64,000 nt of DNA from Clostridia bacterium (lineage in GTDB: Bacteria > Bacillota > Clostridia > UBA1381). A model generated the notes under the pieces. It was not told the origin of the DNA. It saw nothing but the letters and a program-made list of their open reading frames with translations, and searched no databases. Location: NCBI GenBank assembly GCA_017443895.1, contig JAFSXU010000033.1:1-64000 (forward strand), read 5' to 3'. Numbering within the stretch: the first letter of the stretch is position 1; each line of letters opens with the position of its first letter. This document shows positions 1 through 64,000 of the stretch, piece after piece. The position numbers and the translations under genes were made by a program.

Positions 1-65
1 CAGTTGGCTAGAGCACACGGTTCATACCCGTGGTGTCACTGGTTCAAGTCCAGTTACCGCCACCA
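1..65 (+). tRNA. tRNA-Met (CAT), 5' end outside window
   Basis: This is the 3' part of a tRNA. The anticodon stem CACGG/CCGTG encloses the 7-nt loop TTCATAC, giving anticodon CAT. The T arm is ACTGG-TTCAAGT-CCAGT at 38-54, the acceptor 3' strand is 55-61, and an encoded CCA ends at 65. The anticodon stem lacks the three consecutive G:C pairs of initiator tRNA, so an elongator tRNA-Met is most likely; a tRNA-Ile2 with a lysidine-modified CAT anticodon cannot be excluded. Its last two bases begin the 47-bp repeat that recurs at 49428. Confidence 0.93.
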
Positions 66-110
66 CATAAGAACAATGGAATTGATACAATTTCCGTTGT
101 TCTTTTTTTG
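64..110. repeat. 47-bp direct repeat, left copy (candidate attL)
   Basis: The 47 bases from 64 to 110 are identical to 49428-49474 in the same orientation. They cover the last two tRNA bases and the whole terminator hairpin. Sequence on either side of the two copies is unrelated. A long exact repeat at a tRNA 3' end with a recombinase remnant just inside is the usual signature of an integrated island. A transposed terminator is the alternative. Confidence 0.7.
66..109 (+). terminator. Rho-independent terminator of tRNA-Met
   Basis: AAGAACAATGGAA at 69-81 pairs with TTCCGTTGTTCTT at 92-104 with one G:T wobble. The stem runs into seven T residues ending at 109. It lies directly behind the tRNA and is part of the 47-bp segment duplicated at 49428-49474. 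Confidence 0.85.
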
Positions 111-215
111 CGTAAAAATTGGCTTAGCAGTGCGGTTTGCGGGAGTTATCAGTGTCAGGGGTATAGGAAAAATCGGCTAAATAATAGCCTACAATCCTAA
201 AAATGTCGCATACCC

Positions 216-270
216 TTGACACTTTTTCAAACAAGTGACACTTTAGCCGTACTCGTGACACTTTTCCAAA
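216..270 (+). repeat. Three spaced TGACACTTT repeats
   Basis: TGACACTTT occurs at 217, 236 and 256, a spacing of about 20 bp. An inverted relative (AGTGTCAGGGGTAT, near 151-164) mirrors the sequence around the first copy. The spacing is about two helical turns, which suggests repeated protein-binding sites such as recombinase accessory sites. I see no convincing gene in 111-388. Confidence 0.4.
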
Positions 271-388
271 TTTTGCGGTGCCAAGGGTTGTGCAAAAAAT
301 GCACAAATTTTCTAAGATAACGGTGAAGAGTATTAAGAAAACAAAAGAAAAAATGCCCCACATATGTGAGTCACTTATGGGTTTAATG

Positions 389-1485
389 CTATATTTCTAT
401 TTCCGTACCGCCTTTAAACAAAAACACCATTTTCCCGTCATAGAATACCGTCACTTTATCTATAAGCAGTACCCAGAGCATATCATCCCATTCGGATATA
501 ACATTATCAGAGTTTTGTAGTTTTTTGATATATAACTTAATCTCGCTGATACGGCATTCAATATCCTGCTTTTTTGAAAGCAGTTTTGATTTTAAGTTGT
601 TTTTCTTCTCATACTTTTGAGTGAGCGCATTATAGGCTTTGTAGAATTCGTTTTGTGATAAGGGTTGGGTAGAGTTCTTGTTTATTAGGTCTGAAATTTC
701 AATTGATATAGTTTGTAATTCTTTGTTGATACGCTTTATTTTTTTATCTATTTTGCTTGTATCCTTTAGAATGTCAAGCAGTATATTGCAGTTTGAAATT
801 ACCTCATCACGGTTATTTAAGACAAGGTTACATGCTTTAATAAAGGCATTTTTTATTACATTTTCATCAAGATGGGGAGTAGTGCATTTTGTGCCTTTAA
901 ACTTGTTATTGCATTGCCATACGGTTTACGGTATTTATCCGTAGAATGCCAGAACTTTGAGCCGTAGAAACTCCCGCAATCACCGCATAATATTTTAGAC
1001 GAGAATATGCTTGCGGCACTGTATTTTCTGCCAAGCTCCGCCCGTTTCTTTATTTCAGCCTGAATAATCTCAAACTCATCGGGAGATATAATCGGGTCGT
1101 GGTGGCCTTCCACATAATATTGCGGAACTTCGCCCTCGTTTTTTTCATTTTCTTTTGCAAAAAATCTACAGTGAATTTTTTTCTGTAAAAGTGCATCGCC
1201 TTTGTACTTTTCATTGCTGAGTATACTAAAAACCGTTGATTCTCTCCAAATATCAAGACCGCTTGGTGTTTTAATATTTCTTGCGGTCAAATCCTTACAA
1301 ATACCGGTTATGGACTTGTCGAGCAGAAATTGACGGTATATATAGCGTATAACCTCTGCTTCTTTTTCGCTTATCTTTGGCTTTCCGTCTTCGCCTTTAT
1401 CATAACCCAAGAAATGCTTAAAAGACATTGTTACTCTTCCACGCACATTTTTGCTTTTTGTATTCGTCCGCAACATAGGCAACAA
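389..1485 (-). pseudogene. Large serine recombinase remnant (N-terminus lost, frameshifted)
   Basis: Reading leftward, the first frame (1485-~920) gives the recombinase domain, with the junction motif GRVTMSFKHFLGYDKGEDG and YIYRQFLLDKSITGICKDL. It continues into the zinc-ribbon start CGDCGSFYGSKFW. Near 918-924 the frame breaks. The other frame continues with WQCNNKFKGTKCTTPHLDEN (second half of the zinc ribbon), a long coiled coil, and the family-typical end LIDKVTVFYDGKMVFLFKGG, stopping at 389. The resolvase catalytic domain with its serine, about 140 residues, is absent upstream. The protein is therefore inactive. Its place just inside the tRNA-side repeat suggests it once mobilised the island. 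Confidence 0.85.
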
Positions 1486-1604
1486 GATTTTGTTTGTCTA
1501 TTTCATTTTTTTGTTAACATATCAGCAAGATTTTTAAATAGATAATTTGTGTAGAATATTATAACTTATAAATAATTTAATTCATGGAAGTTAGAATATT
1601 ATTT

Positions 1605-1613
1605 TGATATAAT
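1605..1613 (+). promoter_or_regulatory. Extended -10 promoter for the FucI-like operon
   Basis: TG at 1605-1606 stands one base before a perfect TATAAT at 1608-1613, about 35 bp before the start codon. No good -35 hexamer lies 17 bp upstream, which is usual for extended -10 promoters and for activator-dependent ones. Confidence 0.5.
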
Positions 1614-1648
1614 AATGAAAAATATTCAATAAAAGGGGAATGATTATT

Positions 1649-3124
1649 ATGTATATGAAAAGCACTTTAGATGTAAAACTAAGAATTAAACCGGTTCAGA
1701 CAAGCTTTCTTCATCATACAAGTTATGAAGGCGTTTGTAGAACGGGTGCACCTGAGCAGCTTACGCTTGAATATGACAAAGCTCTTGGAATGGAAGAATT
1801 TATGCAGGTTCAAAGTGAGCTAAAAACTTTAAACGGTGATGAGTTTGAGGTTATGGAGCCGACACATATTCCGGTGTATGACGATTTCATGGCATCAAGG
1901 GAGACTATTGACAAACTGTGTGATGAAGTATCACCACAGGATTTACTTGTATTCTCAGGATTGCTATCGCAGCATCCAATGACCAAATATGCTATGCGAT
2001 ATTCAAACCCTGTTGCAATGTATAATGGCTGGCATGTAGACGGAACTTCTTTTTTGAGGTCAATAGGCAGAGAATGTGAGGGATTTTACCGTTTTGAAGA
2101 TTTGAAAAAATGGGCACAGTTATTAAGAACAAAAAAAGCAATCAGCTATATAAAGGTGCTCCTTGTAGAGAAGGGCGGACATCTTAAAGTGGGACTAAAG
2201 AGTAGTATATACGATTTGGTTGGTCTTGAAAAAAATCTGGGAGTTGAGTTTGTAACCTTGACCTCCGATGAAGTTTTGGCGATGTATGACACAATGCCTC
2301 AAGATCATCCTGACTGGGTTGAAGAAGCAAAGAAAAAAGCGGCTGAGCTTGCTAAAGGCGCTGTTTACAACAATTTATCGAAAGATTACTTATTGCGTTC
2401 CACTATGTTCTATGTGCTTATCAAAAAGCTATTGGAAAAGTATGAGTGCAATGCGTTTTCAATGCCTTGCAGAGAGGTTTGCGCAGGCGGAACGCTGATG
2501 GATAGAAAATTTGTATTCTGTTTAACTCATTCGCTCTTGAAGGACGAGGGAATTGTAAGTGCTTGTGAGGGCGATCTTGCCGCAATGATGGGAATTGCAG
2601 TATTGATGAATATTTCCAGAAAGGCACCTCATATGGGTAATAATCTTTTAGACAGCTTTGAAAGCAGAGTTGCAACTGTTCATCATAATGTGCCTTGTGT
2701 ACATATGGACGGTTATGATAAGAGCTTGCCGTATGCGTTAGCGTCCTTTACAGTAGCGGGCTGGGGAGCATCAATGAGATATGATTTTTCGGTTAATGTT
2801 GGTGATAAAATCACATTATTGCGTTTTGATCCGTCAGGAACGAAAATGATGGCTGTAAGAGGAACAATCGTGTCAGGTGATAAGTATTCGTCAATGACGG
2901 AGAGCGCAATGCATGCAGCAGTTGCAGGCGATTTGGCTGAAGATAATGAGACTTATACAAAGCCCGGTTGTGCAATGATGGTAAAATATCAAATTGATGA
3001 TGCAAAGAAATTCTATGAAAAGGAGAAAGATTATGGGCACCATTTTGCACTGGTATTCGGTGATTATGTGGACGATTTAAGAGAACTTGCGAAGGTTATG
3101 CATTTGGGATTTGCTGAGGCGTAA
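1649..3124 (+). CDS. L-fucose/L-arabinose isomerase-fold sugar isomerase-like protein
   Basis: A cytoplasmic protein of about 491 residues with no signal peptide. The C-terminal half carries the ACEGDLAAMMGI segment (near residues 305-315) and a later VHHN/VHMDG region. These resemble the metal-binding Glu, Asp and His positions of the FucI/AraA isomerase fold. Such enzymes interconvert aldoses and ketoses using a divalent metal, but many relatives have no known substrate, so the reaction is not assigned. ATG 1649 is chosen because the GGGG ribosome site at 1635-1638 is well spaced for it; ATG 1640 lies almost on top of that site. It leads an operon with a carrier-like protein, SufS and SufE. 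A second FucI-like gene lies at 47216. Confidence 0.7.
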   Translation: MYMKSTLDVKLRIKPVQTSFLHHTSYEGVCRTGAPEQLTLEYDKALGMEEFMQVQSELKTLNGDEFEVMEPTHIPVYDDFMASRETIDKLCDEVSPQDLLVFSGLLSQHPMTKYAMRYSNPVAMYNGWHVDGTSFLRSIGRECEGFYRFEDLKKWAQLLRTKKAISYIKVLLVEKGGHLKVGLKSSIYDLVGLEKNLGVEFVTLTSDEVLAMYDTMPQDHPDWVEEAKKKAAELAKGAVYNNLSKDYLLRSTMFYVLIKKLLEKYECNAFSMPCREVCAGGTLMDRKFVFCLTHSLLKDEGIVSACEGDLAAMMGIAVLMNISRKAPHMGNNLLDSFESRVATVHHNVPCVHMDGYDKSLPYALASFTVAGWGASMRYDFSVNVGDKITLLRFDPSGTKMMAVRGTIVSGDKYSSMTESAMHAAVAGDLAEDNETYTKPGCAMMVKYQIDDAKKFYEKEKDYGHHFALVFGDYVDDLRELAKVMHLGFAEA

Positions 3125-3126
3125 TT

Positions 3127-3537
3127 GTGGGTTTTAAAGATGAGTTTCTAAATTCGACAAAAAAAGCTAAAGAATATATGAACAAGATGCAGAATGGCGA
3201 TTATAACTGTGTAGAAGATTTTACATGTTTGCTTCGAGGCTATATTCTTAAAAAGTTTTTGCTGGATGAAAACTGCACGGCAGATAAAATTTCAGACTTG
3301 CTTGATGAAAGTATAAAGAAGATTCTGATACTTACAAATGAAGAAGGGTTTGATATGAGTGATAACCCTACCTGTACGGGTTCATCTTCTAAGATTGAGA
3401 AAAAGCTACTGATGTTAGTCAAGTTAAAGAAAGATCTTGGACTTGAAATAGGGATTGATGAATTGGTATTTTACGGTACTGTTACAGAACTCTCAGAAAA
3501 GATTTATGAACTGTTGGAAAGTATGGGGGAGAGGTAG
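3127..3537 (+). CDS. Small acidic protein, acyl-carrier-like C-terminal half (function unknown)
   Basis: A 136-residue helical protein starting with GTG two bases after the upstream stop. I do not recognise the family with certainty. The C-terminal 55 residues read GSSSKIEKKLLMLVKLKKDL, then LEIGIDEL and TVTELSEKIYELL. This follows the helix and loop spacing of acyl carrier proteins, with GSSS where the phosphopantetheine serine motif DSL would be. Four cysteines lie in the N-terminal 90 residues. Tight coupling to the upstream isomerase and to SufS/SufE suggests it could be a carrier or sulfur acceptor; that is inference. A terminator-like hairpin overlaps its stop codon. Confidence 0.6.
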   Translation: MGFKDEFLNSTKKAKEYMNKMQNGDYNCVEDFTCLLRGYILKKFLLDENCTADKISDLLDESIKKILILTNEEGFDMSDNPTCTGSSSKIEKKLLMLVKLKKDLGLEIGIDELVFYGTVTELSEKIYELLESMGER

Positions 3538-3556
3538 AAAATAATTCTACCTCTTT
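3529..3556 (+). terminator. Terminator-like hairpin between carrier-like gene and sufS
   Basis: AGAGGTAGAA at 3530-3539 pairs with TTCTACCTCT at 3544-3553, followed by further T residues. It overlaps the stop codon of the upstream gene. No promoter is evident in the 38 bases before sufS, so it more likely reduces sufS/sufE expression than ends the operon completely. Confidence 0.6.
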
Positions 3557-3594
3557 TCGCAATGAAGACTTTAATATTGCATTGGTGAAGGATT

Positions 3595-4827
3595 ATGAAA
3601 AAAATATTTTATGATTACAACAAAACCAGAAATGAGTTTCCGTTTTTAAATGAAAAAATATACGGAAAAGAACTAATATATTTTGATAATGCCGCTACAA
3701 CGCAAAAGCCGTTATGTGTGCTAAATGCCATTAGAGATACATATATCAAATCCAATGGAAATGTGCATAGAGGCAATCATTATCTTAGCAATATCGCAAC
3801 ACAAACTTTTGAAAATGCAAGGGAGACGGTAAAAAAATTTCTTAATGCAAGATCGGAGTGTGAGATTGTGTTTACAAAAGGTGCTACCGATAGCATAAAT
3901 TTAGTAGCCTCAACTTATGGTAGACAGTTTATATGTGAGGGTGATGATGTAATAGTAGGTCAAGGTGAACACCATTCAAATTTTTTGCCATGGCAAGAGT
4001 TATGTAAGGAGAAAAAAGCAAAATTCACTGTATTGCCATTAAATAAAGATGGTACAATTTCTCTAAAGCTACTTTCTCAGATGATAACAGAAAGAACAAA
4101 AATTGTGGCTGTATCTCATATTTCAAATGTAGTAGGTTGCTGTAATGATATAAAAGCGATTGCAGATATATGTCATAGCAGGAATATAGCACTTATTGTA
4201 GACGGTGCGCAGGCAGTTGCACATATCGGAGTAGATGTTCAAAAGCTCGACTGTGATTTTTATTGCTTTTCGGGACACAAAGTATATGGACCGACAGGGA
4301 TAGGTGTTCTTTACGGAAAACAAGAGATTCTTTCAATTGTACAACCGTTTGAATTTGGCGGTGAAATGGTAGACAGGGTAGAGTTTGATACAAGCACTTT
4401 TGCCGATTTACCTTTCCGGCTTGAGGCGGGAACTCCCAATTATGTAGGAGCAATTGCACTTGCTGAGGCTATACAGTTTGTAGAGCGAATAGGAATTGAT
4501 TTAATTTCTGAATATGAGGAAAGTCTTGTTGGATATATATGTGAAAATATATCTAAAACAGATGGTATTATACTATACGGAGATTATAATAACTCCAAGG
4601 GAATTATATCATTTAACTTAGATAATGCCGACGCATTTGACATAGGAAAGCTTTTGGATATTAACGGGATAGAGGTTCGAGCGGGAAGCCATTGTGCGCA
4701 ACCGATGATGAAACATTTAAATGTGGAAAAAACAGTCCGATTATCTTTTGGGTGCTACAATACGGTAAGTGAAATTGATTTGTTTTTAAATAAATTCGAG
4801 CAGATTGCTCACTTATTGCGAGGATAA
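3595..4827 (+). CDS. sufS: Cysteine desulfurase, SufS/CsdA type (group II)
   Basis: A PLP-dependent enzyme taking sulfur from L-cysteine to form an enzyme persulfide and alanine. At 410 residues it is full length for the family. Visible features are the N-terminal YFDNAATTQKP, the PLP-stacking histidine in GEHHSN (~126), Asp203 in IVDGAQA, the Schiff-base lysine 229 in FSGHKVYGPTG, and the catalytic Cys367 in RAGSHCAQP. It is followed after one base by sufE, its usual sulfur acceptor. The SufBCD scaffold genes are absent, so this pair probably serves a dedicated sulfur-transfer role in this operon rather than general Fe-S assembly; that is inference. Confidence 0.92.
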   Translation: MKKIFYDYNKTRNEFPFLNEKIYGKELIYFDNAATTQKPLCVLNAIRDTYIKSNGNVHRGNHYLSNIATQTFENARETVKKFLNARSECEIVFTKGATDSINLVASTYGRQFICEGDDVIVGQGEHHSNFLPWQELCKEKKAKFTVLPLNKDGTISLKLLSQMITERTKIVAVSHISNVVGCCNDIKAIADICHSRNIALIVDGAQAVAHIGVDVQKLDCDFYCFSGHKVYGPTGIGVLYGKQEILSIVQPFEFGGEMVDRVEFDTSTFADLPFRLEAGTPNYVGAIALAEAIQFVERIGIDLISEYEESLVGYICENISKTDGIILYGDYNNSKGIISFNLDNADAFDIGKLLDINGIEVRAGSHCAQPMMKHLNVEKTVRLSFGCYNTVSEIDLFLNKFEQIAHLLRG

Positions 4828-4828
4828 A

Positions 4829-5251
4829 ATGATGAAAAAGTCTATTAAAGAAATACAAGACGAGCTTATAATTGAATTCAGTGAATTTGATGACTGGGTT
4901 GATAAATATACCTTAATTATGTCATATTCGGCAGAGCTTGAAAAGATGCTTTATGAATATAAGACAGATGATATATTGTTTAAAGATTGTGCATCAAAGG
5001 TTTGGATTTTGATTGAGTGTAAAGATAACAAAGTGTGTTTTTTTGCTGATAGCGATTCGATGATAATAAGGGGAATTCTTGCAATCTTACAGAAAATATT
5101 AAATGATCAGGATGCAACGGAGGTTGTGGACGGCGACATATTTTTCATGAAAGAGATAGGTATGGAGTTGAATATGCCGATTGAAAGGAGCAAGGGTATT
5201 AAATCTATCATAGCCTATATAAAAAATGAGGCAAGGGAGCAATGTTTTTAA
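4829..5251 (+). CDS. sufE: SufE-type sulfur acceptor
   Basis: A 140-residue SufE-family protein that accepts persulfide sulfur from SufS and stimulates it. The acceptor cysteine is Cys54 in KDCASKVW, followed by ADSDSMIIRGILAIL, the family core. The start is ATG 4829 (a second ATG follows at 4832), preceded by GCGAGG and one base after the sufS stop. An upstream TTG at 4805 would extend into sufS and is unlikely. The proteins are probably co-translated. Confidence 0.88.
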   Translation: MMKKSIKEIQDELIIEFSEFDDWVDKYTLIMSYSAELEKMLYEYKTDDILFKDCASKVWILIECKDNKVCFFADSDSMIIRGILAILQKILNDQDATEVVDGDIFFMKEIGMELNMPIERSKGIKSIIAYIKNEAREQCF

Positions 5252-5300
5252 ATGTTTGCAGTTTTTGCAAAAATCTTTACAAAAAATCTTTACGGGACTC

Positions 5301-5329
5301 TTGACTTGTTTTTTACTTCGTGATATGTT
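5301..5329 (+). promoter_or_regulatory. Promoter with overlapping palindrome before AraC gene
   Basis: TTGACT (5301-5306), a 17-bp spacer, then TATGTT (5324-5329). The inverted repeat TTCGT-N8-ACGAA (5317-5334) surrounds the -10 hexamer, as an autoregulatory operator would. It serves the regulator starting at 5382. Confidence 0.5.
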
Positions 5330-5381
5330 ACGAATATATGGTATTGGAAAATAAGTCAAACATCTTAGCGAGGGGAGAATA

Positions 5382-6314
5382 ATGAGCAAGCAGACAAAGC
5401 CCAAATATGAAGTTTGTGTTATTACTGAAAAGACAAAAGAGGATCCGATATTTAAATTCATTTCCAAGCTCAAATTTTTTTTAAACGGTATTGGACATCA
5501 ATATGGAAACGATATGCAAAATACCTGTGATTATCGTATAAGTTCAGACTTTGAGCTTATTTTTGTGGAGGGCGGTCAAAATCAAATTGAGATTGACGGT
5601 GTAATACATAACGGAAATCCCGGGGATATTTTTGTGATCCCACCATTCTCAAAGAACAAAATTCAGACAACGAAGGAAAATCCACACGATAATTATTGGA
5701 TACATTTCAGTATGGACCCGTTTTGCTATAATGAGGTATTTTTAAACCTGTTGCTAACGGAGCGTGGAAACTATTGCATTAAGTCAGAGTCTTTTCAAAG
5801 CTGTATTATGCTGTTAAAGCGAATAGAAGAAGAAATGAATGAAATGCAACCCGGATATAAAGTTATAAGAGAAGGATATTTCCGTACAATACTGGCTCTT
5901 TTAATTCGTGAGAATATCAAGAAATCAGACACAATTACTTTTCCGTCGGTTTCAAAGGCGCAGCGGCGTAACTTGGAGCTAATCATGAAATATGTTGATG
6001 AACATCTGAATCAAAGTATTACTGTTCAGGACATTGCAGAACATGTGCACTTGTCTGTTTCGTATATTTTCAGGATATTTCAGGATAATATCAATTGTTC
6101 GCCCAACCGTTATATTCGTGTTCAAAAGGCTATGATGGCAAAAATATATATGGAAACATCTCAAATGACACTTTATGAAATATCCAAAGAGCTGGGGTTT
6201 TTAAACTACTCCTATTTTAGCAAGCTTTTTAAAGATATTTATGGTGTATCACCGAAAGGCTTTATTGACAGACATCCAATCGTACAGAATAATTGCAACG
6301 GTAAAGAAGAATAG
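5382..6314 (+). CDS. AraC-family regulator with N-terminal cupin sensor
   Basis: A 310-residue transcription regulator. Residues ~45-115 form a cupin-like sensing half (FELIFVEGGQNQIEIDG, GDIFVIPPFSKNKIQ). Residues ~205-305 form the double helix-turn-helix of the AraC/XylS family, with ITVQDIAEHVHLSVSYIFRI for the first and LYEISKELGFLNYSYFSKLF for the second, ending in the family tail KDIYGVSPKGF. It has its own promoter and follows the FucI-like/SufS/SufE genes, so it probably responds to a sugar-type ligand and controls that operon, itself, or the large cluster to the right. The GAGGGGAG ribosome site before 5382 supports the start. Confidence 0.88.
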   Translation: MSKQTKPKYEVCVITEKTKEDPIFKFISKLKFFLNGIGHQYGNDMQNTCDYRISSDFELIFVEGGQNQIEIDGVIHNGNPGDIFVIPPFSKNKIQTTKENPHDNYWIHFSMDPFCYNEVFLNLLLTERGNYCIKSESFQSCIMLLKRIEEEMNEMQPGYKVIREGYFRTILALLIRENIKKSDTITFPSVSKAQRRNLELIMKYVDEHLNQSITVQDIAEHVHLSVSYIFRIFQDNINCSPNRYIRVQKAMMAKIYMETSQMTLYEISKELGFLNYSYFSKLFKDIYGVSPKGFIDRHPIVQNNCNGKEE

Positions 6315-6330
6315 TAATTTTAATATTAAA

Positions 6331-6359
6331 AAACGATTATCCAAAAGAGATAATCGTTT
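6331..6359 (+). terminator. Terminator hairpin of the AraC gene at 5382
   Basis: AAACGATTATC at 6331-6341 pairs with GATAATCGTTT at 6349-6359. A second hairpin, TAACACTGC/GCAGTGTTA, lies at 6441-6474. The GATTATC/GATAATC stem recurs at 6597-6625. Confidence 0.6.
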
Positions 6360-6562
6360 CAGACTATCGAAAAACTGCCCAGACCGCACAAAATTCAAAC
6401 AATATATTTTGCATCTATATATAAGCTCATTACAAAAAAATAACACTGCAATTCTTCATAAAATCGCAGTGTTATGTGCTTTTTGCTCAAATAAACCCTA
6501 CCGTACCATCGTACTACTACGGGTTCATTTTCACAAAATCTGCTTTGTTTTTCGATATCTGT

Positions 6563-6625
6563 CAGCGTGTCGATAACTTTATCGACACGCTGAAAGGATT
6601 ATCAAAAAGAGATAATCGTTTTTTT
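6563..6625. terminator. Composite terminator between convergent AraC genes
   Basis: CAGCGTGTCGATAA and TTATCGACACGCTG form a near-perfect 14-bp stem at 6563-6592. It is followed by GATTATC/GATAATC at 6597-6618 with a run of T residues. The second stem nearly copies the hairpin at 6331. Together the hairpins insulate the converging regulators at 5382 and 6641. Nothing else is seen in 6360-6562. Confidence 0.6.
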
Positions 6626-6640
6626 GTGTAAGTATAATTT

Positions 6641-7501
6641 TTAAATTTTTTCGGACTTATTTTGATTTGCTGTTTTCATAATCAAACGGTACTCCTTTGG
6701 TGAAATCCCAAGTAAATTTTTAAATGTTTTGCTTAAATGAAATTCGTCGTAAAAGCCGAACTGAGCAGCCAAGGTTTTTAGTGCTGTATTTGGATTTGAT
6801 CTTAGGGCCAAAGCTATTGACTCAATTTTTTTTGCTAACTGGAACTGGTGGAAAGAGTATCCGGTTATATTTTTGAAGTTTTTTTCAAGCGTTTTTTTCG
6901 AGCAGTCTGAAATCTGAGACATTTCTTCAAGCGAATAGAATTTTGTGGGGTGGCATGCAATTGTTCGCATTGCCAGATTTATAGCACTGTTGGTGTAATG
7001 AGCCGATAAGTCTAAAATACATCTAAGCTCATATAAGAGATTGTCAAGGTGCGATGATAAGCCGAAATCCTTTAATGCATATTCTTTTCGTATAAAAAAA
7101 CGGATTGATACCATTTCGGTAAGAATGCGTTTTATTGTTTCTGCATTTGTGCAGTGAAAGAAGTTTTTTAACACTATATAGTTGTTTTCTGAAAGATTTT
7201 TTGAGTTTTCATCGGGACAGACCATATCTTTATCAAGTGATTGAAAATGCAAATAAAAGGTTCTGGCTTCTTTGCTCAAAACTGTACTGCAGTGCTTTTG
7301 ACCGGCGTGAAATATGATAATATCATCCTTGTTAAGCGTATATTTCTTCTCGCCGATTTCCATGCCCAATGTTCCGTCTATAACATAAACAAGACAATGC
7401 TCACTAAGCGTGCGGTATGGCGGCACTTCAATGTCTGTACCCGAAGCTGTATTTACAAGCGTAACCTTGCGTCTGATACCTGTATAAAAGTAACTAAACA
7501 T
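6641..7501 (-). CDS. AraC-family regulator with cupin sensor, divergent from lyase operon
   Basis: A 286-residue regulator. The N-terminal half is cupin-like (LSEHCLVYVIDGTLGMEIGEKK, DDIIIFHAGQKHCS). Residues ~180-280 form the AraC double helix-turn-helix (FYSLEEMSQISDCSKKTLEK, then LKTLAAQFGFYDEFHLSKTF) and end FKNLLGISPKEYR. It reads away from the giant lyase gene across a 257-bp shared upstream region, the usual layout for the local activator of a polysaccharide-use cluster. I infer it senses a product of the substrate and switches on the promoter at 7712. Confidence 0.87.
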   Translation of the reverse strand: MFSYFYTGIRRKVTLVNTASGTDIEVPPYRTLSEHCLVYVIDGTLGMEIGEKKYTLNKDDIIIFHAGQKHCSTVLSKEARTFYLHFQSLDKDMVCPDENSKNLSENNYIVLKNFFHCTNAETIKRILTEMVSIRFFIRKEYALKDFGLSSHLDNLLYELRCILDLSAHYTNSAINLAMRTIACHPTKFYSLEEMSQISDCSKKTLEKNFKNITGYSFHQFQLAKKIESIALALRSNPNTALKTLAAQFGFYDEFHLSKTFKNLLGISPKEYRLIMKTANQNKSEKI

Positions 7502-7711
7502 ATGTTCCGCACCTCCTGTTTAAAATATAGCACTTTTATCCTAAAATGTCAAGATGATTGATGTAAAAAAGAGAATATGACAAGTAAATTTATAAAATAA
7601 ATACAATTTCTGTGATTTATTCTGTGTATAACAAATGGAAATCTTTGTTTTTTGGGGAAAAATTTTTAAATGCATGGTATTGATTTTACATGTTTTTGGT
7701 ATTATTATCCA

Positions 7712-7740
7712 TTGTTAAATAAAGACCGCAATGCTATACT
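7712..7740 (+). promoter_or_regulatory. Promoter of the secreted lyase operon
   Basis: TTGTTA (7712-7717), exactly 17 bp, then TATACT (7735-7740), about 20-35 bp before the possible start codons at 7759 and 7777. The region back to 7502 is very AT-rich and should hold the AraC sites. I see no perfect palindrome there. Confidence 0.6.
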
Positions 7741-7758
7741 GTAATTGAATAGAATAAT

Positions 7759-10700
7759 ATGCAGAAGGTGATGAAATTGAAAAGATTTATAAGCTTATTA
7801 CTTGCAGGACTATTATTGACAAGCGTAGTAGGATATGCAAAAACGGCTGACGATTATGTATTGTCGGAGAGCTTTTGCGGTCTGGTTACAAATTCAGGAC
7901 AGACAGGCAATATAACGGCTCAGGCAGACGGTGTGCATGTGATTGCTTTGGAAAACAATGACAAAGCACTGCAGCTTGAGGCAGGGCGAAGACGCAGTAT
8001 TAGCGCAGAAGCAGACATATCGGGAGCACAAAGTGAGTTTGTATTTTCAATGGATATTGAGGGCAGTGGGTGTCTTGATGCAGGCGAACTGCTTTTTTAT
8101 GACGGTGGCGGAGCAGCGTGGAAGGTAGTTGAGTTTTCCGGCTATAACATTATTAAATTATGTGATGGCAAGCAAGTATCAAATAAAAATATAAAGAAAA
8201 TGACGCAGATAGACGTAGTATTTGACCTTACGGCGTCTGTTTGCAGTGTATATATCAACGGTCAATGCTCGGTTTATGGCTGGTACATAAGCGGAATGCC
8301 TAAAAAACTGAGTAAAGCGGAGCTTAAATATTCTGCAACGAAAGAGGGCAGCGCCGCTGTAACAATAGGAGGAATGTGGGCATATAACGGGGACAAGCCA
8401 AAAGTACATTCGGCACTACCAAAGGGAAACTACAATTTAGAGGAAGTTGAATATGTGCCTACAGAGTTTAATACAGCCGTAATCGGAAGTAATACATATT
8501 ATTCAAGAACATATGATGAACCCGGTATGGAGCCTTTTATAGGCACAGTGCTTGATCTTGGCACAAACACTATAGAAAAGGTTACGGACAAAAAAACTCA
8601 GAATTCGTATATACGGTTTGTAAAGAATTATACAGGCAGCAGCATTATGGATGTAAGGCAAAGCTTTTCCGAGCACTTTGTTATCGAATTTGATATGAGT
8701 ATGGGAGACAATATGTTCAGCGGCTCTCTTTATCTGAGAGGAACTCAGGATAACCAGTACCTTTTGTACTTTGCTGCAGACGGTACAGTGTCTCTTGCAA
8801 CAGGAGAAAAGGTCTGTACATTGCAAAAGGGAAAGTGGATTCATTGCGCAGTTGTTGTTGATTTGACCACTACACTTATTGATGTATATGTAAATAATGA
8901 ACTTTTATATAAAGAGGCAGAAATGCCGGTTTCCATTCCGTCAACGAGTATAGTCAGACTTTACATCGGTGCAGGAGGAACAGGCAGCGGCGGAGAGCTG
9001 TTTATAGATAACTATAAAATCTATGACGGTACAGAGCCAAGGAATGAGTCAGAGATAGAGGAAAACCGCAGCGATGTCATTATGAATGACACAAACACAT
9101 TGTTAAGCTCTGAGGCGGAAGAGAAAAAACTGCTTTCAAATTGCACGGCAATTGCCGCAGACGGTGCATATATAGCAAAGGGTGATGAAAAAATCAAGCT
9201 AAGTGCAAGTGCATATAAAGACGGTAAAAACTTTATGGTACCGTTAAGGGCTATGGCGGAGGCTTACGGGTATGAAACAGGCTATGATTATGAAAGCAAA
9301 AAGGTAACGGTAGCAAATGTATCAATAAAAGACGGCGTTATATATTACCAAGACAAACCGGCCGAGGTAAAAACCGCACCTGTTATAAGAGACGGTGTTT
9401 CATATATAAGTGCGGAGGACTTTGCAAAATATATTGCACAGAGTAATGTTGATATTTATGACCACGGTGCTGCAATATTCTCGGATAGCAAAACATCGTA
9501 CAATGCCGATGAGGAAAGAAAAGTATGGGCATATTTGTTCTATGAACGGCCGAGTGCAGAAAAAATCCTTGCCGACTTTACGGAGAATGTACGCAAGGAG
9601 CATCCCAGAGTAATTGTAGATCAAGAGCAGGTAGACAGAATAAAACGACTTTATAAAAATAACGATAAATATGCGGTAAAGATGTACAATGCAATAGTCG
9701 AATCTGCAAACCGTTATGCAAAGTTAAAACCTACAACATGGGCAGATTACAGCACCTATAAAACTTTATATGTAGCCCGAGAAATACGAGATAGATTTTA
9801 TAATCTTGGATTTGCATATTTAATGACGGGCAATAAGGACTATGTTCAGCCTGTTTGGGAGCAAATTCAGGTTGCGGCAGGTTTCTCTGAATGGGGCGAG
9901 ATAGAAAGATTTTTAGGCTGCGGAGAAATGCTTGGTGCATTTGCGGTGGCGTATGACTGGATGTATGATTGCTGGAGCGAGGAACAGCGTGCATTTATTG
10001 AAGAGGCGATTTTGAAAAAAGGCTTGCAGTATTCGTATCAGGCATACAGAGGAACATTGCCGTCAAGCAATCCGACCAATTTAAAATGGTACAGCATGGA
10101 AGGTAACTGGAATCAGGTATGTAACGGCGGTACTGCAATGGCAGCCTGTGCGGTGATTGACATATATCCAAAGGAGTGTTCATTGGTATTGTCCGATGCA
10201 CTTCGCAGTAATGAATTCGGTCTGGAGGCATTTTATCCTTTAGGCTCATATTCAGAGGGTATGGGTTATCAGGCGTATGCGCTAAGGTATCTTACAACAA
10301 TGTATTCCACAGTAAAGGCAACGCTCGGCACCGACTACGGTATGATTAAGGCGCCGGGACTTTCAAACACATTTAATTTCTGTTTTGATTTATCAGGCCC
10401 GTCGCTTATAACCAATAACTATCACGACTCAGCGGAAACATCATCTGAGAATGCTTATTTATGGTGGTTTGCAGATAAATACGATAACAAGAATTATTAT
10501 GACGAGCGTGTATTCCAGATGGAGAATTATGTAAGTGTGCCTTCTGTATACGATGCGGTATTTTATAATCCTGAGCATGTTTACAGCCAAAGCACACAAA
10601 CAACTCTCCCACTTGATGCGTATTATCCGGGCGAAGAATTGGTGTCGTTGCGGGGCGAGTGGAAAAACCCCAATTCTGCATGGATATCATACCATGGCGG

Positions 10701-12087
10701 AACGAATAATATGTCAATGCACGGTCATATAGACACGGGAACCTTTATTCTTGAAATGCTTGGTGAGCGCTGGGCAAAGGATTTGGGCTCGGATACATAC
10801 AGCTCATCATACTGGACCGAAACAGGCAGACCGACATATTACAGGATAAGAGCCGAGGGACATAATACATTGGTTTTAAATCCCGATGGAAGCGGAGGTC
10901 AAATCACGGGTGAGCAAAGCTGGTCGCCTGTAACAAGGTTTGAGTCAAAGGCAAAAGGTGCAATAAGCGTTATTGATATGACAAATGCATATTCGGACAA
11001 TGCTCAAAGTGTACAAAGAGGCATTATGCTGTGCGATGACAGACGCAATGTACTTATGCGTGACGAGATGAAGCTCGGAGCAGAAACCGATGTATACTGG
11101 TTTATGCACACTGATGCAAAGATTGAAATAATTGATGCAAATACTGCTATTCTTACAAAGAACGGGGCGAGGTTAAAGTGTGTTATGTCGTCAAATCTCA
11201 CATCGGCATCGTTTAGTATACTTGATGCTTCGCCGTTGCCAACATCACCGAAAAATTCGGCGAACAGTGAGAACAAGGGTATACAGCGCCTGACAATAAA
11301 GGGCACAGGCAAAGGCTATGCATATATACAGGTTAAGTTTATGGACGAGTTTGCACCGGAGGCAAACGATAAATTGCCTACACAGGGAATAGGTGAGTGG
11401 ACTATACCTGACGGCGAGCTGGTAAAGCTGCCTGTAATAGATAATATTATGTTTAACGGTAAGGCTATAAGCGGATTTAACCCAAACAATAAAAACTATT
11501 CTGTTTATATCCCGTCAGATACGGATATTTCATCAATTCCTGTTAAGGCTGTTTGCGGTGGCGGAATTGAGAGCGACATCTCATATAATGGAAATATCTT
11601 AACGGTTAAAGCATACCGTACAGGCACGCCTAAGCTTGCATCAATTTATTCAATAAATTGTGTTGCCCTTCCAAAGCGGGCCGATATTGAGGGCTATGTA
11701 CAGTGTCCTCTTGCAAATGTAGAAAGAAGCGATGCACAGGAGGGCTATGACGCATACAATGCTGTTGACGGTGATACAACCACCAGATGGGCGGCAAACG
11801 GAAGTCAATGGCTGATAATGGAGCTTACCCAAGATACCAAGCTTGATGCGGTTGCCTTGTATATGATGAATTCGGCTACACGAACATCGCAAGTAAAAAT
11901 TGAGGTTTCCACTGATAAGAATACATGGGATACAGTGTTCGAGGGTACTATAGGCGGTGTGAAGGACGGATATGATATTCTTGACACAGGCGGAAAGAAT
12001 GCCAAATTTGTCAAGCTCACAGCCAACGGAAACTCCGTAAATTCATGGAACAGTGTAATGGAGTTCAGTGCATTAAAGAAAAAATAA
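7759..12087 (+). CDS. Secreted multidomain heparinase II/III-type polysaccharide lyase
   Basis: A giant exported enzyme (about 1440 residues). A signal peptide (KRFISLLLAGLLLTSVVGYA) is followed by two LamG-like beta-sandwich regions (~30-210, ~240-425) and a copper-amine-oxidase-N-type domain (~465-560, VPLRAMAEAYGYETGYD). The lyase portion has an alpha toroid (~610-930) and beta sheets (~960-1200). Last is an F5/8-type C (CBM32-like) module (~1310-1440, AYNAVDGDTTTRWAANG). Family landmarks are GNWNQVCNGG (Asn783), YSEGMGYQAY and MHGHIDTGTF (His988). These lyases cleave uronic-acid glycans by beta-elimination. The true start may be TTG 7777, well spaced from AAGGTG and giving a cleaner signal peptide. 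No anchor is visible. Confidence 0.88.
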   Translation: MQKVMKLKRFISLLLAGLLLTSVVGYAKTADDYVLSESFCGLVTNSGQTGNITAQADGVHVIALENNDKALQLEAGRRRSISAEADISGAQSEFVFSMDIEGSGCLDAGELLFYDGGGAAWKVVEFSGYNIIKLCDGKQVSNKNIKKMTQIDVVFDLTASVCSVYINGQCSVYGWYISGMPKKLSKAELKYSATKEGSAAVTIGGMWAYNGDKPKVHSALPKGNYNLEEVEYVPTEFNTAVIGSNTYYSRTYDEPGMEPFIGTVLDLGTNTIEKVTDKKTQNSYIRFVKNYTGSSIMDVRQSFSEHFVIEFDMSMGDNMFSGSLYLRGTQDNQYLLYFAADGTVSLATGEKVCTLQKGKWIHCAVVVDLTTTLIDVYVNNELLYKEAEMPVSIPSTSIVRLYIGAGGTGSGGELFIDNYKIYDGTEPRNESEIEENRSDVIMNDTNTLLSSEAEEKKLLSNCTAIAADGAYIAKGDEKIKLSASAYKDGKNFMVPLRAMAEAYGYETGYDYESKKVTVANVSIKDGVIYYQDKPAEVKTAPVIRDGVSYISAEDFAKYIAQSNVDIYDHGAAIFSDSKTSYNADEERKVWAYLFYERPSAEKILADFTENVRKEHPRVIVDQEQVDRIKRLYKNNDKYAVKMYNAIVESANRYAKLKPTTWADYSTYKTLYVAREIRDRFYNLGFAYLMTGNKDYVQPVWEQIQVAAGFSEWGEIERFLGCGEMLGAFAVAYDWMYDCWSEEQRAFIEEAILKKGLQYSYQAYRGTLPSSNPTNLKWYSMEGNWNQVCNGGTAMAACAVIDIYPKECSLVLSDALRSNEFGLEAFYPLGSYSEGMGYQAYALRYLTTMYSTVKATLGTDYGMIKAPGLSNTFNFCFDLSGPSLITNNYHDSAETSSENAYLWWFADKYDNKNYYDERVFQMENYVSVPSVYDAVFYNPEHVYSQSTQTTLPLDAYYPGEELVSLRGEWKNPNSAWISYHGGTNNMSMHGHIDTGTFILEMLGERWAKDLGSDTYSSSYWTETGRPTYYRIRAEGHNTLVLNPDGSGGQITGEQSWSPVTRFESKAKGAISVIDMTNAYSDNAQSVQRGIMLCDDRRNVLMRDEMKLGAETDVYWFMHTDAKIEIIDANTAILTKNGARLKCVMSSNLTSASFSILDASPLPTSPKNSANSENKGIQRLTIKGTGKGYAYIQVKFMDEFAPEANDKLPTQGIGEWTIPDGELVKLPVIDNIMFNGKAISGFNPNNKNYSVYIPSDTDISSIPVKAVCGGGIESDISYNGNILTVKAYRTGTPKLASIYSINCVALPKRADIEGYVQCPLANVERSDAQEGYDAYNAVDGDTTTRWAANGSQWLIMELTQDTKLDAVALYMMNSATRTSQVKIEVSTDKNTWDTVFEGTIGGVKDGYDILDTGGKNAKFVKLTANGNSVNSWNSVMEFSALKKK

Positions 12088-12102
12088 GAAGGTGAGAACA
12101 TA

Positions 12103-14424
12103 ATGAGTAAAAAATTTACTTCTTCCATAGTTATTTTCGCCATGCTTTGCACATTTTTTAGCACGGCTGTGTATTCGCAAAAGGCAGATGCGGATACATG
12201 GCAAAGCTACACAAGCGGAAGTGCCTCCGTCAACAAGGTTGACGGAGGAATGGTGCTTGATGTCAATACAAAAGCGGGTGAGAGCGGTGTGGCAAGGGCA
12301 AAGTACAAGCTATCCGGTAATGCCTCCGTAATGTATTTTTCAATGACATTTAGTACAGGTGCAACAGATGCAAGCGGATTTTATCCCGACAGAACTGTTT
12401 ATATTGCACCCGATACAGATGATTTATCTGCTGTAAAAAAAGCATCGGTGCTGATGTGTATTTCAGGCAATGATTTACTTGGCGGTGCAAACTACGAAGA
12501 AACGGGAGCATCGGTTTTGACAGGCGATAAGCATACTCTGTGTGCGACCGTAAACCGTCAGGACAACAGTGTTGAAATATGGCTTGACGGCAGTAATATA
12601 GGCAAGAGTGCAGTAGGTCAGATTGAAGTATCGCAAACACAGGATTTATGCCTGATTTTTGAAAATACATATCCTGTGAATAAGAAGAATGCCCGTGCTT
12701 CGCAATTTGCACTGTATGATGTCTGTGATTCTGTTTCTGCAGTACCTGACATTTCTGCAAAAACAGATGATTATACAAATTATGCAATAGACATTGGAAC
12801 TATTGCATACGGAGCCAAAATATCCATATCAGATGCAGGCGATTACACTTATGAATTTACGGGTGGCGGCTTTAATGTTTCTTTTTCAAAAGCTTTAGAT
12901 GAGAATAAAGAATATGCCGTAACGCTTAGCGATATACAGACACTTGACGGTAAAAAGTACACAGGATCGTGCACCTTGAATAAAAGGGAATATGAATTTT
13001 CCTTACCTGATAGGGAACGCTATAATTCCGATGAACTGGCAGAGTTTGCAGTAACAACACAGGACAGCGTGGATAAGGTAAGCTATTATGTTGACGGTGA
13101 ATACTTTGCCGATACAAATGCGCCGTTTAATATAGATTTATCAGGTCTTTCAAACGGCGCTCATACCGTGGCTGCGGTTGCGAAAACGCAAAACGGAAAA
13201 CTGTTGACCGACAAGAAAGAAATAACGGTTGTGAACAAAACAATCGATCCAAAAGTAAAATATGATTTTGAGGATTTGCCTGACGGAAATGTAAGCGTGA
13301 ATGCATCTAACAGAATTATCGGTGCAAATGACTTGTATTCAAATGTTGTGGGCGATGATAAGTTTATGCGCTGCGGTGAGGTTGAGGGACACAAAAAAGC
13401 ATTTATTTACGGCTCCCAAAACACTTTAAATGCCTCCTCGCCTTTTGTGGCTGCGTGTATGAGTGCCTCAAATGTAACGGTGTTATTTAATACCGATATA
13501 TTGTTCTTTGACACAGAAGCAACAACCAATCTTATTGTAAGAGGTGCTGATTCTTCGGGAGCTACGGTATTTCTTGGAAATATAGTATTTGCTCCCGTCG
13601 CAGGTAAGATGGAAATACAAGCCTATAACGGCAGTATCATTTCAACGGTTGCAAAGCTTGACATCAATAAATGGTATACCATTGGCTATGAATTTGACCT
13701 TGTAAACCAAAAGTATTCATTTTATCTTGATGGAGAAAAGATAGTTGATAGCTATAAATTCAACGCCGAGCTTACAATGCTTAACAATATGGTAAGATTT
13801 AACACAGCATATAAGGCAGGAACAACCAGTCAGATGGCGTTAGACAATATTGCTCTTTCGATTGTTAATGAGAGCATGGGATTAGAGCCTGTGTCCGTTG
13901 AGAAGGGAGAGCAAACTGTTACAATACCGCAAACAGGCACACAAAGCGAATTGACAAAAACTCCTGTTGTTAAGAAAGACGGGCGGACTATAGATGTGTT
14001 GTCATGGCGACAGACAGGCGGAAATTTAGTTATTGAATTTAAAGATAAACTCATGCAGACGGGCAGATACGATATAAGCATTGAAACGAAACGGGAAGAT
14101 AAGCCGGTATCGGGATATTTCACGGTTATATCAAACGAAGCGGATATTCGGGATATATCAATTTTTGGATCGGAAGGCAAATGCAGCGTGGTATTTACAC
14201 AAAATGAAAAAGCAGGAGGTGAAGAACTGATATTTATTGTAAACAGGTATTCGGATAAAAAGCTTGTTCACACATATGTCCAAAAAGGCTTTGGCTACAA
14301 TGTCAGCATTGAAGATATAGAGTACAAAGACGGAGATGTGATAAAAGCATTTGTTTTGCAGAAAAAATCCGAAACACTGCCTTTTTCCGATACCACGGCA
14401 CAGTCTGTGATGCACATTAAATAA
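12103..14424 (+). CDS. Secreted LamG/Ig-like glycan-binding protein (no enzyme domain seen)
   Basis: A 773-residue exported protein with signal peptide FTSSIVIFAMLCTFFSTAVYS. Residues ~30-210 resemble a concanavalin-type sandwich. Residues ~320-375 are Ig-like (VSYYVDGEYFADTNAPFNID, GLSNGAHTVAAVAKT). Residues ~385-595 form a second LamG-like region (INKWYTIGYEFDL, FYLDGEKI). The last ~90 residues (ELIFIVNRYSDKKLVHTYV, KAFVLQK) match the ends of the proteins at 14474 and 27946. No catalytic signature is seen, so a binding role is inferred. The start lies 15 bp after the lyase stop, in one operon. Confidence 0.75.
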   Translation: MSKKFTSSIVIFAMLCTFFSTAVYSQKADADTWQSYTSGSASVNKVDGGMVLDVNTKAGESGVARAKYKLSGNASVMYFSMTFSTGATDASGFYPDRTVYIAPDTDDLSAVKKASVLMCISGNDLLGGANYEETGASVLTGDKHTLCATVNRQDNSVEIWLDGSNIGKSAVGQIEVSQTQDLCLIFENTYPVNKKNARASQFALYDVCDSVSAVPDISAKTDDYTNYAIDIGTIAYGAKISISDAGDYTYEFTGGGFNVSFSKALDENKEYAVTLSDIQTLDGKKYTGSCTLNKREYEFSLPDRERYNSDELAEFAVTTQDSVDKVSYYVDGEYFADTNAPFNIDLSGLSNGAHTVAAVAKTQNGKLLTDKKEITVVNKTIDPKVKYDFEDLPDGNVSVNASNRIIGANDLYSNVVGDDKFMRCGEVEGHKKAFIYGSQNTLNASSPFVAACMSASNVTVLFNTDILFFDTEATTNLIVRGADSSGATVFLGNIVFAPVAGKMEIQAYNGSIISTVAKLDINKWYTIGYEFDLVNQKYSFYLDGEKIVDSYKFNAELTMLNNMVRFNTAYKAGTTSQMALDNIALSIVNESMGLEPVSVEKGEQTVTIPQTGTQSELTKTPVVKKDGRTIDVLSWRQTGGNLVIEFKDKLMQTGRYDISIETKREDKPVSGYFTVISNEADIRDISIFGSEGKCSVVFTQNEKAGGEELIFIVNRYSDKKLVHTYVQKGFGYNVSIEDIEYKDGDVIKAFVLQKKSETLPFSDTTAQSVMHIK

Positions 14425-14473
14425 GTAAGAAATAATGTAATTATTTTAAAATATTCTAAGGAGGTAATGAAAA

Positions 14474-16756
14474 ATGAAGAAAAGCTTGAAGAAAGTGTTG
14501 TGCGCCCTGATAGTTGCGGCGCAAATGTTGGTGGTTTTTCCTGCAGTTCAGGCTGCTGAGGAGCTGGTGCTTTTAGATGCCAATTTCGATGCGCTGGAAA
14601 ACGGGCCAAAGACCAGTCTTTTAAGCACTGAATTTAATCATACAGCGTATGACTACAGTGTTACAGACACCAAAAACAATGTAGAGGTAACACAGTTAGG
14701 TAAAAACGGTGCTATACCCGCTACGGTAGCCACAGCGATAGGCGATTCGGGTTACGGCAAGGCAGGAAAGTCGTTTTTCTATAATATTACAGAGGCTACC
14801 GGCACAACTTCATATGCGTATGACTTTAAATGGGCGCCTTCCGTATACTCAATAGACGATTCGGGAAGAACGGATATACAGGTAACATATGAGATTTCAA
14901 TTAAAGCACCTGAAAATGTAACAGACGGACATCAGCAGTATGAGGTAAAGGTCCCGATATACACAACTGCAACCGCAGGCGGAGCAAAAACTTTAATCAA
15001 TTTCTCAACAAGCACTAACAATGTGAGCAGAATTTATGTATATGACAAGACTAATGGCGGAACATGGTCAAAGCTCTGTGATTGGGAGCCCGGGCATTGG
15101 TATAATATTGCCGTTACATTGACACCGGGCACAAATAAGCTTGACTATTACCTTAACGGTGAGCATTTGGTAAGCGGTATATATTCAGATACATATCTAT
15201 TTGTAGGAGGAAGATACCAGCTCGTTCACGGAGTGAACTGGGTAGCTTCAAACAGCACATACACTACAAATATGGCGATTGACGATGTAAGAATGTATCT
15301 TGGTACACCTGACAACACATATTATAAGACAGCTATTACAAGCTCTGCTTATAATCATGAAAAGTCAATCGGTGCTACAGGAGCGATATACCTTGGCAGT
15401 AACGAGGTATCACATGATGCGTTTGTAAACGGTATCACCGTAGAGAATGGCGGAACGGTTGAGGTTTATTCCGATGCACAGTGTACAACAGTTGCAGATA
15501 CTGTAAAAGAAGGCGATACTGCGGTTGTAACATCACATAACGGAAGAGTTCTTGATTATTATCAGGTTTTGGGAAAAGAGGTATTGCTTGATTGCGATCT
15601 TGAAACATCGTATGGCATAGCCCAGAATAAGGCACCGTCATTTACGGGTAAGCTTGAAAATGCAGACGGTACAGGTGCCGGTTCAATAGGTTTTACAAGC
15701 GGATTTACTACATATGCAACTTCAAGCGTAGATTTTGCAGGAGCGGCTAAAGACGGATATGCATATTTCCTTGATGTAAATAACACAACAGATAATGAAG
15801 CAGAGCCTGATGTGGAATTCAAGTTCCTTCCGAAACTTCGTAACGGAAAGGTAACATATGAGATTTCAATGCTTGCGCCTGACTCTTATGACAGCATAAT
15901 GCCTGTAACATATATACCTTATAACGGCAGCTATAAGGCATTGTTCACATTGGCGACCGACGGAAAGCTTGGTATAAACAACGCTTATATTTGCCAGTGG
16001 ATTCCGGGAAGATGGTACAATTTTGCTGTTGAGTTTACACTTGGTAGCGGAACGGCTGATTTTTACTTAAACGGCGATAAGATATTTGACGATACTAAAA
16101 TATTTAACCTCGGTGACGAGGATATAATCAGCGAGGTAGGTGGAAGAATGCGTTTTGGTGCAAAGGTTGCACCGGGGAACAAGGGCGTAACGGCGTTTGA
16201 TGATGTAAAGGTATACGCATCGGAATACGAAGTTGAAAATAACAGTGTAGAGCTTATAAGCCAAAACGATGATTATGAAATTTCTGAGTACGGCGTTGTA
16301 TTTGTTCCCGAAAATATAAGAGTAAATGTATTAAAGAATGCAATATCGGGTGATTTTGAAGTTTATGATGACGACAGCTTTGAAAGCACGGCAACATATG
16401 CTGCGGAGGGCTGTGTGCTTGCTGCAACATCAGAGAACGGAAATATTGTAAAGTATTATAATATTGTACCCGATGATACTATCGCAGTAACTATCAATAA
16501 TTCAGCAACAACAGCCCTAAGCAGCCGCCAGATTGTATCGGTTGGTGCAATGGCAAGAAGTGAGGGCGCAAAGATATTTGTTGCAGGATACGATGCCAAC
16601 GGTATGCTAAAGAGCGTACAGTGCGTAGATGCAGACCAAAGCAGAGAAACACTGATACATGTAGCAATTGATACATTAAACGGCGATGTTGCAAAGGTTA
16701 TGCTTTGGAACAGTGAATTAGAACCGGTTTGTGATGCGGTTATTATAAAAAAATAG
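14474..16756 (+). CDS. Secreted protein with two LamG-like/beta-module repeats
   Basis: A 760-residue exported protein with a signal peptide ending VFPAVQAAEE. It is a duplicated unit: a LamG-like region (~30-280, EPGHWYNIAVTLTPG, DYYLNGEHL), then an ~80-residue beta module (~286-370, IYLGSNEV, VEVYSDAQ, DYYQVLG). This is repeated as LamG (~375-585, IPGRWYNFAVEF, FYLNGDKI) and module (~590-670, FEVYDDDSF, VKYYNIV). The final ~85 residues (KVMLWNSELEPVCDAVII) match the 27946 protein's end. There are no catalytic residues; carbohydrate binding or scaffolding is likely. An AAGGAGG ribosome site supports ATG 14474. Confidence 0.75.
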   Translation: MKKSLKKVLCALIVAAQMLVVFPAVQAAEELVLLDANFDALENGPKTSLLSTEFNHTAYDYSVTDTKNNVEVTQLGKNGAIPATVATAIGDSGYGKAGKSFFYNITEATGTTSYAYDFKWAPSVYSIDDSGRTDIQVTYEISIKAPENVTDGHQQYEVKVPIYTTATAGGAKTLINFSTSTNNVSRIYVYDKTNGGTWSKLCDWEPGHWYNIAVTLTPGTNKLDYYLNGEHLVSGIYSDTYLFVGGRYQLVHGVNWVASNSTYTTNMAIDDVRMYLGTPDNTYYKTAITSSAYNHEKSIGATGAIYLGSNEVSHDAFVNGITVENGGTVEVYSDAQCTTVADTVKEGDTAVVTSHNGRVLDYYQVLGKEVLLDCDLETSYGIAQNKAPSFTGKLENADGTGAGSIGFTSGFTTYATSSVDFAGAAKDGYAYFLDVNNTTDNEAEPDVEFKFLPKLRNGKVTYEISMLAPDSYDSIMPVTYIPYNGSYKALFTLATDGKLGINNAYICQWIPGRWYNFAVEFTLGSGTADFYLNGDKIFDDTKIFNLGDEDIISEVGGRMRFGAKVAPGNKGVTAFDDVKVYASEYEVENNSVELISQNDDYEISEYGVVFVPENIRVNVLKNAISGDFEVYDDDSFESTATYAAEGCVLAATSENGNIVKYYNIVPDDTIAVTINNSATTALSSRQIVSVGAMARSEGAKIFVAGYDANGMLKSVQCVDADQSRETLIHVAIDTLNGDVAKVMLWNSELEPVCDAVIIKK

Positions 16757-16770
16757 GGGTGATTTAATCA

Positions 16771-18387
16771 ATGAAAAAACTGATTTGCTTTATGGCGGTA
16801 ATAATGCTTACAATGACAAGTGCCTCGGCTAAGGATTTAGATGCATATATCACAGCTGATGAGCAGACGGGAAATATTGCAGTAAGCGGAACAGGTGCCG
16901 CATACGGGGGGCAGTTGGTTTCAATATTGATTGCAAAGAATGAAAGTGAATTTTTTTCACCCGACACGCCACTGATAACAGAGGCAACACAGGCTGATGA
17001 AAACGGTGGGTACGATATACAAATTAACCCGTACCCATCGCTTTCGGGCGGTGAATACACGGCAAAAATTGCAACTGCTGACCAATGGATTTCCAAAAAA
17101 TTTGTGCTGGTTTCTGTTAATTCTGCCACTGATTTGTATGAGCTTGCCAAGGAATGTAAGAGCAAGGATGAGCTTGAAACGCTTTTAGGTGAGCGCCCGT
17201 ATGATATGGGTATATCAGAGGATTATTGGCAAACATACCAAAAACAAATTGTAAACAGGATTTATTCGGGGTTAAAAGATTGTAAGAATACTTCAGATTT
17301 CTTGAAGCTTTGTCGATCAGGGCTTGCGATTGAACGAATTAAAGCAGGCGAGGATATAACTTCTGTTTTGGCGGATAGCAAAAACTCAATGTATGTAGGT
17401 GGGACCACCATATACGAAATGTGGAATACTTTATCGGAAAATGCAAGGCAGAATGTTATGAATTTGTATACTGACAGCACTGATGTTGCAGGTGCATTTG
17501 CCCAAGCGTGTGCGGTTGCGGCGGTAAAGGATTGTAAAAACTGGCGTGAATTATCAGAGGTACTCTCGCCTCTTGATAAGACAGTATTTACAGAAGTTTT
17601 CGAGCTTGACACAACTTACTGCACAAGCACTAATGCAGATGCCATTGTCGGACAACTGTATTCAAAGCTTGCGGGTCTAAAAAACATCAAAGCTATACGG
17701 GATACATTCTTCAATATTTCAAAAGAATACAGTACTAAAAATGCTAATTCCAATGCAGGCGGAGGGAACGGCGGAACATCTTTTGGCAAACAGTGGAGCT
17801 CGGAGGGCTTTTCGGCAGTAACGGGTAATACGGTTAAGGTAAGCTTTAATGATATTCAAGGACATTGGGGAGAACGGTATATCACTCCGCTTGCACAAAG
17901 AGGTATAGTAAACGGATATGATGACGGCGGATTTCACCCAAATGCCTATGTAACAAGAGCCGAATTTGTTAAGATGCTTTGCAGTGGCTTTAATATTACA
18001 GGTGAGTACAGTGATGCAGGATTTGCAGATGTTTCAAATTCGGCATGGTATGCACAGAGTGTAGCCTTGTGTAAGAGCCACGGCATCGTAAACGGAGATA
18101 CCAATAACCGTTTTCGTCCTCAGGAGCGTATCACAAGAGAGGATGCGGCTGTTATGCTCTACCGTATACTTAAAGAGGATATTGCTTTTGAGGAAACGGA
18201 GCAGTTACAGTTTAATGATTCTACAGATATTGCAGATTATGCCGTCGGTGCAGTAGCGACAATGGCGGACGAGGGTATTATATCAGGCTTTGATACAGGT
18301 AGCTTCAGACCAAAGGATAATACAACGAGGGCGCAGGCAGCGGTAATGCTTATAAAAGCAGTTGATCTTCTGAATGCAGAAAGTTAA
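16771..18387 (+). CDS. S-layer-homology (SLH) surface protein
   Basis: A 538-residue exported protein (signal peptide MKKLICFMAVIMLTMTSASA). Residues ~20-110 are an Ig-like sandwich. Residues ~115-330 are a helical region. Three SLH repeats fill ~365-535: FNDIQGHWGERYITPLAQRG, FADVSNSAWYAQSVALCK and FNDSTDIADYAVGAVATM, each followed by a TRAEF/TREDA/TRAQA box. SLH triplets bind pyruvylated secondary wall polymer. Since the neighbouring lyases have no anchor, it may hold or position them at the wall; that is inference. The gene is 14 bp downstream of its neighbour in the same operon. Confidence 0.85.
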   Translation: MKKLICFMAVIMLTMTSASAKDLDAYITADEQTGNIAVSGTGAAYGGQLVSILIAKNESEFFSPDTPLITEATQADENGGYDIQINPYPSLSGGEYTAKIATADQWISKKFVLVSVNSATDLYELAKECKSKDELETLLGERPYDMGISEDYWQTYQKQIVNRIYSGLKDCKNTSDFLKLCRSGLAIERIKAGEDITSVLADSKNSMYVGGTTIYEMWNTLSENARQNVMNLYTDSTDVAGAFAQACAVAAVKDCKNWRELSEVLSPLDKTVFTEVFELDTTYCTSTNADAIVGQLYSKLAGLKNIKAIRDTFFNISKEYSTKNANSNAGGGNGGTSFGKQWSSEGFSAVTGNTVKVSFNDIQGHWGERYITPLAQRGIVNGYDDGGFHPNAYVTRAEFVKMLCSGFNITGEYSDAGFADVSNSAWYAQSVALCKSHGIVNGDTNNRFRPQERITREDAAVMLYRILKEDIAFEETEQLQFNDSTDIADYAVGAVATMADEGIISGFDTGSFRPKDNTTRAQAAVMLIKAVDLLNAES

Positions 18388-18403
18388 GTGGAGGGATTTA
18401 TTT

Positions 18404-20992
18404 ATGAAACGAATAATTTCAATTTTATTATGCATTTGCATGATATGTTCCTTGCCTGTTTTGGTGTACGCTGATTCAGATGAAAATAATGAGAGATTTC
18501 TGCTTGCACAAGAATTGATTGAAAAGCTGTCTGAGGATTATGTGCTTCCTGCCGATCAGGATACACTTATAACCCGTGCGGAATTTGTGTTCACCCTAAC
18601 ACAGGTTCTCGGAATTAAAGGTTCGGTATGCAGTTTTGAAGATGTTCCCAAAAAGCATTTTGCATATAAGGCTATTGCGGCTGCTGAGGGAATGGGAATG
18701 ACTCAACAAAATTCAATGTTTTACCCCGATAAGCCGATTACATACCAAAATGCGGTTGAAATGGTGGTAACGGCGCTTGGATACAAGGGCAAGGCTGAGT
18801 ATTACGGAGGCTATCCGTCGGGGTATCTGAGAATAGCTACAGAGCTTCGTTTGCTAAAAAAATTAGACGGCAAGCAAATGACTGTAAAAAATGCTATTAT
18901 GCTGATTTTCAATACTATCAATTCCTATCCGCTTGAAATGGAGTCAATGAAAAATAATGTTGCTTCATATGTGCCGTCTGATAATACTTTGCTGTATAAA
19001 TACAGACAAATTACATATGCCGAGGGCATTGTAACTGCTGATGAGGCGAGTGGTCTTACTAAAGTAAAAAATGCAGTCGGAAAAGAGCGAATAGTTATTG
19101 GCAACGATATGTATTACTATGAAGCAGGCGATGAATTGCTTGGCAGAAACTGTGTCGTATTTTATGAGGACACGGAAGATAATACGGTAATTTGCGTAAG
19201 ACCGTATTTAAATGATGAGCAGAAAATTTCAGTAAGAAAATATTACGGCGTTGAAGATGACAAATTACAGTATGAAAAGAGTGATGGCAAAAAGGGATAT
19301 TTCAGGCTTAATCCTGCATATACGATTTTGTATAACAGAAAAGCGGTATCGGGCATGGACGCTGATTACCTTGTCAATTCAGCAGATGCAGGCTTTATAG
19401 AGCTTATTGACAATAACGATGACGGAAAGTATGACATTATATCAATAACAGCGTATAAGTATGCATGGGTTAGTGATATTGATCTTGTAAACAAGATAAT
19501 TTATGATAGAGTAAGCGGACAAAATATTGATGTCTCGGACGATTATCTTGCCCTGAATGTAAAAACACTTGACGGAGAAACTTTTACAGCAACGGATTTA
19601 TCGGAAATATCATCGGACAGTCTGATTGCCTATGCCGAGAGTGAGGATAAGAAAGCATACAGTATTGTTATATGCCGTAACAGTATAAATGCCAAAATAT
19701 CTGAGGTAAGAGGTTCTGATAACACATTAAAGGCGATTGCAAATGATGAGGAATATGATATGAGTAACTTCATATTCACATTCACCCAAACTCCGTTAGG
19801 TATGGCAGGTACATTCTATCTCGGAGTAAACGGCGAAATTGTTGCCTTGTCTGGGACAGACAAAATATTAAAATATGGCTATGTATACCGTGCGGGTTAC
19901 AGTGAGGCCAAGGAGAGACATTATGTGCGGCTTCTTACCGAGGACGGAGATATGGAGCTTATGTATTTTACCGACAGAGTAATGATTGACGGAACGACAA
20001 GGAAGCTAAGCGATGCATGGGATAGCTTAGTCTCGTACATCACATCGGATAAAAAGTGCAGAATTGTCAGATATGGACTAAAAGATGGTGAAGTATCGGT
20101 AATAGACACTGCTCAAAGCATCGGAAGTATCACACGCTTTGATGAAGCTGTAGACTCAAATAATTCCCTTACAGTATATTATGAGGGAGAAACTATGTAC
20201 AGTGAGGGCGGTGCAACATTTTCACCTGCATTTAACTTAGGTGCGGGCACGGTGAACTTTGTAGTACCGCCGGACGGTGATGCACATGCGGAAGATGTTT
20301 CAAAATACCGTGTCGAACAGCCTGACTATTTTGTAAACGGCAATAACTATGATATAGTTGCTTATGACATAGAGGGAAACTCCTCGGCGGGTGCAACTTT
20401 ATCGATAGACAGTGGAAGTGCTTCAGGTGTCGGAGTTGACACACCGTCTGCAGTTGTTTCAGAGATGAGAAAGACCGTTGATGAAGACCGTGAACAGGTA
20501 TATGCATTAACATTATGGGAGAACGGAAAATTTGCAGAGTATTTCACAAAGTATGATTGTGAGGGAGACATTGATAAACTGCAGGAGGGCGACATAATAA
20601 GGTATAAGCTTAGGGACGGTAAAATAGAATACCTTGTTATTGATTATGATTTCTCGCAAAACAGTATTTTGCCCGATCTTACAAAGAAGCGCGGAAGACT
20701 TGAGTATTTTGGCGGTCAGGTGTTTAGCTTTAAGAGCGGATACTCTTATATTTATACCGGCTCAGATACACTCAGTCTGCCTGTTGAATTTACAAATCTG
20801 AGAAATACCAAAATAAGCGGAGTGCCGACGGCTTTGGTGGAAGTTAATTCAGCGGGTCGGATAACAGTAAAGAATATGTCCGTAAATGCTATTCGTGATT
20901 ATCTTTCAACAGGAACGGGTGCTGACAGAATTGTAATAAGGCAAAAATATTATGTTTCGCAGCTGAATGTAGTTTACAGAATGGAGGAATAG
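18404..20992 (+). CDS. Large SLH-domain surface protein
   Basis: An 862-residue exported protein. ATG 18404 is chosen because GTGGAGGG lies just upstream and the protein then begins with a clean signal peptide (MKRIISILLCICMICSLPVL). The N-terminal ~30-150 residues hold SLH-type repeats (ITRAEFVFTLTQVLGIKG, FEDVPKKHFAYKAIAAAEGM, YPDKPITYQNAVEMVVTAL). The remaining ~700 residues are beta-rich, with short lysine- and aspartate-rich strands, and resemble no enzyme I know. Clostridial SLH proteins of this shape are common beside sugar ABC transporters. It probably has a structural or binding role at the wall. Confidence 0.8.
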   Translation: MKRIISILLCICMICSLPVLVYADSDENNERFLLAQELIEKLSEDYVLPADQDTLITRAEFVFTLTQVLGIKGSVCSFEDVPKKHFAYKAIAAAEGMGMTQQNSMFYPDKPITYQNAVEMVVTALGYKGKAEYYGGYPSGYLRIATELRLLKKLDGKQMTVKNAIMLIFNTINSYPLEMESMKNNVASYVPSDNTLLYKYRQITYAEGIVTADEASGLTKVKNAVGKERIVIGNDMYYYEAGDELLGRNCVVFYEDTEDNTVICVRPYLNDEQKISVRKYYGVEDDKLQYEKSDGKKGYFRLNPAYTILYNRKAVSGMDADYLVNSADAGFIELIDNNDDGKYDIISITAYKYAWVSDIDLVNKIIYDRVSGQNIDVSDDYLALNVKTLDGETFTATDLSEISSDSLIAYAESEDKKAYSIVICRNSINAKISEVRGSDNTLKAIANDEEYDMSNFIFTFTQTPLGMAGTFYLGVNGEIVALSGTDKILKYGYVYRAGYSEAKERHYVRLLTEDGDMELMYFTDRVMIDGTTRKLSDAWDSLVSYITSDKKCRIVRYGLKDGEVSVIDTAQSIGSITRFDEAVDSNNSLTVYYEGETMYSEGGATFSPAFNLGAGTVNFVVPPDGDAHAEDVSKYRVEQPDYFVNGNNYDIVAYDIEGNSSAGATLSIDSGSASGVGVDTPSAVVSEMRKTVDEDREQVYALTLWENGKFAEYFTKYDCEGDIDKLQEGDIIRYKLRDGKIEYLVIDYDFSQNSILPDLTKKRGRLEYFGGQVFSFKSGYSYIYTGSDTLSLPVEFTNLRNTKISGVPTALVEVNSAGRITVKNMSVNAIRDYLSTGTGADRIVIRQKYYVSQLNVVYRMEE

Positions 20993-20995
20993 CAA

Positions 20996-21937
20996 TTGAA
21001 ATCTGATAAGAAAAAGAATAAAGGCAGATTGTCGGATAACAAATACATAAAAGATATTGTGCAGAACAGGGAAGTATATATTTTGTTTATTCCGGTGCTT
21101 GTGTATTACATTGTATTTAAGTATCTTCCTATGACAGGAGCAATGATTGCATTTAAGGATTATATTCCTTCGCAAGGTATATTGGGAAGTCCCTGGGTTG
21201 GCTTTAAACACTTTGAGAGGTTTTTTACTTCACCCAGAGCAATGCTGGTAATAAGAAACACATTCAAAATCGGTATAGCAAATATGATATTCGGATTTCC
21301 TATGCCGATTATAATAGCAGTGCTGTTTAACGAGATTAGGAACAAGTATTTCAAGAAAATGGTACAAAGCGTGTCATATTTGCCGCATTTTATATCCCTT
21401 GTAGTAGTATGCGGCATGATACGCCAGTTCACCTCTGAGGACGGATTTATTTCATATATAGTTGCGATGCTTGGCGGAGAGAGGCAAACGCTCTTAAATG
21501 TGCCTGAATACTTTTTACCCATCCATGTAATATCGGGAATATGGAAGGAAATGGGCTGGAGTTCAATCGTTTATATAGCGGCAATATCGGGCATAAATGC
21601 GGAGCTTTATGAGGCGGCAAGAGTGGACGGCGCTTCAAGAATACGGCAGATATGGTCGGTAACGCTCCCGGGCATACTTCCTACCATTATCGTTATGCTG
21701 ATACTGCGAGTAGGAAGTATTATAAGCGTAGGATATGAGAAAATCATATTGTTGTACAATCCGGTAATTTACAATACATCAGATGTAATATCCACATATG
21801 TGTACCGTACGGGTTTACAGCAATTTGAATACAGCTTTAGTACCGCAGTCGGACTGTTTAACTCAGCAATCAACTTTGTTTTCCTGTTTGCTACCAATAT
21901 GCTTAGCAGGAAATTCAGTGATACAAGCTTGTGGTAA
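20996..21937 (+). CDS. Sugar ABC transporter permease, LplB type
   Basis: A 313-residue inner-membrane permease with about six membrane segments. The EAA loop is EAARVDGASRIRQIWSVTLP (~201-220), which contacts the ATPase. The sequence pattern (VLVYYIVFKYLPMTGAMIAF, FKDYIPSQGI) is that of the LplB/CUT1 subgroup used for complex oligosaccharides and uronate oligomers in Bacillota. The start is TTG, preceded by ATGGAGG. It pairs with the YtcP-type permease at 21951 and the binding protein at 22840. No ATPase gene is present, so a shared MsmK-like ATPase encoded elsewhere is expected. Confidence 0.92.
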   Translation: MKSDKKKNKGRLSDNKYIKDIVQNREVYILFIPVLVYYIVFKYLPMTGAMIAFKDYIPSQGILGSPWVGFKHFERFFTSPRAMLVIRNTFKIGIANMIFGFPMPIIIAVLFNEIRNKYFKKMVQSVSYLPHFISLVVVCGMIRQFTSEDGFISYIVAMLGGERQTLLNVPEYFLPIHVISGIWKEMGWSSIVYIAAISGINAELYEAARVDGASRIRQIWSVTLPGILPTIIVMLILRVGSIISVGYEKIILLYNPVIYNTSDVISTYVYRTGLQQFEYSFSTAVGLFNSAINFVFLFATNMLSRKFSDTSLW

Positions 21938-21950
21938 GGAGGGTGTAAAA

Positions 21951-22820
21951 ATGAAAATGACAACAGATGAAAAGGTGTTTAGTGTAATAAATACCATATT
22001 TATGCTCTTTATAATATTTATCACACTGTATCCGTTTTGGTATGTAATTATGGCATCGTTTAGTGATAACAGTGCAGTTCTTACAAATCAGGGCTTGATG
22101 TTCTGGCCACAGGGATTTAACCTTAATTCCTATGCGAAGGTACTAAAGAACAATATGATATATACCGGTTATTCCAATACTCTTATAATATTGCTATTGG
22201 GTACGGTTTTAAATCTTATTATGACGGCGTTGGGAGCATTTGTACTTTCACGGCGAAACTTGCACCTCAAAAAGCTTCTGATGATTATAGTTGTGGTAAC
22301 GATGTATTTTGACGGAGGCATAGTTCCGCTGTATTTGGTGGTTAAAAATCTCGGTCTGATAAATACAAGATGGGCACTTATACTGCCCGGACTGATTTCA
22401 ACCTATAATCTTGTAATACTAAGGACGGCATTTGAATCAATTCCTGCAAGCCTTGAGGAATCGGCAAAAATTGACGGCGCTTCGCCGTTTAAGATTTTGT
22501 GGTCGATTATTCTTCCATTGTCAAAGCCAACTATTGCAGTTTTGGTTTTGTATTATGGCGTAGGCTATTGGAATTCATGGTTTGGTGCGATGATATATTT
22601 AAAAGACAGAAATTTGTATCCACTCCAGCTTGTGCTTCGTGAGATATTGATAAGCGGAACAAATACGGACATGGTATCAGGCGCAGATTCGCAGGTACAG
22701 ATTTCCGAAACTCTAAAATATGCCGTAATTGTTGTATCAACATTACCGATTTTGTGTATTTATCCGTTCCTTCAAAGATTTTTTGAGAAGGGCATAATGG
22801 TAGGTGCAGTTAAAGAATAA
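21951..22820 (+). CDS. Sugar ABC transporter permease, YtcP/CUT1 type
   Basis: A 289-residue permease, second half of the heterodimer with 20996. About six membrane segments are visible. The EAA loop is EESAKIDGASPFKILWSIIL (~163-182). YFDGGIVPLYLVVKNLGL and GYWNSWFGAMIYL are characteristic of the YtcP subgroup. ATG 21951 is used because AAGGAGGGTG lies 6-15 bp upstream. An in-frame upstream extension would overlap the previous gene by 140 bp and lacks a ribosome site. Confidence 0.92.
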   Translation: MKMTTDEKVFSVINTIFMLFIIFITLYPFWYVIMASFSDNSAVLTNQGLMFWPQGFNLNSYAKVLKNNMIYTGYSNTLIILLLGTVLNLIMTALGAFVLSRRNLHLKKLLMIIVVVTMYFDGGIVPLYLVVKNLGLINTRWALILPGLISTYNLVILRTAFESIPASLEESAKIDGASPFKILWSIILPLSKPTIAVLVLYYGVGYWNSWFGAMIYLKDRNLYPLQLVLREILISGTNTDMVSGADSQVQISETLKYAVIVVSTLPILCIYPFLQRFFEKGIMVGAVKE

Positions 22821-22839
22821 AAGAAAGGAATATAAAAAA

Positions 22840-24423
22840 ATGAAAAGAATAATTCTTGCATTGGTTATTATTATAACAACTATTACCGCAGCAGGCTGCG
22901 GAGGAAACAAAATTCAACAAGAATCCTCAATAAAAACGCCTGTCGGACAATATCCTGTTGAGTGTGACGACACACTTACATATTGGGTAGGCTATTCAGG
23001 ACTTGCGTCACAGGGAGTAAGCAATTTTAGTGAGCTGCCATACTTTGATTGGCTCAAGGAGGAAACGGGCATAAATGTTCAATATATCCACCCTGTTGTG
23101 GGGCAGGAAAATGAGCAGTTAAATATTATGCTTGCATCGGGAGAATACTACGACATAATCGAGCGTGACTTTTATAATTTCCAGGGTGGCCCCGAGGGCG
23201 CAATAAAAGACGGATATATCATCAGATTAAATGATGTAATAGACAAATATGCACCAAATTTAAAGGCATATCTTAAAAAACACCCTGAGATTGACAAAAT
23301 GGTAAAAACGGACGAGGGCAGTTATTATTGCTTCCCGTTTATAAGAGGCGATAAGCTGTTAAATACTTACCAGGGCCCTGTTATCAGAGAGGATTTACTG
23401 AAAAAGACAGGTCTTGATGTACCCGAAACGGTTGATGAGTGGGAAACTATGCTTCGTGCGTTTAAGGATATGGGTGTAAAGAAGCCATTTTCGGTTGCTT
23501 TCTCTAACTGGAATAAGAGTGCCATATTTATGGGTGCATATAACATAAGAAAAGGGTTTTATGTAGAAGACGGCGTGGTAAAATACGGCGAGTACGAGGA
23601 TTCGTATAAGGATTTCCTTACGAGAATGAATAAATGGTATAACGAGGGACTTTTAGACAGCGATATTGCCTCTGTTGACCAAAAAACTATAGACAGTAAA
23701 ATGGTTTCGGGAGATATAGCTACAACCGTTGCAAATACGATGAGCGGACTTGGCACATATGTTATGCCGGGTCGCAAGAATAACCCAGAATATAATCTTA
23801 TACCTGCACCGTATCCTGTTCTCAAGAAAGGCGACAAGTGTAATTTCTCACAAATGACACTTGCCTATAGTTCATTTGGAAGTCCTGCAATTACAACACA
23901 GTGTAAGAATGTGGAGCTTGCAGCAAGACTTTTGGATTACGGATACAGTGAAGAAGGACAGCTTATGATGAATTTCGGCCGAGAGGGCGAAAGCTATAAT
24001 ATGGTGGACGGATATCCAAGATATTCTGAAGTAATTATGAATAATAAGGACGGATTATCACCAAGTGAAGCCAAGAACTATTTCACATATCCGCCGGGCA
24101 GTGGTCCATATATTCAGGACAGGCGTGTTATGGAGCAAATGGCAATAACAGACGAGCAAAAGAGATCGCTTGAGATATGGGCTGATACAAATGCGGAGAA
24201 ATACTTATTACCGCCGATAACTCATACTGTTGAAGAAACTGAGGAGATTACATCTATACAGAATGATATAAACACATATGTAAATGAGATGTACTATAAA
24301 TTTATTGTAGGAGTAGAACCGCTTGATAGATTTGACGAGTATCAAAAGCAACTTGAAGCTCTTGGAATTAAAAAGCTGCTGGAGGTAAAACAGAATGCTT
24401 ACGAAAGATACATCAACAGGTAA
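22840..24423 (+). CDS. Extracellular solute-binding lipoprotein of the ABC importer
   Basis: A 527-residue lipoprotein. The signal peptide ends in the lipobox TAAGC, giving a lipidated cysteine at ~20 and membrane tethering outside the cell. The mature part is a family 1-type binding protein of the large LipO/YtcQ class (LTYWVGYSGLASQG, YPRYSEVIMNNKDGLSP). It delivers oligosaccharide to the two permeases just upstream. ATG 22840 follows AGAAAGGAA and gives the short signal peptide. Its 3' end overlaps the next gene by 29 bp, indicating translational coupling with the cytoplasmic lyase. Confidence 0.92.
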   Translation: MKRIILALVIIITTITAAGCGGNKIQQESSIKTPVGQYPVECDDTLTYWVGYSGLASQGVSNFSELPYFDWLKEETGINVQYIHPVVGQENEQLNIMLASGEYYDIIERDFYNFQGGPEGAIKDGYIIRLNDVIDKYAPNLKAYLKKHPEIDKMVKTDEGSYYCFPFIRGDKLLNTYQGPVIREDLLKKTGLDVPETVDEWETMLRAFKDMGVKKPFSVAFSNWNKSAIFMGAYNIRKGFYVEDGVVKYGEYEDSYKDFLTRMNKWYNEGLLDSDIASVDQKTIDSKMVSGDIATTVANTMSGLGTYVMPGRKNNPEYNLIPAPYPVLKKGDKCNFSQMTLAYSSFGSPAITTQCKNVELAARLLDYGYSEEGQLMMNFGREGESYNMVDGYPRYSEVIMNNKDGLSPSEAKNYFTYPPGSGPYIQDRRVMEQMAITDEQKRSLEIWADTNAEKYLLPPITHTVEETEEITSIQNDINTYVNEMYYKFIVGVEPLDRFDEYQKQLEALGIKKLLEVKQNAYERYINR

Positions 24424-26116
24424 GACACTGTTCAGAGAATGTTTTGATAAAAAACTATGGGAAAAAATCAGAACGGATAAAGCATATGAGAGCTTCAGAA
24501 ATAACTTGGACGATGCGTGGACACTCTCCACGCAAAAGCCAATTATGCCCCTGACCTTTGACTTGTTTATGATATGCCAAAACACAGGCTCAAGGTGGGA
24601 GTATGAGCAGGCATATTTTATAAGGCGGCTGGCACTAAACAGCAGTTTTATGTGCTTTATGATTTACGGCGATGAAAAATACCTAAAAAGGCTTGAAAAT
24701 GTAATTATGCTCATCTGCGATGAGTATACATGGGCTCTCCCGTGCCATGTTGGCGATGAAACTGACTGTGAAAAGTTAAGCACATATATTGAATTGTTTG
24801 CCGCAGAAACAGGGCACGCATTGAGTGAAATACTGTATATTCTCGGTGACAAGTTTGATAAGCGTGTTTCAAGCCGTATACGGTATGAGGTAAATCGAAG
24901 AATTATACATTCATTCCTCAACAATACTTTTCGCTTTGAAGAAATGAAGCTAAACTGGGCGGCGGTTTGCGGCGGCAGTGTAGGTATGACATATATATAC
25001 ATGGCACCTGAAAAATTTCCACTGGTTAAAGAGAGGATAAAGGCAAGTCTTATGAACTATCTTGAGTGCTTCGGTGATGACGGAGTATCGAGAGAAGGCT
25101 TGGGGTATTGGGTATACGGATTTGGATATTATCTATATTTTGAGGAATTATATAAAGATTTTTCGGGCGGTTATTTAATACCTCCGGGTAAAAAGCATAA
25201 GGAAATTGCGATGTTTTTCCAAAGAGCAAATATCGGCGGTGATTTGATGATAAGTTTTTCCGATACCGGTATTCATAACGCTTTATATCCGGGAATGATT
25301 TTTAAGCTTCATGATATATACGGTGACGATATTCACATATTGCCCAAGGATGCATACACGAAAAAAATCGTAACAGGTGATAATTGTTACAGATTTGCGC
25401 ATTGTATAAGGAATTTCCTTTGGTATAAGCCCGAAAAAATCCCCAAAGACGGTTTTTATGTAAAGGAAACCCTTTTCTTAAAGGACGCACAGTGGTACAT
25501 AAAAAGAAATGATAACTATGTATTTGCCACAAAAGGTGGCAATAATGATGAACCGCATAATCATAACGATGTGGGAAGCTTTATAATTTCCGATGGCAGG
25601 GAACAGCTTCTTGCCGATATTGGAAAGGGTAAATATACTCAGCAATATTTTGATTCAAAAACAAGATATCAATATTTGTGTTGTTCATCGCGGGGGCACA
25701 GCGTACCTATTATAAACGGACACGAACAGGTTGAGGGAAAAGAGTGCAGTGCAAAGATTTTAGAACACTCTGATGACCGTATCGTTATGGATATAGCAGC
25801 AGCGTATAATAATGAGGATATTATATCTGCAATAAGGCGCTTTGATTTTTCAGACAGCACTATTAGGCTAACAGACCAAATCAGCCTCAAAAATGGTACA
25901 CAATGGATTGACAGACTTGTAAGTACCATTGAGCCTGAGCTTGATGGAAATGTAGTTAAAATAGGCGGAATTAGTATATATAATAATCTTAATATTACGC
26001 CTGAAGTATCAAGTGAGGATATAGATGTACATGGGGTCGGGAACAAGCAAAGACGGATATATTTGATTGATTACAAAACAGAATTACAAAATATGGGATT
26101 TGAATTTAGGCTTTAA
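24395..26116 (+). CDS. Cytoplasmic heparinase II/III family protein, copy 1
   Basis: A 573-residue protein with no signal peptide. The N-terminal half is an alpha toroid (LNWAAVCGGSVGM with the family asparagine, ISFSDTGIHNAL). The C-terminal half is the heparinase II/III beta region with EPHNHNDVGSFIISDGREQL (histidines near 388-390). It presumably cleaves imported uronate oligosaccharides to unsaturated mono- or disaccharides by beta-elimination; substrate unknown. ATG 24395 follows GGAGG. The gene at 26204 is a near-duplicate. Coupling to the binding-protein gene fits action directly after import. Confidence 0.85.
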   Translation: MLTKDTSTGKTLFRECFDKKLWEKIRTDKAYESFRNNLDDAWTLSTQKPIMPLTFDLFMICQNTGSRWEYEQAYFIRRLALNSSFMCFMIYGDEKYLKRLENVIMLICDEYTWALPCHVGDETDCEKLSTYIELFAAETGHALSEILYILGDKFDKRVSSRIRYEVNRRIIHSFLNNTFRFEEMKLNWAAVCGGSVGMTYIYMAPEKFPLVKERIKASLMNYLECFGDDGVSREGLGYWVYGFGYYLYFEELYKDFSGGYLIPPGKKHKEIAMFFQRANIGGDLMISFSDTGIHNALYPGMIFKLHDIYGDDIHILPKDAYTKKIVTGDNCYRFAHCIRNFLWYKPEKIPKDGFYVKETLFLKDAQWYIKRNDNYVFATKGGNNDEPHNHNDVGSFIISDGREQLLADIGKGKYTQQYFDSKTRYQYLCCSSRGHSVPIINGHEQVEGKECSAKILEHSDDRIVMDIAAAYNNEDIISAIRRFDFSDSTIRLTDQISLKNGTQWIDRLVSTIEPELDGNVVKIGGISIYNNLNITPEVSSEDIDVHGVGNKQRRIYLIDYKTELQNMGFEFRL

Positions 26117-26203
26117 TTCAGCGATTGTAATATATCAAAAAGCATATATCTGAATAACCGTATAAAAAGCTTGAAACAAAAAGCCGGCGGAGGTAAAAAC
26201 AGA

Positions 26204-27928
26204 ATGCTTATGAAAGATACATCAGCGATAAAGACATTGTTTAAAGAAAGCAAGGATACAAGGCTATGGGAAAAAATCAGAAAGGATAAAGCATATGAGA
26301 GCTTCAGAAAAGACTTGGACGAGGGCTGGAATCTGTCAAATAAAGAGCCAATTATGCCCCTGACCTTTGATTTGTTTATGGTGTATATGAACACAGGATC
26401 AAGGTGGGAGTATGAGCAGGCATATTTTAGGAGACGGTTGGCACTCAACAGCAGTTTTATGTGCTTTATGATTTACGGTGATGAGAAATACCTAAAACGG
26501 CTTGAAAATGTAATAATGCTTATCTGTGATGAGTACACATGGGCACTTCCTGCCTGCGGCGTGGATACGGAGACCGATTGCGAAACGGTAAGTACATATA
26601 TAGAACTGTTTGCAGCCGAGACGGGACATGCGCTGAGTGAAATACTTTATATTCTCGGCGACAAGCTTAATAAGCATGTTTCAAGCCGTATACGGTATGA
26701 GGTAAACCGCAGGATTATAAATTCCTTCCTTAACAATACTTACCGCTTTGAAGAAATGAAGCTAAACTGGGCGGCGGTGTGCGGCGGGTGTGTAGGTATG
26801 ATATATATATATATGGCGCCTGAAAAGTTCCCATTGGTAAAGGCACGGATAAAAGCAAGCCTTGAAAATTATATTGATTGTTTCGGTGATGACGGTGTAT
26901 CAACCGAGGGCATTGGATACTGGGCATACGGGTTTGGATATTATCTATACTTTGAGGAGTTGCATAAGGAATTTTCAGGCAGTTATTTAATACCTCAGGG
27001 TAAAAAGCATAAGGAAATTGCAATGTTTTTCCAAAGAGCTAACATCAGCGGTGATTTGAGCGTAAGTTTTTCAGATACAGGCATTCATAACGCTATATCT
27101 CCCGCTATGGTTCTGAAACTTCATGATATATACGGCGAGGATATTCACATTTTACCAAAGGACGCATACACGAAAAAAGTTGTAACAGGAGGCGGTTGTT
27201 ACAGATTTGCCCATTGTATAAGGAATTTCCTGTGGTATAAGCCTGAAAGAATTCCAAAAGACGGGCATTATGTAAAAGAAACACTTTTCTTAAAAGATGC
27301 ACAGTGGTATATAAAAAAAGCCGATAACTATGCATTTGCCGCAAAGGGCGGCAATAATGCAGAGCCGCATAATCATAACGATGTGGGATGCTTTATAATT
27401 TCTGACCGAAAGGACCAGCTTCTTGCAGATGTCGGAATGGGCAAATATACACGGCAGTATTTCGATGAGGAAACAAGATACCAATATTTATGCTGTTCAT
27501 CAAGAGGGCACAGTGTACCGATTATCAACGGACATGAGCAGTGTGCGGGGAAAGAGTGTAAGGCAAAAATTTTAGAAGAGTCCGATACGCATCTCATTAT
27601 GGATATAGGTGCCGCTTATAATAATGATGATATTATATCTGTAATAAGACGATTTGATTTTTCAGACAGCACTGTTAAATTAGCGGATGAAATCAATCAA
27701 AAGCAAAATGCGCAATGGATTGACAGACTGATAAGTATTATTGAACCCGAACTTGACGGGAATGTAATTCAAATAGGCGGAATGAGGATATATAACAATC
27801 TTAGCATTGTGCCTGTAATATCAAGTGAGGATATAGATGTACATGGGGTCGAAAATAAGCAAAGACGGGTATATCTTATTGATTATAAGACAGAATTACA
27901 AAAAATAGAATTCAGTTTTGAATTTTAA
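26204..27928 (+). CDS. Cytoplasmic heparinase II/III family protein, copy 2 (tandem paralogue)
   Basis: A 574-residue paralogue of the preceding gene, collinear and highly similar over its whole length, including the start (MLMKDTSAIKTLF versus MLTKDTSTGKTLF). It keeps LNWAAVCGGCVGM and EPHNHNDVGCFIISDRKDQL. ATG 26204 is preferred over an in-frame start 33 bp upstream: GGAGG sits 11-14 bases before it and it matches the paralogue's start. The 87 bp between copies partly repeats the end of the preceding binding-protein region, as expected for an unequal tandem duplication. Differences near the active-site loops could alter specificity. Confidence 0.85.
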   Translation: MLMKDTSAIKTLFKESKDTRLWEKIRKDKAYESFRKDLDEGWNLSNKEPIMPLTFDLFMVYMNTGSRWEYEQAYFRRRLALNSSFMCFMIYGDEKYLKRLENVIMLICDEYTWALPACGVDTETDCETVSTYIELFAAETGHALSEILYILGDKLNKHVSSRIRYEVNRRIINSFLNNTYRFEEMKLNWAAVCGGCVGMIYIYMAPEKFPLVKARIKASLENYIDCFGDDGVSTEGIGYWAYGFGYYLYFEELHKEFSGSYLIPQGKKHKEIAMFFQRANISGDLSVSFSDTGIHNAISPAMVLKLHDIYGEDIHILPKDAYTKKVVTGGGCYRFAHCIRNFLWYKPERIPKDGHYVKETLFLKDAQWYIKKADNYAFAAKGGNNAEPHNHNDVGCFIISDRKDQLLADVGMGKYTRQYFDEETRYQYLCCSSRGHSVPIINGHEQCAGKECKAKILEESDTHLIMDIGAAYNNDDIISVIRRFDFSDSTVKLADEINQKQNAQWIDRLISIIEPELDGNVIQIGGMRIYNNLSIVPVISSEDIDVHGVENKQRRVYLIDYKTELQKIEFSFEF

Positions 27929-27945
27929 TTTAGGAGTTTTAATTG

Positions 27946-30900
27946 ATGTGTAGAAGAAAATTGAGTATATTTTTGTGCCTGTGTATTTTTACTGCAATAT
28001 TGCCGATATATTCGCATAAAGTCAGCGCAGAGAATGAATATTTACTGTATGATGATTTTGAATACGAGCTTGCCGACAATACGGCACCTGTAGCATACAC
28101 AAGCGATTTTAGTAAAAACAGATTGTTAGAGGTTGACGGTACAATAACCACAACCTCTGTAAAAATGGCGGAGGAAAAAGGCAGTAATGCGTTTTTCATC
28201 TCTACACAGGGCTTTATGGGTACAAGTCGGACAGAGTCCTGTATTGATTACAGATACCTACCCAATGTAGCCGAAGGAGATGTAACTTGTGAGTTTTGCA
28301 TTTGCGCACCTGTTTCGGAGTCGGGTAAAGGAGCGGCAAGATTTACTTTGCCCGTAAATAATCAAATACCCGTTCTTGCACTGTTTGACAATCAGAAAAA
28401 AATTTATATAAATGAAAAATATTATGCACCGTGGGAAGCGGGAAAGTGGTACTCTATTGCGGTAACTGTTCACATTGACACAGATGTATGTGATATTTAT
28501 CTTAACGGGGTATGCGTTGATAAAGGTGTAGCGCTTGCCAGTGCGCCCGGTGGCATAGATGTTGTAGGCGGACGGGTGAAGGTTGCGTCGCTTATGATGC
28601 CTGTAAGTGACGGAACAAGCGCCGATAGTGTGGTAGGCTATGATGACATACGGATTTATAAAGGTGATTATAAATCCAAAACATATAATTTTAAGCAGAC
28701 TAATCTGTGTACACCGCTAAACAGCTATAAGCAGATATATCTTGGCGGTGATGCTACGGTTGATGAATTTTGCACAGATATGCAATATCAGTCAACAGTA
28801 TATACCGATAACAGCTTTTGTGAAAAAGCAAGCGAAAATGTGTCAGACGGTCAGTATGCCGTTATGGCATATCCTGACGGTGTATGTACTTATGAAATTA
28901 TAAAGCCTGTGGCATTTGATGGCATGGGGGCGTCGGGGTATCATACTCTCACAGCTATGGAAATATCGGACTGCTTTTTACAGCCTGCCCACCCAAGGAT
29001 TATGCTTAACAGCGATAAAATCAATCGTATAAAATCGTTAAAAGAAACAGACAGGGTTGTAAAAAAATTAAGCTCAAAGATTATACGGTATGCGGATAAG
29101 TATCTTAGTGCAGGGCGGATAGTTTACAGTGAAGACGCTGATGCGGCGCTTAGCAATGCACGAACTCTTAGAGACCATGTATTTTATTTGGGTATGGCAT
29201 ATCTTTTGACGGGTGATGAAGAGTATCCACAGCATTTGTGGACAGATTTGTCAGACGCCGGTAATTTCAGTGACTGGGGACACTCCGCAAAGTTTTTGGC
29301 GACAAGCGAGGCTATGGCGGCATTCGGTGTGGCGTACGATTGGCTCTATGACTATTGGAGCGATGAACAGCGTGAATTTCTTAGAAATTCAATCATGAAC
29401 TTGGGACTGTATCAATCCCTGCGTGCATATTGCGGCAGAATGACAGGCATAAGCTCAAGCTCGACATGGCCGTATAACGACGGAAACTGGAATGCGGTGT
29501 GTAACGGAGGAACGCTTATCGGAGCTACGGCGATTTATGAAACCACACCTGATTTGTGTTCGGTGGCAGTATCAAATGCGGTAAAGGGCATAGGCTATAT
29601 GATGAATAGCTTTGCACCTGACGGCGCATGGCATGAGGGTATCGGATACTGGTCATATATGATGCGTTATCTTGTACCTGCGTTGCAAGTTCTTGATATG
29701 AATTACAATTATGATTTTGGCTTTGATAGGGCAGTCGGCTTTGATAATACGATAGAATTTATGCGTGCGGTTAATGGCTCGTGCGGTATAAACAATTTCC
29801 ATGATGTTGATTACAGTGTTGGGGATATGTCATGTGATTATCTGTATTGGTTTGCGGACAAGCTAAACAGTATAGAATACTTTGATGAGCGGACAGAGGG
29901 TATCGACATTTCGGGTGCAGGTTCAATTTATGATTTGGTGTTTTATAACCCTGATAAGGAATATAGGCCTACGGCGAGAATAAAAGAGCTTGATGCATAT
30001 TTTGGAAATGTTGAGTATGTAAGTATGCGCTCGGCGTATGCTGATGATGCTCTTTATCTTTCGTATCATACCGATAAAACAGTATGCTCACATACCCATG
30101 CAGACGACGGTACATTCGTACTGGATATGCTGGGCGAGAGATGGGCGATGGATTTGGGTACGGATTCGTATTCTTTGCCGAGGTATTTCAGTAATAAACG
30201 CTATGACTATTACCGCACAAGAGCGGAGGGGCATAACACTCTTGTAATCAATCCCGACAGCGGTGCGGGGCAGATGCTTGGCGTTGATACGCAGGCACAA
30301 AAACCTGTTGATACGGGAGCTGTTGTTTACTCTATAGCTGATCTTACCAATGCATACAGTAATGATGCAACATCTCTAAAGCGTGGATTTATGCTTACCG
30401 ATAATAGGAGCAATGTAGTGATAAGAGATGAAATATCCCTTAAAAAGCTCAGTGATGTTTATTGGTTTATGCATACGGATGCACAAATACAGCTAAAAGA
30501 CAATAATACAGCTGTTCTTACAAAAAACGGAAAATCCGTAACAGCAAAATTGGTATCGAATGCAAAAACGGCTAAATTCTCCGTTATGGACGCAAAACCA
30601 TTGCCAACTTCTCCCGAAAGCTCGGAGCAGAATGCCAACGAGGGTATAAGGAAGCTTACGGTAACGGCAAAAGAAAGCGGAAATGTGTATTTTCAAATAT
30701 CGGTTAGCGCTGATGATAGCTTTAGCTTTTCAGATACTGCATTGTCCCAATGGGATAATATCCGAGCAGATGTGCTGCTGTCAGAAAATTTTGATGACGG
30801 AATATTTACAGGAACAGTTTTAAGGGGCAGTGCCTTAACTGCACAGGCAAGATACGGTAAAGCAAGCCAAGCTCTTACGCTTGCAAGAAACACATCGGTA

Positions 30901-32607
30901 AAATACACCTTGGGTGAAAATACATATTCTAAACAGACGGTAGAATTTTCAGCACAGGCATTTTCGGGCAGTAAGGTCAAAAATGCAGACGGTGTATTGG
31001 TTGAGTTTAATGAAGACGGCAAGATAAAGCTTTTAGGACAAGCAGTAGGCGAGTGGACAGAGAATTATTGGTATCATTTCGCAATTGAGATGTCGGATAA
31101 TTCATCTTCACTGTATATTAACGGTGAATATGTAGCTGATAGCCAAGATGTAACCTTATCGGAGCTTTGTTTTGAGAGCGGGGAAGATAAGTCCTGCAAG
31201 CTTGATGATATTAAGGTATACAGCGGTGGGTATTCACCTAAAATAGCGGAGCTGTCTTTTGCAAATAATTACTATATAAATGATAATGTAATATTTATAC
31301 CGTGTGAGATGGAGAGCAATAAGCTTGTAAAATCAGCATCGGCGAATATGGATATAAGCATATATTCAAATTTGAGAAATGAAGCGGAAGCCTCGTATGT
31401 AACGGAGGACACTGTACTTGTGTTAAGAGATGATGATTTAGGTATTGTAAAGTATTACGGGTTAAGTACCGATGTTGAGCATGATGATATTCTTTATTGT
31501 GATATGGAGCTTGCAAAAAATCTTGCCAATAACAAAGCATTAAGCAAGAATATGTATGTCGGAAATATCAGTTCAACGGAAATTAAAAATATTGACAGCA
31601 AAACTACTCTTACAAGCGTTAAAAATGCGGGTAACGGCAAAAGCGGTGTGGCATATTATTTTGACAAAAAAAACTGTACCGATACGGACGAAATTACTTT
31701 TGATTTTAAGTTTATCCCTACTGTTACAGAGGGTAGCGTTACATTTGAAATAAGTGTTAAAGCACCGTCGGGAACATATGACAATAAGGATAATTTTACA
31801 GTATATCTTCCGTATAACAGCACATATAAGCGTATGGTTGTATTTGATGACAGCGGTTATATTATGTTTAACAATCAGAGGATTGAAAAATATAAGCCGG
31901 GGCGCTGGTACAATTTTGCGGTAAGCTTTGATGTCGGCACAAAATATGCGGATTTTTATATAAACGGCTTGTGGCTTGGCAAAAATACGCTTTGGTCATA
32001 CCAAAATTCGGATAAAATTGATGCCGTGGGTGGCAGAATGAGAGTTTCATCGAAAATTACGGGACTTGGTACGGGTGCAACCTATACAGGCAGCGTCGCA
32101 TTTGATGATGTGAAGGTCTATAGCGGTAAATATTATCCCGAGCTATATACTCCCGTGCTTGTTGTTGACGGAATAGTGTCAGACAGTATAAATATGGACG
32201 CATCGTGCAGTGAGACAACATTTTTGGATAAGTTAAACAGCTCAAAGGGTGAAATAAATATTTTTAAAGACGGTAGCTTTGCCGTGCCAAAGCTTAACTA
32301 TGTAAGTGACGGTCAGCTTTTGTCAATAGCATCTGATAGCATTGTAAGATATTTTGATGTAAATGTTCAAAACGGAATTTCACTTAATGAAAACACGCTC
32401 ATGGCAGCATCATTTGGAGATAATAATATATATCTGGTTAAGCGTGGCAAAAGCGGAGCGCTCGACGCTGTTAAAATTTATAATTTTACCAATAATATCA
32501 GCATAACGGCTGATGATAGCTATAGCGAAATATTACTTTGGCACAATAATGAATTAGTGCCGATATGTGAAAAAATGATTATTCCCGATAATTATTGGTC
32601 GCAATAG
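27946..32607 (+). CDS. Secreted giant heparinase II/III-type lyase with repeated LamG/beta modules
   Basis: A 1553-residue exported enzyme. A signal peptide ends near HKVSAEN. Then come LamG (~35-250), a beta module (~255-325), the lyase region (~345-960), LamG (~970-1095), module (~1100-1175), LamG (~1180-1395), module (~1400-1475) and a C-terminal domain (EILLWHNNELVPICEKMII). Lyase landmarks are GNWNAVCNGG (Asn ~515), HEGIGYWSYMMRY and CSHTHADDGTF (histidines ~717 and 719). The 7759 paralogue has MHGHIDTGTF there, so specificity may differ. ATG 27946 is spaced 9 bp from AGGAG; TTG 27943 is closer and less likely. Confidence 0.87.
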   Translation: MCRRKLSIFLCLCIFTAILPIYSHKVSAENEYLLYDDFEYELADNTAPVAYTSDFSKNRLLEVDGTITTTSVKMAEEKGSNAFFISTQGFMGTSRTESCIDYRYLPNVAEGDVTCEFCICAPVSESGKGAARFTLPVNNQIPVLALFDNQKKIYINEKYYAPWEAGKWYSIAVTVHIDTDVCDIYLNGVCVDKGVALASAPGGIDVVGGRVKVASLMMPVSDGTSADSVVGYDDIRIYKGDYKSKTYNFKQTNLCTPLNSYKQIYLGGDATVDEFCTDMQYQSTVYTDNSFCEKASENVSDGQYAVMAYPDGVCTYEIIKPVAFDGMGASGYHTLTAMEISDCFLQPAHPRIMLNSDKINRIKSLKETDRVVKKLSSKIIRYADKYLSAGRIVYSEDADAALSNARTLRDHVFYLGMAYLLTGDEEYPQHLWTDLSDAGNFSDWGHSAKFLATSEAMAAFGVAYDWLYDYWSDEQREFLRNSIMNLGLYQSLRAYCGRMTGISSSSTWPYNDGNWNAVCNGGTLIGATAIYETTPDLCSVAVSNAVKGIGYMMNSFAPDGAWHEGIGYWSYMMRYLVPALQVLDMNYNYDFGFDRAVGFDNTIEFMRAVNGSCGINNFHDVDYSVGDMSCDYLYWFADKLNSIEYFDERTEGIDISGAGSIYDLVFYNPDKEYRPTARIKELDAYFGNVEYVSMRSAYADDALYLSYHTDKTVCSHTHADDGTFVLDMLGERWAMDLGTDSYSLPRYFSNKRYDYYRTRAEGHNTLVINPDSGAGQMLGVDTQAQKPVDTGAVVYSIADLTNAYSNDATSLKRGFMLTDNRSNVVIRDEISLKKLSDVYWFMHTDAQIQLKDNNTAVLTKNGKSVTAKLVSNAKTAKFSVMDAKPLPTSPESSEQNANEGIRKLTVTAKESGNVYFQISVSADDSFSFSDTALSQWDNIRADVLLSENFDDGIFTGTVLRGSALTAQARYGKASQALTLARNTSVKYTLGENTYSKQTVEFSAQAFSGSKVKNADGVLVEFNEDGKIKLLGQAVGEWTENYWYHFAIEMSDNSSSLYINGEYVADSQDVTLSELCFESGEDKSCKLDDIKVYSGGYSPKIAELSFANNYYINDNVIFIPCEMESNKLVKSASANMDISIYSNLRNEAEASYVTEDTVLVLRDDDLGIVKYYGLSTDVEHDDILYCDMELAKNLANNKALSKNMYVGNISSTEIKNIDSKTTLTSVKNAGNGKSGVAYYFDKKNCTDTDEITFDFKFIPTVTEGSVTFEISVKAPSGTYDNKDNFTVYLPYNSTYKRMVVFDDSGYIMFNNQRIEKYKPGRWYNFAVSFDVGTKYADFYINGLWLGKNTLWSYQNSDKIDAVGGRMRVSSKITGLGTGATYTGSVAFDDVKVYSGKYYPELYTPVLVVDGIVSDSINMDASCSETTFLDKLNSSKGEINIFKDGSFAVPKLNYVSDGQLLSIASDSIVRYFDVNVQNGISLNENTLMAASFGDNNIYLVKRGKSGALDAVKIYNFTNNISITADDSYSEILLWHNNELVPICEKMIIPDNYWSQ

Positions 32608-32689
32608 TAGGGAACGACATGTGGTCGTTCTGTAAAATTCAGTTAAAAATTATGTATGCATATATAAAAAGTAAAGGAGGAAAAAAGCA

Positions 32690-34768
32690 ATGTTAAAAAA
32701 GAAATTTGTCTGCGCAGCTTTGTCTGCGGCAATGCTCTTTACAGCCGTGTCCGGCTTAACGGCATTTGCAAACCCATTGGTCTTGGACACAGCTGATGCA
32801 AGCGGTATAATGCTAACAGACGGTGGTTCTCAATCGGTTTCAACAAGTTCAGGTGTATGGAATTTGACAAATGGAATTTCCGGCAAGGCACCGGGCTATG
32901 TTCAAACTGATGGCAATAGTAACAGACTTCGTTTTTTTAAAAGCGCAGGTAGTATAACAAGAGAGCTTAGCGCAAAGTATACATCAAACAAGGCTCAAAA
33001 GGACACTGCTGTTAAGTTTGTATATCAAACAGATAATATTACTCTTGACAGCCAGATTATTCAGGTATCATCAGGAACTGTATTGTCATCACAGCCTGCA
33101 TATGACAGCAGTGTGCTTGCAGGAGATGGATTGAGTGGGGTAGTAAAGTATAATAATGACGGTGCTGTAGTCAAGGCGCTGGGTGATAAACTGTATTATC
33201 TTAATCCTACAAGTGGACAGCTTGTTCAAGTACAGGGAGTTACCGTTGCAGTAGATACAATGTATTATTTAAAATTTGAGCCTGCAAGTAATAATACATA
33301 TAATCTGTATGTTGATACCGCAAATATTACTTCAAATTCAACTCCAAAGGCAACCGCTATTCCACTTATATCACCTACAGGTGCAGGCTTTTCACAGGCT
33401 GCAATGTGGGTAGGCAGGCAAGTACAGGGAGGTTATAATGCCAAATTCGGCGATATAGAATTTACAAAGGAAATTTCTGCAGGTGCTCCTGACAGTATTT
33501 ATAGCGAGGACTTCTCAGGTGATACCCTTGACAGTAGTTGGAGTACTTATTTCGGCAAAACTGCTACGCAAGGCGAGGTATCAATAAATGATTCTGCACT
33601 GAGAGTAAAGTTTCACGGCAATACTACACGGGCTTCTTATGCAACAAAAGATATAACCGGTATGGACAATTATGATAGCATATCGGTAGCTTTTGATTTC
33701 CAGATGAATGAATCCACAACAACTAATGAAAAGAGTATTGTTATCGCTTCAAATAATATGGCAGGAACCAAGACAGCTAAAACATTTGTAGATAATAAGA
33801 ATGTGCAGACATATGGAAACAGTGTACATATTGTGACATATGGTGGCAAATTGTACTATGCTGATGCAAGTTTAGATGGAACGGCAGGTTACTTTACGGA
33901 ACTGATGCCAATCAGTAATGACACAACATATTATGTAAAGGCTGATATAGATAACATAAATCATACTTTTGATTTATACATTTCTACAAGTGCTATAACA
34001 GATCAGACAACACCTGTTGTGCAAAATAAAACGCTCTTTAATAATACGAATGTAGCGCCAAAATCATTTGGTGCGTCAGTTCAGATGCTACAAGCAAACG
34101 ATAATACAGACCGTATACTATACATCGACAACATAGATGTGTCAACCACATATCCTGCATCTGCATTCCCGTCAGTTGGTACGGTATCGTATTCAGCAAG
34201 CGGTGCTTTGCAGAACAGCTCTGCTGTATCAGTAAATACCGACACGATTACAATTCCGTTTACTACAGATATGAGTAAGGTAAGTGCATATGTAGCCGAT
34301 GAGAGCGGAAAGAATATTTCCGCAACAGGTGCACTGTCAGGCGATACATATACCATAACACTTGCAAACGCTCTTGATTATTCAAAGACATATACCGTTC
34401 ATGTAGGTTCAACTGCAACGAGCACGGCAGGGATACAGCTTGGTTCAGAATATGTTGAAACATTTACAACCGAAGACGAGCCTGTTGAAAATTCGGAATG
34501 GATAGCTGAGGCTGATGGCGTTGTTACCGATAACGGAGATGGCACATATTCAAAGGCATTTAACTTAGAAGCAGGCGTGGCTGATGGCTACAATTCGCTT
34601 ATAATACAAAAGGCTGATAACAGTCTGTTAGGTGCATCATTTAGTTTTCTTGATATTAAGGAACAGTTGAGTGCTATCGGCAACTCACCGTTTGGGCTTG
34701 TAATTGATAATCTGCCTGATGCAAGTGCTATAAAGATTATGTTTACGAGTGTAGATTTAAATGATTAA
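32690..34768 (+). CDS. Secreted LamG-like/Ig-like surface protein
   Basis: A 692-residue exported protein (signal peptide FVCAALSAAMLFTAVSGLTAFA). Two concanavalin-like halves (~35-260 and ~265-490) share a VDTMYYLKFEP / NDTTYYVKADI strand and end DNIDVSTTY. Residues ~495-605 form an SbsA-type Ig-like domain (TDTITIPFTTDMSKVSAYV, ALDYSKTYTVHVGSTA). The last ~80 residues are another small beta domain. No catalytic or anchor motif is seen. AAAGGAGG precedes ATG 32690. It is separated from the lyase by 82 bp and followed by a 58-residue peptide gene. Glycan binding is inferred. Confidence 0.75.
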   Translation: MLKKKFVCAALSAAMLFTAVSGLTAFANPLVLDTADASGIMLTDGGSQSVSTSSGVWNLTNGISGKAPGYVQTDGNSNRLRFFKSAGSITRELSAKYTSNKAQKDTAVKFVYQTDNITLDSQIIQVSSGTVLSSQPAYDSSVLAGDGLSGVVKYNNDGAVVKALGDKLYYLNPTSGQLVQVQGVTVAVDTMYYLKFEPASNNTYNLYVDTANITSNSTPKATAIPLISPTGAGFSQAAMWVGRQVQGGYNAKFGDIEFTKEISAGAPDSIYSEDFSGDTLDSSWSTYFGKTATQGEVSINDSALRVKFHGNTTRASYATKDITGMDNYDSISVAFDFQMNESTTTNEKSIVIASNNMAGTKTAKTFVDNKNVQTYGNSVHIVTYGGKLYYADASLDGTAGYFTELMPISNDTTYYVKADIDNINHTFDLYISTSAITDQTTPVVQNKTLFNNTNVAPKSFGASVQMLQANDNTDRILYIDNIDVSTTYPASAFPSVGTVSYSASGALQNSSAVSVNTDTITIPFTTDMSKVSAYVADESGKNISATGALSGDTYTITLANALDYSKTYTVHVGSTATSTAGIQLGSEYVETFTTEDEPVENSEWIAEADGVVTDNGDGTYSKAFNLEAGVADGYNSLIIQKADNSLLGASFSFLDIKEQLSAIGNSPFGLVIDNLPDASAIKIMFTSVDLND

Positions 34769-34782
34769 GGGGGGCAGATGCT

Positions 34783-34959
34783 ATGAAAAAGTACATAAAA
34801 CCAAGTATAGATATTTCATTGTTTAAAAATGAGGATATATTAACTGCTTCCACAATATCGGTAGGCGAGTGGAGTGAAAATTACGATAGCGGTAATGTTA
34901 TCCATGTTGATTATAATAATTTAAGCACTGTTCCGAACGGAACATTTTTCGGAAATTGA
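34783..34959 (+). CDS. 58-residue peptide with MKKYIKPSIDI leader-like start
   Basis: A small gene 14 bp after the surface protein, with a strong GGGGGGC ribosome site. The product begins MKKYIKPSIDISLFKNEDIL and continues TAS, then a polar tail rich in N, G, S and T ending TFFGN. The leader resembles short Clostridia peptides of the form MKKYxKPxIxIxxFxxxDIxTAS that I recall next to secreted proteins or as possible precursor peptides. There is no signal peptide, no cysteines, and no modification enzyme nearby. The function is unknown. The ribosome site and downstream hairpin support it as a real gene. Confidence 0.65.
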   Translation: MKKYIKPSIDISLFKNEDILTASTISVGEWSENYDSGNVIHVDYNNLSTVPNGTFFGN

Positions 34960-34975
34960 TTGTTAGTTAATAAGT

Positions 34976-35012
34976 CGGTATACTCTCAGACACAGCTTTT
35001 GAGAGTATACCG
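34976..35012 (+). terminator. Strong hairpin closing the secreted-protein operon
   Basis: CGGTATACTCTCA (34976-34988) pairs with TGAGAGTATACCG (35000-35012), 13 bp with a 10-11-nt loop. The T-run after it is poor, so it may act as an mRNA 3'-end stabiliser as much as a terminator. Confidence 0.6.
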
Positions 35013-35133
35013 CACATATGCATACATGATTTTAATAATATCTTAACAACAGGATAATTTAAACTATTGTCAAGGTAGCTCTTGCGGATAAACTATGTTT
35101 ATGTGTCGAAGCTGTAAAATAATAAAGCTGCAT

Positions 35134-35162
35134 TTGAATTTTTGCAGATAATAGCTTTTACT
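35134..35162 (+). promoter_or_regulatory. Possible promoter of the uronate operon
   Basis: TTGAAT (35134-35139), a 17-bp spacer, then TTTACT (35157-35162). Each hexamer matches consensus at four positions. The predicted start near 35169 coincides with the 5' edge of the folded element at 35171. Confidence 0.35.
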
Positions 35163-35170
35163 AAACAGAT

Positions 35171-35356
35171 GCTTATCCGTTGTTTCAAGGCTATGTGTAT
35201 AGTGCAAAAGTTGGATACATAAATACAAGGGGTCTTGTTCTCTCTCTCCCCTGCATATTGCCGGCATTAAGCTTGTGCCAATACCAATAATATTGATATA
35301 CGATATTGTTAATGCCGACAATAGCATATACATATAGCTTTGCAACAGCGGATAAG
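35171..35356 (+). ncRNA. Candidate structured RNA leader before the uronate operon
   Basis: A ~29-bp outer stem pairs 35172-35200 with 35328-35356; three of its four imperfect positions become G:U pairs if the + strand is transcribed and A:C mismatches otherwise. Inside lie an AGGGG/CCCCT hairpin (about 35226-35251) and a stem ATTGCCGGCATTAA / TTAATGCCGACAAT near 35259 and 35310. The branched ~186-nt fold lies in a gap without a gene, 58 bp before the RraA-like start. No intrinsic terminator follows, so it could be a cis-acting 5' leader or a processed small RNA. The size also suits a 6S-like RNA. Family unassigned. Confidence 0.5.
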
Positions 35357-35414
35357 TTATAAAGTAGACTGATGTAATCTAATAAAAGTGAAGTAATTTA
35401 AGGGGGTGATTTTA

Positions 35415-36071
35415 ATGGACAAGGAAAAAGAACTTTTTGGGCTGATGAAAGAAAAATTGTATACACCTGTAGTTGGTGATATTTTAGACGAGATGGGGTA
35501 TACGCATCAGTTTCTTCCGCCGAATATAAGACCTATGCAAAGTGAGATGAAAATAGCAGGCAAGGCTATGACAGTGCTTATGATAGATGTTTTTGGCCCT
35601 CAGGAGATGCCGTTTGGGCGACTTTGTGAGTGCTTAGACCAAATACAGGAAAACGAGATATACATATGTACGGGCGGAACGAAACGCTGTGCCTATTGGG
35701 GTGAGCTTTTGACGGCAACGGCAAAGTCAAGGCACGGTGCAGGTGCGGTTGTTGACGGCTATCATAGGGATACACCGCAGGTGCTTGAACAAAACTGGCC
35801 TGTATTCAGTATGGGTGGATATGCACAGGACTCAAGCGTGAGAACACAGGTGATAAATTACCGATGTACCATAGAAATAGGTCAGGTTACCATAAATGAC
35901 GGCGACTATATTTTTGGAGATGTTGACGGAGTTGTAATTATTCCAAAAGAGATAGCCAAGGAGGTAATAGACCGTGCACTTTCAAAGGCGGGAAAGGAAA
36001 AGAGTTTAAGAAAGGCAGTAGAGGGCGGAATGCCTGTAACGGAAGCGTTTAAAATTTACGGAGTTTTATAA
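35415..36071 (+). CDS. RraA/HMG-aldolase superfamily protein
   Basis: A 218-residue cytoplasmic protein of the RraA-like (class II pyruvate aldolase, 4-hydroxy-4-methyl-2-oxoglutarate aldolase) superfamily. [20 protein letters not shown] (96-115) and RD at 118-119 are the family's substrate and metal site; [10 protein letters not shown] follows near 170. Family members cleave or decarboxylate 2-keto acids. Placed first in the unsaturated-uronate operon, it could act on a keto-deoxy sugar acid in place of the missing KDPG route; that is inference. ATG 35415 is chosen with AAGGGGGTG 8-15 bp upstream; GTG 35406 lies within that ribosome site. Confidence 0.8.
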
Positions 36072-36089
36072 AAAAGGGAGGTAAGTATT

Positions 36090-36884
36090 TTGAAAAATTT
36101 ATTCAGCTTAGAAAATAAAATCGCATTAGTGACCGGTGGCAGCAGTGGAATAGGCTATGGTATCGCAAAAGCGCTTGCGCATGCAGGTGCCAAAATTGCA
36201 TTTTGCGATATAAGTAAGGATACTGTTGAAAAGGGTGTTAAAGCCTACAAAGAGGATGGAATTGACGCAAAGGGCTATGTTTGTGATGTAACTGATGAAA
36301 AAATGGTTACGGATATGGTTTCATGCATAGAGAATGAATTGGGCATTGTGGATATTTTGGTAAACAATGCAGGTATTATAAAGCGTATTCCGATGACGGA
36401 TATGTCAGCGGAGGATTTCAGAAAAGTAATTGATGTAGACCTCAATGCGCCGTTTATCGTGTCAAAAGCGGTAATTCCGCATATGATAGAAAAAGGACAT
36501 GGGAAAATAATAAATATTTGTTCAATGATGTCAGAGCTTGGGCGTGAAACGGTTTCGGCATATGCTTCTGCAAAGGGTGGCTTAAAGATGCTTACAAGAA
36601 ATATCTGTGCCGAATACGGACAGTATAATATACAGTGTAACGGCATAGGCCCTGGGTATATCGCAACTCCGATAACTGAGCCTTTAAGAGAAATACAGCC
36701 CGACGGCTCAAGGCATCCGTTTGACCAATTTATATGTTCAAGAACTCCGGCAGGTAGATGGCTTGATCCTGATGAGTTGGGCGCACCGGCGGTATTCCTT
36801 GCATCAGATGCATCAAATGCTGTAAACGGACATATTTTGTATGTTGATGGCGGAATACTTGCGTATATAGGAAAACAACCGTAA
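36090..36884 (+). CDS. SDR dehydrogenase, gluconate 5-dehydrogenase/DhuD-like
   Basis: A 264-residue classical short-chain dehydrogenase. The NAD(P) site is TGGSSGIG (15-22), NNAG is at ~92-95, and the catalytic set is Ser145, Tyr158 and Lys162 (SAYASAKGG). The long C-terminal stretch (EIQPDGSRHPFDQFI, HILYVDGGILAYIGKQP) is typical of gluconate 5-dehydrogenase/KduD-like enzymes. Beside a DhuI-like isomerase and GH88, it most likely reduces the 2,5-diketo-3-deoxy acid to 2-keto-3-deoxygluconate, as DhuD does in streptococci. The start is TTG with GGGAGG upstream. Confidence 0.85.
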   Translation: MKNLFSLENKIALVTGGSSGIGYGIAKALAHAGAKIAFCDISKDTVEKGVKAYKEDGIDAKGYVCDVTDEKMVTDMVSCIENELGIVDILVNNAGIIKRIPMTDMSAEDFRKVIDVDLNAPFIVSKAVIPHMIEKGHGKIINICSMMSELGRETVSAYASAKGGLKMLTRNICAEYGQYNIQCNGIGPGYIATPITEPLREIQPDGSRHPFDQFICSRTPAGRWLDPDELGAPAVFLASDASNAVNGHILYVDGGILAYIGKQP

Positions 36885-36910
36885 GAATAATATAAAGGAG
36901 ATATGATACA

Positions 36911-37549
36911 ATGAGAATAGCGTTTATAAATGAAAACAGTCAAGGGGCAAAAAACGGACTATTAGTAGGAGTATTAAAAAAGGTGGCAGAGCCTTTAGGA
37001 CATCAGGTTGATAATTACGGAGTATATTCACCTGAAGATAAGGCACAAATAACTTATGTTCAGGTTGGAATACTGGCTGCAATACTGTTAAATTCGGGAG
37101 CGGCAGATTTTGTTGTTACCGGCTGTGGTACGGGCGAGGGCGCAATGATTGCATGTAATGCATTCCCGGGTGTATTCTGCGGTCATATTGTAGATCCTAC
37201 AGATGCATTTCAGTTTACTCAGATAAATAACGGAAACTGCGTATCTCTTCCGTTCTTAAAAGGCTGGGGCTGGGGAGCCGAGCTTAATTTACAGTATGTA
37301 TTTGAGAAGCTGTTTATTGAGCCATGGGGTGCAGGATATCCGCAGGAAAGAGCAGCAGTGGAACAGAAGAATGCAGGAATATTGACCGATGTTAAAAAGG
37401 CAACACAGCGTGATTTGTTAGATGTTTTACCGAGACTTGACGAAGAGCTTTTAAAGGGAGCTATCGCAGGCGAAAAATTTGAAGAGCTGTTTTTTGCAAA
37501 TGCAAAGGACGAAAAAATCAAAGACTATATAAGAGCATTAAAGGCATAA
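36911..37549 (+). CDS. dhuI: RpiB/LacAB-family isomerase, DhuI-like
   Basis: A 212-residue sugar isomerase. It starts MRIAFINENSQGAKN and carries the RpiB-type active-site cysteine in GCGTGEGAMI (Cys72). It then has the longer C-terminal tail that marks the DhuI subgroup rather than ribose-5-phosphate isomerase (FLKGWGWGAELNLQYVFEKL, GYPQERAAVEQKNAGIL). Streptococcal DhuI isomerises the open-chain 4-deoxy-5-keto uronate made after GH88 action, replacing KduI. The neighbours (GH88 downstream, SDR upstream) are the expected partners. AAAGGAG precedes the ATG. Confidence 0.85.
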   Translation: MRIAFINENSQGAKNGLLVGVLKKVAEPLGHQVDNYGVYSPEDKAQITYVQVGILAAILLNSGAADFVVTGCGTGEGAMIACNAFPGVFCGHIVDPTDAFQFTQINNGNCVSLPFLKGWGWGAELNLQYVFEKLFIEPWGAGYPQERAAVEQKNAGILTDVKKATQRDLLDVLPRLDEELLKGAIAGEKFEELFFANAKDEKIKDYIRALKA

Positions 37550-37569
37550 ATAAACGGAGAATTTATACT

Positions 37570-38718
37570 ATGAAAGAATTAAATTTAAATCAGAAGGATC
37601 GGGAGTGGGTAGACTCCACTTGGCAGAAATTTTGCGAAAAAATGGAGGTTTCCGCAAAAAGAAATGCGGATAATATACCGTACTCCGTAACCAAGGACGG
37701 CAAGTTTGATACCCGCGGAATTGATGAGCCGAATTGGTGGACAAACGGCGTGTGGCCGGCTCTTATGTGGCTTATGTATGTGGGTACAGATAATGAAATG
37801 TATAAGGAAATTGCTCAAAATGCAGAGGACAAGCTCGACAGAGCGCTTGAATATCCCGAAAAGTTAAGTCATGATGTTTCTTTCCTCTGGAATATATCAT
37901 CAGGAGTTAATTACCGCCTTACAGGAAATATTAAGTCAAAACGCAGATGGAGTATTGCCGCTGCCCTGATGGCAGGACGGTATAATACCGAAGGTGGATT
38001 TATACGGGCTTGGGAAGCTGCTCCGACGGAGAGCAGAGCAGGATATACAATAATCGACTGTCTTATGAATATTCCCATTCTTTACCGTGCGGCAAAAGAA
38101 CTGGGTGAGCCTCAATATGAATATATTGCAAAGCATCAAGCCGATAAGACGATAGAGGATCACCTGCGTGGTGACGGAAGTGTAGTACATATTGCAGACC
38201 ATGACTTGCTTGACGGTCATGTGATACGCACTCTTGGCGGACAGGGCTACGGAGTAGGCTCATCATGGTCAAGAGGACAGGCGTGGGGCATATACGGCTT
38301 TATGCTTTCCTACATATATACCGGTGAGGAAAAATATCTAAATGCGGCAAAGCAGATCGCTCACTATTTTATAGCATCTGTTTGTGATGACTATTTGCCA
38401 AAATGTGATTTCAGATCACCAAAAGAGCCTGTAATATACGATTCTACGGCAGGTGCAATAGCCGTTTGCGGACTCATAGAAATAGCAAGAGTTGTTCCTG
38501 AATATGAAAAATCGCTCTACTTAAATGCGGCAATGAATATTTTAAAGGCAATGGAAGCGAAATTCTGTAACTGGGATAAGGAAAAAGACGGAATTTTGCA
38601 TTTTGGCACAGAGCTCTATGGAGAGAAAAGTACCCACAATATATTCATCATATACGGTGACCTTTTCTTTGCCGAGGCTTTGCTAAAGCTAAAAAATGTG
38701 GATTTTCTTTTATGGTAA
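37570..38718 (+). CDS. ugl: Unsaturated glucuronyl hydrolase, GH88
   Basis: A 382-residue cytoplasmic (alpha/alpha)6-barrel hydrolase removing the 4,5-unsaturated uronic acid from lyase products by hydration of the vinyl ether. Visible landmarks are Asp102 in HDVSFLW, Asp163 in TIIDCLMNIP (the pair matching the catalytic aspartates of characterised GH88 enzymes), the WWTNGVWP substrate wall and SSWSRGQAWG. The length is normal for the family. It supplies substrate to the DhuI-like isomerase upstream. With no sulfatase in the island, a non-sulfated substrate such as hyaluronan, heparosan or a similar glucuronan is plausible. Confidence 0.92.
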   Translation: MKELNLNQKDREWVDSTWQKFCEKMEVSAKRNADNIPYSVTKDGKFDTRGIDEPNWWTNGVWPALMWLMYVGTDNEMYKEIAQNAEDKLDRALEYPEKLSHDVSFLWNISSGVNYRLTGNIKSKRRWSIAAALMAGRYNTEGGFIRAWEAAPTESRAGYTIIDCLMNIPILYRAAKELGEPQYEYIAKHQADKTIEDHLRGDGSVVHIADHDLLDGHVIRTLGGQGYGVGSSWSRGQAWGIYGFMLSYIYTGEEKYLNAAKQIAHYFIASVCDDYLPKCDFRSPKEPVIYDSTAGAIAVCGLIEIARVVPEYEKSLYLNAAMNILKAMEAKFCNWDKEKDGILHFGTELYGEKSTHNIFIIYGDLFFAEALLKLKNVDFLLW

Positions 38719-38748
38719 TGTTCATTTTATATTGAATGGGGTAGTTTT

Positions 38749-39921
38749 ATGAAAAAATTGAATGTAGCTATTATCGGTACCGGATTTATGGGAAGAGCTC
38801 ACAGTAACGCATGGTCACAGTTGGGTAAATTTTTTTCTATTCCTTTTGAAATATGTCTCAAATGCGTCGCAGGGCGTGACGAAAACAAAACCCGTGAATT
38901 TGCAAAAAGGTGGGGATACGAGGAATATACTACAGATTGGCACACACTTTTGGGGCGGTATGATGTTGACATCATTTGCATACTGACGCCGGCGGCAGAG
39001 CATAAAGAAATGGCGATTGCTGCTATGCGGGCAGGAAAGCATGTTGTGTGTGAGAAGCCGTGCGCACTTACATGGCAGGAATGTGAGGAAATGGCGCAAG
39101 AAGCCCGTAAGGCAGGAGTAGTTACTTATTTAAACCATAATTATCGCAGAGTCCCGGCGGTAGCACTGGCAAAGAAAATGATAGAGGAGGGCAGACTGGG
39201 CACAATTTATCATTGGAAGGGTGCATATTTGCAGGAGTGGGCTATAGATGCGAATATTCCTTTCAAATGGCAGTTTGATAAGGAAATAGCAGGAGGCGGT
39301 ACGATATATGACTTGTCCTCACATGCAGTGGATCTTGCAAGATTTTTGGTAGGTGAACCGAAGTTTGTTATGGCAATGACAAAAACCTTTATAACCGAGA
39401 GACCAAACCGTAAAAGCAATATTGCGACACATTTGCCTCAATCAAATACGGAGGATGATAAGAAAATGATTCCTGTTACGGTTGACGATGCGTCTTTTAT
39501 GATTCTTGAATTTGAGAATGGAGCACTTGGCAATATTGATTCTACAAGATTTGCCACAGGTCGCAAAAACTGTAACACTTTTGAGGTATATGGCAGTAAG
39601 GGTGCGCTGTGCTTTAATTTTGAGCGTATGAATGAGCTGGAATTTTATGATAACAGTGTGCCGTCCTGTGGTAACGGATACAAGAAAATTCTGGTAACAG
39701 GAGCAGGGTACCCATATTCGGGTGCTTGGTGGCCGGCAGGTCATTCCATAGGTTATGAGCACCCATTTGTTCATGCGTTTTATGATTTTGTCAAGGCGAT
39801 TGAAAATCATTCTACGGTAACTCCGAATTTTGAGGATGGTGTTAAGATTATAAAGGTGTTGCAGGCGGCACAGAAATCCGATAAGGAGAAAAGATGTGTA
39901 AGCCTTGAAGAGAAAATCTGA
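38749..39921 (+). CDS. Gfo/Idh/MocA-family oxidoreductase
   Basis: A 390-residue dinucleotide-dependent oxidoreductase. The Rossmann start is VAIIGTGFMGRAHSNAW, followed by ILTPAAEHKEMAIAAMRAGK and the family motif EKPCALT, which holds the conserved lysine. The C-terminal half is the alpha/beta substrate domain (GGGTIYDLSSHAVDLARFLV). Members oxidise or reduce hydroxyl groups of sugars and inositols; the substrate cannot be told from sequence. It is 30 bp after GH88 in the same direction, so it probably processes a sugar released from the polysaccharide, perhaps the non-uronate residue. Confidence 0.85.
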   Translation: MKKLNVAIIGTGFMGRAHSNAWSQLGKFFSIPFEICLKCVAGRDENKTREFAKRWGYEEYTTDWHTLLGRYDVDIICILTPAAEHKEMAIAAMRAGKHVVCEKPCALTWQECEEMAQEARKAGVVTYLNHNYRRVPAVALAKKMIEEGRLGTIYHWKGAYLQEWAIDANIPFKWQFDKEIAGGGTIYDLSSHAVDLARFLVGEPKFVMAMTKTFITERPNRKSNIATHLPQSNTEDDKKMIPVTVDDASFMILEFENGALGNIDSTRFATGRKNCNTFEVYGSKGALCFNFERMNELEFYDNSVPSCGNGYKKILVTGAGYPYSGAWWPAGHSIGYEHPFVHAFYDFVKAIENHSTVTPNFEDGVKIIKVLQAAQKSDKEKRCVSLEEKI

Positions 39922-39957
39922 TGTAGAATATTCATTTAGTATCGGAGGAGGAAGTTT

Positions 39958-40305
39958 ATGGAAAGAGAACTGGATATTCTTGAAACAAATCAGGAAGGGT
40001 ATGCCCGTGTAGTAGAATTTGAAACATGGGTTGCCGCAAACATTAACTATGCACCAAGGTATGATGAGAAAAATTTTTTTCAGCTTGAACGGCATACAAA
40101 AACCGACGAGGTATTTATTTTAACCGATGGAGAAGCAACTCTTGTCATAGGAAAAGATTTAGAGCGTGTGCCTATGGATAGGGGCAAAATGTATAATGTT
40201 AAAAAGAATGTATGGCATCATATTTTTCTTAGCAAAGATGCAAAAGTCATTGTAATTGAAAATTCCGATACAGACAATGCTAATACGCAGTATTGGAACA
40301 TATAA
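39958..40305 (+). CDS. Small cupin-domain protein
   Basis: A 115-residue single-cupin protein. Motif 1 is ERHTKTDEVFILTDGEATLV with a histidine and glutamate placed as metal ligands; motif 2 is GKMYNVKKNVWHHIF. It is the size of KdgF, the cupin that opens unsaturated monouronates in pectin and alginate pathways, but I cannot show it belongs to that family. As the last gene of the uronate operon it may fill the ring-opening or mutarotase step; that is inference. GGAGGAGG precedes the ATG. Confidence 0.7.
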   Translation: MERELDILETNQEGYARVVEFETWVAANINYAPRYDEKNFFQLERHTKTDEVFILTDGEATLVIGKDLERVPMDRGKMYNVKKNVWHHIFLSKDAKVIVIENSDTDNANTQYWNI

Positions 40306-40310
40306 AAACA

Positions 40311-40357
40311 TAACTTCAGTCTTGAACTGTCATAGTTTGGGCTGAAGTTATTTTTTA
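40311..40357 (+). terminator. Terminator of the uronate operon
   Basis: TAACTTCAG (40311-40319) pairs with CTGAAGTTA (40342-40350), followed by six T residues. It closes the operon 6 bp after the cupin stop. In 40358-40462 I see AT-rich sequence with a 15-base match to 1524-1538 but no gene. Confidence 0.75.
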
Positions 40358-40462
40358 CCGATTCACAAGCGTAAAATGGGCAGATTTTTATAAAATTGCG
40401 AACATAAGCAAGATTTTTAAAGAAAACATAAAAATTTAATGGTAAGATGAACTTGATAAAAG

Positions 40463-41275
40463 TTAATTGTTTTTTCTGTATTGCAAAGGAGACATACCAA
40501 AATATTGGGAGAAGAGCTTAACAAAATACGACAAGCTTTCAAAGCCTGTTTTTGATGCGATTTCGGACATTGAAAGGTCTGAGCTTTTTATCATTTCAGA
40601 CGCCTTTTTAATCCGCAGGTTGTTTATATATGATATTACGGTATAGCCTGTCGTGGTTTTAAACAGGCGTGTCAAATGACTGACGCTTACATAGCAATTT
40701 TGTGCTATATATTCAAGAGTAAGCTTTTCGTTATAGTGGGCGTTTATAAAATCAATAACCCTGATAATTGTAGTGTTGCAGTTGTGCAGAGTTGAGGTTT
40801 GTTCATGGGAAAACCGTGAAACATCAATTATCCATTTTGTAACAAGGGAACGAATCGACTCGCTGCGCATAAAGGCATCATGCTCAATGTCAGAGATTAT
40901 CATATTCATGAGCCTGTTTAGCTGATCTTGCTGTTGGGCACTTAAAGAAAACACCGTTCCGTTGCTAAAGGGCGCGGCAAGATCGGGAGCCTCATGCTCT
41001 AATAACTGTTTTTTTACACACACAATAAACCGGGTATAGGGTGCATTGTCGGGCGAGAATGCACGGTGCATATTCTCACCGTCTATGAGTGCGAGGGAAC
41101 CGCTGTTTATGGGGTATATCTTATCATTTATATATATATGCCGAGAGCCTTTTACAAGATAGTATATTTCATATTCATCATGGAAATGCGCAGTATGCAT
41201 ATTGTAATAAAATGAATCGTCAGTATTATAAAAAATACGCAGTCCTTTACCGATATACTCGCCCATACTACTCAC
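40463..41275 (-). CDS. AraC-family regulator with cupin sensor, divergent from flavoenzyme operon
   Basis: A 270-residue regulator. The N-terminal cupin half is HFHDEYEIYYLVKGSRHIYI and GSLALIDGENMHRAF. Residues ~165-265 form the AraC double helix-turn-helix (LTLEYIAQNCYVSVSHLTRL; MSEIASKTGFESLSYFVKLF) with the tail FGMSPLQYRK. It is transcribed away from the OYE-like gene across an 84-bp gap, so it is the likely local regulator of the operon at 41360-48496 and of itself. The sensor histidines suggest a small polar ligand such as a sugar. Confidence 0.87.
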   Translation of the reverse strand: MSSMGEYIGKGLRIFYNTDDSFYYNMHTAHFHDEYEIYYLVKGSRHIYINDKIYPINSGSLALIDGENMHRAFSPDNAPYTRFIVCVKKQLLEHEAPDLAAPFSNGTVFSLSAQQQDQLNRLMNMIISDIEHDAFMRSESIRSLVTKWIIDVSRFSHEQTSTLHNCNTTIIRVIDFINAHYNEKLTLEYIAQNCYVSVSHLTRLFKTTTGYTVISYINNLRIKKASEMIKSSDLSMSEIASKTGFESLSYFVKLFSQYFGMSPLQYRKNN

Positions 41276-41359
41276 CTTTCAAGCTTCAATATGAATATAC
41301 AATACCACAGAAAACAAAAAAAGTAAATATATTTTATAAACAATAAAGGAGATGACACG

Positions 41360-42706
41360 ATGGCAAATGAATTTTCGGTATTTAATTTCAAGTCAAAAGA
41401 CGAGTTACTGAAAAAAATGAACGAGCTGGATATTAAGCTTCCATTTGAAAGTAACACCGAAGTGTTAAAAAAAGAGCAAGTTATAGGCGATAAAACCGTA
41501 AAAAATTCAATGGTAATACTGCCAATGGAGGGCTGTGACAGCAACATAGACGGCTCGCCTACGAAGCTTGTGTACAGAAGGTACGAGCGCTTTGCAAAGG
41601 GCGGAAGTGGAGTTTTATGGATGGAGGCATGTGCGGTATGCAAGGGTGGCAGGGCAAACCCACGCCAAATGCATATAAATCGTGAAAATGTAGGCGAATT
41701 CAAGAAGCTTACCGACCATATCAGAAAAAGCGCAGATGGCAGTGTCTATCTTGTTGCACAGCTTACACATTCGGGGCGATATGCAAGGCCCGACAACGAT
41801 ATGGGTGCGGTTATTGCATATAAAAATGCGCATCTTGACAGGTTTTTACCAAACAATGTGCATATAATCACTGATGAAGAGGCAAAAGAGCTTGAAGGAG
41901 AGTATGTCAGGGCGGCAATGCTGGCAAAAGAGGCAGGCTTTGATGCGGTGGATGTCAAATGCTGTCACAGGTATCTGTTAAGTGAGTTTTTATCGGCGTA
42001 TAACAGGGACGGAGAATACGGCGGAAGCTTTGAAAACAGGACAAGGCTGTTTTTTGACATTATAAGGCGTATAAAGGAAAGCTGTGACATTGACATTGCA
42101 GTAAGGCTCGGTGCTTATGATGAGATACCGTACCCTGACGGTTTCGGGGTTGACATAGATGATTTCAGGCAGGTAAACCTTGATGAAACAAAGAAAATAG
42201 TTCGGATTTTGAGGGATTTAGGCGTGAAAATGATAAATGTTACGGGTGGTAACCCGTACTATAACCCTCATGTAAACAGGCCATATGATGTTGGCCCGTA
42301 CAGACCGCCTGTGCATCAGTTAAATTATGTTTATAAGCTCTTAAATGCGGCAAGAGAACTAAAACAGGAGGTGCCTGAGATGACAATTGTAGCTACAGGC
42401 TTTAGCTGGCTCCGTGAATACGGAGCAAACATAGCCGCAGGCTGTATAAAAAACGGCTGGTTTGATATGGCTGGGTTTGGCAGACAGGCATTTGCGTATC
42501 CTGATTTTGCAAGCGATATTATAAAAGACGGCACAATGTACAGAAACAAATGCTGTGTTGCGTGCAGTAAATGTACGGTTATGATGCGTGACGGTATGGT
42601 TACGGGTTGTTCGGTAAGGGACAGTGAGGTATACTTACCAATATATAATCAGGGCAGAAACGGAAAACAGTCAGCAATAAGCAATGAAATAAGAGAAAAC
42701 TTATAA
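41360..42706 (+). CDS. Old yellow enzyme-family flavin oxidoreductase with Cys cluster
   Basis: A 448-residue TIM-barrel flavoenzyme of the OYE/2,4-dienoyl-CoA reductase type. Visible features are VAQLTHSGRYARP (FMN-side loop), DAVDVKCCHRYLLSEFLSAY with the barrel histidine ~203, the phosphate region VATGFSW, and a cysteine set CCVACSKC (398-405) plus Cys417, matching the [4Fe-4S] ligands of that subgroup. It stops there: the usual C-terminal FAD/NAD domain is missing, so a separate reductant is needed. The FAD protein at 43475 could provide it. GGAGATG precedes ATG 41360. The substrate is unknown; reduction of a C=C bond conjugated to a carbonyl is the family chemistry. Confidence 0.85.
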   Translation: MANEFSVFNFKSKDELLKKMNELDIKLPFESNTEVLKKEQVIGDKTVKNSMVILPMEGCDSNIDGSPTKLVYRRYERFAKGGSGVLWMEACAVCKGGRANPRQMHINRENVGEFKKLTDHIRKSADGSVYLVAQLTHSGRYARPDNDMGAVIAYKNAHLDRFLPNNVHIITDEEAKELEGEYVRAAMLAKEAGFDAVDVKCCHRYLLSEFLSAYNRDGEYGGSFENRTRLFFDIIRRIKESCDIDIAVRLGAYDEIPYPDGFGVDIDDFRQVNLDETKKIVRILRDLGVKMINVTGGNPYYNPHVNRPYDVGPYRPPVHQLNYVYKLLNAARELKQEVPEMTIVATGFSWLREYGANIAAGCIKNGWFDMAGFGRQAFAYPDFASDIIKDGTMYRNKCCVACSKCTVMMRDGMVTGCSVRDSEVYLPIYNQGRNGKQSAISNEIRENL

Positions 42707-42724
42707 TCAAGGAGGTATATGGAA

Positions 42725-43462
42725 ATGAAAACAGCTATTGTAACAGGGTGTAACGGTGGCATAGGCTTTGAAACGGTGAAGAAATTTTTATCAAATGACT
42801 GGGCTGTTGTCGGAATGGATATTGCCGATACGGCAAAGGAAGAATTTGAAAATTTTGTGTATGTTAAGGGTAATCTTTCAAAAAGTCAGGACAGAAAAAG
42901 CCTTGTAGACAAGGCGGTAAAAGAGTTTGGACATCTTGATGCGCTTGTAAATGTGGCAGGTGTTGCGCCAAAGGTAAGAGCTGATATTCTTGAAATGACA
43001 GAGGAAAGCTATGATTTTGTAATGGACATAAACACAAAGGGAACGCTGTTTTTAACACAGCTTGTGGCAAAGCAGATGCTCTCACAGCGTGAGGGCAATC
43101 GGATATGCGGATACATAGTAAATATATCGTCAATGTCTGCATATACAAGCTCAACAAGCCGCGGTGAATACTGTATTTCAAAGGCGGGCGTATCCATGGT
43201 AACAAAGCTGTTTGCCGACAGACTTGCAAACGAGGGGATTATGGTAAATGAAATCCGACCGGGAATAATCAGAACAGGAATGACCGCAACGGTAAAGGAA
43301 AAGTATGATAATTTGATTGACGGAGGACTCTTGCCGATAAAACGCTGGGGCGAGCCTTCGGATATTGCATCGGCGGTATATGTTCTGTGTTCGGGCGAGC
43401 TCCCGTATGTTGTCGGTCAGTCGATAGATGTTGACGGGGGATTTCATATACAAAGACTGTAA
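42725..43462 (+). CDS. Short-chain dehydrogenase/reductase
   Basis: A 245-residue classical SDR with TGCNGGIG nucleotide site (7-14), NVAGVAP, NISSMSAY and the catalytic Tyr/Lys in RGEYCISKAG, ending QSIDVDGGFHIQ. ATG 42725 is preferred (9 bp from AAGGAGG); ATG 42719 is too close to that site. It lies between an OYE-like enzyme and a FAD flavoprotein, so it probably oxidises or reduces a hydroxyl on the same metabolite. It is clearly distinct from the gluconate-dehydrogenase-like SDR at 36090. Confidence 0.85.
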   Translation: MKTAIVTGCNGGIGFETVKKFLSNDWAVVGMDIADTAKEEFENFVYVKGNLSKSQDRKSLVDKAVKEFGHLDALVNVAGVAPKVRADILEMTEESYDFVMDINTKGTLFLTQLVAKQMLSQREGNRICGYIVNISSMSAYTSSTSRGEYCISKAGVSMVTKLFADRLANEGIMVNEIRPGIIRTGMTATVKEKYDNLIDGGLLPIKRWGEPSDIASAVYVLCSGELPYVVGQSIDVDGGFHIQRL

Positions 43463-43474
43463 CGGAGGGTAATT

Positions 43475-45442
43475 ATGAAAGCATATGACATAACAATAAG
43501 CGGATTAAGAGTTAAAACAGTAAAACTCAACACCGTGATTGTGGGAAGCGGTGCGGCGGCATTCGGTGCGGCGGACAGGCTCTATAGCTTCGGACAGAAG
43601 GATATTGCTATTGTAACGGAGGGCATAAACACAGGTACAAGCCGTAATGCAGGCTCGGACAAGCAGACATATTATAAGCTTACACTGTCAGGCGACGGTA
43701 ACGACTCCGTAATGGCAATGGCACAAAACCTGTTTGACGGCGGTGCGATGGACGGAGATATTGCGCTTTGTGAGGCGGCATTGTCGGCACAGAGCTTTTA
43801 TAGACTTGTTGAAGCGGGAGTAGAGTTCCCATGTAATGCATACGGCGAGTATGTGGGTTATAAAACAGACCATGACCCAAGACAGAGGGCGACCTCCGCA
43901 GGCCCGCTTACCTCAAAAATGATGACCGAAAAATTAGAGGAACAAGTAAAAAATAAGGACATAAAAATTTTTGATAAGCATATGGTAATCCGAGTTTTAA
44001 CAGACGGTGAAAAAGCGGTTGGAGTTCTTTGCCTTGACAAGGAACACTCCAAGGACAGGGATAAGAGGTATGTTGTATTTTTATCTACGAATGTTATTTA
44101 TGCAACAGGCGGACCTGCGGGAATATATTCAAACAGCGTATATCCTGTCGGGCACAGGGGAGCGCATGGCTGGGCATTTGAAGCAGGAGTTAAGGGTAAA
44201 AACCTTACCGAATGGCAGTATGGCATAGCGTCAATAAAATTCCGCTGGAATTTGTCGGGTACCTATCAGCAGGTTTTGCCGACTTATATTTCCACAGACC
44301 AAAACGGCAACGATGCACATGAATTTTTAGACGAATACTTTAACGACAGCCAAGCTATGCTAAATGCCATATTCCTAAAAGGCTATCAGTGGCCGTTTGA
44401 TCCGCGCAAGATTGAGAATAAGGGATCGTCGCTTATAGATGTTCTGGTTTATAACGAAATAAGTGTAAAAGGCAGACGGGTATGGCTTGATTTTCGTAAA
44501 AACCCATCAGCGCTTAAAAGCGACTTTACAAATGTGGGCAAGGTGTGTTATGAATATCTGAAAAATTCACAATCGCTTTTTGGTACACCCATTGAAAGGC
44601 TAAAACATATGAACACGCCTGCAATAGAGCTTTATCAAAAGCACGGTATTGACATTGAGCAGGAGATGCTTGAAATTGCGGTTTGCGCACAGCATAACAA
44701 CGGTGGCTTGAGTGCCGATAACAGGTGGGAGAGTAACATTTTGCATTTCTTCACGATAGGCGAGTGTTCCGGAACACACGGCGTATATAGACCGGGCGGA
44801 AGTGCCTTAAATTCAGGTCAGTGCGGTGGACTCCGTGCAACGCAGTACATCGCAGGCATATACAATTACGAGAACAGTGATGAAATATCCGATATTACAA
44901 TCTTGCAGATTAAGGAGCGTATAGAGCAGGGCGAGAAAGTGTTAAAAAACACTAATGGTGATAATCCTTGTGATATTGAAAAGCGAATTGGCGACAGAAT
45001 GAGCCGTTATGCGGCGCATATCAGAAGCTTTGAAGGCGCAAAAACGGTTTATGAGGCGGCAAAAGCCGAGTATGAAAAGTTTTGGGATAATGTGGCGGTT
45101 AAAAATGCATTTGAGTTGTGCCGTGCATTTTCAGACTATGAGCTTTTAATTACACAGCAGGCTGTAAGCTATTCGATTATGGATTATATAAAGCAGGGCG
45201 GAATAAGCCGTGGCTCATACTTAATAGCAGACACCGACACAGCTCTTACCGATTATGTTACCTGCAAGGTGGAAACAGAAGTACCGCCTTGTTCAAAAGT
45301 TCAGGAAACTGAATTTAAAGACGGGGAAATGAAATGTACGTGGCGCGAGGTGCGCCCGATTCCCAAAACAGATAATTGGTTTGAAAATGTATGGAATGAC
45401 TATCTTAAAGGCAAACATTTAGAAAAAAGCGAGGTTAAATAA
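43475..45442 (+). CDS. FAD-dependent oxidoreductase, fumarate reductase/SdhA-like
   Basis: A 655-residue flavoprotein. The FAD-binding start VIVGSGAAAFGAADRLYSFG (22-41) is followed by the GTSRNAGSDKQTYY loop, YATGGPAGIYSNSVYPVGHR and GGLSADNRW. It ends its core with GTHGVYRPGGSALNSGQCGG, the layout of the fumarate reductase/L-aspartate oxidase superfamily. There is no signal peptide, so it is cytoplasmic. Its stop overlaps the next ATG by one base (TAATG). It may pass electrons to or from the OYE-like enzyme; partner and substrate are not known. Confidence 0.82.
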   Translation: MKAYDITISGLRVKTVKLNTVIVGSGAAAFGAADRLYSFGQKDIAIVTEGINTGTSRNAGSDKQTYYKLTLSGDGNDSVMAMAQNLFDGGAMDGDIALCEAALSAQSFYRLVEAGVEFPCNAYGEYVGYKTDHDPRQRATSAGPLTSKMMTEKLEEQVKNKDIKIFDKHMVIRVLTDGEKAVGVLCLDKEHSKDRDKRYVVFLSTNVIYATGGPAGIYSNSVYPVGHRGAHGWAFEAGVKGKNLTEWQYGIASIKFRWNLSGTYQQVLPTYISTDQNGNDAHEFLDEYFNDSQAMLNAIFLKGYQWPFDPRKIENKGSSLIDVLVYNEISVKGRRVWLDFRKNPSALKSDFTNVGKVCYEYLKNSQSLFGTPIERLKHMNTPAIELYQKHGIDIEQEMLEIAVCAQHNNGGLSADNRWESNILHFFTIGECSGTHGVYRPGGSALNSGQCGGLRATQYIAGIYNYENSDEISDITILQIKERIEQGEKVLKNTNGDNPCDIEKRIGDRMSRYAAHIRSFEGAKTVYEAAKAEYEKFWDNVAVKNAFELCRAFSDYELLITQQAVSYSIMDYIKQGGISRGSYLIADTDTALTDYVTCKVETEVPPCSKVQETEFKDGEMKCTWREVRPIPKTDNWFENVWNDYLKGKHLEKSEVK

Positions 45443-46428
45443 TGAATAAAATATTTGTGGCAAGTGCGGTAGAAAATATTTACAGGGCATATACAAAGGA
45501 GCAGATAGGCGGGTGCAAGGTTTTATCATGTGAAGAATTTATTGAAAATTTTAATCAATACAGGGATTTGGAATATATTTTTTCAACATGGGATGCGCCG
45601 ATTTTGTCAGAGGAGCAGATTGAAAAATATCTTCCGAATTTAAAGGCTTTGTTTTACGCAGGAGGCAGCGCAGTATATTTTGCAGCACCGTATCTTAATA
45701 AAAATGTACGGGTTTTCGGGGGCTGGGTGGCAAATGCTGTTCCCGTTGCGGAGTTTGCGGTTGCACAGATAATCCTTGCAAACAAAGGCTATTTCCACGG
45801 TATCGCACAGTATAAAAAATACGGTTATAAGACTTCCTTTGAAATGTCAAACAGCTTTGACGGAAACTTTAAGAGTAATATCGGCATTTTGGGACTGGGC
45901 GCAATTTCCCGTCATGTGATTGCGCTTTTAAATCAATATGATGTAAATATTTATGTGTGGTCAAATTCCATGACCGATGCCGAGGCAAAACGGCTAAATG
46001 TCCGTAAAGCAAAAACACTGGACGAAGTGTTTGAAAAATGCGATGTAATATCGAACCACCTTGCAAAAAGGGAAGAGCTTAGGGGAATACTCAATTACAG
46101 CCTTTTTTCAAAAATGAAAAAAACGGGTGCGTTTGTAAATACAGGCCGTGGCACCGAGGTAAACGAAGCGGATCTTGTACGGGCAATGAAAGAAGAACCT
46201 TTGAGAATGGCTTTGCTTGATGTTACATATCCAGAGCCGACTGCGGAGGACTCACCGTTATGGACAGCAGAAAATATTATCATAAGTCCGCACAGAGCAG
46301 GGGCATATACCAAGGAGATACTTCGCCTTGGCGAGTATATGTTTGATGAATATAGGCGTGTTGTAAACGGCGAGGAAACAAAATATGAAATAACAAAGGA
46401 TATGGTAAAAATATTAGCACAAAGGTAG
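45442..46428 (+). CDS. D-isomer-specific 2-hydroxyacid dehydrogenase
   Basis: A 328-residue NAD-dependent dehydrogenase. The Rossmann motif is GILGLGAISRHVIALLNQYD (~152-171). The conserved arginine lies in FVNTGRGTEVNEADLV, the acid in MALLDVTYPEP and the histidine in IIISPHRAGAYT. It interconverts a 2-hydroxy acid and a 2-keto acid. Its start codon overlaps the stop of the flavoprotein, so the two are translationally coupled and probably act in consecutive steps. Confidence 0.87.
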   Translation: MNKIFVASAVENIYRAYTKEQIGGCKVLSCEEFIENFNQYRDLEYIFSTWDAPILSEEQIEKYLPNLKALFYAGGSAVYFAAPYLNKNVRVFGGWVANAVPVAEFAVAQIILANKGYFHGIAQYKKYGYKTSFEMSNSFDGNFKSNIGILGLGAISRHVIALLNQYDVNIYVWSNSMTDAEAKRLNVRKAKTLDEVFEKCDVISNHLAKREELRGILNYSLFSKMKKTGAFVNTGRGTEVNEADLVRAMKEEPLRMALLDVTYPEPTAEDSPLWTAENIIISPHRAGAYTKEILRLGEYMFDEYRRVVNGEETKYEITKDMVKILAQR

Positions 46429-46436
46429 GAGGAAAA

Positions 46437-47192
46437 ATGGTTAAAATCGGTTTTTGCTCGGTAACATTCAGACAGTTAAATGTTAGCGAGGTTATAGATG
46501 TTGCTAAAAATGCAGGTGCGGAGGGTATAGAGTGGGGCGGAGATGTTCATGTAACCGATACTCAAACTGCGAAGTGTGTGGCTGAGAAAATGAAGAAAGA
46601 GGGACTTCTAACCTTCTCTTACGGCTCGTATTATAAATGTGACGGTACAGAAAAGGAAATGGAACGGCTTATAAATATTGCGGCTATTTTAGGAGCAAAA
46701 AACATAAGAGTATGGGCAGGTACAAAATCGCCCAAAGGTGTTACGAATGAAGAGCGTCAGGAAATTGCGGATAATTTAAAAGCATTTTGTGATATGGCGG
46801 ATAAATACGGTATAAATATTTCGCTTGAGTATCACAGAAATACTTTAACAGAGAATGCAGAGTCCGCAATTAGACTTGTAAAAGATGTGGATAAACCAAA
46901 TCTAAAATGCCAATGGCAGGCAAATCCGGATATTTCTTTTGAAGAAAACTGTGCTGAGCTTTCAAAACTTTTAAGCGTTGGGGACCACTTTGGAAATGTA
47001 CACATTTTTAATATGCAAAGGGACAATTCGTTCAGAAGTTTATCAGAAATTGAAGATAATTTATGTCAGTACCATAAAATAATGTCAGGTACAGGCAAAA
47101 ACAGGTTGTATATTTTAGAGTTCTGCAAGGGGAACAGCACCGAAGAATTTTACAAAGATATGCAGGCCCTTAAAAATATAGTAAAAAAATAA
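46437..47192 (+). CDS. Sugar phosphate isomerase/epimerase-like TIM barrel
   Basis: A 251-residue xylose-isomerase-like barrel. It begins IGFCSVTFRQLNVSEVIDVA, with EGIEWGGDVHV (metal-site glutamate region), KNIRVWAGTKSP, ISLEYHRNTLTENAESAIRL and KCQWQANPD, the usual order of metal-binding strands in this superfamily. Such proteins isomerise, epimerise or dehydrate sugars and inositols. It lies 8 bp after the hydroxyacid dehydrogenase, with AGGAGG before the ATG. It is likely an isomerase on the same pathway; substrate unknown. Confidence 0.82.
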   Translation: MVKIGFCSVTFRQLNVSEVIDVAKNAGAEGIEWGGDVHVTDTQTAKCVAEKMKKEGLLTFSYGSYYKCDGTEKEMERLINIAAILGAKNIRVWAGTKSPKGVTNEERQEIADNLKAFCDMADKYGINISLEYHRNTLTENAESAIRLVKDVDKPNLKCQWQANPDISFEENCAELSKLLSVGDHFGNVHIFNMQRDNSFRSLSEIEDNLCQYHKIMSGTGKNRLYILEFCKGNSTEEFYKDMQALKNIVKK

Positions 47193-47215
47193 AAAACCGA
47201 AAGGAGAATGAAAAA

Positions 47216-48496
47216 ATGGAAGCGGTAAAGGAGAATGGAAGGACAGGTGCTGTGATCGCATTGTTTTTTGCTACCAAATATTGGGGGAGCAAGGAGGAAA
47301 TACTGCCTGTTGCAGGTAAGATAAAGGAAACATTTTCACCTGTAAAAACAGTAACCGTAATTGACGGCGACCTTACGGAGCTTTTTAAAGGCAGTGAATG
47401 TGATACAATAGTAATTGTTCCGTGCAGCGGCTCGGTACAGCCTGATATTATAAAGGCATGTGCTGATTTTTCAAATAAGGTTATATTTGCACCGTATGTC
47501 GAGGGTAATTTTGACGCACAGACAACCGATAAAATACTCTATTGTAACGCGGCACCCACATTGATGGACACATACAGTGTTCTAAAAAGGACTGCGGATA
47601 TACGGCTTATTAAAACCACGACACAGCTAAAATCGTATCTTAAAGCACAGGAGGCGGTAAAAAAGATTAAGGGTGCAAGGATTGCAGTTATTGAGCAGCC
47701 TGAGCCATGGGTAATAAGTGTGGAGAAAGATTTGTCGGTTTATAATGATAAGACGGGCGTTAATATGGTAAAAATACCGCAAAGTGAGCTTATTGATATT
47801 TATAAGTCAATGGATAAGGACGAGGTAAAAGATATTTATGATTATTTTAAAAACGGAGCGGATCAGATTATTGAGCCTACTGATGAGGATTTACAAAACG
47901 CTTCAAAAATGGCAGGGGCGATGCTTAAAATAATCAGAAAATATAAGTGTATGGGAATGGCGATAGCTTGCTTTAATCTTATTACAAAAACAGGCATAAA
48001 CCCATGCCTGGGTGTAAGCTACATAAATGGCGAAACTCCGTATTTTGCAGCCTGCGAGGGAGATGTAGACAGTGCCGTGACAATGCTCTTTATCCGTGCC
48101 TTAACCGATGACGCTCCATGGATGGCAAACCCCAATCTGGGACAGGACGAAACAGTTAATTTTGTGCATTGCACAGCGCCTATAAAGGAGCATAAATACA
48201 TACTCCGAAGCCACCACGAAACAGGGATTGGGGCATCGCTTGATGTAAAGTATGATATAGGTGCAGATGTAAGCTTGTTCAGATACAGCGGTGTAGAGAA
48301 TAAAATGACAATAAACAGCGGTAAAACTGTGGCAGGGCGGTATGAGCCAAGCTGTCGGACACAGCTTCGCATAGCGCTTGATAATTACAAAGGCTATATA
48401 GAGAATGTTCTTGGCTGTCATCAGGTAATGTCGTTTGCTGATATTAAAGAGCAAATGCAGGAGCTTGCTATGATTTTGGGTATAGAAATAATCTGA
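47216..48496 (+). CDS. Second FucI/AraA-fold isomerase-like protein
   Basis: A 426-residue protein with the L-fucose isomerase-like fold. The C-terminal half has AACEGDVDSAVTMLFIRAL (Glu281, Asp283), NFVHCTAPI (His ~318) and RSHHETGIGASLD (~332-344), the positions that hold the metal and substrate in this family. It is shorter than classical FucI. It closes the OYE/SDR/FAD operon, AAAGGAG lying ahead of ATG 47216. It is only distantly similar to the protein at 1649, yet both share the ACEGD metal-site motif. Substrate unknown. Confidence 0.72.
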   Translation: MEAVKENGRTGAVIALFFATKYWGSKEEILPVAGKIKETFSPVKTVTVIDGDLTELFKGSECDTIVIVPCSGSVQPDIIKACADFSNKVIFAPYVEGNFDAQTTDKILYCNAAPTLMDTYSVLKRTADIRLIKTTTQLKSYLKAQEAVKKIKGARIAVIEQPEPWVISVEKDLSVYNDKTGVNMVKIPQSELIDIYKSMDKDEVKDIYDYFKNGADQIIEPTDEDLQNASKMAGAMLKIIRKYKCMGMAIACFNLITKTGINPCLGVSYINGETPYFAACEGDVDSAVTMLFIRALTDDAPWMANPNLGQDETVNFVHCTAPIKEHKYILRSHHETGIGASLDVKYDIGADVSLFRYSGVENKMTINSGKTVAGRYEPSCRTQLRIALDNYKGYIENVLGCHQVMSFADIKEQMQELAMILGIEII

Positions 48497-49146
48497 AAGA
48501 AAATCCCTGATTTTGTGTAAACTTAATTTTTGGTTTACATAAACCTTTTACAATATTATATTAAAATCCGTATCATTGTAAAGGCTAAAATGCATGATAT
48601 AATCAGCCTTGACAAAAATCCGGTTTTTTGAAATTTCAGGTAGTTAAAAAGGTTTACATAATTTTTTGTTTAAAATTTTTGCGCAAAAAATGAGATAGCT
48701 CCAAAATGCTTAACAAATTTATGAATGAGCGTTTTTCTGCTCTTATCTATCTTTTACGGAATGATGATTGGCTTAGGTTTAGCTTGTTTCTTGGGGCGAA
48801 TCAGTATTATAGAAAATACACAATTTTGCACAAGCAGTTGCAGTTGTGAATTTTTCTTTTGCGCTTGTGCACTTTCAAATTGATTTGTGCAATTTTCTTT
48901 TACAGTTGTGCATTGTATCATGCATATTCACCTTTGCCATATAAACGAGCCCACGAATCCGAACCACTATGTTTAGATTTGTGGGTTTTGTATTTTTATT
49001 AATCGTTTACTTATGCGATTTTCTGAATTGTTTATTCTGTTACCTCAAATAGAATATATGAATTAAAAAGTCTGATTTGATAAAAATTATGATTTTATTT
49101 GTAAATCTTAACCATTGTCTTCATATTATTTTGCCACGAAAATGCC
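48497..49146. other. Gene-free AT-rich stretch with degenerate repeats
   Basis: No gene or clear gene remnant is visible in these 650 bases. It contains a 28-bp imperfect direct repeat (48844-48871 and 48885-48912, 23 of 28 identical) built around TTGTGCA, and several AT-rich palindromic patches around GGTTTACATAA. It separates the last island operon from the IS debris and looks like decayed mobile DNA. Confidence 0.6.
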
Positions 49147-49356
49147 TTATTTATCGCAATAATCAGCTTCAAAGTTGGTTGGAGTTTTGTATCTTAGAGA
49201 GGAATGAGGTCGTTTATCGTTATAGAAACTAATATACTTATCAAAACTTCTCTTAAATTCCTCAATGGTAGGATATTTGTATCGATATAGTTTCTCTTTC
49301 TTTTAAGGTTATTGAAAAATGACTCACATACAGAATTGTCATATGGGCTAATTTAA
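49147..49356 (-). pseudogene. IS3-family (IS150-type) transposase C-terminal remnant
   Basis: Reading leftward, one frame gives SPYDNSVCESFFNNLKRK. After a frameshift in the purine-rich run, another gives KLYRYKYPTIEEF, YISFYNDKRPHSSLRYKTPT and then NFEADYCDK before the stop at 49147. These are the DDE-family closing motifs of the IS3 OrfB integrase core (SPYDN..ESFF and YN.KRPH..L.Y.TP). Everything upstream of SPYDN is missing. It is an inactive remnant near the right island boundary. Confidence 0.85.
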
Positions 49357-49427
49357 ATATGAATTTTGTTTAACAGTGTCCCACTTTTGTAAATTCATTT
49401 AATTGTATCATAATATGAGTGCAGACA

Positions 49428-49474
49428 CACATAAGAACAATGGAATTGATACAATTTCCGTTGTTCTTTTTTTG
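49428..49474. repeat. 47-bp direct repeat, right copy (candidate attR)
   Basis: Identical to 64-110 over 47 bp, including the hairpin and the seven T residues. Here no tRNA precedes it. It lies 70 bp beyond the IS3 remnant and just before the IS200-type remnant, and core genes resume within 1 kb. It fits the right end of an island whose left end is the tRNA-Met. Confidence 0.7.
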
Positions 49475-49497
49475 GTGTCTTTAGGCGTGGAAATAAA

Positions 49498-49606
49498 CCT
49501 CCGGTTATACCGGAGGAAGAAAAAAGGCTTTAGCAAAAGAAAACCTCCGTGATATAATAGTAAAAGGTTTGGCGACCGCATTACTAAAAATATATCACGG
49601 AGGTTT
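49498..49606 (+). mobile_element. IS200/IS605-type left end with terminal hairpins
   Basis: CCTCCGGT/ACCGGAGG forms an 8-bp hairpin at 49498-49516. AAACCTCCGTGATATA (49541-49556) pairs with TATATCACGGAGGTTT (49591-49606) as a 16-bp stem immediately before a TnpA-like start at 49613. Subterminal hairpins at this place are what Y1 transposases recognise. No right end is found nearby, so the element is incomplete. Confidence 0.6.
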
Positions 49607-49612
49607 TTAACA

Positions 49613-49906
49613 ATGGAAAAGAACAAAATAAAAAGTACAGCACATTCAAGGTACAGATGTCAATATCACATAGTATTTGCACCTAAATACAGAAGAAAAG
49701 AAATATATGGACTGGTTGAAAGGCAAAAACTTCACGATTTCCTCATATTTTTAGATTTTGAGCCGGAGGAAAAAAAGTCACCGCGTAAGCGGCTTACCTT
49801 TGACGGTTGCAAGATAAAATGCTACAATGGATTTTACAGACGAGGGAAAATATCTCATATTTTTGAGTTTTTAATCGTTGGTGTGTTTGAGTTACGCATT
49901 TTATAG
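49613..49906 (+). pseudogene. Truncated IS200-type TnpA fused to unrelated sequence
   Basis: The first ~37 residues (STAHSRYRCQYHIVFAPKYR, RKEIYGLV) are the N-terminus of a Y1 transposase of the IS200/IS605 family. The HUH histidines and the tyrosine are then absent; the frame runs about 60 residues into sequence unlike TnpA (KKSPRKRLTFDGCKIK). An internal deletion or recombination is the simplest explanation, and the product cannot be an active transposase. Confidence 0.75.
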
Positions 49907-50023
49907 CGGTAACAGTCAATGGTGACGGAAAAATTTGCAATACTGTCTGTTTAGAGTAATTCAAAACAATCAATGAAAAATTTGCTAACTTTTACTTGAC
50001 ACTAACAGCAATAGGTGAAAATG

Positions 50024-50052
50024 TTGAAAATATTCAAAATTTATGTTACAAT
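50024..50052 (+). promoter_or_regulatory. Promoter of the PrsW-like gene
   Basis: TTGAAA (50024-50029), a 17-bp spacer and TACAAT (50047-50052), 40 bp before the ATG at 50092. It marks the first transcription unit to the right of the island boundary. Confidence 0.55.
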
Positions 50053-50091
50053 AATTGTATTATAAAATATTTACGAAAAGGAACACAATAT

Positions 50092-50814
50092 ATGTTTTAT
50101 TTTTTATTACCCACATTGATGACATACAATGTGATATTGATTTTGGCTGCAGTAATACCTGCAATATTTTTGATGGTAAAGGTATATAACTCCGACCGTC
50201 TTGAAAGTGAAAGCTCCGCAATATTATGGCAGCTGGTAAAAGCCGGTATCTTCTCGTCACTTATAGCGCTGGTATCAGAGCGTGTGTTAAGCGCGTTGCT
50301 TAATATGTATGTGGCTGCAGACAGCTATTTGTATCCTGTTATATTGTATTTTGGTATTGTGGCATTTTCCGAAGAAGGAGCAAAGTATTTTATGCTAAAG
50401 CGCAATTCGTGGTCATCATATGAGTTTGACTGTCAATACGATGGCGTTGTATATGCAGTATTTGTGTCGCTTGGATTTGCGCTGTGGGAGAATATAAGCT
50501 ATGTAATGTCCTATGGCTTTTCAACTGCAATAGTAAGAGCGCTGACTGCAATCCCCGGACATACTTGCTTTGGTGTGTTTATGGGAGTGTTCTACGGCAT
50601 AGCTAAAAAATATGATAACAGAGGCAATCAATTTGCGTCTAAGGTAATGCGTGTGATGTGCGTTATTTTGCCTGCCCTGCTTCACGGAGCATATGATTAC
50701 ATTGCAAGCACAGAGGGCGGAACATGGAATTTTGTTATATTTATAGCAATTTTGTTTGTTGTTTCATATGTATTGGTAACAAAGGCATCGCGCAACGATA
50801 AATACATTGCGTGA
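50092..50814 (+). CDS. PrsW-family intramembrane metalloprotease-like protein
   Basis: A 240-residue membrane protein with about seven hydrophobic segments. The family motifs are present in order: AFSEEGAKYF (paired glutamates), FDCQYDGVVYAVFVSLGFAL with WENI, IPGHTCFGVFMGVFYG and LLHGAYDYI. The glutamates and histidines would bind a catalytic zinc within the membrane. PrsW in Bacillus cleaves anti-sigma factors, but relatives have varied roles. ATG 50092 follows AAAAGGAA; the longer frame upstream has no ribosome site and runs through the promoter. The next gene is the retron-like unit, 140 bp downstream. Confidence 0.82.
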   Translation: MFYFLLPTLMTYNVILILAAVIPAIFLMVKVYNSDRLESESSAILWQLVKAGIFSSLIALVSERVLSALLNMYVAADSYLYPVILYFGIVAFSEEGAKYFMLKRNSWSSYEFDCQYDGVVYAVFVSLGFALWENISYVMSYGFSTAIVRALTAIPGHTCFGVFMGVFYGIAKKYDNRGNQFASKVMRVMCVILPALLHGAYDYIASTEGGTWNFVIFIAILFVVSYVLVTKASRNDKYIA

Positions 50815-50866
50815 CAAATATTTTTAAAAAAGTATGAGAATTGTACTGAAAAATGTACAGTGGACA

Positions 50867-50875
50867 TGATATAAT
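50867..50875 (+). promoter_or_regulatory. Extended -10 promoter for retron-like RNA
   Basis: TGA immediately precedes a perfect TATAAT at 50870-50875, forming an extended -10 element. A transcript would start near 50882, about 75 nt before the first paired segment of the candidate msr-msd RNA. Confidence 0.45.
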
Positions 50876-50955
50876 AAAAATAGAAAAATCAATTCAACAT
50901 TACTGATATTATTAAAAATTATAGCTGAAGAATGATATTATTAACAGTGTTTATA

Positions 50956-51083
50956 CTTTAAACAGTATATGCGGAACAATAGCGCAGGTCAATGTTCATT
51001 GGCGTCGGCAACGAGTCGTTGTCGGGGAGTAGAGTTTACAAGTATTCACTTCGTTCAGACGAAGTTGACTCCGCTGTATAAAG
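50956..51083 (+). ncRNA. Candidate retron msr-msd RNA
   Basis: An outer stem like retron a1/a2 joins CTTTAAACAG (50956-50965) and CGG (50972-50974) to CCGCTGTATAAAG (51071-51083), with one mismatch and a 6-nt bulge. Just inside a1 is AATAGCGCAGG, which offers an AGC for a branching guanosine. Two short msr-like hairpins follow: GTCAAT/ATTGGC and CGGCAACG/CGTTGTCG. Next is a longer msd-like hairpin, GGAGT/ACTCC enclosing ACTTCGT/ACGAAGT. A small GCCCA/TGGGC hairpin lies outside at 51086-51100. It sits ~90 bp before a retron-type reverse transcriptase. Exact ends and branch point are inferred. Confidence 0.6.
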
Positions 51084-51174
51084 ATGCCCACTTCATGGGC
51101 TAAAATACAGCTACACAACATCGTAATTCACAATGTATTGTTTCGCAAAATCACAAGAGGAGGAAAGTTTGATA

Positions 51175-52101
51175 ATGATAGTATACAGGGAGCTTTCCTC
51201 CTTGAGTGAGGATTTGGGAGTTTCTAAAAAGGCTTTATATACGGCAAGTAATCATGCATCATCGCACTATCGCAGAATAAAAATACCAAAAGGAAACGGA
51301 GAATTCAGAGAACTTGCCGTACCTGATAATTTTTTAAAATCAATCCAAAAGCGTATAGCTGACAAGTTGCTTATCTACGAAGAAATTTCAAAATATGCAA
51401 CTGCATACCGATACGGTGGATCTGTGGTGGCAAATGCAAAACCACACATAAAAAACGGCACTGTTTTAAAGGTTGATATAAGACATTTTTTTGATCATAT
51501 AATATATCCGATAGTTAAAGATAAGGCTTTTCCGGCATATAGATATTCAGAGCCTAACCGTATTATGCTTTCACTTATATGTCTGTATAAAGATACATTG
51601 CCGCAAGGTGCGCCAACATCGCCTGTAATTTCAAATATAATAATGAAGAATTTTGATGATTGTATAGGTCAATGGTGTGACAAAAAAGGCATCGTGTATA
51701 CGAGATATTGTGATGATTTGACTTTTTCGGGAAATATAATTCCAGGGGAAATTATTTGTTTTGTCAAACAGGAACTTGCAAAAATGGGCTTTTATCTTAA
51801 TAACAAAAAAACTGTTATCGCAAGGAATGGGCAAAGACAATTGATTACAGGCGTAGTAGTAAATGATAAGCTTAATATACCCTTGGATTACAGAAAAAAA
51901 CTCCGACAGGAATTATATTATTGTAAAAAATTCGGGGTTTCATCTCATTTGAGTAAAATAAATTCAGAGCAGAATGAAGAAAAATATCTGCAAAAGCTCT
52001 TGGGTAGGGTAAATTATGCGCTTATGATTGATAAGTCGAATGCTCAAATGAATGGCTACAGACAGTGGCTTGTAAATGAATTAAAAAAGTATAACGGTTA
52101 A
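51175..52101 (+). CDS. Retron-type reverse transcriptase
   Basis: A ~308-residue RNA-directed DNA polymerase. Motifs in order: ATAYRYGGSVVANAKPH with the retron NAxxH signature (87-91), LKVDIRHFFDHI (motif A aspartate ~101), TLPQGAPTSPVISNI (motif B), YTRYCDDLTFSG (YxDD, 178-181) and LITGVVVNDKLNIP with the retron TGxVVN signature (225-230). There is no maturase (X) or endonuclease domain, ruling out a group II intron protein. ATG 51175 or TTG 51169 follows GAGGAGG; the frame is open back to 51133. No effector gene is fused or adjacent downstream. Confidence 0.9.
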   Translation: MIVYRELSSLSEDLGVSKKALYTASNHASSHYRRIKIPKGNGEFRELAVPDNFLKSIQKRIADKLLIYEEISKYATAYRYGGSVVANAKPHIKNGTVLKVDIRHFFDHIIYPIVKDKAFPAYRYSEPNRIMLSLICLYKDTLPQGAPTSPVISNIIMKNFDDCIGQWCDKKGIVYTRYCDDLTFSGNIIPGEIICFVKQELAKMGFYLNNKKTVIARNGQRQLITGVVVNDKLNIPLDYRKKLRQELYYCKKFGVSSHLSKINSEQNEEKYLQKLLGRVNYALMIDKSNAQMNGYRQWLVNELKKYNG

Positions 52102-52108
52102 ATACAAT

Positions 52109-52130
52109 AGTCGCATCATACGGTGCGACT
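52109..52130 (+). terminator. Terminator after the reverse transcriptase
   Basis: AGTCGCA (52109-52115) pairs with TGCGACT (52124-52130), followed by CTTACTTTT. It lies 8 bp after the stop codon and separates the retron unit from hisH. Confidence 0.6.
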
Positions 52131-52159
52131 CTTACTTTTGGGAAAATATGTTTTTATTG

Positions 52160-52188
52160 TTGATAAGTAAGATGTTTTATGCTATAAT
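52160..52188 (+). promoter_or_regulatory. Promoter of the hisHF-der operon
   Basis: TTGATA (52160-52165), a 17-bp spacer and a perfect TATAAT (52183-52188), 94 bp ahead of hisH. The following genes to plsY are tightly spaced, so this promoter may drive them all. Confidence 0.65.
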
Positions 52189-52281
52189 GTTTTACAAAGT
52201 AATAATAAAGCGTTTAACGCATAAGAAACATTGACATACAAGCAAAAATGTAAAATAACTGTTTACAAAGAGGAATATATA

Positions 52282-52884
52282 ATGATTGCAATAATAGATT
52301 ACGGTGCAGGGAATTTGCACAGTGTCAAAAATGCACTTGATTTTTTGGGTGCTGATTCAAAAATAACAGCCGACAAAGGCGAAATCCTATTGGCTGACAA
52401 GGTGATATTGCCGGGAGTCGGAGCATTCGGCGATGCGGTATCATCGTTAAAAGAAACAGGCTTGTTTGACACTGTAATCGAGGTTAAAAACCGTGGTATC
52501 CCCTTGCTTGGCATATGCTTAGGTCTACAGCTTATGTTTGACAAAAGCGATGAAACACCGGGCGTGTCGGGGCTTGGTTTATTCAAAGGAAAAATCGTAA
52601 AAATCCCCGATAGCGGTCTTAAAATTCCACATATGGGCTGGAACAGTATAAAAATTACAAAGGACAGCAGAATTTTAAAGGATTTGGGCGATGAGCCGTA
52701 TGTATATTTCGTACATTCCTATTACTTAAATACAGATGATAAGGATTTGGTATCGGCATACACCGAATACGGAACAAGGCTTGACATTGCAATAGAGCGT
52801 GATAATGTGTTTGCGCTTCAGTTCCACCCTGAAAAGAGTGGCAGAACAGGTATGAAGATACTGAAAAATTTTATTGAGTTATAA
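52282..52884 (+). CDS. hisH: Imidazole glycerol phosphate synthase, glutaminase subunit
   Basis: A 200-residue class I amidotransferase that releases ammonia from glutamine for HisF in histidine biosynthesis. The catalytic cysteine is Cys79 in GICLGLQLMF; His182 and Glu184 are in FHPEKSG. The oxyanion region GVGAFGDA is present. ATG 52282 is chosen with GAGGAA upstream; an earlier in-frame start would precede the promoter-proximal leader without a ribosome site. HisF follows after 18 bp. No other his genes are in the window. Confidence 0.95.
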   Translation: MIAIIDYGAGNLHSVKNALDFLGADSKITADKGEILLADKVILPGVGAFGDAVSSLKETGLFDTVIEVKNRGIPLLGICLGLQLMFDKSDETPGVSGLGLFKGKIVKIPDSGLKIPHMGWNSIKITKDSRILKDLGDEPYVYFVHSYYLNTDDKDLVSAYTEYGTRLDIAIERDNVFALQFHPEKSGRTGMKILKNFIEL

Positions 52885-52902
52885 TTTGGCGGAGAAAATA
52901 AT

Positions 52903-53664
52903 ATGTACGCAAAGAGAATTATCCCATGCCTTGATGTAAAAGACGGACGGGTTGTAAAGGGAGTTAATTTTGTTAATTTAATAGATGCAGGCGATCCTGT
53001 CGAATGTGCAAAGGTTTATGACAAATCGGGAGCCGATGAGCTGGTGTTTTTGGACATAACCGCATCATCCGATAACCGTGAAACGGTTGTTGATATGGTA
53101 AGAGCGGTTGCAAAAGAGGTATTTATACCGTTTACTGTCGGCGGAGGAATACGCACGGTAGAGGATTTCAGGAAAATCTTAAACGCAGGTGCGGACAAGG
53201 TTTCCGTAAATTCGGCGGCAATAAAAAGACCTGAGCTTATAAAAGAGGCGTCGGAGCGTTTTGGCAGTCAGTGTGTGGTATGTGCGATAGATGCAAAAGC
53301 CAAAGCCGATAAATCGGGCTGGGAAGTGTATTTAAACGGTGGCAGAGTGAATACAGGAATTGATGCTCTGTTATGGGCAAAGCAGGTTGAAAAATTGGGC
53401 GCAGGCGAGATTTTGCTTACCAGTATGGACGCCGACGGAACAAAGGCAGGCTATGATATTGAGCTTACCAAAACTGTATCGGAAAATGTAAACATACCTG
53501 TTATTGCGTCGGGGGGCGCAGGAAAAATGGAGCATTTTCTTCATGCGTTTTCAGAGGGAAAAGCTGATGCGGTTTTGGCGGCGAGCTTGTTCCATTTTAA
53601 AGAGGTAGGTATTACAGAGCTAAAAAAATACCTAAAAGATAGCGGACAGAGTGTAAGAATATAA
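52903..53664 (+). CDS. hisF: Imidazole glycerol phosphate synthase, cyclase subunit
   Basis: A 253-residue TIM barrel forming imidazole glycerol phosphate and AICAR, using ammonia channelled from HisH. Catalytic Asp11 ([19 protein letters not shown]) and Asp130 ([10 protein letters not shown]) are present, as are the phosphate-binding loops [12 protein letters not shown] and IASGGAG. The length is standard. It pairs with the adjacent hisH; the rest of the histidine pathway must be elsewhere on the chromosome. Confidence 0.96.
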
Positions 53665-53677
53665 GCGGAGGATAATA

Positions 53678-54121
53678 ATGGCAAAGCTAAGAAAAGGACT
53701 GGGTGAAGATACGCATTTTATAAAGCGTGGCAAGTTTGAAACAGAAACGGCAAAAATGTATCTTATAGCATTGCTTATAACCTTTCATATCATACCCATA
53801 ATTTTTGTATGTATGGGAGAAAAGGGCGTTGTAGGCTTGTACAGTATATTTTTAAATATGATAAATATAATTGTTTTATTTATAGTCGGTGTATTTTACG
53901 GAATACGGATAGGCTATAACTTCAAGTTTCCGCTTATTATGACGGTAATATCGTTTTTGTCATATTTATTCTACTATAACGGCAGTGTTATGGTAGCAAA
54001 GGACCACCTTGAATATGCCATACCTGCATATATGGCATATGGAGTGATTTATTTGTTTATCTACGCCGTATTTTCATTTTTCTCAACCGCGTTGGGCGGT
54101 TTTGCAAAAAGATATTTCTGA
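53678..54121 (+). CDS. Four-helix membrane protein of unknown function
   Basis: A 147-residue protein with a positively charged N-terminus (MAKLRKGLGEDTHFIKRGKF) and four hydrophobic segments at about 27-47, 52-73, 82-100 and 115-137, ending AKRYF. I recognise no family. It starts 13 bp after hisF with GGAGG, and the DUF512 gene follows after 14 bp, so it belongs to this operon. A structural or regulatory membrane role is all that can be said. Confidence 0.7.
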   Translation: MAKLRKGLGEDTHFIKRGKFETETAKMYLIALLITFHIIPIIFVCMGEKGVVGLYSIFLNMINIIVLFIVGVFYGIRIGYNFKFPLIMTVISFLSYLFYYNGSVMVAKDHLEYAIPAYMAYGVIYLFIYAVFSFFSTALGGFAKRYF

Positions 54122-54135
54122 AATTGGTGTAACAT

Positions 54136-55452
54136 ATGAAGAAAGAAGACACAACAATTAAATATGTTGAGGAAAATTCCTATGCGTATGAAGCAGGGTT
54201 AGAGCCGGGAGATAAGCTATTAACGATAAACGGTAACGATTTTCGTGATGTTTTGGAATACAGATACCTTTTATCCGAGCCTGTCGTAACTCTTGAAGTC
54301 GAGAAAAAGGATAAGACGATTGAGATAATCGAGATTGAAAATGACTATGAGGATATAGGTCTTGTATTTCCCGATGATTTAATAGGCGATGCGCAATCGT
54401 GTACAAATAAATGTATTTTCTGCTTTATCGATCAGTTGCCAAAAGGTATGCGTGAAACGGTGTACTTTAAAGACGATGATACGAGGCTGTCATTTTTACA
54501 GGGTAACTATGTAACTCTTACAAATATGAGTGACGAGGATTTGGACAGGCTTATAAAAATGCATGTATCCCCGATAAATGTATCGGTGCATACAACAAAT
54601 CCAAAACTTCGTGAAATGATGCTCCATAACAGATTTGCCGGTAAGTGCTACAGTATTATGCAAAGATTTGCAAAAAATCATATCTATATGAACTGCCAGA
54701 TAGTCCTGTGTCCGGGGATTAACGATAGAGCCGAGCTTGACAGGACAATATCGGACCTATCAAAGCTTTACCCGTATGTAGAGAGCGTATCGGCGGTACC
54801 TGTGGGGCTTACAAGATACAGAGAAGGTCTTTGTGAACTTACTCCATACACAAAGGAAACCTCAAAAGAGGTAATAGACCAGGTAAGTGCATGGCAGGAA
54901 AAGCTTTTAAAAACCTTGGGTACACGGCTTATATACCTCTCAGACGAATTTTATATAAACGCCGGCGTTAAAGTTCCCGACTCCGATACTTATGAGGGAT
55001 TTCCGCAGATAGAGAACGGAGTTGGCCTGGTTGCGAGCATGAGAGAGGAATTTTACAGCGGTCTTAAATTCGCACCCAAAGAAATTGATGATAGATATGT
55101 GGCATTGGTAACGGGCGAGATGGTATATGATTTTATAAAAGGTCTTTGCGATGAGCTTATGTCAAGGTATCAAAACCTAAAAATTGATGTACAAGCCATA
55201 AGGAACGATTTTTTTGGCGGCGGTGTGTCTGTAACGGGTCTTGTGTGCGGCGGCGATATTATAAACCAGCTAAAAACCGATGCAAAAATCCTATTTATTC
55301 CCGATGTAATGCTGAGGGATAACGATATGATTTTTCTTGACGATGTAGAGGTTTATGAGCTTGAAGAAAAACTAAATGTCAAGGTATATACCATCTTAAA
55401 TGACGGTTATGACTTTATTGAAAAAATTATAGACAAGGAATTGGAATTTTAA
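54136..55452 (+). CDS. DUF512-family PDZ/radical-SAM-like iron-sulfur protein
   Basis: A 438-residue protein. Residues ~8-65 form a PDZ-like domain (YAYEAGLEPGDKLLTINGND). Next comes a radical-SAM-type cluster motif CTNKCIFC (Cys89, Cys93, Cys96; CX3CX2C), a barrel (YVTLTNMSDEDLDRLI), and the DUF512 C-terminal domain (SDEFYINAGVKVPD, NDFFGGGVSVTGLVCGGDII). Homologues commonly sit next to der in Clostridia, as here, and a link to ribosome or GTPase function has been supposed, but no reaction is established. Confidence 0.88.
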   Translation: MKKEDTTIKYVEENSYAYEAGLEPGDKLLTINGNDFRDVLEYRYLLSEPVVTLEVEKKDKTIEIIEIENDYEDIGLVFPDDLIGDAQSCTNKCIFCFIDQLPKGMRETVYFKDDDTRLSFLQGNYVTLTNMSDEDLDRLIKMHVSPINVSVHTTNPKLREMMLHNRFAGKCYSIMQRFAKNHIYMNCQIVLCPGINDRAELDRTISDLSKLYPYVESVSAVPVGLTRYREGLCELTPYTKETSKEVIDQVSAWQEKLLKTLGTRLIYLSDEFYINAGVKVPDSDTYEGFPQIENGVGLVASMREEFYSGLKFAPKEIDDRYVALVTGEMVYDFIKGLCDELMSRYQNLKIDVQAIRNDFFGGGVSVTGLVCGGDIINQLKTDAKILFIPDVMLRDNDMIFLDDVEVYELEEKLNVKVYTILNDGYDFIEKIIDKELEF

Positions 55453-55454
55453 TT

Positions 55455-56780
55455 ATGAAACCTATAGTAGCTATTGTGGGCAGACCAAATGTTGGTAAAT
55501 CCACACTGTTTAACAAAATATCCGGTAACAGAATAAGTATTGTTGAGGATACACCGGGTGTTACAAGGGACAGAATTTATGCAGATGTGTCGTGGCTTGA
55601 TAAGTATTTCACGCTTATTGACACGGGCGGAATAGAGCCTAAAGCAAATGATGAAATCCTATCGCAGATGCGCCGTCAGGCACAGCTTGCCATAGAAATG
55701 GCAGATGTTGTTATTATGATGACAAATGTGCGTGACGGAGTAACGGCAAACGACTTGGATGTTGCATCCATGCTCCAGAAGGCTAAAAAGAAGATAGTAT
55801 TGGCGGTTAATAAGGTTGATAATATAGGCGATCCGCCGTTTGAATTTTACGAGTTTTATAACCTCGGACTTGGCGATCCTATCGCAATATCATCGACACA
55901 CGGCTTGGGCGTGGGCGATTTGTTAAGTGCGGTAACGGAGCAGTTTGAGCCCGATAGCGACACATCCGAGGATGAGTACGAAATAAAGGTTGCGGTAATC
56001 GGAAAGCCAAATGCCGGTAAATCCTCCCTTATAAATAAGATTTTAGGTGAGGAGCGTGTAATAGTAAGTAATATTGCAGGCACAACCAGAGATGCGATTG
56101 ATTCGCATTACCAAAACGGCGAGGACAAGTATCTGTTTATAGATACAGCCGGTATGAGAAAGCGTGGCAGGATAGACGAAAATGTTGAGCATTACAGCGT
56201 TGTAAGATCGCTTGCCGCCGTTGACAGATCAGATGTGTGCGTTATTATGATTGATGCAACAGAGGGCATAACCGAGCAGGATACCAAAATTGCAGGCTAT
56301 GCGCACGAGCAGGGCAAGGCATGTATATTCGCTGTAAATAAATGGGATATTGTAAACAAGAACGATAAAACCATGAACGAATTTAAAAATAAAGTCCGTG
56401 AAGAGTTTGCGTTTATGTCATATGCGGCAATTGTCTTTATAAGCGCAAAGACAGGGCAGAGGGTAAATGCCTTGCTTGATAAGATAAAGGAAGTAAATGC
56501 ACAGCATAAGAGAAGAATTACAACCGGTATGTTTAACGATGTGTTAAACGAGGCAATGCATAAACAGCAGCCACCGTCAGACAAGGGCAGACGGCTAAAA
56601 ATCTATTACGGTACGCAGGCATCTGTTGCACCGCCTACCTTTGTAATCTTTGCAAACTCAAAAGAGCTGTTCCATTACTCATACCTTAGATTTATTGAAA
56701 ATCAAGTGCGGATGGCATTCGGATTTGAGGGAACACCGATAAAATTCATTATACGAGAGAAAAACGAGAAGAAGGACTAA
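55455..56780 (+). CDS. der: Ribosome assembly GTPase Der (EngA)
   Basis: A 441-residue double-GTPase for 50S ribosome assembly. The first G domain has GRPNVGKS (9-16), DTGG (56-59) and NKVD. The second has GKPNAGKS (183-190), DTAGM (230-234) and NKWD. The C-terminal KH-like domain follows (KIYYGTQASVAPPTFVIFAN). Length and arrangement are canonical. It begins 2 bp after the DUF512 gene and is followed by plsY, the usual Clostridia order. Confidence 0.97.
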   Translation: MKPIVAIVGRPNVGKSTLFNKISGNRISIVEDTPGVTRDRIYADVSWLDKYFTLIDTGGIEPKANDEILSQMRRQAQLAIEMADVVIMMTNVRDGVTANDLDVASMLQKAKKKIVLAVNKVDNIGDPPFEFYEFYNLGLGDPIAISSTHGLGVGDLLSAVTEQFEPDSDTSEDEYEIKVAVIGKPNAGKSSLINKILGEERVIVSNIAGTTRDAIDSHYQNGEDKYLFIDTAGMRKRGRIDENVEHYSVVRSLAAVDRSDVCVIMIDATEGITEQDTKIAGYAHEQGKACIFAVNKWDIVNKNDKTMNEFKNKVREEFAFMSYAAIVFISAKTGQRVNALLDKIKEVNAQHKRRITTGMFNDVLNEAMHKQQPPSDKGRRLKIYYGTQASVAPPTFVIFANSKELFHYSYLRFIENQVRMAFGFEGTPIKFIIREKNEKKD

Positions 56781-56795
56781 ATCGAGGAGGTATAT

Positions 56796-57503
56796 ATGAA
56801 TATTTTACCTATAATAAATCAATCATCACCATTATCTTGGGTGCTGATTTCATTCACTGCGCTTTGCGCATACTTTATCGGTTCAATAAATTTCTCGATT
56901 ATCCTGTCCCGTGCAATATCCGGTAAGGATATAAGGGAGAGCGGTTCGGGGAACGCAGGCGCTACGAATATGCTAAGAACTCACGGTAAAGGTATGGGTG
57001 TTTTAACGCTTTTGCTTGATGTTTTAAAGGGTGTTGTTGCGGTGCTTATCGCAATGCTTGTTATAGAGCTTTCAAGTCGTACAGGAGCCGAGCTTTATAA
57101 TGCAATGTGCGTAGCTTCGCTTACATATCTTTCGGGACTCTTTGTAATAATAGGTCATAATTTCCCCATATTTTTTGGATTTAAAGGCGGAAAGGGCGTT
57201 GCAACGGCTCTTGGTGTTGTAATGATGTTAAATTGGAAAATAGGTATAGTGGTATTGGTAATAGCCATAACCATAATGGCTGTTACACGCTATGTATCCT
57301 TAGGCTCAATCATTGCGGCGGCACTGTTTGTGGTTTTGGATGTTTCATATATGTTCTTTTTGGATAAATGGAATATAGCCGAGGTAATATGTGTCGTGTT
57401 TATGGGTGCAATTATAGTTTTAAGACACCATGCAAATATAAAAAGACTGATGACGGGAACGGAAAACAAGTTGGGAGCAAAAAAGAAGGAAGAGAGTGAA
57501 TAA
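56796..57503 (+). CDS. plsY: Acyl-phosphate glycerol-3-phosphate acyltransferase PlsY
   Basis: A 235-residue membrane enzyme transferring acyl groups from acyl phosphate to glycerol-3-phosphate, the first step of phospholipid synthesis. Family motifs are DIRESGSGNAGATNMLRTHG, GHNFPIFFGFKGGKGVATAL and GSIIAAALF, between several membrane segments. It is slightly longer than usual through a charged tail ending KKKEESE. Its substrate is made by GpsA, encoded next. Confidence 0.95.
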   Translation: MNILPIINQSSPLSWVLISFTALCAYFIGSINFSIILSRAISGKDIRESGSGNAGATNMLRTHGKGMGVLTLLLDVLKGVVAVLIAMLVIELSSRTGAELYNAMCVASLTYLSGLFVIIGHNFPIFFGFKGGKGVATALGVVMMLNWKIGIVVLVIAITIMAVTRYVSLGSIIAAALFVVLDVSYMFFLDKWNIAEVICVVFMGAIIVLRHHANIKRLMTGTENKLGAKKKEESE

Positions 57504-57579
57504 AAAGCATTAAATTTCACTGATTTTTTACTATATAATTTATTGCAGTCGCACCTGTGCGACAGATTGGAGGCTTAAA

Positions 57580-58566
57580 ATGAAAGTATCGGTAATCGGT
57601 TCGGGTAGCTGGGGAACATCCATTGCTGTTTTGCTTGCAAAAAAAGGATATGATGTGTGGCTTTGGTCGTGGATTGAGGAGGAAACACAGCGCCTAAAGC
57701 GTGACAGGGAAAATAAAGAGTTTTTGCCGGGCATAAAGTTCCCCGATAACATTACCTGTTCACATGATGCAAAGCTATGTGTAGAGGGCGCACAGCTGGT
57801 TGTAACGGCGGCACCGTCGCCTGCGACACGCACAACTGCAAAAACGCTTGCGCCGTATATAAAAGACGGACAGAAGATGATAAATATTTCAAAAGGACTT
57901 GAAGAGGGCAGTTTAAAAACACTTTCCCAAGTTTATAAAGAGGAAATCCCACAAGCGGATATTTCCGTTATGAGCGGTCCGTCACATGCAGAAGAGGTGT
58001 CAAGGTCATTGCCGACAACAAATGTTGTAGCGTCAGAAAACGATGAAACGGCGGCGTTTATCCAGGATATATTTATGAATGATTATTTCAGAGTTTATAC
58101 ATCAAAGGACACCTTGGGCGTTGAGCTTGGCGGAGCGTTAAAGAATGTTATAGCCCTGTGTGCGGGAATATCAGACGGCTTGGGCTATGGCGATAACACA
58201 AAAGCGGCGCTTATGACAAGAGGTATGGCGGAGATTGTACGGCTCGGTACTCAAATGGGCGCAAAGGCTGAAACATTTTACGGTCTATCGGGTATCGGAG
58301 ATTTGATTGTAACCTGTACCAGTATGCATTCAAGAAACCGCCGTGCAGGTATAATGCTTGGCGAGGGTAAAAACTTAAAGGAAACGCTTGAAGCGGTGCA
58401 TATGGTTGTTGAGGGTGTAAACACGGCAAAGGCGGCATACGCTCTTGCAAAAAAATATAATGTGTCGATGCCTATTGTTGAGGAGGCAAACGCCATATTA
58501 TTCAACAACAAAAATGCAAAAGAGGCAGTTATAAGCCTGATGAACAGGGATAGAAAGGCAGAATGA
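57580..58566 (+). CDS. gpsA: Glycerol-3-phosphate dehydrogenase (NAD(P)+)
   Basis: A 328-residue enzyme reducing dihydroxyacetone phosphate to glycerol-3-phosphate for phospholipids. The N-terminal Rossmann motif is GSGSWGTSIAVLLAKKG. VMSGPSHAEEV, ELGGALKNVIALCAGISDGL (with the catalytic lysine), GNDTK-like YGDNTKAALMTRG and SGIGDLIVTCTS follow. Ahead of it, TATAAT at 57534-57539 and a perfect GTCGCAC/GTGCGAC palindrome at 57548-57563 just before the ribosome site suggest separate or regulated transcription. Confidence 0.96.
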   Translation: MKVSVIGSGSWGTSIAVLLAKKGYDVWLWSWIEEETQRLKRDRENKEFLPGIKFPDNITCSHDAKLCVEGAQLVVTAAPSPATRTTAKTLAPYIKDGQKMINISKGLEEGSLKTLSQVYKEEIPQADISVMSGPSHAEEVSRSLPTTNVVASENDETAAFIQDIFMNDYFRVYTSKDTLGVELGGALKNVIALCAGISDGLGYGDNTKAALMTRGMAEIVRLGTQMGAKAETFYGLSGIGDLIVTCTSMHSRNRRAGIMLGEGKNLKETLEAVHMVVEGVNTAKAAYALAKKYNVSMPIVEEANAILFNNKNAKEAVISLMNRDRKAE

Positions 58567-58785
58567 AAATATAGCGTGAAAAATAAGCTACGCATCTTAT
58601 AACTTTTGCGCTCGGGGCGGTATAAACATACAGCACCGCTCGCTTAAAGCTACAAGTTTGCGGTTTTGTGTTACACACAAAACTTGCTTTCAGCAACTTT
58701 TTGCAAAAGCAAAAAGCGTGGGAGCTTGCTTCTTTTCCACCCTATATATTTGTGTTGCAATTTGGCGACGAAATGGAGAATAAAA
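58567..58785 (+). other. Intergenic hairpin region between gpsA and trkA
   Basis: No gene is seen in these 219 bases. Two hairpins are clear: GTTTTGTGT/ACACAAAAC near 58662-58682 and CTTTTTGC/GCAAAAAG near 58699-58720. One or both may end the gpsA transcript. The frame from trkA is open through part of this stretch, but its residues do not look like TrkA and no ribosome site supports an earlier start. Confidence 0.5.
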
Positions 58786-60147
58786 ATGAAAATTATTATT
58801 ATCGGCGGCGGTAAAGTCGGCAGAACTCTTGTAAGAAATCTAAATGATGAGGGCCACGATGTAGTTTTGATTGATATAAAAAGTGCAGTGGTTGACGCTG
58901 TGGGCGATGCGTATGATGTAATGTGCATTGAGGGCAGCGGTACTGATATTACGGTGCTTGAAGAGGCAGGGGTAAGAACTGCCGACCTTATCATTGCGGT
59001 GACGGAAAAGGACGAGCATAATGTCCTTTGCGGAATTATGGCAAAGAAAATGGGCGCAGGGCGTTGTGTTGCGAGGGTTAGAAACCCCGAATACTATCAT
59101 CAGCTACAGTTTATGAGAGATGTGCTTGATATAAATATGATAGTAAACCCCGAGTATCTTGCGGCAAACGAAATATCGAGGATATTAAGATTTCCTGCGG
59201 CAATGCATATAGAAACCTTTGCAAAGGGCAGAATTGAACTTGTAGAGTTTAAAATTGATAAAGACAGCCCTATGGCTGATATACCGCTGTTTAAGCTGTA
59301 TTCGGATCATAAGGTACGAATTTTGGTTTGTGCGGTTATGCGTGATAATGAGGTTATTATCCCCAAGGGCGATTTTATTCTTCATGCGGGAGACAGGATA
59401 TATGTAACATCCACGCATATTGATATTGCAAAGTTTATAAATAAAATGCATGTTGATAACCAGAGGGTTAAATCAACGCTTATTATCGGCGGCGGCAGAA
59501 TATCGTTTTATCTTGCAAGAATGCTCGGTGAGCTTGGCATAAAGGTAAAAATAATTGAGCAGGATATGGATAAATGCAATAAACTTACCGATATGCTGCC
59601 AAAGGCAAGCATAATATGTGCCGATGGTACAGACCGTGATGTGTTAATAGAAGAGGGGATTGACAGTGTTGACTCATTTGTAAGCCTTACAGGAATTGAT
59701 GAGGAAAATATAATCGTGTCCATGTATGCAAAGCAGAACGGGATAAATAAGGTTATAACAAAAATTAACCGCCTGTCGTTTATGGATATAGTCGAGGGTA
59801 TGGGTATAGACAGCCTTGTAACTCCAAAGGATATAACAGCGGATGTAATCTTAGGCTATGTTCGAGCTATGGACAATATAAGTAAGATTGCAAACAATGA
59901 GATTAGGACGCTTTATAGGATTGTCGGTAATAATGCCGAGGCGATAGAGTTCAGAGTCTATGAAAATCCTGACATTGTGGGAATACCGCTAAAGGATTTA
60001 AGAATAAAGCAAAATGTTATAATTGCCGCGGTTGCAAAGGGTAATAAGATTGTCATACCAAGCGGTAATACGGTAATAGATGTCGGCGATCATGTAATAG
60101 TTGTAACAACAGGACACTTAAAGCACTTAAACGAGATACTTTTATAA
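58786..60147 (+). CDS. trkA: Trk potassium uptake regulator TrkA (double RCK)
   Basis: A 453-residue cytoplasmic NAD(H)-binding protein gating the TrkH potassium channel. It has two RCK_N Rossmann units (IIIIGGGKVGRTLVRNLNDE at 2-21; LIIGGGRISFYLARMLGELG at ~233-252), each followed by an RCK_C domain (IPKGDFILHAGDRIYVTSTH; IPSGNTVIDVGDHVIVVTTG). ATG 58786 gives a start directly on the Rossmann strand and follows ATGGAGAA. The partner trkH lies 108 bp downstream. Confidence 0.95.
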   Translation: MKIIIIGGGKVGRTLVRNLNDEGHDVVLIDIKSAVVDAVGDAYDVMCIEGSGTDITVLEEAGVRTADLIIAVTEKDEHNVLCGIMAKKMGAGRCVARVRNPEYYHQLQFMRDVLDINMIVNPEYLAANEISRILRFPAAMHIETFAKGRIELVEFKIDKDSPMADIPLFKLYSDHKVRILVCAVMRDNEVIIPKGDFILHAGDRIYVTSTHIDIAKFINKMHVDNQRVKSTLIIGGGRISFYLARMLGELGIKVKIIEQDMDKCNKLTDMLPKASIICADGTDRDVLIEEGIDSVDSFVSLTGIDEENIIVSMYAKQNGINKVITKINRLSFMDIVEGMGIDSLVTPKDITADVILGYVRAMDNISKIANNEIRTLYRIVGNNAEAIEFRVYENPDIVGIPLKDLRIKQNVIIAAVAKGNKIVIPSGNTVIDVGDHVIVVTTGHLKHLNEILL

Positions 60148-60255
60148 GGTCAGTGTCATAACTGAAAAATACGACCCGTCAGACGCTATGGATGGGGAGT
60201 TACCGTAAACATATTTTAAATTGACAACATTACTTATAGGGGAGATAGCAAATTT

Positions 60256-61695
60256 ATGAATTTTAAAATGATAGGCTATTTAACAGCAAAGATTATGCTC
60301 ATAGGTGCCGCAATGCTTGTCCCGCCACTGATTGTATCATTTATATATCATGACGGCTGCCATATTCCGTTTTTAATAACTATTGCAGTATTTTTACTGC
60401 TCAGTATTCCGGGCTTTATTAAGCCTAAGAAAACGCATATGTTTGCAAAAGACGGGCTTATGATTGTGGTACTGGCATGGATTGTGTTCTCGGCTGTGGG
60501 AGCACTGCCGTTTTATTTAAGCCGTGAAATCCCAAGCTATATAGACTGTTTGTTTGAAACGGTTTCGGGATTTACTACAACCGGCTCATCAATTTTAACA
60601 GAGGTTGAGCATATAAGTAAGAGCCTGCTGTTTTGGCGTAGTTTTACGCATTGGATAGGCGGTATGGGAGTGCTTGTATTTGCAATGGCGATTTTTTCGG
60701 GCAAGGACGCAAAAACAACCCATATTATGCGTGCGGAAATGCCCGGACCTACGCTTGGTAAGCTTGCAAGCAAGTGGCAGTTCTCGGTACGGATACTCTA
60801 CGGAATGTATGCGTTTTTAACCTTTGTTGAGTTTATAATGCTCTTATTCGGCGGAATGAATGTGTTTGACAGTTTGGTACACTCATTCGGTACAGCCGGT
60901 ACGGGCGGATTTTCGGTTAAAAATATAAGTATCGGGTATTATAAAAGCCCGTACATACAATATACAATAGCAGTATTTATGATGCTCTTTGGCATAAACT
61001 TTAATATTTATTATTTGTTGCTTGTAAAGAAATTCCAAAAGGTAAAGGCAAATTCGGAGCTAAAAACATATCTGACGATTATTGTGGTAGCAACTGTTGT
61101 AATAATGCTAAATATTTATAAGATATATAATGGCTTTGAAATGGCGCTAAGACAAGCCTTTTTCCAGGTAGCATCCACCGTAACCACAACAGGTTATGCA
61201 ACTGCAAACTTTGATTTGTGGCCACAGCTTTCAAGAACAATCATTTTTATATTGATGTTTGTCGGAGGCTGTGCAGGTTCAACGGGCGGAGGATTAAAGG
61301 TATTAAGAGTTTCCGTGCTTGTAAAATCAGCATTGTCGGCTGTCCGTAAAAGTGTAAGCCCAAAACGGGTTCTTACTATAAAAAATGACGGAAGGACAAT
61401 AGACGGTAATGAGGTAGAGGGTGTTGTTACATACTTTGTATGTTATGTTGTGTTTATGTTTGCATCGCTTATAGTTTTAAGTCTTGACAGCATAGATTTA
61501 GAAACTGCCCTGACGGCGGTTGTAACGACAATAAATAATATCGGACCGGGACTTGGTAAGATGATTGGCCCTGCAGGTAACTTCCACGATATGTCGGTTT
61601 TATCAAAAATTGTATTGTCAATTGATATGCTGGCAGGTAGATTAGAGTTATACCCGGTTTTGATGTTGTTTATGCCCGAAATCTGGAAACGATAA
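60256..61695 (+). CDS. trkH: Trk-type potassium transporter membrane subunit
   Basis: A 479-residue membrane protein with four pore-loop repeats. Selectivity regions are recognisable as ETVSGFTTTGSSILTE, SFGTAGTGGFSVKN, ASTVTTTGYATANF and TTINNIGPGLGKMIG, with WRSFTHWIGGMGVLVFAMAI and GGCAGSTGGGLKVLR nearby, as in TrkH/KtrB. It carries potassium, coupled to TrkA encoded just upstream. GGGGAGA precedes the ATG, and a terminator follows. Confidence 0.95.
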   Translation: MNFKMIGYLTAKIMLIGAAMLVPPLIVSFIYHDGCHIPFLITIAVFLLLSIPGFIKPKKTHMFAKDGLMIVVLAWIVFSAVGALPFYLSREIPSYIDCLFETVSGFTTTGSSILTEVEHISKSLLFWRSFTHWIGGMGVLVFAMAIFSGKDAKTTHIMRAEMPGPTLGKLASKWQFSVRILYGMYAFLTFVEFIMLLFGGMNVFDSLVHSFGTAGTGGFSVKNISIGYYKSPYIQYTIAVFMMLFGINFNIYYLLLVKKFQKVKANSELKTYLTIIVVATVVIMLNIYKIYNGFEMALRQAFFQVASTVTTTGYATANFDLWPQLSRTIIFILMFVGGCAGSTGGGLKVLRVSVLVKSALSAVRKSVSPKRVLTIKNDGRTIDGNEVEGVVTYFVCYVVFMFASLIVLSLDSIDLETALTAVVTTINNIGPGLGKMIGPAGNFHDMSVLSKIVLSIDMLAGRLELYPVLMLFMPEIWKR

Positions 61696-61700
61696 AGCTA

Positions 61701-61739
61701 AAAATATAGCTAAGCTTCAATGTTTGGCTATATTTTTTT
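61701..61739 (+). terminator. Terminator after trkH
   Basis: AAAATATAGC (61701-61710) pairs with GCTATATTTT (61727-61736) with more T residues following. It lies 6 bp after the trkH stop. Confidence 0.8.
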
Positions 61740-61845
61740 GTTCACAAAATGTTCATAAATAAATTTTCAATTTTAAGGTAGATTTAATATTTGCCCATTA
61801 TAATAGCAACTGTAAACAGAACATATAAAAAATGAGGTGAACAAA

Positions 61846-62670
61846 ATGGCAATAGAGGTATTTAACAGATACGAGCATAAATACAAGCTTAACAAGGCGC
61901 AGTTTGATGAAATAATCAAGGTTCTTGATGAGCATATGGAGCTTGACAAATACAATAAAGACCATAAGACATATACAATCGCAAATATTTATTATGATAC
62001 CGAGGATAATGAGCTTATAAGACGCTCTTTGTCAAAACCCGAATATAAGGAAAAACTAAGACTCCGCTCCTACGGAGTACCGGGAAAAGACGATAAGGTA
62101 TTTTTGGAAATAAAGAAAAAGTATGGCGGTATAGTAAATAAGCGAAGAACAACGCTTAAACTTGATGAAGCGTATGATTTTGTAAAAACAGGTATAAAGC
62201 CTCTGCAAAAGGATTATATGAACGCTCAGGTAGTAAATGAGATTTCATATTTCTTAAAAAACTATAATTTAGTGCCAAAGGTATATATAGCATATGACAG
62301 GCTTGCATATTTTGAAAAGGATAACCCCGACCTTAGAATTTCATTTGATATAAATATCCGTTCACGCCGATATGATGTGGCGCTTGAAAAGGGCGATTAC
62401 GGTGATATGCTCTTGGACGACGGAGTATATTTAATGGAGATAAAGACGGGCAAGGCAAAACCTATGTGGCTGTGCAGTGAGCTTTCAAGGCTTGGCATAA
62501 GACGGGAGAGCGTTTCAAAGTACGGAACGGAGTATACAAGGTACATCAAAGAAAAGCATAACAATGTGGTAGTGCCTCTAATACCACCGCAGACACAGGA
62601 GTATAGAGAAAGTATTAACATATTTGATGTATTTAAAAAGTTTAAAATCGCACATAGATATGCGGTTTGA
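61846..62670 (+). CDS. VTC-domain protein (polyphosphate polymerase-like)
   Basis: A 274-residue tunnel-fold protein of the VTC/TTM superfamily. Basic and acidic strands facing the tunnel are visible: RYEHKYKLNKAQFDEIIKVL, ANIYYDTEDN, EKLRLRSYG, KVFLEIKKKYGGIVNKRR, SFDINIRSR and YLMEIKTG. The eukaryotic VTC4 domain makes polyphosphate; bacterial versions are widespread but mostly untested. ATG 61846 is chosen with GAGGTG 7-12 bp upstream rather than GTG 61837 inside that site. It forms a pair with the DUF4956 membrane protein that follows, a common partnership. Confidence 0.88.
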   Translation: MAIEVFNRYEHKYKLNKAQFDEIIKVLDEHMELDKYNKDHKTYTIANIYYDTEDNELIRRSLSKPEYKEKLRLRSYGVPGKDDKVFLEIKKKYGGIVNKRRTTLKLDEAYDFVKTGIKPLQKDYMNAQVVNEISYFLKNYNLVPKVYIAYDRLAYFEKDNPDLRISFDINIRSRRYDVALEKGDYGDMLLDDGVYLMEIKTGKAKPMWLCSELSRLGIRRESVSKYGTEYTRYIKEKHNNVVVPLIPPQTQEYRESINIFDVFKKFKIAHRYAV

Positions 62671-62696
62671 TATATAAGAAAAGGAGATTTAAGACA

Positions 62697-63389
62697 ATGA
62701 ATGAATTATTTAACAATATTTTAGTAAGTACAAGTGAGACAATGACAATAAGCACAGCGCTTATAGCTATGGCTGTATCGTTTGTGTTGGGACTTATAAT
62801 AGCATTTACATATTATAAAACAAAAGAGCCTGAAGCCTATCAGCAGAGTATGGCGGTAACGCTTTGTATGTTACCCGTAATATTATCGGTTATAATATTG
62901 TTTGTGGGCAGTGATATTGCAAGGGCATTTTCCTTGGCAGGAACACTTACAATCATAAGATTCAGAAGTGCACCCGGGGATCCCAAGGACATAGGCTTTA
63001 TATTCTTTGATATTGCGGCAGGTCTTGCATGCGGTGTAGGACTCTACGGATACGGTGCAATATTTGTTGTAGGCCTTTGCATACTGATGTTTATACTCAA
63101 TAAAACAAATGCTTTCTCACAAAAATCTGTAAGAAAGGTATTGAAAATGAATATACCCGAGGACTTGAATTATCAGGGTGTATTTGATGAGATAATGGAA
63201 AGATACACAAGCGAATATAAATTGACAAAGGTAAGAACAACAGACCTTGGCTCATTGTTTGAGCTTACATATGACCTTGTTACAAAAGACGGCGTAAGTG
63301 AGCAGGAGTTTATAAACGAGCTTCGCTGCAGAAACGGAAACCTTAATATCGCACTTACTTTAGCGCCTACAGTAACGGTTGTAAAATAA
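62697..63389 (+). CDS. DUF4956-family membrane protein
   Basis: A 230-residue protein with about four N-terminal membrane segments (ALIAMAVSFVLGLIIAFTYY, LPVILSVIILFVGSDIARAF) and the family stretch SLAGTLTIIRFRSAPGDPKD (charged, conserved). A soluble C-terminal half follows (YTSEYKLTKVRTTDLGSLFE). Its function is unknown, but it regularly accompanies VTC-domain proteins and may export or anchor their product. ATG 62697 follows AAGGAG. Confidence 0.88.
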   Translation: MNELFNNILVSTSETMTISTALIAMAVSFVLGLIIAFTYYKTKEPEAYQQSMAVTLCMLPVILSVIILFVGSDIARAFSLAGTLTIIRFRSAPGDPKDIGFIFFDIAAGLACGVGLYGYGAIFVVGLCILMFILNKTNAFSQKSVRKVLKMNIPEDLNYQGVFDEIMERYTSEYKLTKVRTTDLGSLFELTYDLVTKDGVSEQEFINELRCRNGNLNIALTLAPTVTVVK

Positions 63390-63400
63390 AATTTTTAAGT

Positions 63401-63438
63401 ATGACAGCTGTATTTTTTAAAATATGGCTGTCTTTTGC
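63401..63438 (+). terminator. Terminator after the VTC/DUF4956 pair
   Basis: GACAGC near 63401 pairs with GCTGTC near 63427, enclosing an A/T-rich loop, followed by TTTTGC. It lies directly before the strong promoter at 63439. Confidence 0.6.
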
Positions 63439-63467
63439 TTTACAAGATTAAAAAAAGGTGCTATAAT
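63439..63467 (+). promoter_or_regulatory. Strong promoter of the attenuated leader
   Basis: TTTACA (63439-63444), a 17-bp spacer and a perfect TATAAT (63462-63467). Transcription would begin near 63474, giving a leader of about 290 nt before the ATG at 63765. Confidence 0.75.
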
Positions 63468-63564
63468 GTATCTGCTACTGAAAATAGATGTCAATGTGAC
63501 ATCGAAAATACCGTTTTAAATCACTCGATTGCACTTTGTTGTGTCTTTTTTTGATATTTTTTTT

Positions 63565-63746
63565 ATTAAACTCAATACAATACATTTGTTAAAAATGTAC
63601 GCTCAATGGTTGAGTTTAATTATGGAATATCAAATGGTGAAGCAGTTATGCTTGTCTGGGTGTTTTATATCGGTATTTCAATTATTTTCGGTAGCACGAA
63701 AGAGCGGACATTTTATGTGTGTCGCTTTTTGGTGGCACACTTTTTT
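63565..63746 (+). promoter_or_regulatory. Leader with antiterminator/terminator switch (candidate riboswitch or attenuator)
   Basis: ATTAAACTCAA (63565-63575) pairs with TTGAGTTTAAT (63610-63620) around an inner ACATTT/AAATGT hairpin. Further down, AAAGAGCGGACA (63699-63710) can pair with TGTCGCTTTTT (63720-63730). Alternatively GTGTGTC (63717-63723) pairs with GGCACAC (63734-63740) followed by six T residues, a terminator. The two folds share 63720-63723 and cannot coexist. The T-run ends 18 bp before the ATG, placing the switch at the gene it would control. The ligand or sensing part is not recognised. Confidence 0.6.
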
Positions 63747-63764
63747 GATTGCGGAGGAAATAAT

Positions 63765-64000
63765 ATGAATACTACGATTATTACTGCTGATGTAAATGGA
63801 AAAACAGCGGAGTTTTTTAAGGTCTACGGTGAGGGAATATCAAACGGCGAGGTACTCAAAAGACTGTTGCTTGATGTTTCGGGAGAATATATTGACGGCG
63901 CTGTGGAACTTGCAATGTGGTATTTTGATGTGATAACATCACAGAACGCAAAAGAAGATCGTATCGAAGTTCTATATATTTTTACAACGCTTTGTATGAC
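63765..64000 (+). CDS. Hypothetical protein, cut by window end
   Basis: An open frame from ATG 63765 with GGAGG 10-14 bp upstream continues to the window edge (78 residues seen). The product begins MNTTIITADVNGKTAEFFKV and continues with VLKRLLLDVSGEYIDG and AVELAMWYFDVITSQ. It has no signal peptide or membrane segment in the visible part and matches no family I know. The attenuator-like leader just upstream suggests its expression responds to a metabolite or other signal. Confidence 0.6.
   Translation, partial: MNTTIITADVNGKTAEFFKVYGEGISNGEVLKRLLLDVSGEYIDGAVELAMWYFDVITSQNAKEDRIEVLYIFTTLCM

Follow-up and report, generated by a model that had tools for sequence, protein, structure and literature searches.

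A gene for a cysteine-rich isomerase-like enzyme is followed, in the window analysed here (the whole stretch of 64,000 nucleotides, from a gut-type bacterium), by the genes of a cysteine desulfurase, SufS, and its sulfur acceptor, SufE. The only true relative of this enzyme that we found, in a genome of a different family of the same class, is likewise followed by a cysteine desulfurase, but one of another subfamily. Accessory status of the desulfurases, their pairing with the isomerase in two lineages and retention of the catalytic residues can be read directly from the genomes, and the pairing of this isomerase subfamily with a dedicated desulfurase is probably functional. The explanation we propose, to which we give about an even chance, is that the locus was acquired as an accessory module for sulfur mobilisation and is linked to the Cys-rich isomerase-like enzyme, which the SufSE persulfide would serve.

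Gene layout and the isomerase-like enzyme

The block consists of four open reading frames on the same strand. The first (1640–3124, +) encodes the isomerase-like enzyme of 494 aa. It is followed after only 2 bp by a gene with a GTG start (3127–3537, +) for a 136-aa orphan protein, predicted to be helical and containing four Cys residues. After a gap of 57 bp comes sufS (3595–4827, +), encoding a SufS-family (type II) cysteine desulfurase of 410 aa, and 1 bp further on sufE (4829–5251, +), encoding a SufE-family acceptor of 140 aa. Position 4829 is the best start for sufE; an alternative TTG start at 4805 in the list of open reading frames would run into sufS. The four genes that the original prediction placed between 1640 and 5251 are thus real and their names correct, with the exception of the "carrier" in second position. 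It also grouped them in one operon, which is in line with the tight spacing within each pair, but a strong RNA hairpin (3526–3558, +; z −3.2, then UUUU) lies between the pairs. This hairpin overlaps the 3′ end of the 136-aa gene and extends into the 57-bp gap. It resembles a terminator or attenuator with only four T residues after the stem, and it stayed below the threshold of the terminator scan and was not listed there. A single four-gene transcript is therefore plausible but not certain. An AraC-family regulator gene (5382–6314, +) lies 3′ of sufE after a gap of ~130 bp and has its own promoter-like site; its inclusion in the isomerase-sufSE unit is uncertain.

Sequence relationship and metal-ligand residues both place the isomerase-like enzyme in the AraA/FucI superfamily, as seen in an alignment of 27 sequences, in profile matches to the PDB and in the ligand columns. 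It is ~20% identical to other superfamily members and retains the putative metal ligands E279, E310, H348 and H468. The predicted "FucI-like" character hence holds at the superfamily level but not more narrowly: the enzyme scores 13.9 bits against Fucose_iso_C, under the cut-off of 29.3, and the superfamily profile finds AraA as its top PDB match and FucI second. Its best NCBIfam match is the profile of the sulfoquinovose isomerase SftI (NF048012), an identity that we rejected at 35.9 bits for a cut-off of 700. An AlphaFold model of the enzyme with its paralog in the window reached a pLDDT of only 33 and was not usable.

Among ~900 genomes searched, a true subfamily relative was detected in only one (G718); it is 32% identical to the window enzyme over nearly the full length (222 bits). 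Compared with this overall identity, conservation of cysteines is high, since seven of the ten Cys residues of the window enzyme (positions 33, 270, 277, 281, 294, 309 and 444) are common to both. Every sequence of the 27-sequence alignment has C277, C294 and C309, whereas C33 and C281 occur there only in these two proteins. According to the alignment with AraA, C277 and C309 are located at most two residues from metal-ligand positions. The window enzyme and its G718 relative represent a new Cys-rich subfamily of the AraA/FucI superfamily (COG2407-like).

Accessory desulfurases and their pairing with the isomerase

The cysteine desulfurase and SufE acceptor named in the original prediction are bona fide. 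SufS passes TIGR01979 with 519.3 bits (cut-off 475.1) and, compared with 80 other SufS sequences, keeps 68 of 71 near-invariant residues including K229, H126 and C367. SufE passes PF02657 with 104.3 bits (cut-off 27) and retains the catalytic C54, while in comparison with 43 SufE sequences it has D and A in place of the near-invariant G53 and Q55, respectively. The branch leading to SufS in a quick tree is very long (1.75) and lies nearest to Bacteroidota sequences, its exact placement being unsure. No SufE was found in ~530 other genomes (150 relatives, 398 phylum members), in agreement with the description of Gram-positive SUF systems without SufE (PMC8300815). One apparent SufE, in genome G466, was rejected as a chance match within a RelA-like gene.

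That the locus comes without the SufBCD scaffold, as predicted, extends to the entire genome (99.5% complete), in which SufB/SufD (PF01458) is absent while being present in 14 of 14 control genomes. The same genome carries a housekeeping IscR-NifS-NifU locus (contig C28) and a NifS-ThiI locus (contig C20). Since these are present and SufB/D is not, SufSE is an accessory pair and is not the cell's only source of Fe-S sulfur. A further desulfurase adjoins a small open reading frame on contig C46; it is called EF2568-type here because of how it aligns with the desulfurase of G718 described below.

In G718 a cysteine desulfurase of the EF2568 type begins 51 bp after the isomerase gene and is followed by an orphan open reading frame of 103 aa, all on the same strand. 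It scores 342.6 bits against TIGR01977, slightly under the cut-off of 377, and its identity to any other one found in 138 genomes does not exceed 41%. Because G718 has a second EF2568-type copy (contig C29) that resembles those carried by most of its relatives, the isomerase-linked enzyme is an accessory paralog in this genome as well. These genes stand in a series that encodes glycoside hydrolases and also includes an FGGY kinase and a second isomerase. No counterpart of the 136-aa protein could be recognised there by sequence.

As a control, we inspected the surroundings of other isomerases of the superfamily, in most cases ~5 kb to either side; none of these 42 neighbourhoods holds a desulfurase. 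The chance of finding a desulfurase as the direct neighbour is ~0.2% by gene density, estimated from ~5 desulfurases among ~2500 genes; the control neighbourhoods give ~2% (1 in 43). The pairing is known from only two genomes, one of them being the starting observation, and these differ in their desulfurases, in their small proteins and in the presence of SufE. Since different desulfurase subfamilies have been joined to the isomerase in the two lineages, inheritance of one fixed block is unlikely, which points to function. The idea of a dedicated sulfur-transfer route thus survives in part: it is upheld by the accessory SufSE pair, the lack of SufB/D and the G718 pairing against 0/42 controls, but not by the supposed carrier or by a recurrence of the four-gene set, which among the genomes searched exists only here.

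Proposed role and alternative explanations

Judging from the conserved residues, SufS would draw sulfur from cysteine as a persulfide that SufE would carry on Cys54. We infer physical transfer from there to the isomerase-like enzyme as acceptor, rather than to SufBCD. The most likely use, and thus the product, would be a sulfur-dependent centre (a persulfide or an Fe-S/metal-thiolate site) on the conserved Cys cluster beside the metal site. Addition of the sulfur to a keto-sugar made by the enzyme would be a less likely use, given that both loci have catabolic surroundings. Three of the conserved Cys residues, C277, C294 and C309, cannot by themselves explain the pairing, however, because they are invariant in the whole superfamily sample, which consists mostly of enzymes without a linked desulfurase. 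Two features of the locus also speak against the proposed link, namely the hairpin that splits the isomerase/136-aa pair from sufS-sufE and the island-like character of the region, where unrelated genes may be neighbours.

The window begins within a truncated tRNA (1–62), which is directly followed by the left copy (64–110, +) of a 47-bp perfect direct repeat; the right copy is found at 49428–49474 (+), and both are candidate island boundaries. Between the left repeat and the isomerase gene, at a distance of ~155 bp from the latter, lies a truncated remnant of a serine recombinase (PF07508; 856–1485, −). The repeat brackets a 49-kb segment that holds the isomerase-sufSE block together with the whole glycan-use region, the block being surrounded by glycan-degradation genes, with heparinase-like and other catabolic enzymes. 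This segment looks like an acquired genomic island. Alternatively, the repeat may be a shared terminator sequence instead of an island boundary, and it does also fold as a terminator-like hairpin. The GC content of the block (0.32–0.40) is near that of its neighbours and thus gave no sign of a chimeric contig end.

Such a setting could mean that the island carries SufSE and the isomerase without any functional relation between them, with SufSE acting as a spare Fe-S or stress supply. The repeat after the tRNA, the recombinase remnant, the hairpin between the two gene pairs and the so far unique four-gene set would all fit this case. What it does not account for is that G718 independently pairs the isomerase with another accessory desulfurase, against none in the 42 controls, nor do the low chance estimates given above favour it. 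We therefore regard the absence of any functional link as rather unlikely.

The pairing of an isomerase with a dedicated persulfide donor in two lineages, and the retained putative metal ligands, would also suit the formation of a thiosugar, in which a sugar is brought into a keto or enediol form by the isomerase-like enzyme, through opening or tautomerisation, and then receives sulfur from SufE. The logic is similar to that of 2-thiosugar synthesis by BexX with ThiS-type carriers, except that SufE would be the donor. Both neighbourhoods look catabolic, though, that of G718 having a sugar kinase next to its glycoside hydrolases and that in the window the heparinase-like and other enzymes, and no genes for a ThiS/MoaD-type carrier, an E1-like enzyme or a glycosyltransferase were recognised beside either pair. 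This makes thiosugar formation an improbable reading.

The original prediction described the 136-aa protein as shaped like an acyl carrier, which was not borne out. It has no match in Pfam at E ≤ 1 (the best, Spectrin_3 with E 1.3, is at chance level), belongs to no NCBIfam or PHROG family, and shows neither a PF00550 (PP-binding) match nor the DSL motif of the ACP attachment serine; no carrier family was matched. Aligned with E. coli AcpP it scores 32, while shuffled sequences average 28.6 and 241 of 1000 do at least as well. An acyl-carrier identity was therefore rejected. A single-sequence AlphaFold model is all-helical with a pLDDT of 49, too poor to use. Relatives in 150 related genomes were limited to chance-level matches, including those in three of them (E ~0.005, 17–18 bits) that fall within much longer frames, and pattern scans of genome and viral contigs and a plasmid search recovered no relatives of this protein or of the isomerase. 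That SufE might pass sulfur to a Cys or phosphopantetheine of this protein, as a sulfur or acyl carrier, is very improbable, since its small size, charge, predicted helices, four Cys residues and position 2 bp after the isomerase gene are set against the missing carrier match, the shuffle-level similarity to AcpP and the lack of relatives or of a G718 counterpart.

Returning to the accessory module that serves the isomerase-like enzyme, we tentatively extend it to an undescribed sulfur-dependent sugar-processing system, for which a different desulfurase subfamily has been recruited in each lineage and whose central enzyme would need the persulfide either for its activity as an isomerase or for a thiosugar product; this wider claim is possible but rather doubtful. 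In accordance with the original prediction, which knew of no pathway with this set, our literature searches found no described isomerase-desulfurase system.

Comparison with known systems

The role given to a cysteine desulfurase is usually in Fe-S clusters, tRNA thiolation or cofactors. If our proposal is true, the chemistry of these enzymes would gain a new client, a sugar-isomerase-like enzyme of glycan-use loci with a dedicated desulfurase. As in the SUF Fe-S system, SufS (TIGR01979) adjoins SufE (PF02657) with the catalytic residues kept, and the gene order sufS-sufE is that of many Bacteroidota loci. The window locus differs from SUF in the genome-wide lack of the SufB/D scaffold, in the altered motif around the catalytic Cys of SufE and in the joined isomerase-like gene.

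CsdA-CsdE of E. coli offers a parallel in that an accessory desulfurase of type II has a SufE-like acceptor to itself, separate from the main Fe-S operon, and the two proteins also serve ct6A formation (PMC8300815). In contrast to this system, no tcdA-like gene is found among the four genes, and the equivalog cut-offs are not reached (370 of 493.6 bits for CsdA and 66 of 136.4 bits for CsdE).

On the side of the isomerase, the window enzyme shares its superfamily with SftI, but unlike in SftI systems no transaldolase or other sulfo-sugar genes were recognised in the stretches scanned. The metal-ligand positions E, E, H and H align with those of AraA and FucI. Unlike AraA, the window enzyme has invariant Cys residues adjoining these positions, plus the additional Cys residues of its subfamily, and the comparison draws attention to unexplained invariant Cys residues throughout the COG2407-like isomerase family.

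Finally, the locus differs from the BexX type of 2-thiosugar biosynthesis in that no ThiG-like, ThiS-like or E1-like genes were recognised in it. Like BexX, however, it would join keto-sugar chemistry to protein-borne sulfur, and with two to four genes it would provide a small, testable system for sulfur-dependent sugar metabolism.

A 47-bp direct repeat as candidate island boundary

Two perfectly matching copies of a 47-bp direct repeat enclose 49.4 kb of the window. The left copy lies within positions 1-110, directly after the end of a tRNA that is incomplete, being cut at the contig edge, while the right copy occupies positions 49428-49474. The pair represents candidate boundaries of a genomic island; alternatively, the two copies could correspond to a terminator sequence shared by both sites. 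Just beyond the right copy lies a reverse transcriptase gene (51133-52101, plus strand), putatively of retron type, as judged from its PADLOC match to RT_Ec107-like (6e-125).

Other genes of the window and of the related locus

Two heparinase-like paralogs are arranged in tandem at 24361-27928 and share 81-83% DNA identity over stretches; the pair is likely a recent duplication. In G718, a genome from another family of the same class, a 103-aa orphan ORF (7751-8062, minus strand, of the stretch L144) directly follows the isomerase-linked desulfurase. It matches no family and has no similarity to the 136-aa small protein of the window.

Isomerase paralogs and invariant cysteines

A distant second paralog of the isomerase superfamily (47216-48496, plus strand), 24% identical to the first isomerase (1640-3124), closes a catabolic gene cluster comprising RraA-like, RpiB-like, GH88-like, flavin oxidoreductase and TIM-barrel enzymes. 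Cys 277, 294 and 309 (numbering of the first isomerase) are conserved without exception across an alignment of 27 superfamily isomerases, and the predicted metal-ligand positions adjoin them. In contrast, AraA lacks these three cysteines.

Follow-up and report, generated by a model that had tools for sequence, protein, structure and literature searches.

A lineage-restricted family of small dispersed repeats with a conserved RNA fold in a Clostridia bacterium and a congener

The analysis of the window (the whole 64,000-nt stretch under study, positions 1 to 64,000 of contig JAFSXU010000033.1 from Clostridia bacterium assembly GCA_017443895.1) identified the element at 35171..35357, on the + strand, as one copy (copy W) of a family of structured repeats. 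Members of this family are dispersed, lie in sense orientation with the gene upstream of them, and have kept the pairing of their outer stem through compensatory changes. The interpretation that we favour, with confidence that stands at about even, is that the copies form a family of small, dispersed non-coding elements restricted to this lineage, transcribed in sense and putatively acting in cis on the processing or stability of the transcripts that contain them.

A branched RNA fold at this position, ahead of a uronate operon, had been described in an earlier note on this DNA, and the folding results agree with that description. The + strand of 35171-35356 presents a minimum free energy of -70.4 kcal/mol versus -40.2 +/- 3.6 for dinucleotide shuffles (z -8.35; 0/200 shuffles folding equally well), and the - strand reaches -64.8 kcal/mol (z -6.56). 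The covariance model R1 places the element at 35171-35357, within one base of the coordinates first claimed, and scores it at 146.8 bits (E 2.8e-29 in its own genome), copy W being among the copies used to train the model. The outer stem pairs a 5' arm (35171..35203) with a 3' arm (35325..35357) through 29 Watson-Crick and 4 G:U positions, with 0 A:C and 1 other position, in line with the claim that differences in this stem are mostly G:U on the + strand. The nested hairpins reported earlier are also found in the minimum free energy fold. They comprise an AGGGG/CCCCT hairpin with a pyrimidine-rich loop (35228..35252), which contains the pyrimidine run of this copy (35238-35252), and an inner hairpin, P5 (35286..35310). 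Two further + strand helices, P3 (GCATA/TGTGC with one G:U, 35253-35257 with 35274-35278, identified by eye) and P4 (35256-35270 with 35309-35323, from inverted repeat I2), would cross each other.

As the earlier note had it, the operon begins directly after the element. The ATG of an RraA-like gene (35415..36071, + strand; PF03737, E 1.8e-33) lies 57 nt beyond the element end, and this gene is followed by an SDR gene, an RpiB-like gene and a GH88-like gene, the latter scoring slightly below the Pfam cut-off. The possible promoter at the element edge was not borne out, with 5 promoter-like sites detected versus 4.7 in shuffles and none of them at the 5' edge. The nearest upstream gene is an ORF of 58 aa (34783..34959, + strand) belonging to a small peptide family, and directly 3' of it a perfect 13-bp inverted repeat (CGGTATACTCTCA/TGAGAGTATACCG, 34976-35012) is found, which is mostly retained in the orthologous region of the congener RUG12844 and has no T-run downstream.

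BLAST searches with the element against its own genome returned arm matches on other contigs, where the same architecture could be read. R1, built from six copies that are themselves among its matches, identified 11 copies with E below 1e-10 in this 2.72-Mb genome, on contigs C5 (the window), C29 (two), C72 (two), C77, C26, C36 (two, C36a and C36b), C41 and C57. The sequence is hence a repeat scattered in the genome, the outcome that the earlier note had itself set against its proposal. Copies are mostly 180-205 nt long (full range 118-212 nt), the shortest being that on C41 (118 nt), which has lost its interior, and the arm-only model R2 detected an additional 3' fragment on C14. The congener RUG12844 (G001, a metagenome-assembled genome of an uncultured Ruminococcus) harbors four copies, on contigs C173, C114 and C17 (two, one of them truncated at the edge of the contig). 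Apart from these two genomes, covariance searches returned no match in the remaining 68 of 70 genomes of the family, nor in 12 other genomes of the order. A pattern scan of 84,980 species genomes, using an exact pattern that catches only some copies, returned only RUG12844 (CACZPW010000173.1), and no match to the element was found in the viral contigs, plasmids and phages searched. Searches with Rfam 15 matched only a tRNA cut at the window edge, and no 6S RNA, in the window at gathering score; across five loci, with E allowed up to 5, they gave three chance matches, none of them on an element. The literature covered, largely titles and abstract openings, contained no recognised description of such a repeat in Ruminococcus or its relatives.

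The copies share a well-defined anatomy. They start near G(C/T)TTATCCG, stop near CGGATAA(A/G)C, and have in common an outer stem of ~31 bp and a CU-rich hairpin loop. The arms are paired in all 13 copies that retain both, and a pyrimidine run of 13-23 nt within the stem is present in 14/14 copies. Of the 16 sense-strand pyrimidine runs of at least 13 nt in 12 contexts (153.6 kb), 14 lie inside elements. By eye, the run mostly forms the loop of a short hairpin, and the loop sequence is conserved while its stem varies (AGGGG/CCCCT in the window, GGGA/TCCC in C77). In copy C77 the inner helices TGCACA/TGTGCA and ATTGCCGACTTA/TAAGTCGGCAAT cross each other. Most copies have crossing inner helices, which could fold into a pseudoknot. 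In G1a, G1c, C36a and C41, as judged by eye, at least one of the two has decayed or been lost.

Support for the pairing came from an alignment (A8) of 13 copies. Copy G1b, which has lost its 3' arm, was excluded from this alignment and from the arm totals and permutations, and the copy cut by a contig end (G1d) and the C14 fragment entered no pair count. Overall, 88.8% of 668 cells in A8 are paired, and both sides change in 21 of 55 pairs; the helices corresponding to P3, P4 and P5 (helices 2, 3 and 4 of the count) have 83.1%, 85.4% and 72.7% of their cells paired, respectively. None of 500 shuffles attained any of five measures, in a control that related copies inflate, and pairing fell to 28-46% when partners were slid, a comparison in which the counted structure is favoured because it was drawn from copy C77. 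Each 5' arm fits its own 3' arm better (mean -42.8 kcal/mol) than permuted arms do (-35.5, sd 1.3; 0/20000). Across the arms of the 13 copies, 356 Watson-Crick, 48 G:U, 14 A:C and 17 other positions were counted, from an arm alignment in which G:T and A:C had been given equal score. On the gene-sense strand, the excess of G:U over A:C is significant against a rate of 0.5 (p 8.7e-6) and against a rate of 0.59 meant to allow for GC skew (p 0.0018), in tests whose positions are not independent among related copies. The arms are also more stable as sense than as antisense RNA in 11 of the 13 copies. The existence of these covarying homologues supports a conserved RNA fold. A covariance search had been put forward in the earlier note as a check on its proposal, and it does recover homologues, which lie beside unrelated genes and not by the uronate operon alone.

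Comparison of the two species provided a separate view of conservation. The element precedes RraA at the same position in both genomes, and the RraA gene is 87.5% identical between them. The arms of copy W and its RUG12844 orthologue are identical at 60/66 positions (28/33 in the 5' arm and 32/33 in the 3' arm), with two outer pairs turned A:C in RUG12844. The interior is among the least conserved parts (84/116 aligned positions), and the right flank shows 29/38 identities. The arms are hence more conserved than interior and right flank together (113/154; p 0.0037), with p 0.079 against the short right flank alone. By eye, the tandem pair of C72 is apparently also present in RUG12844, on C17, where one copy lacks its 3' arm and runs into a gene's end. 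The RUG12844 sites corresponding to C36a and C26 are without the element, in gaps that align too poorly to define an insertion point and hence an exact empty site; no usable orthologous site was found for C36b. The presence of both shared and species-specific sites is what a slow mobile repeat would give, with old sites alongside ones that differ between the species.

The genomic contexts of the copies are diverse, and their orientation is uniform. The upstream gene lies on the strand of the element in 12/12 loci where it is visible which, with ~8 independent events estimated after considering that some loci are duplicates or orthologues, has a probability of 0.004. GC skew is positive along the element strand in all 12 contexts examined, and replication-linked insertion or strand-biased mutation could therefore account in part for the uniform orientation and the surplus of G:U. 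Neighbouring genes include those for GH4 and GH3 proteins, a DHDPS-like protein, a polysaccharide deacetylase, small secreted proteins and, by eye, an apparently broken EamA-type transporter; two copies occupy convergent 3' sites. The copy on C77 (locus L047, 4045-4776) is sited where the EamA-type-looking gene breaks off, and by eye this gene is also frame-broken. Phage-like genes, by eye helicase-like and recombination-like, occur shortly beyond the C29 tandem pair (L046, 6183-10499).

The 58-aa ORF upstream of copy W has no match in Pfam or NCBIfam. It belongs to a family of ORFs of 53-62 aa sharing the pattern M.KY..P.(I/M)E(I/V)..F..E(D/N)I(I/L).(A/T)S followed by a variable C-terminal half, with members in the window (34783-34959) and at loci L046, L052, L053, L054 and L056, and with 29 matches in its own genome and 14 in RUG12844 at E up to 0.1. 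By sequence the family looks like a leader joined to variable core peptides, and several of its ORFs sit 3' of a gene for a small secreted protein. A general role of the element beside small peptide genes was considered and rejected, given that only 4 of the 29 family matches precede an element; at the peptide units without element (L083, L086 and L088) no empty site was found. A second shared motif, near TTTTGTGTAAACTCCAAAA, occurs 3' of several peptide genes (L079, L080, L082, L083, L084 and L088), whether or not the element is present there, and is, by its resemblance to one, a candidate insertion sequence end.

The same data can be read as those of a MITE-like DNA parasite, with the inverted ends, or the hairpin they form in single-stranded DNA, serving only as a substrate for a transposase or recombinase, and the RNA fold having no role. 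This is possible, but we regard it as rather unlikely. Like MITEs, the element is small, non-coding and bounded by terminal inverted repeats, and its dispersal, its fragments, the copy at a broken gene, the insertion sites differing between species and the agreement of the uniform orientation with the replication strand are all consistent with such an origin. The longest direct repeat flanking 13 copies averages 2.85 nt versus 2.65 at random places, providing no evidence of target-site duplication, and the ends read in the copies show no 5'-TA-3' termini. R2 identified no larger element with matching ends in its own genome, its 23 matches with E under 0.01 comprising 22 in the 11 copies and one in the C14 fragment, although a parent element could have been lost. 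A Y1 transposase linked to the repeats, as in REP-type elements mobilised by IS200/RAYT, was not found either: Y1 matches occur four times in this genome (C6, C68, C69 and C8), none of them on an element-bearing contig, and this transposase is also found in G003, a genome without the element. Further arguing against a pure DNA parasite are the large preponderance of G:U over A:C and the conserved pyrimidine loop, both on the sense strand, and the conservation of the arms between orthologues.

Pyrimidine-rich pairing loops are known from some Firmicute sRNAs, and it is because the CU-rich loop resembles them that a multicopy sRNA was retained as an alternative, which we nonetheless deem improbable. 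Such an RNA, proposed in the earlier note in the form of a processed sRNA, would either be freed from the transcripts that host it or have a promoter of its own; its loop would bind a protein or base-pair with purine-rich sequences, for instance Shine-Dalgarno sites. A closed stable fold, a loop kept while its hairpin stem varies and the dosage that several copies would supply fit this scheme; promoters not above chance at copy W, a copy (C36a) that begins 21 nt past a stop codon and the restriction to two species do not. Equally doubtful in our view is a more elaborate version, in which a mobile, sense-only RNA with a pseudoknotted core shows its CU-rich loop on the ~31-bp stem and each copy releases the same regulatory RNA, linking operons; if true, the released RNA would join unrelated carbohydrate operons in one network. 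Of the riboswitch of the earlier note, sensing a sugar acid and controlling the uronate operon, the conserved RNA fold is supported but the sensing role is not, as the copies lie in scattered, unrelated contexts. In spite of the leader position before the RraA-like gene in both species and the many carbohydrate-acting neighbours of other copies, we consider it highly unlikely: a conserved core before functionally related genes was not observed, the genes beside the copies are unrelated and some copies occupy convergent 3' sites, the interior that would form the pocket is variable and deleted in C41, and 68 of the 70 genomes of the family gave no match.

Under our preferred interpretation of a cis processing or stability element, copies would be transcribed in sense within the surrounding mRNA, and the RNA is predicted to fold into a rod of ~31 bp that carries a CU-rich loop and a possibly pseudoknotted inner core. 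The folded element may part the message of the upstream gene from the message that follows, which for copy W is that of the RraA operon, and spread of the family would have proceeded by duplication and a transposition-like route. A stem of this length would be a suitable RNase III substrate; cleavage by this enzyme has been proposed for NEMIS RNA in the account given in PMC2229807, from which the analogy is drawn.

The family has no Rfam match and falls among the small interspersed structured repeats already known. As described in PMC3049150, the pneumococcal BOX and RUP elements are likewise small and interspersed, have terminal inverted repeats that pair with each other in an RNA fold predicted to be stable, occur in few species, are slow to move and are in some cases transcribed. 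By that description they differ from the present family, with its 11 copies, no duplication and 12/12 sense loci, in numbering over 100 per genome, causing target duplications and lying at ~61% on the leading strand. Correia/NEMIS and other MITEs, as presented in PMC2229807, are also non-coding, about 100-200 bp long and bounded by terminal inverted repeats, and give long stem-loop transcripts. Most MITEs listed there show target duplications and end in 5'-TA-3'. Neither is found in the present family, which has ends near G(C/T)TTATCC..GGATAA(A/G)C, a longer outer stem (~31 bp) and a conserved core. The family also resembles, in the terms of PMC2267715, the stem-loop repeat families of a 40-genome survey, which are repeated intergenic sequences with a common predicted secondary structure. 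Judged by these descriptions, it differs from described repeats in its ends, lack of duplication, uniform orientation and conserved core.

At the RraA locus, recognition of the family averts a misreading, as this leader would likely pass for an orphan riboswitch of the uronate operon. More broadly, small interspersed repeats of bacteria are often regarded as passive parasites, and the combination of covariation, strand-biased wobble pairing, uniform orientation and stem conservation seen here makes the RNA activity of such a repeat testable.
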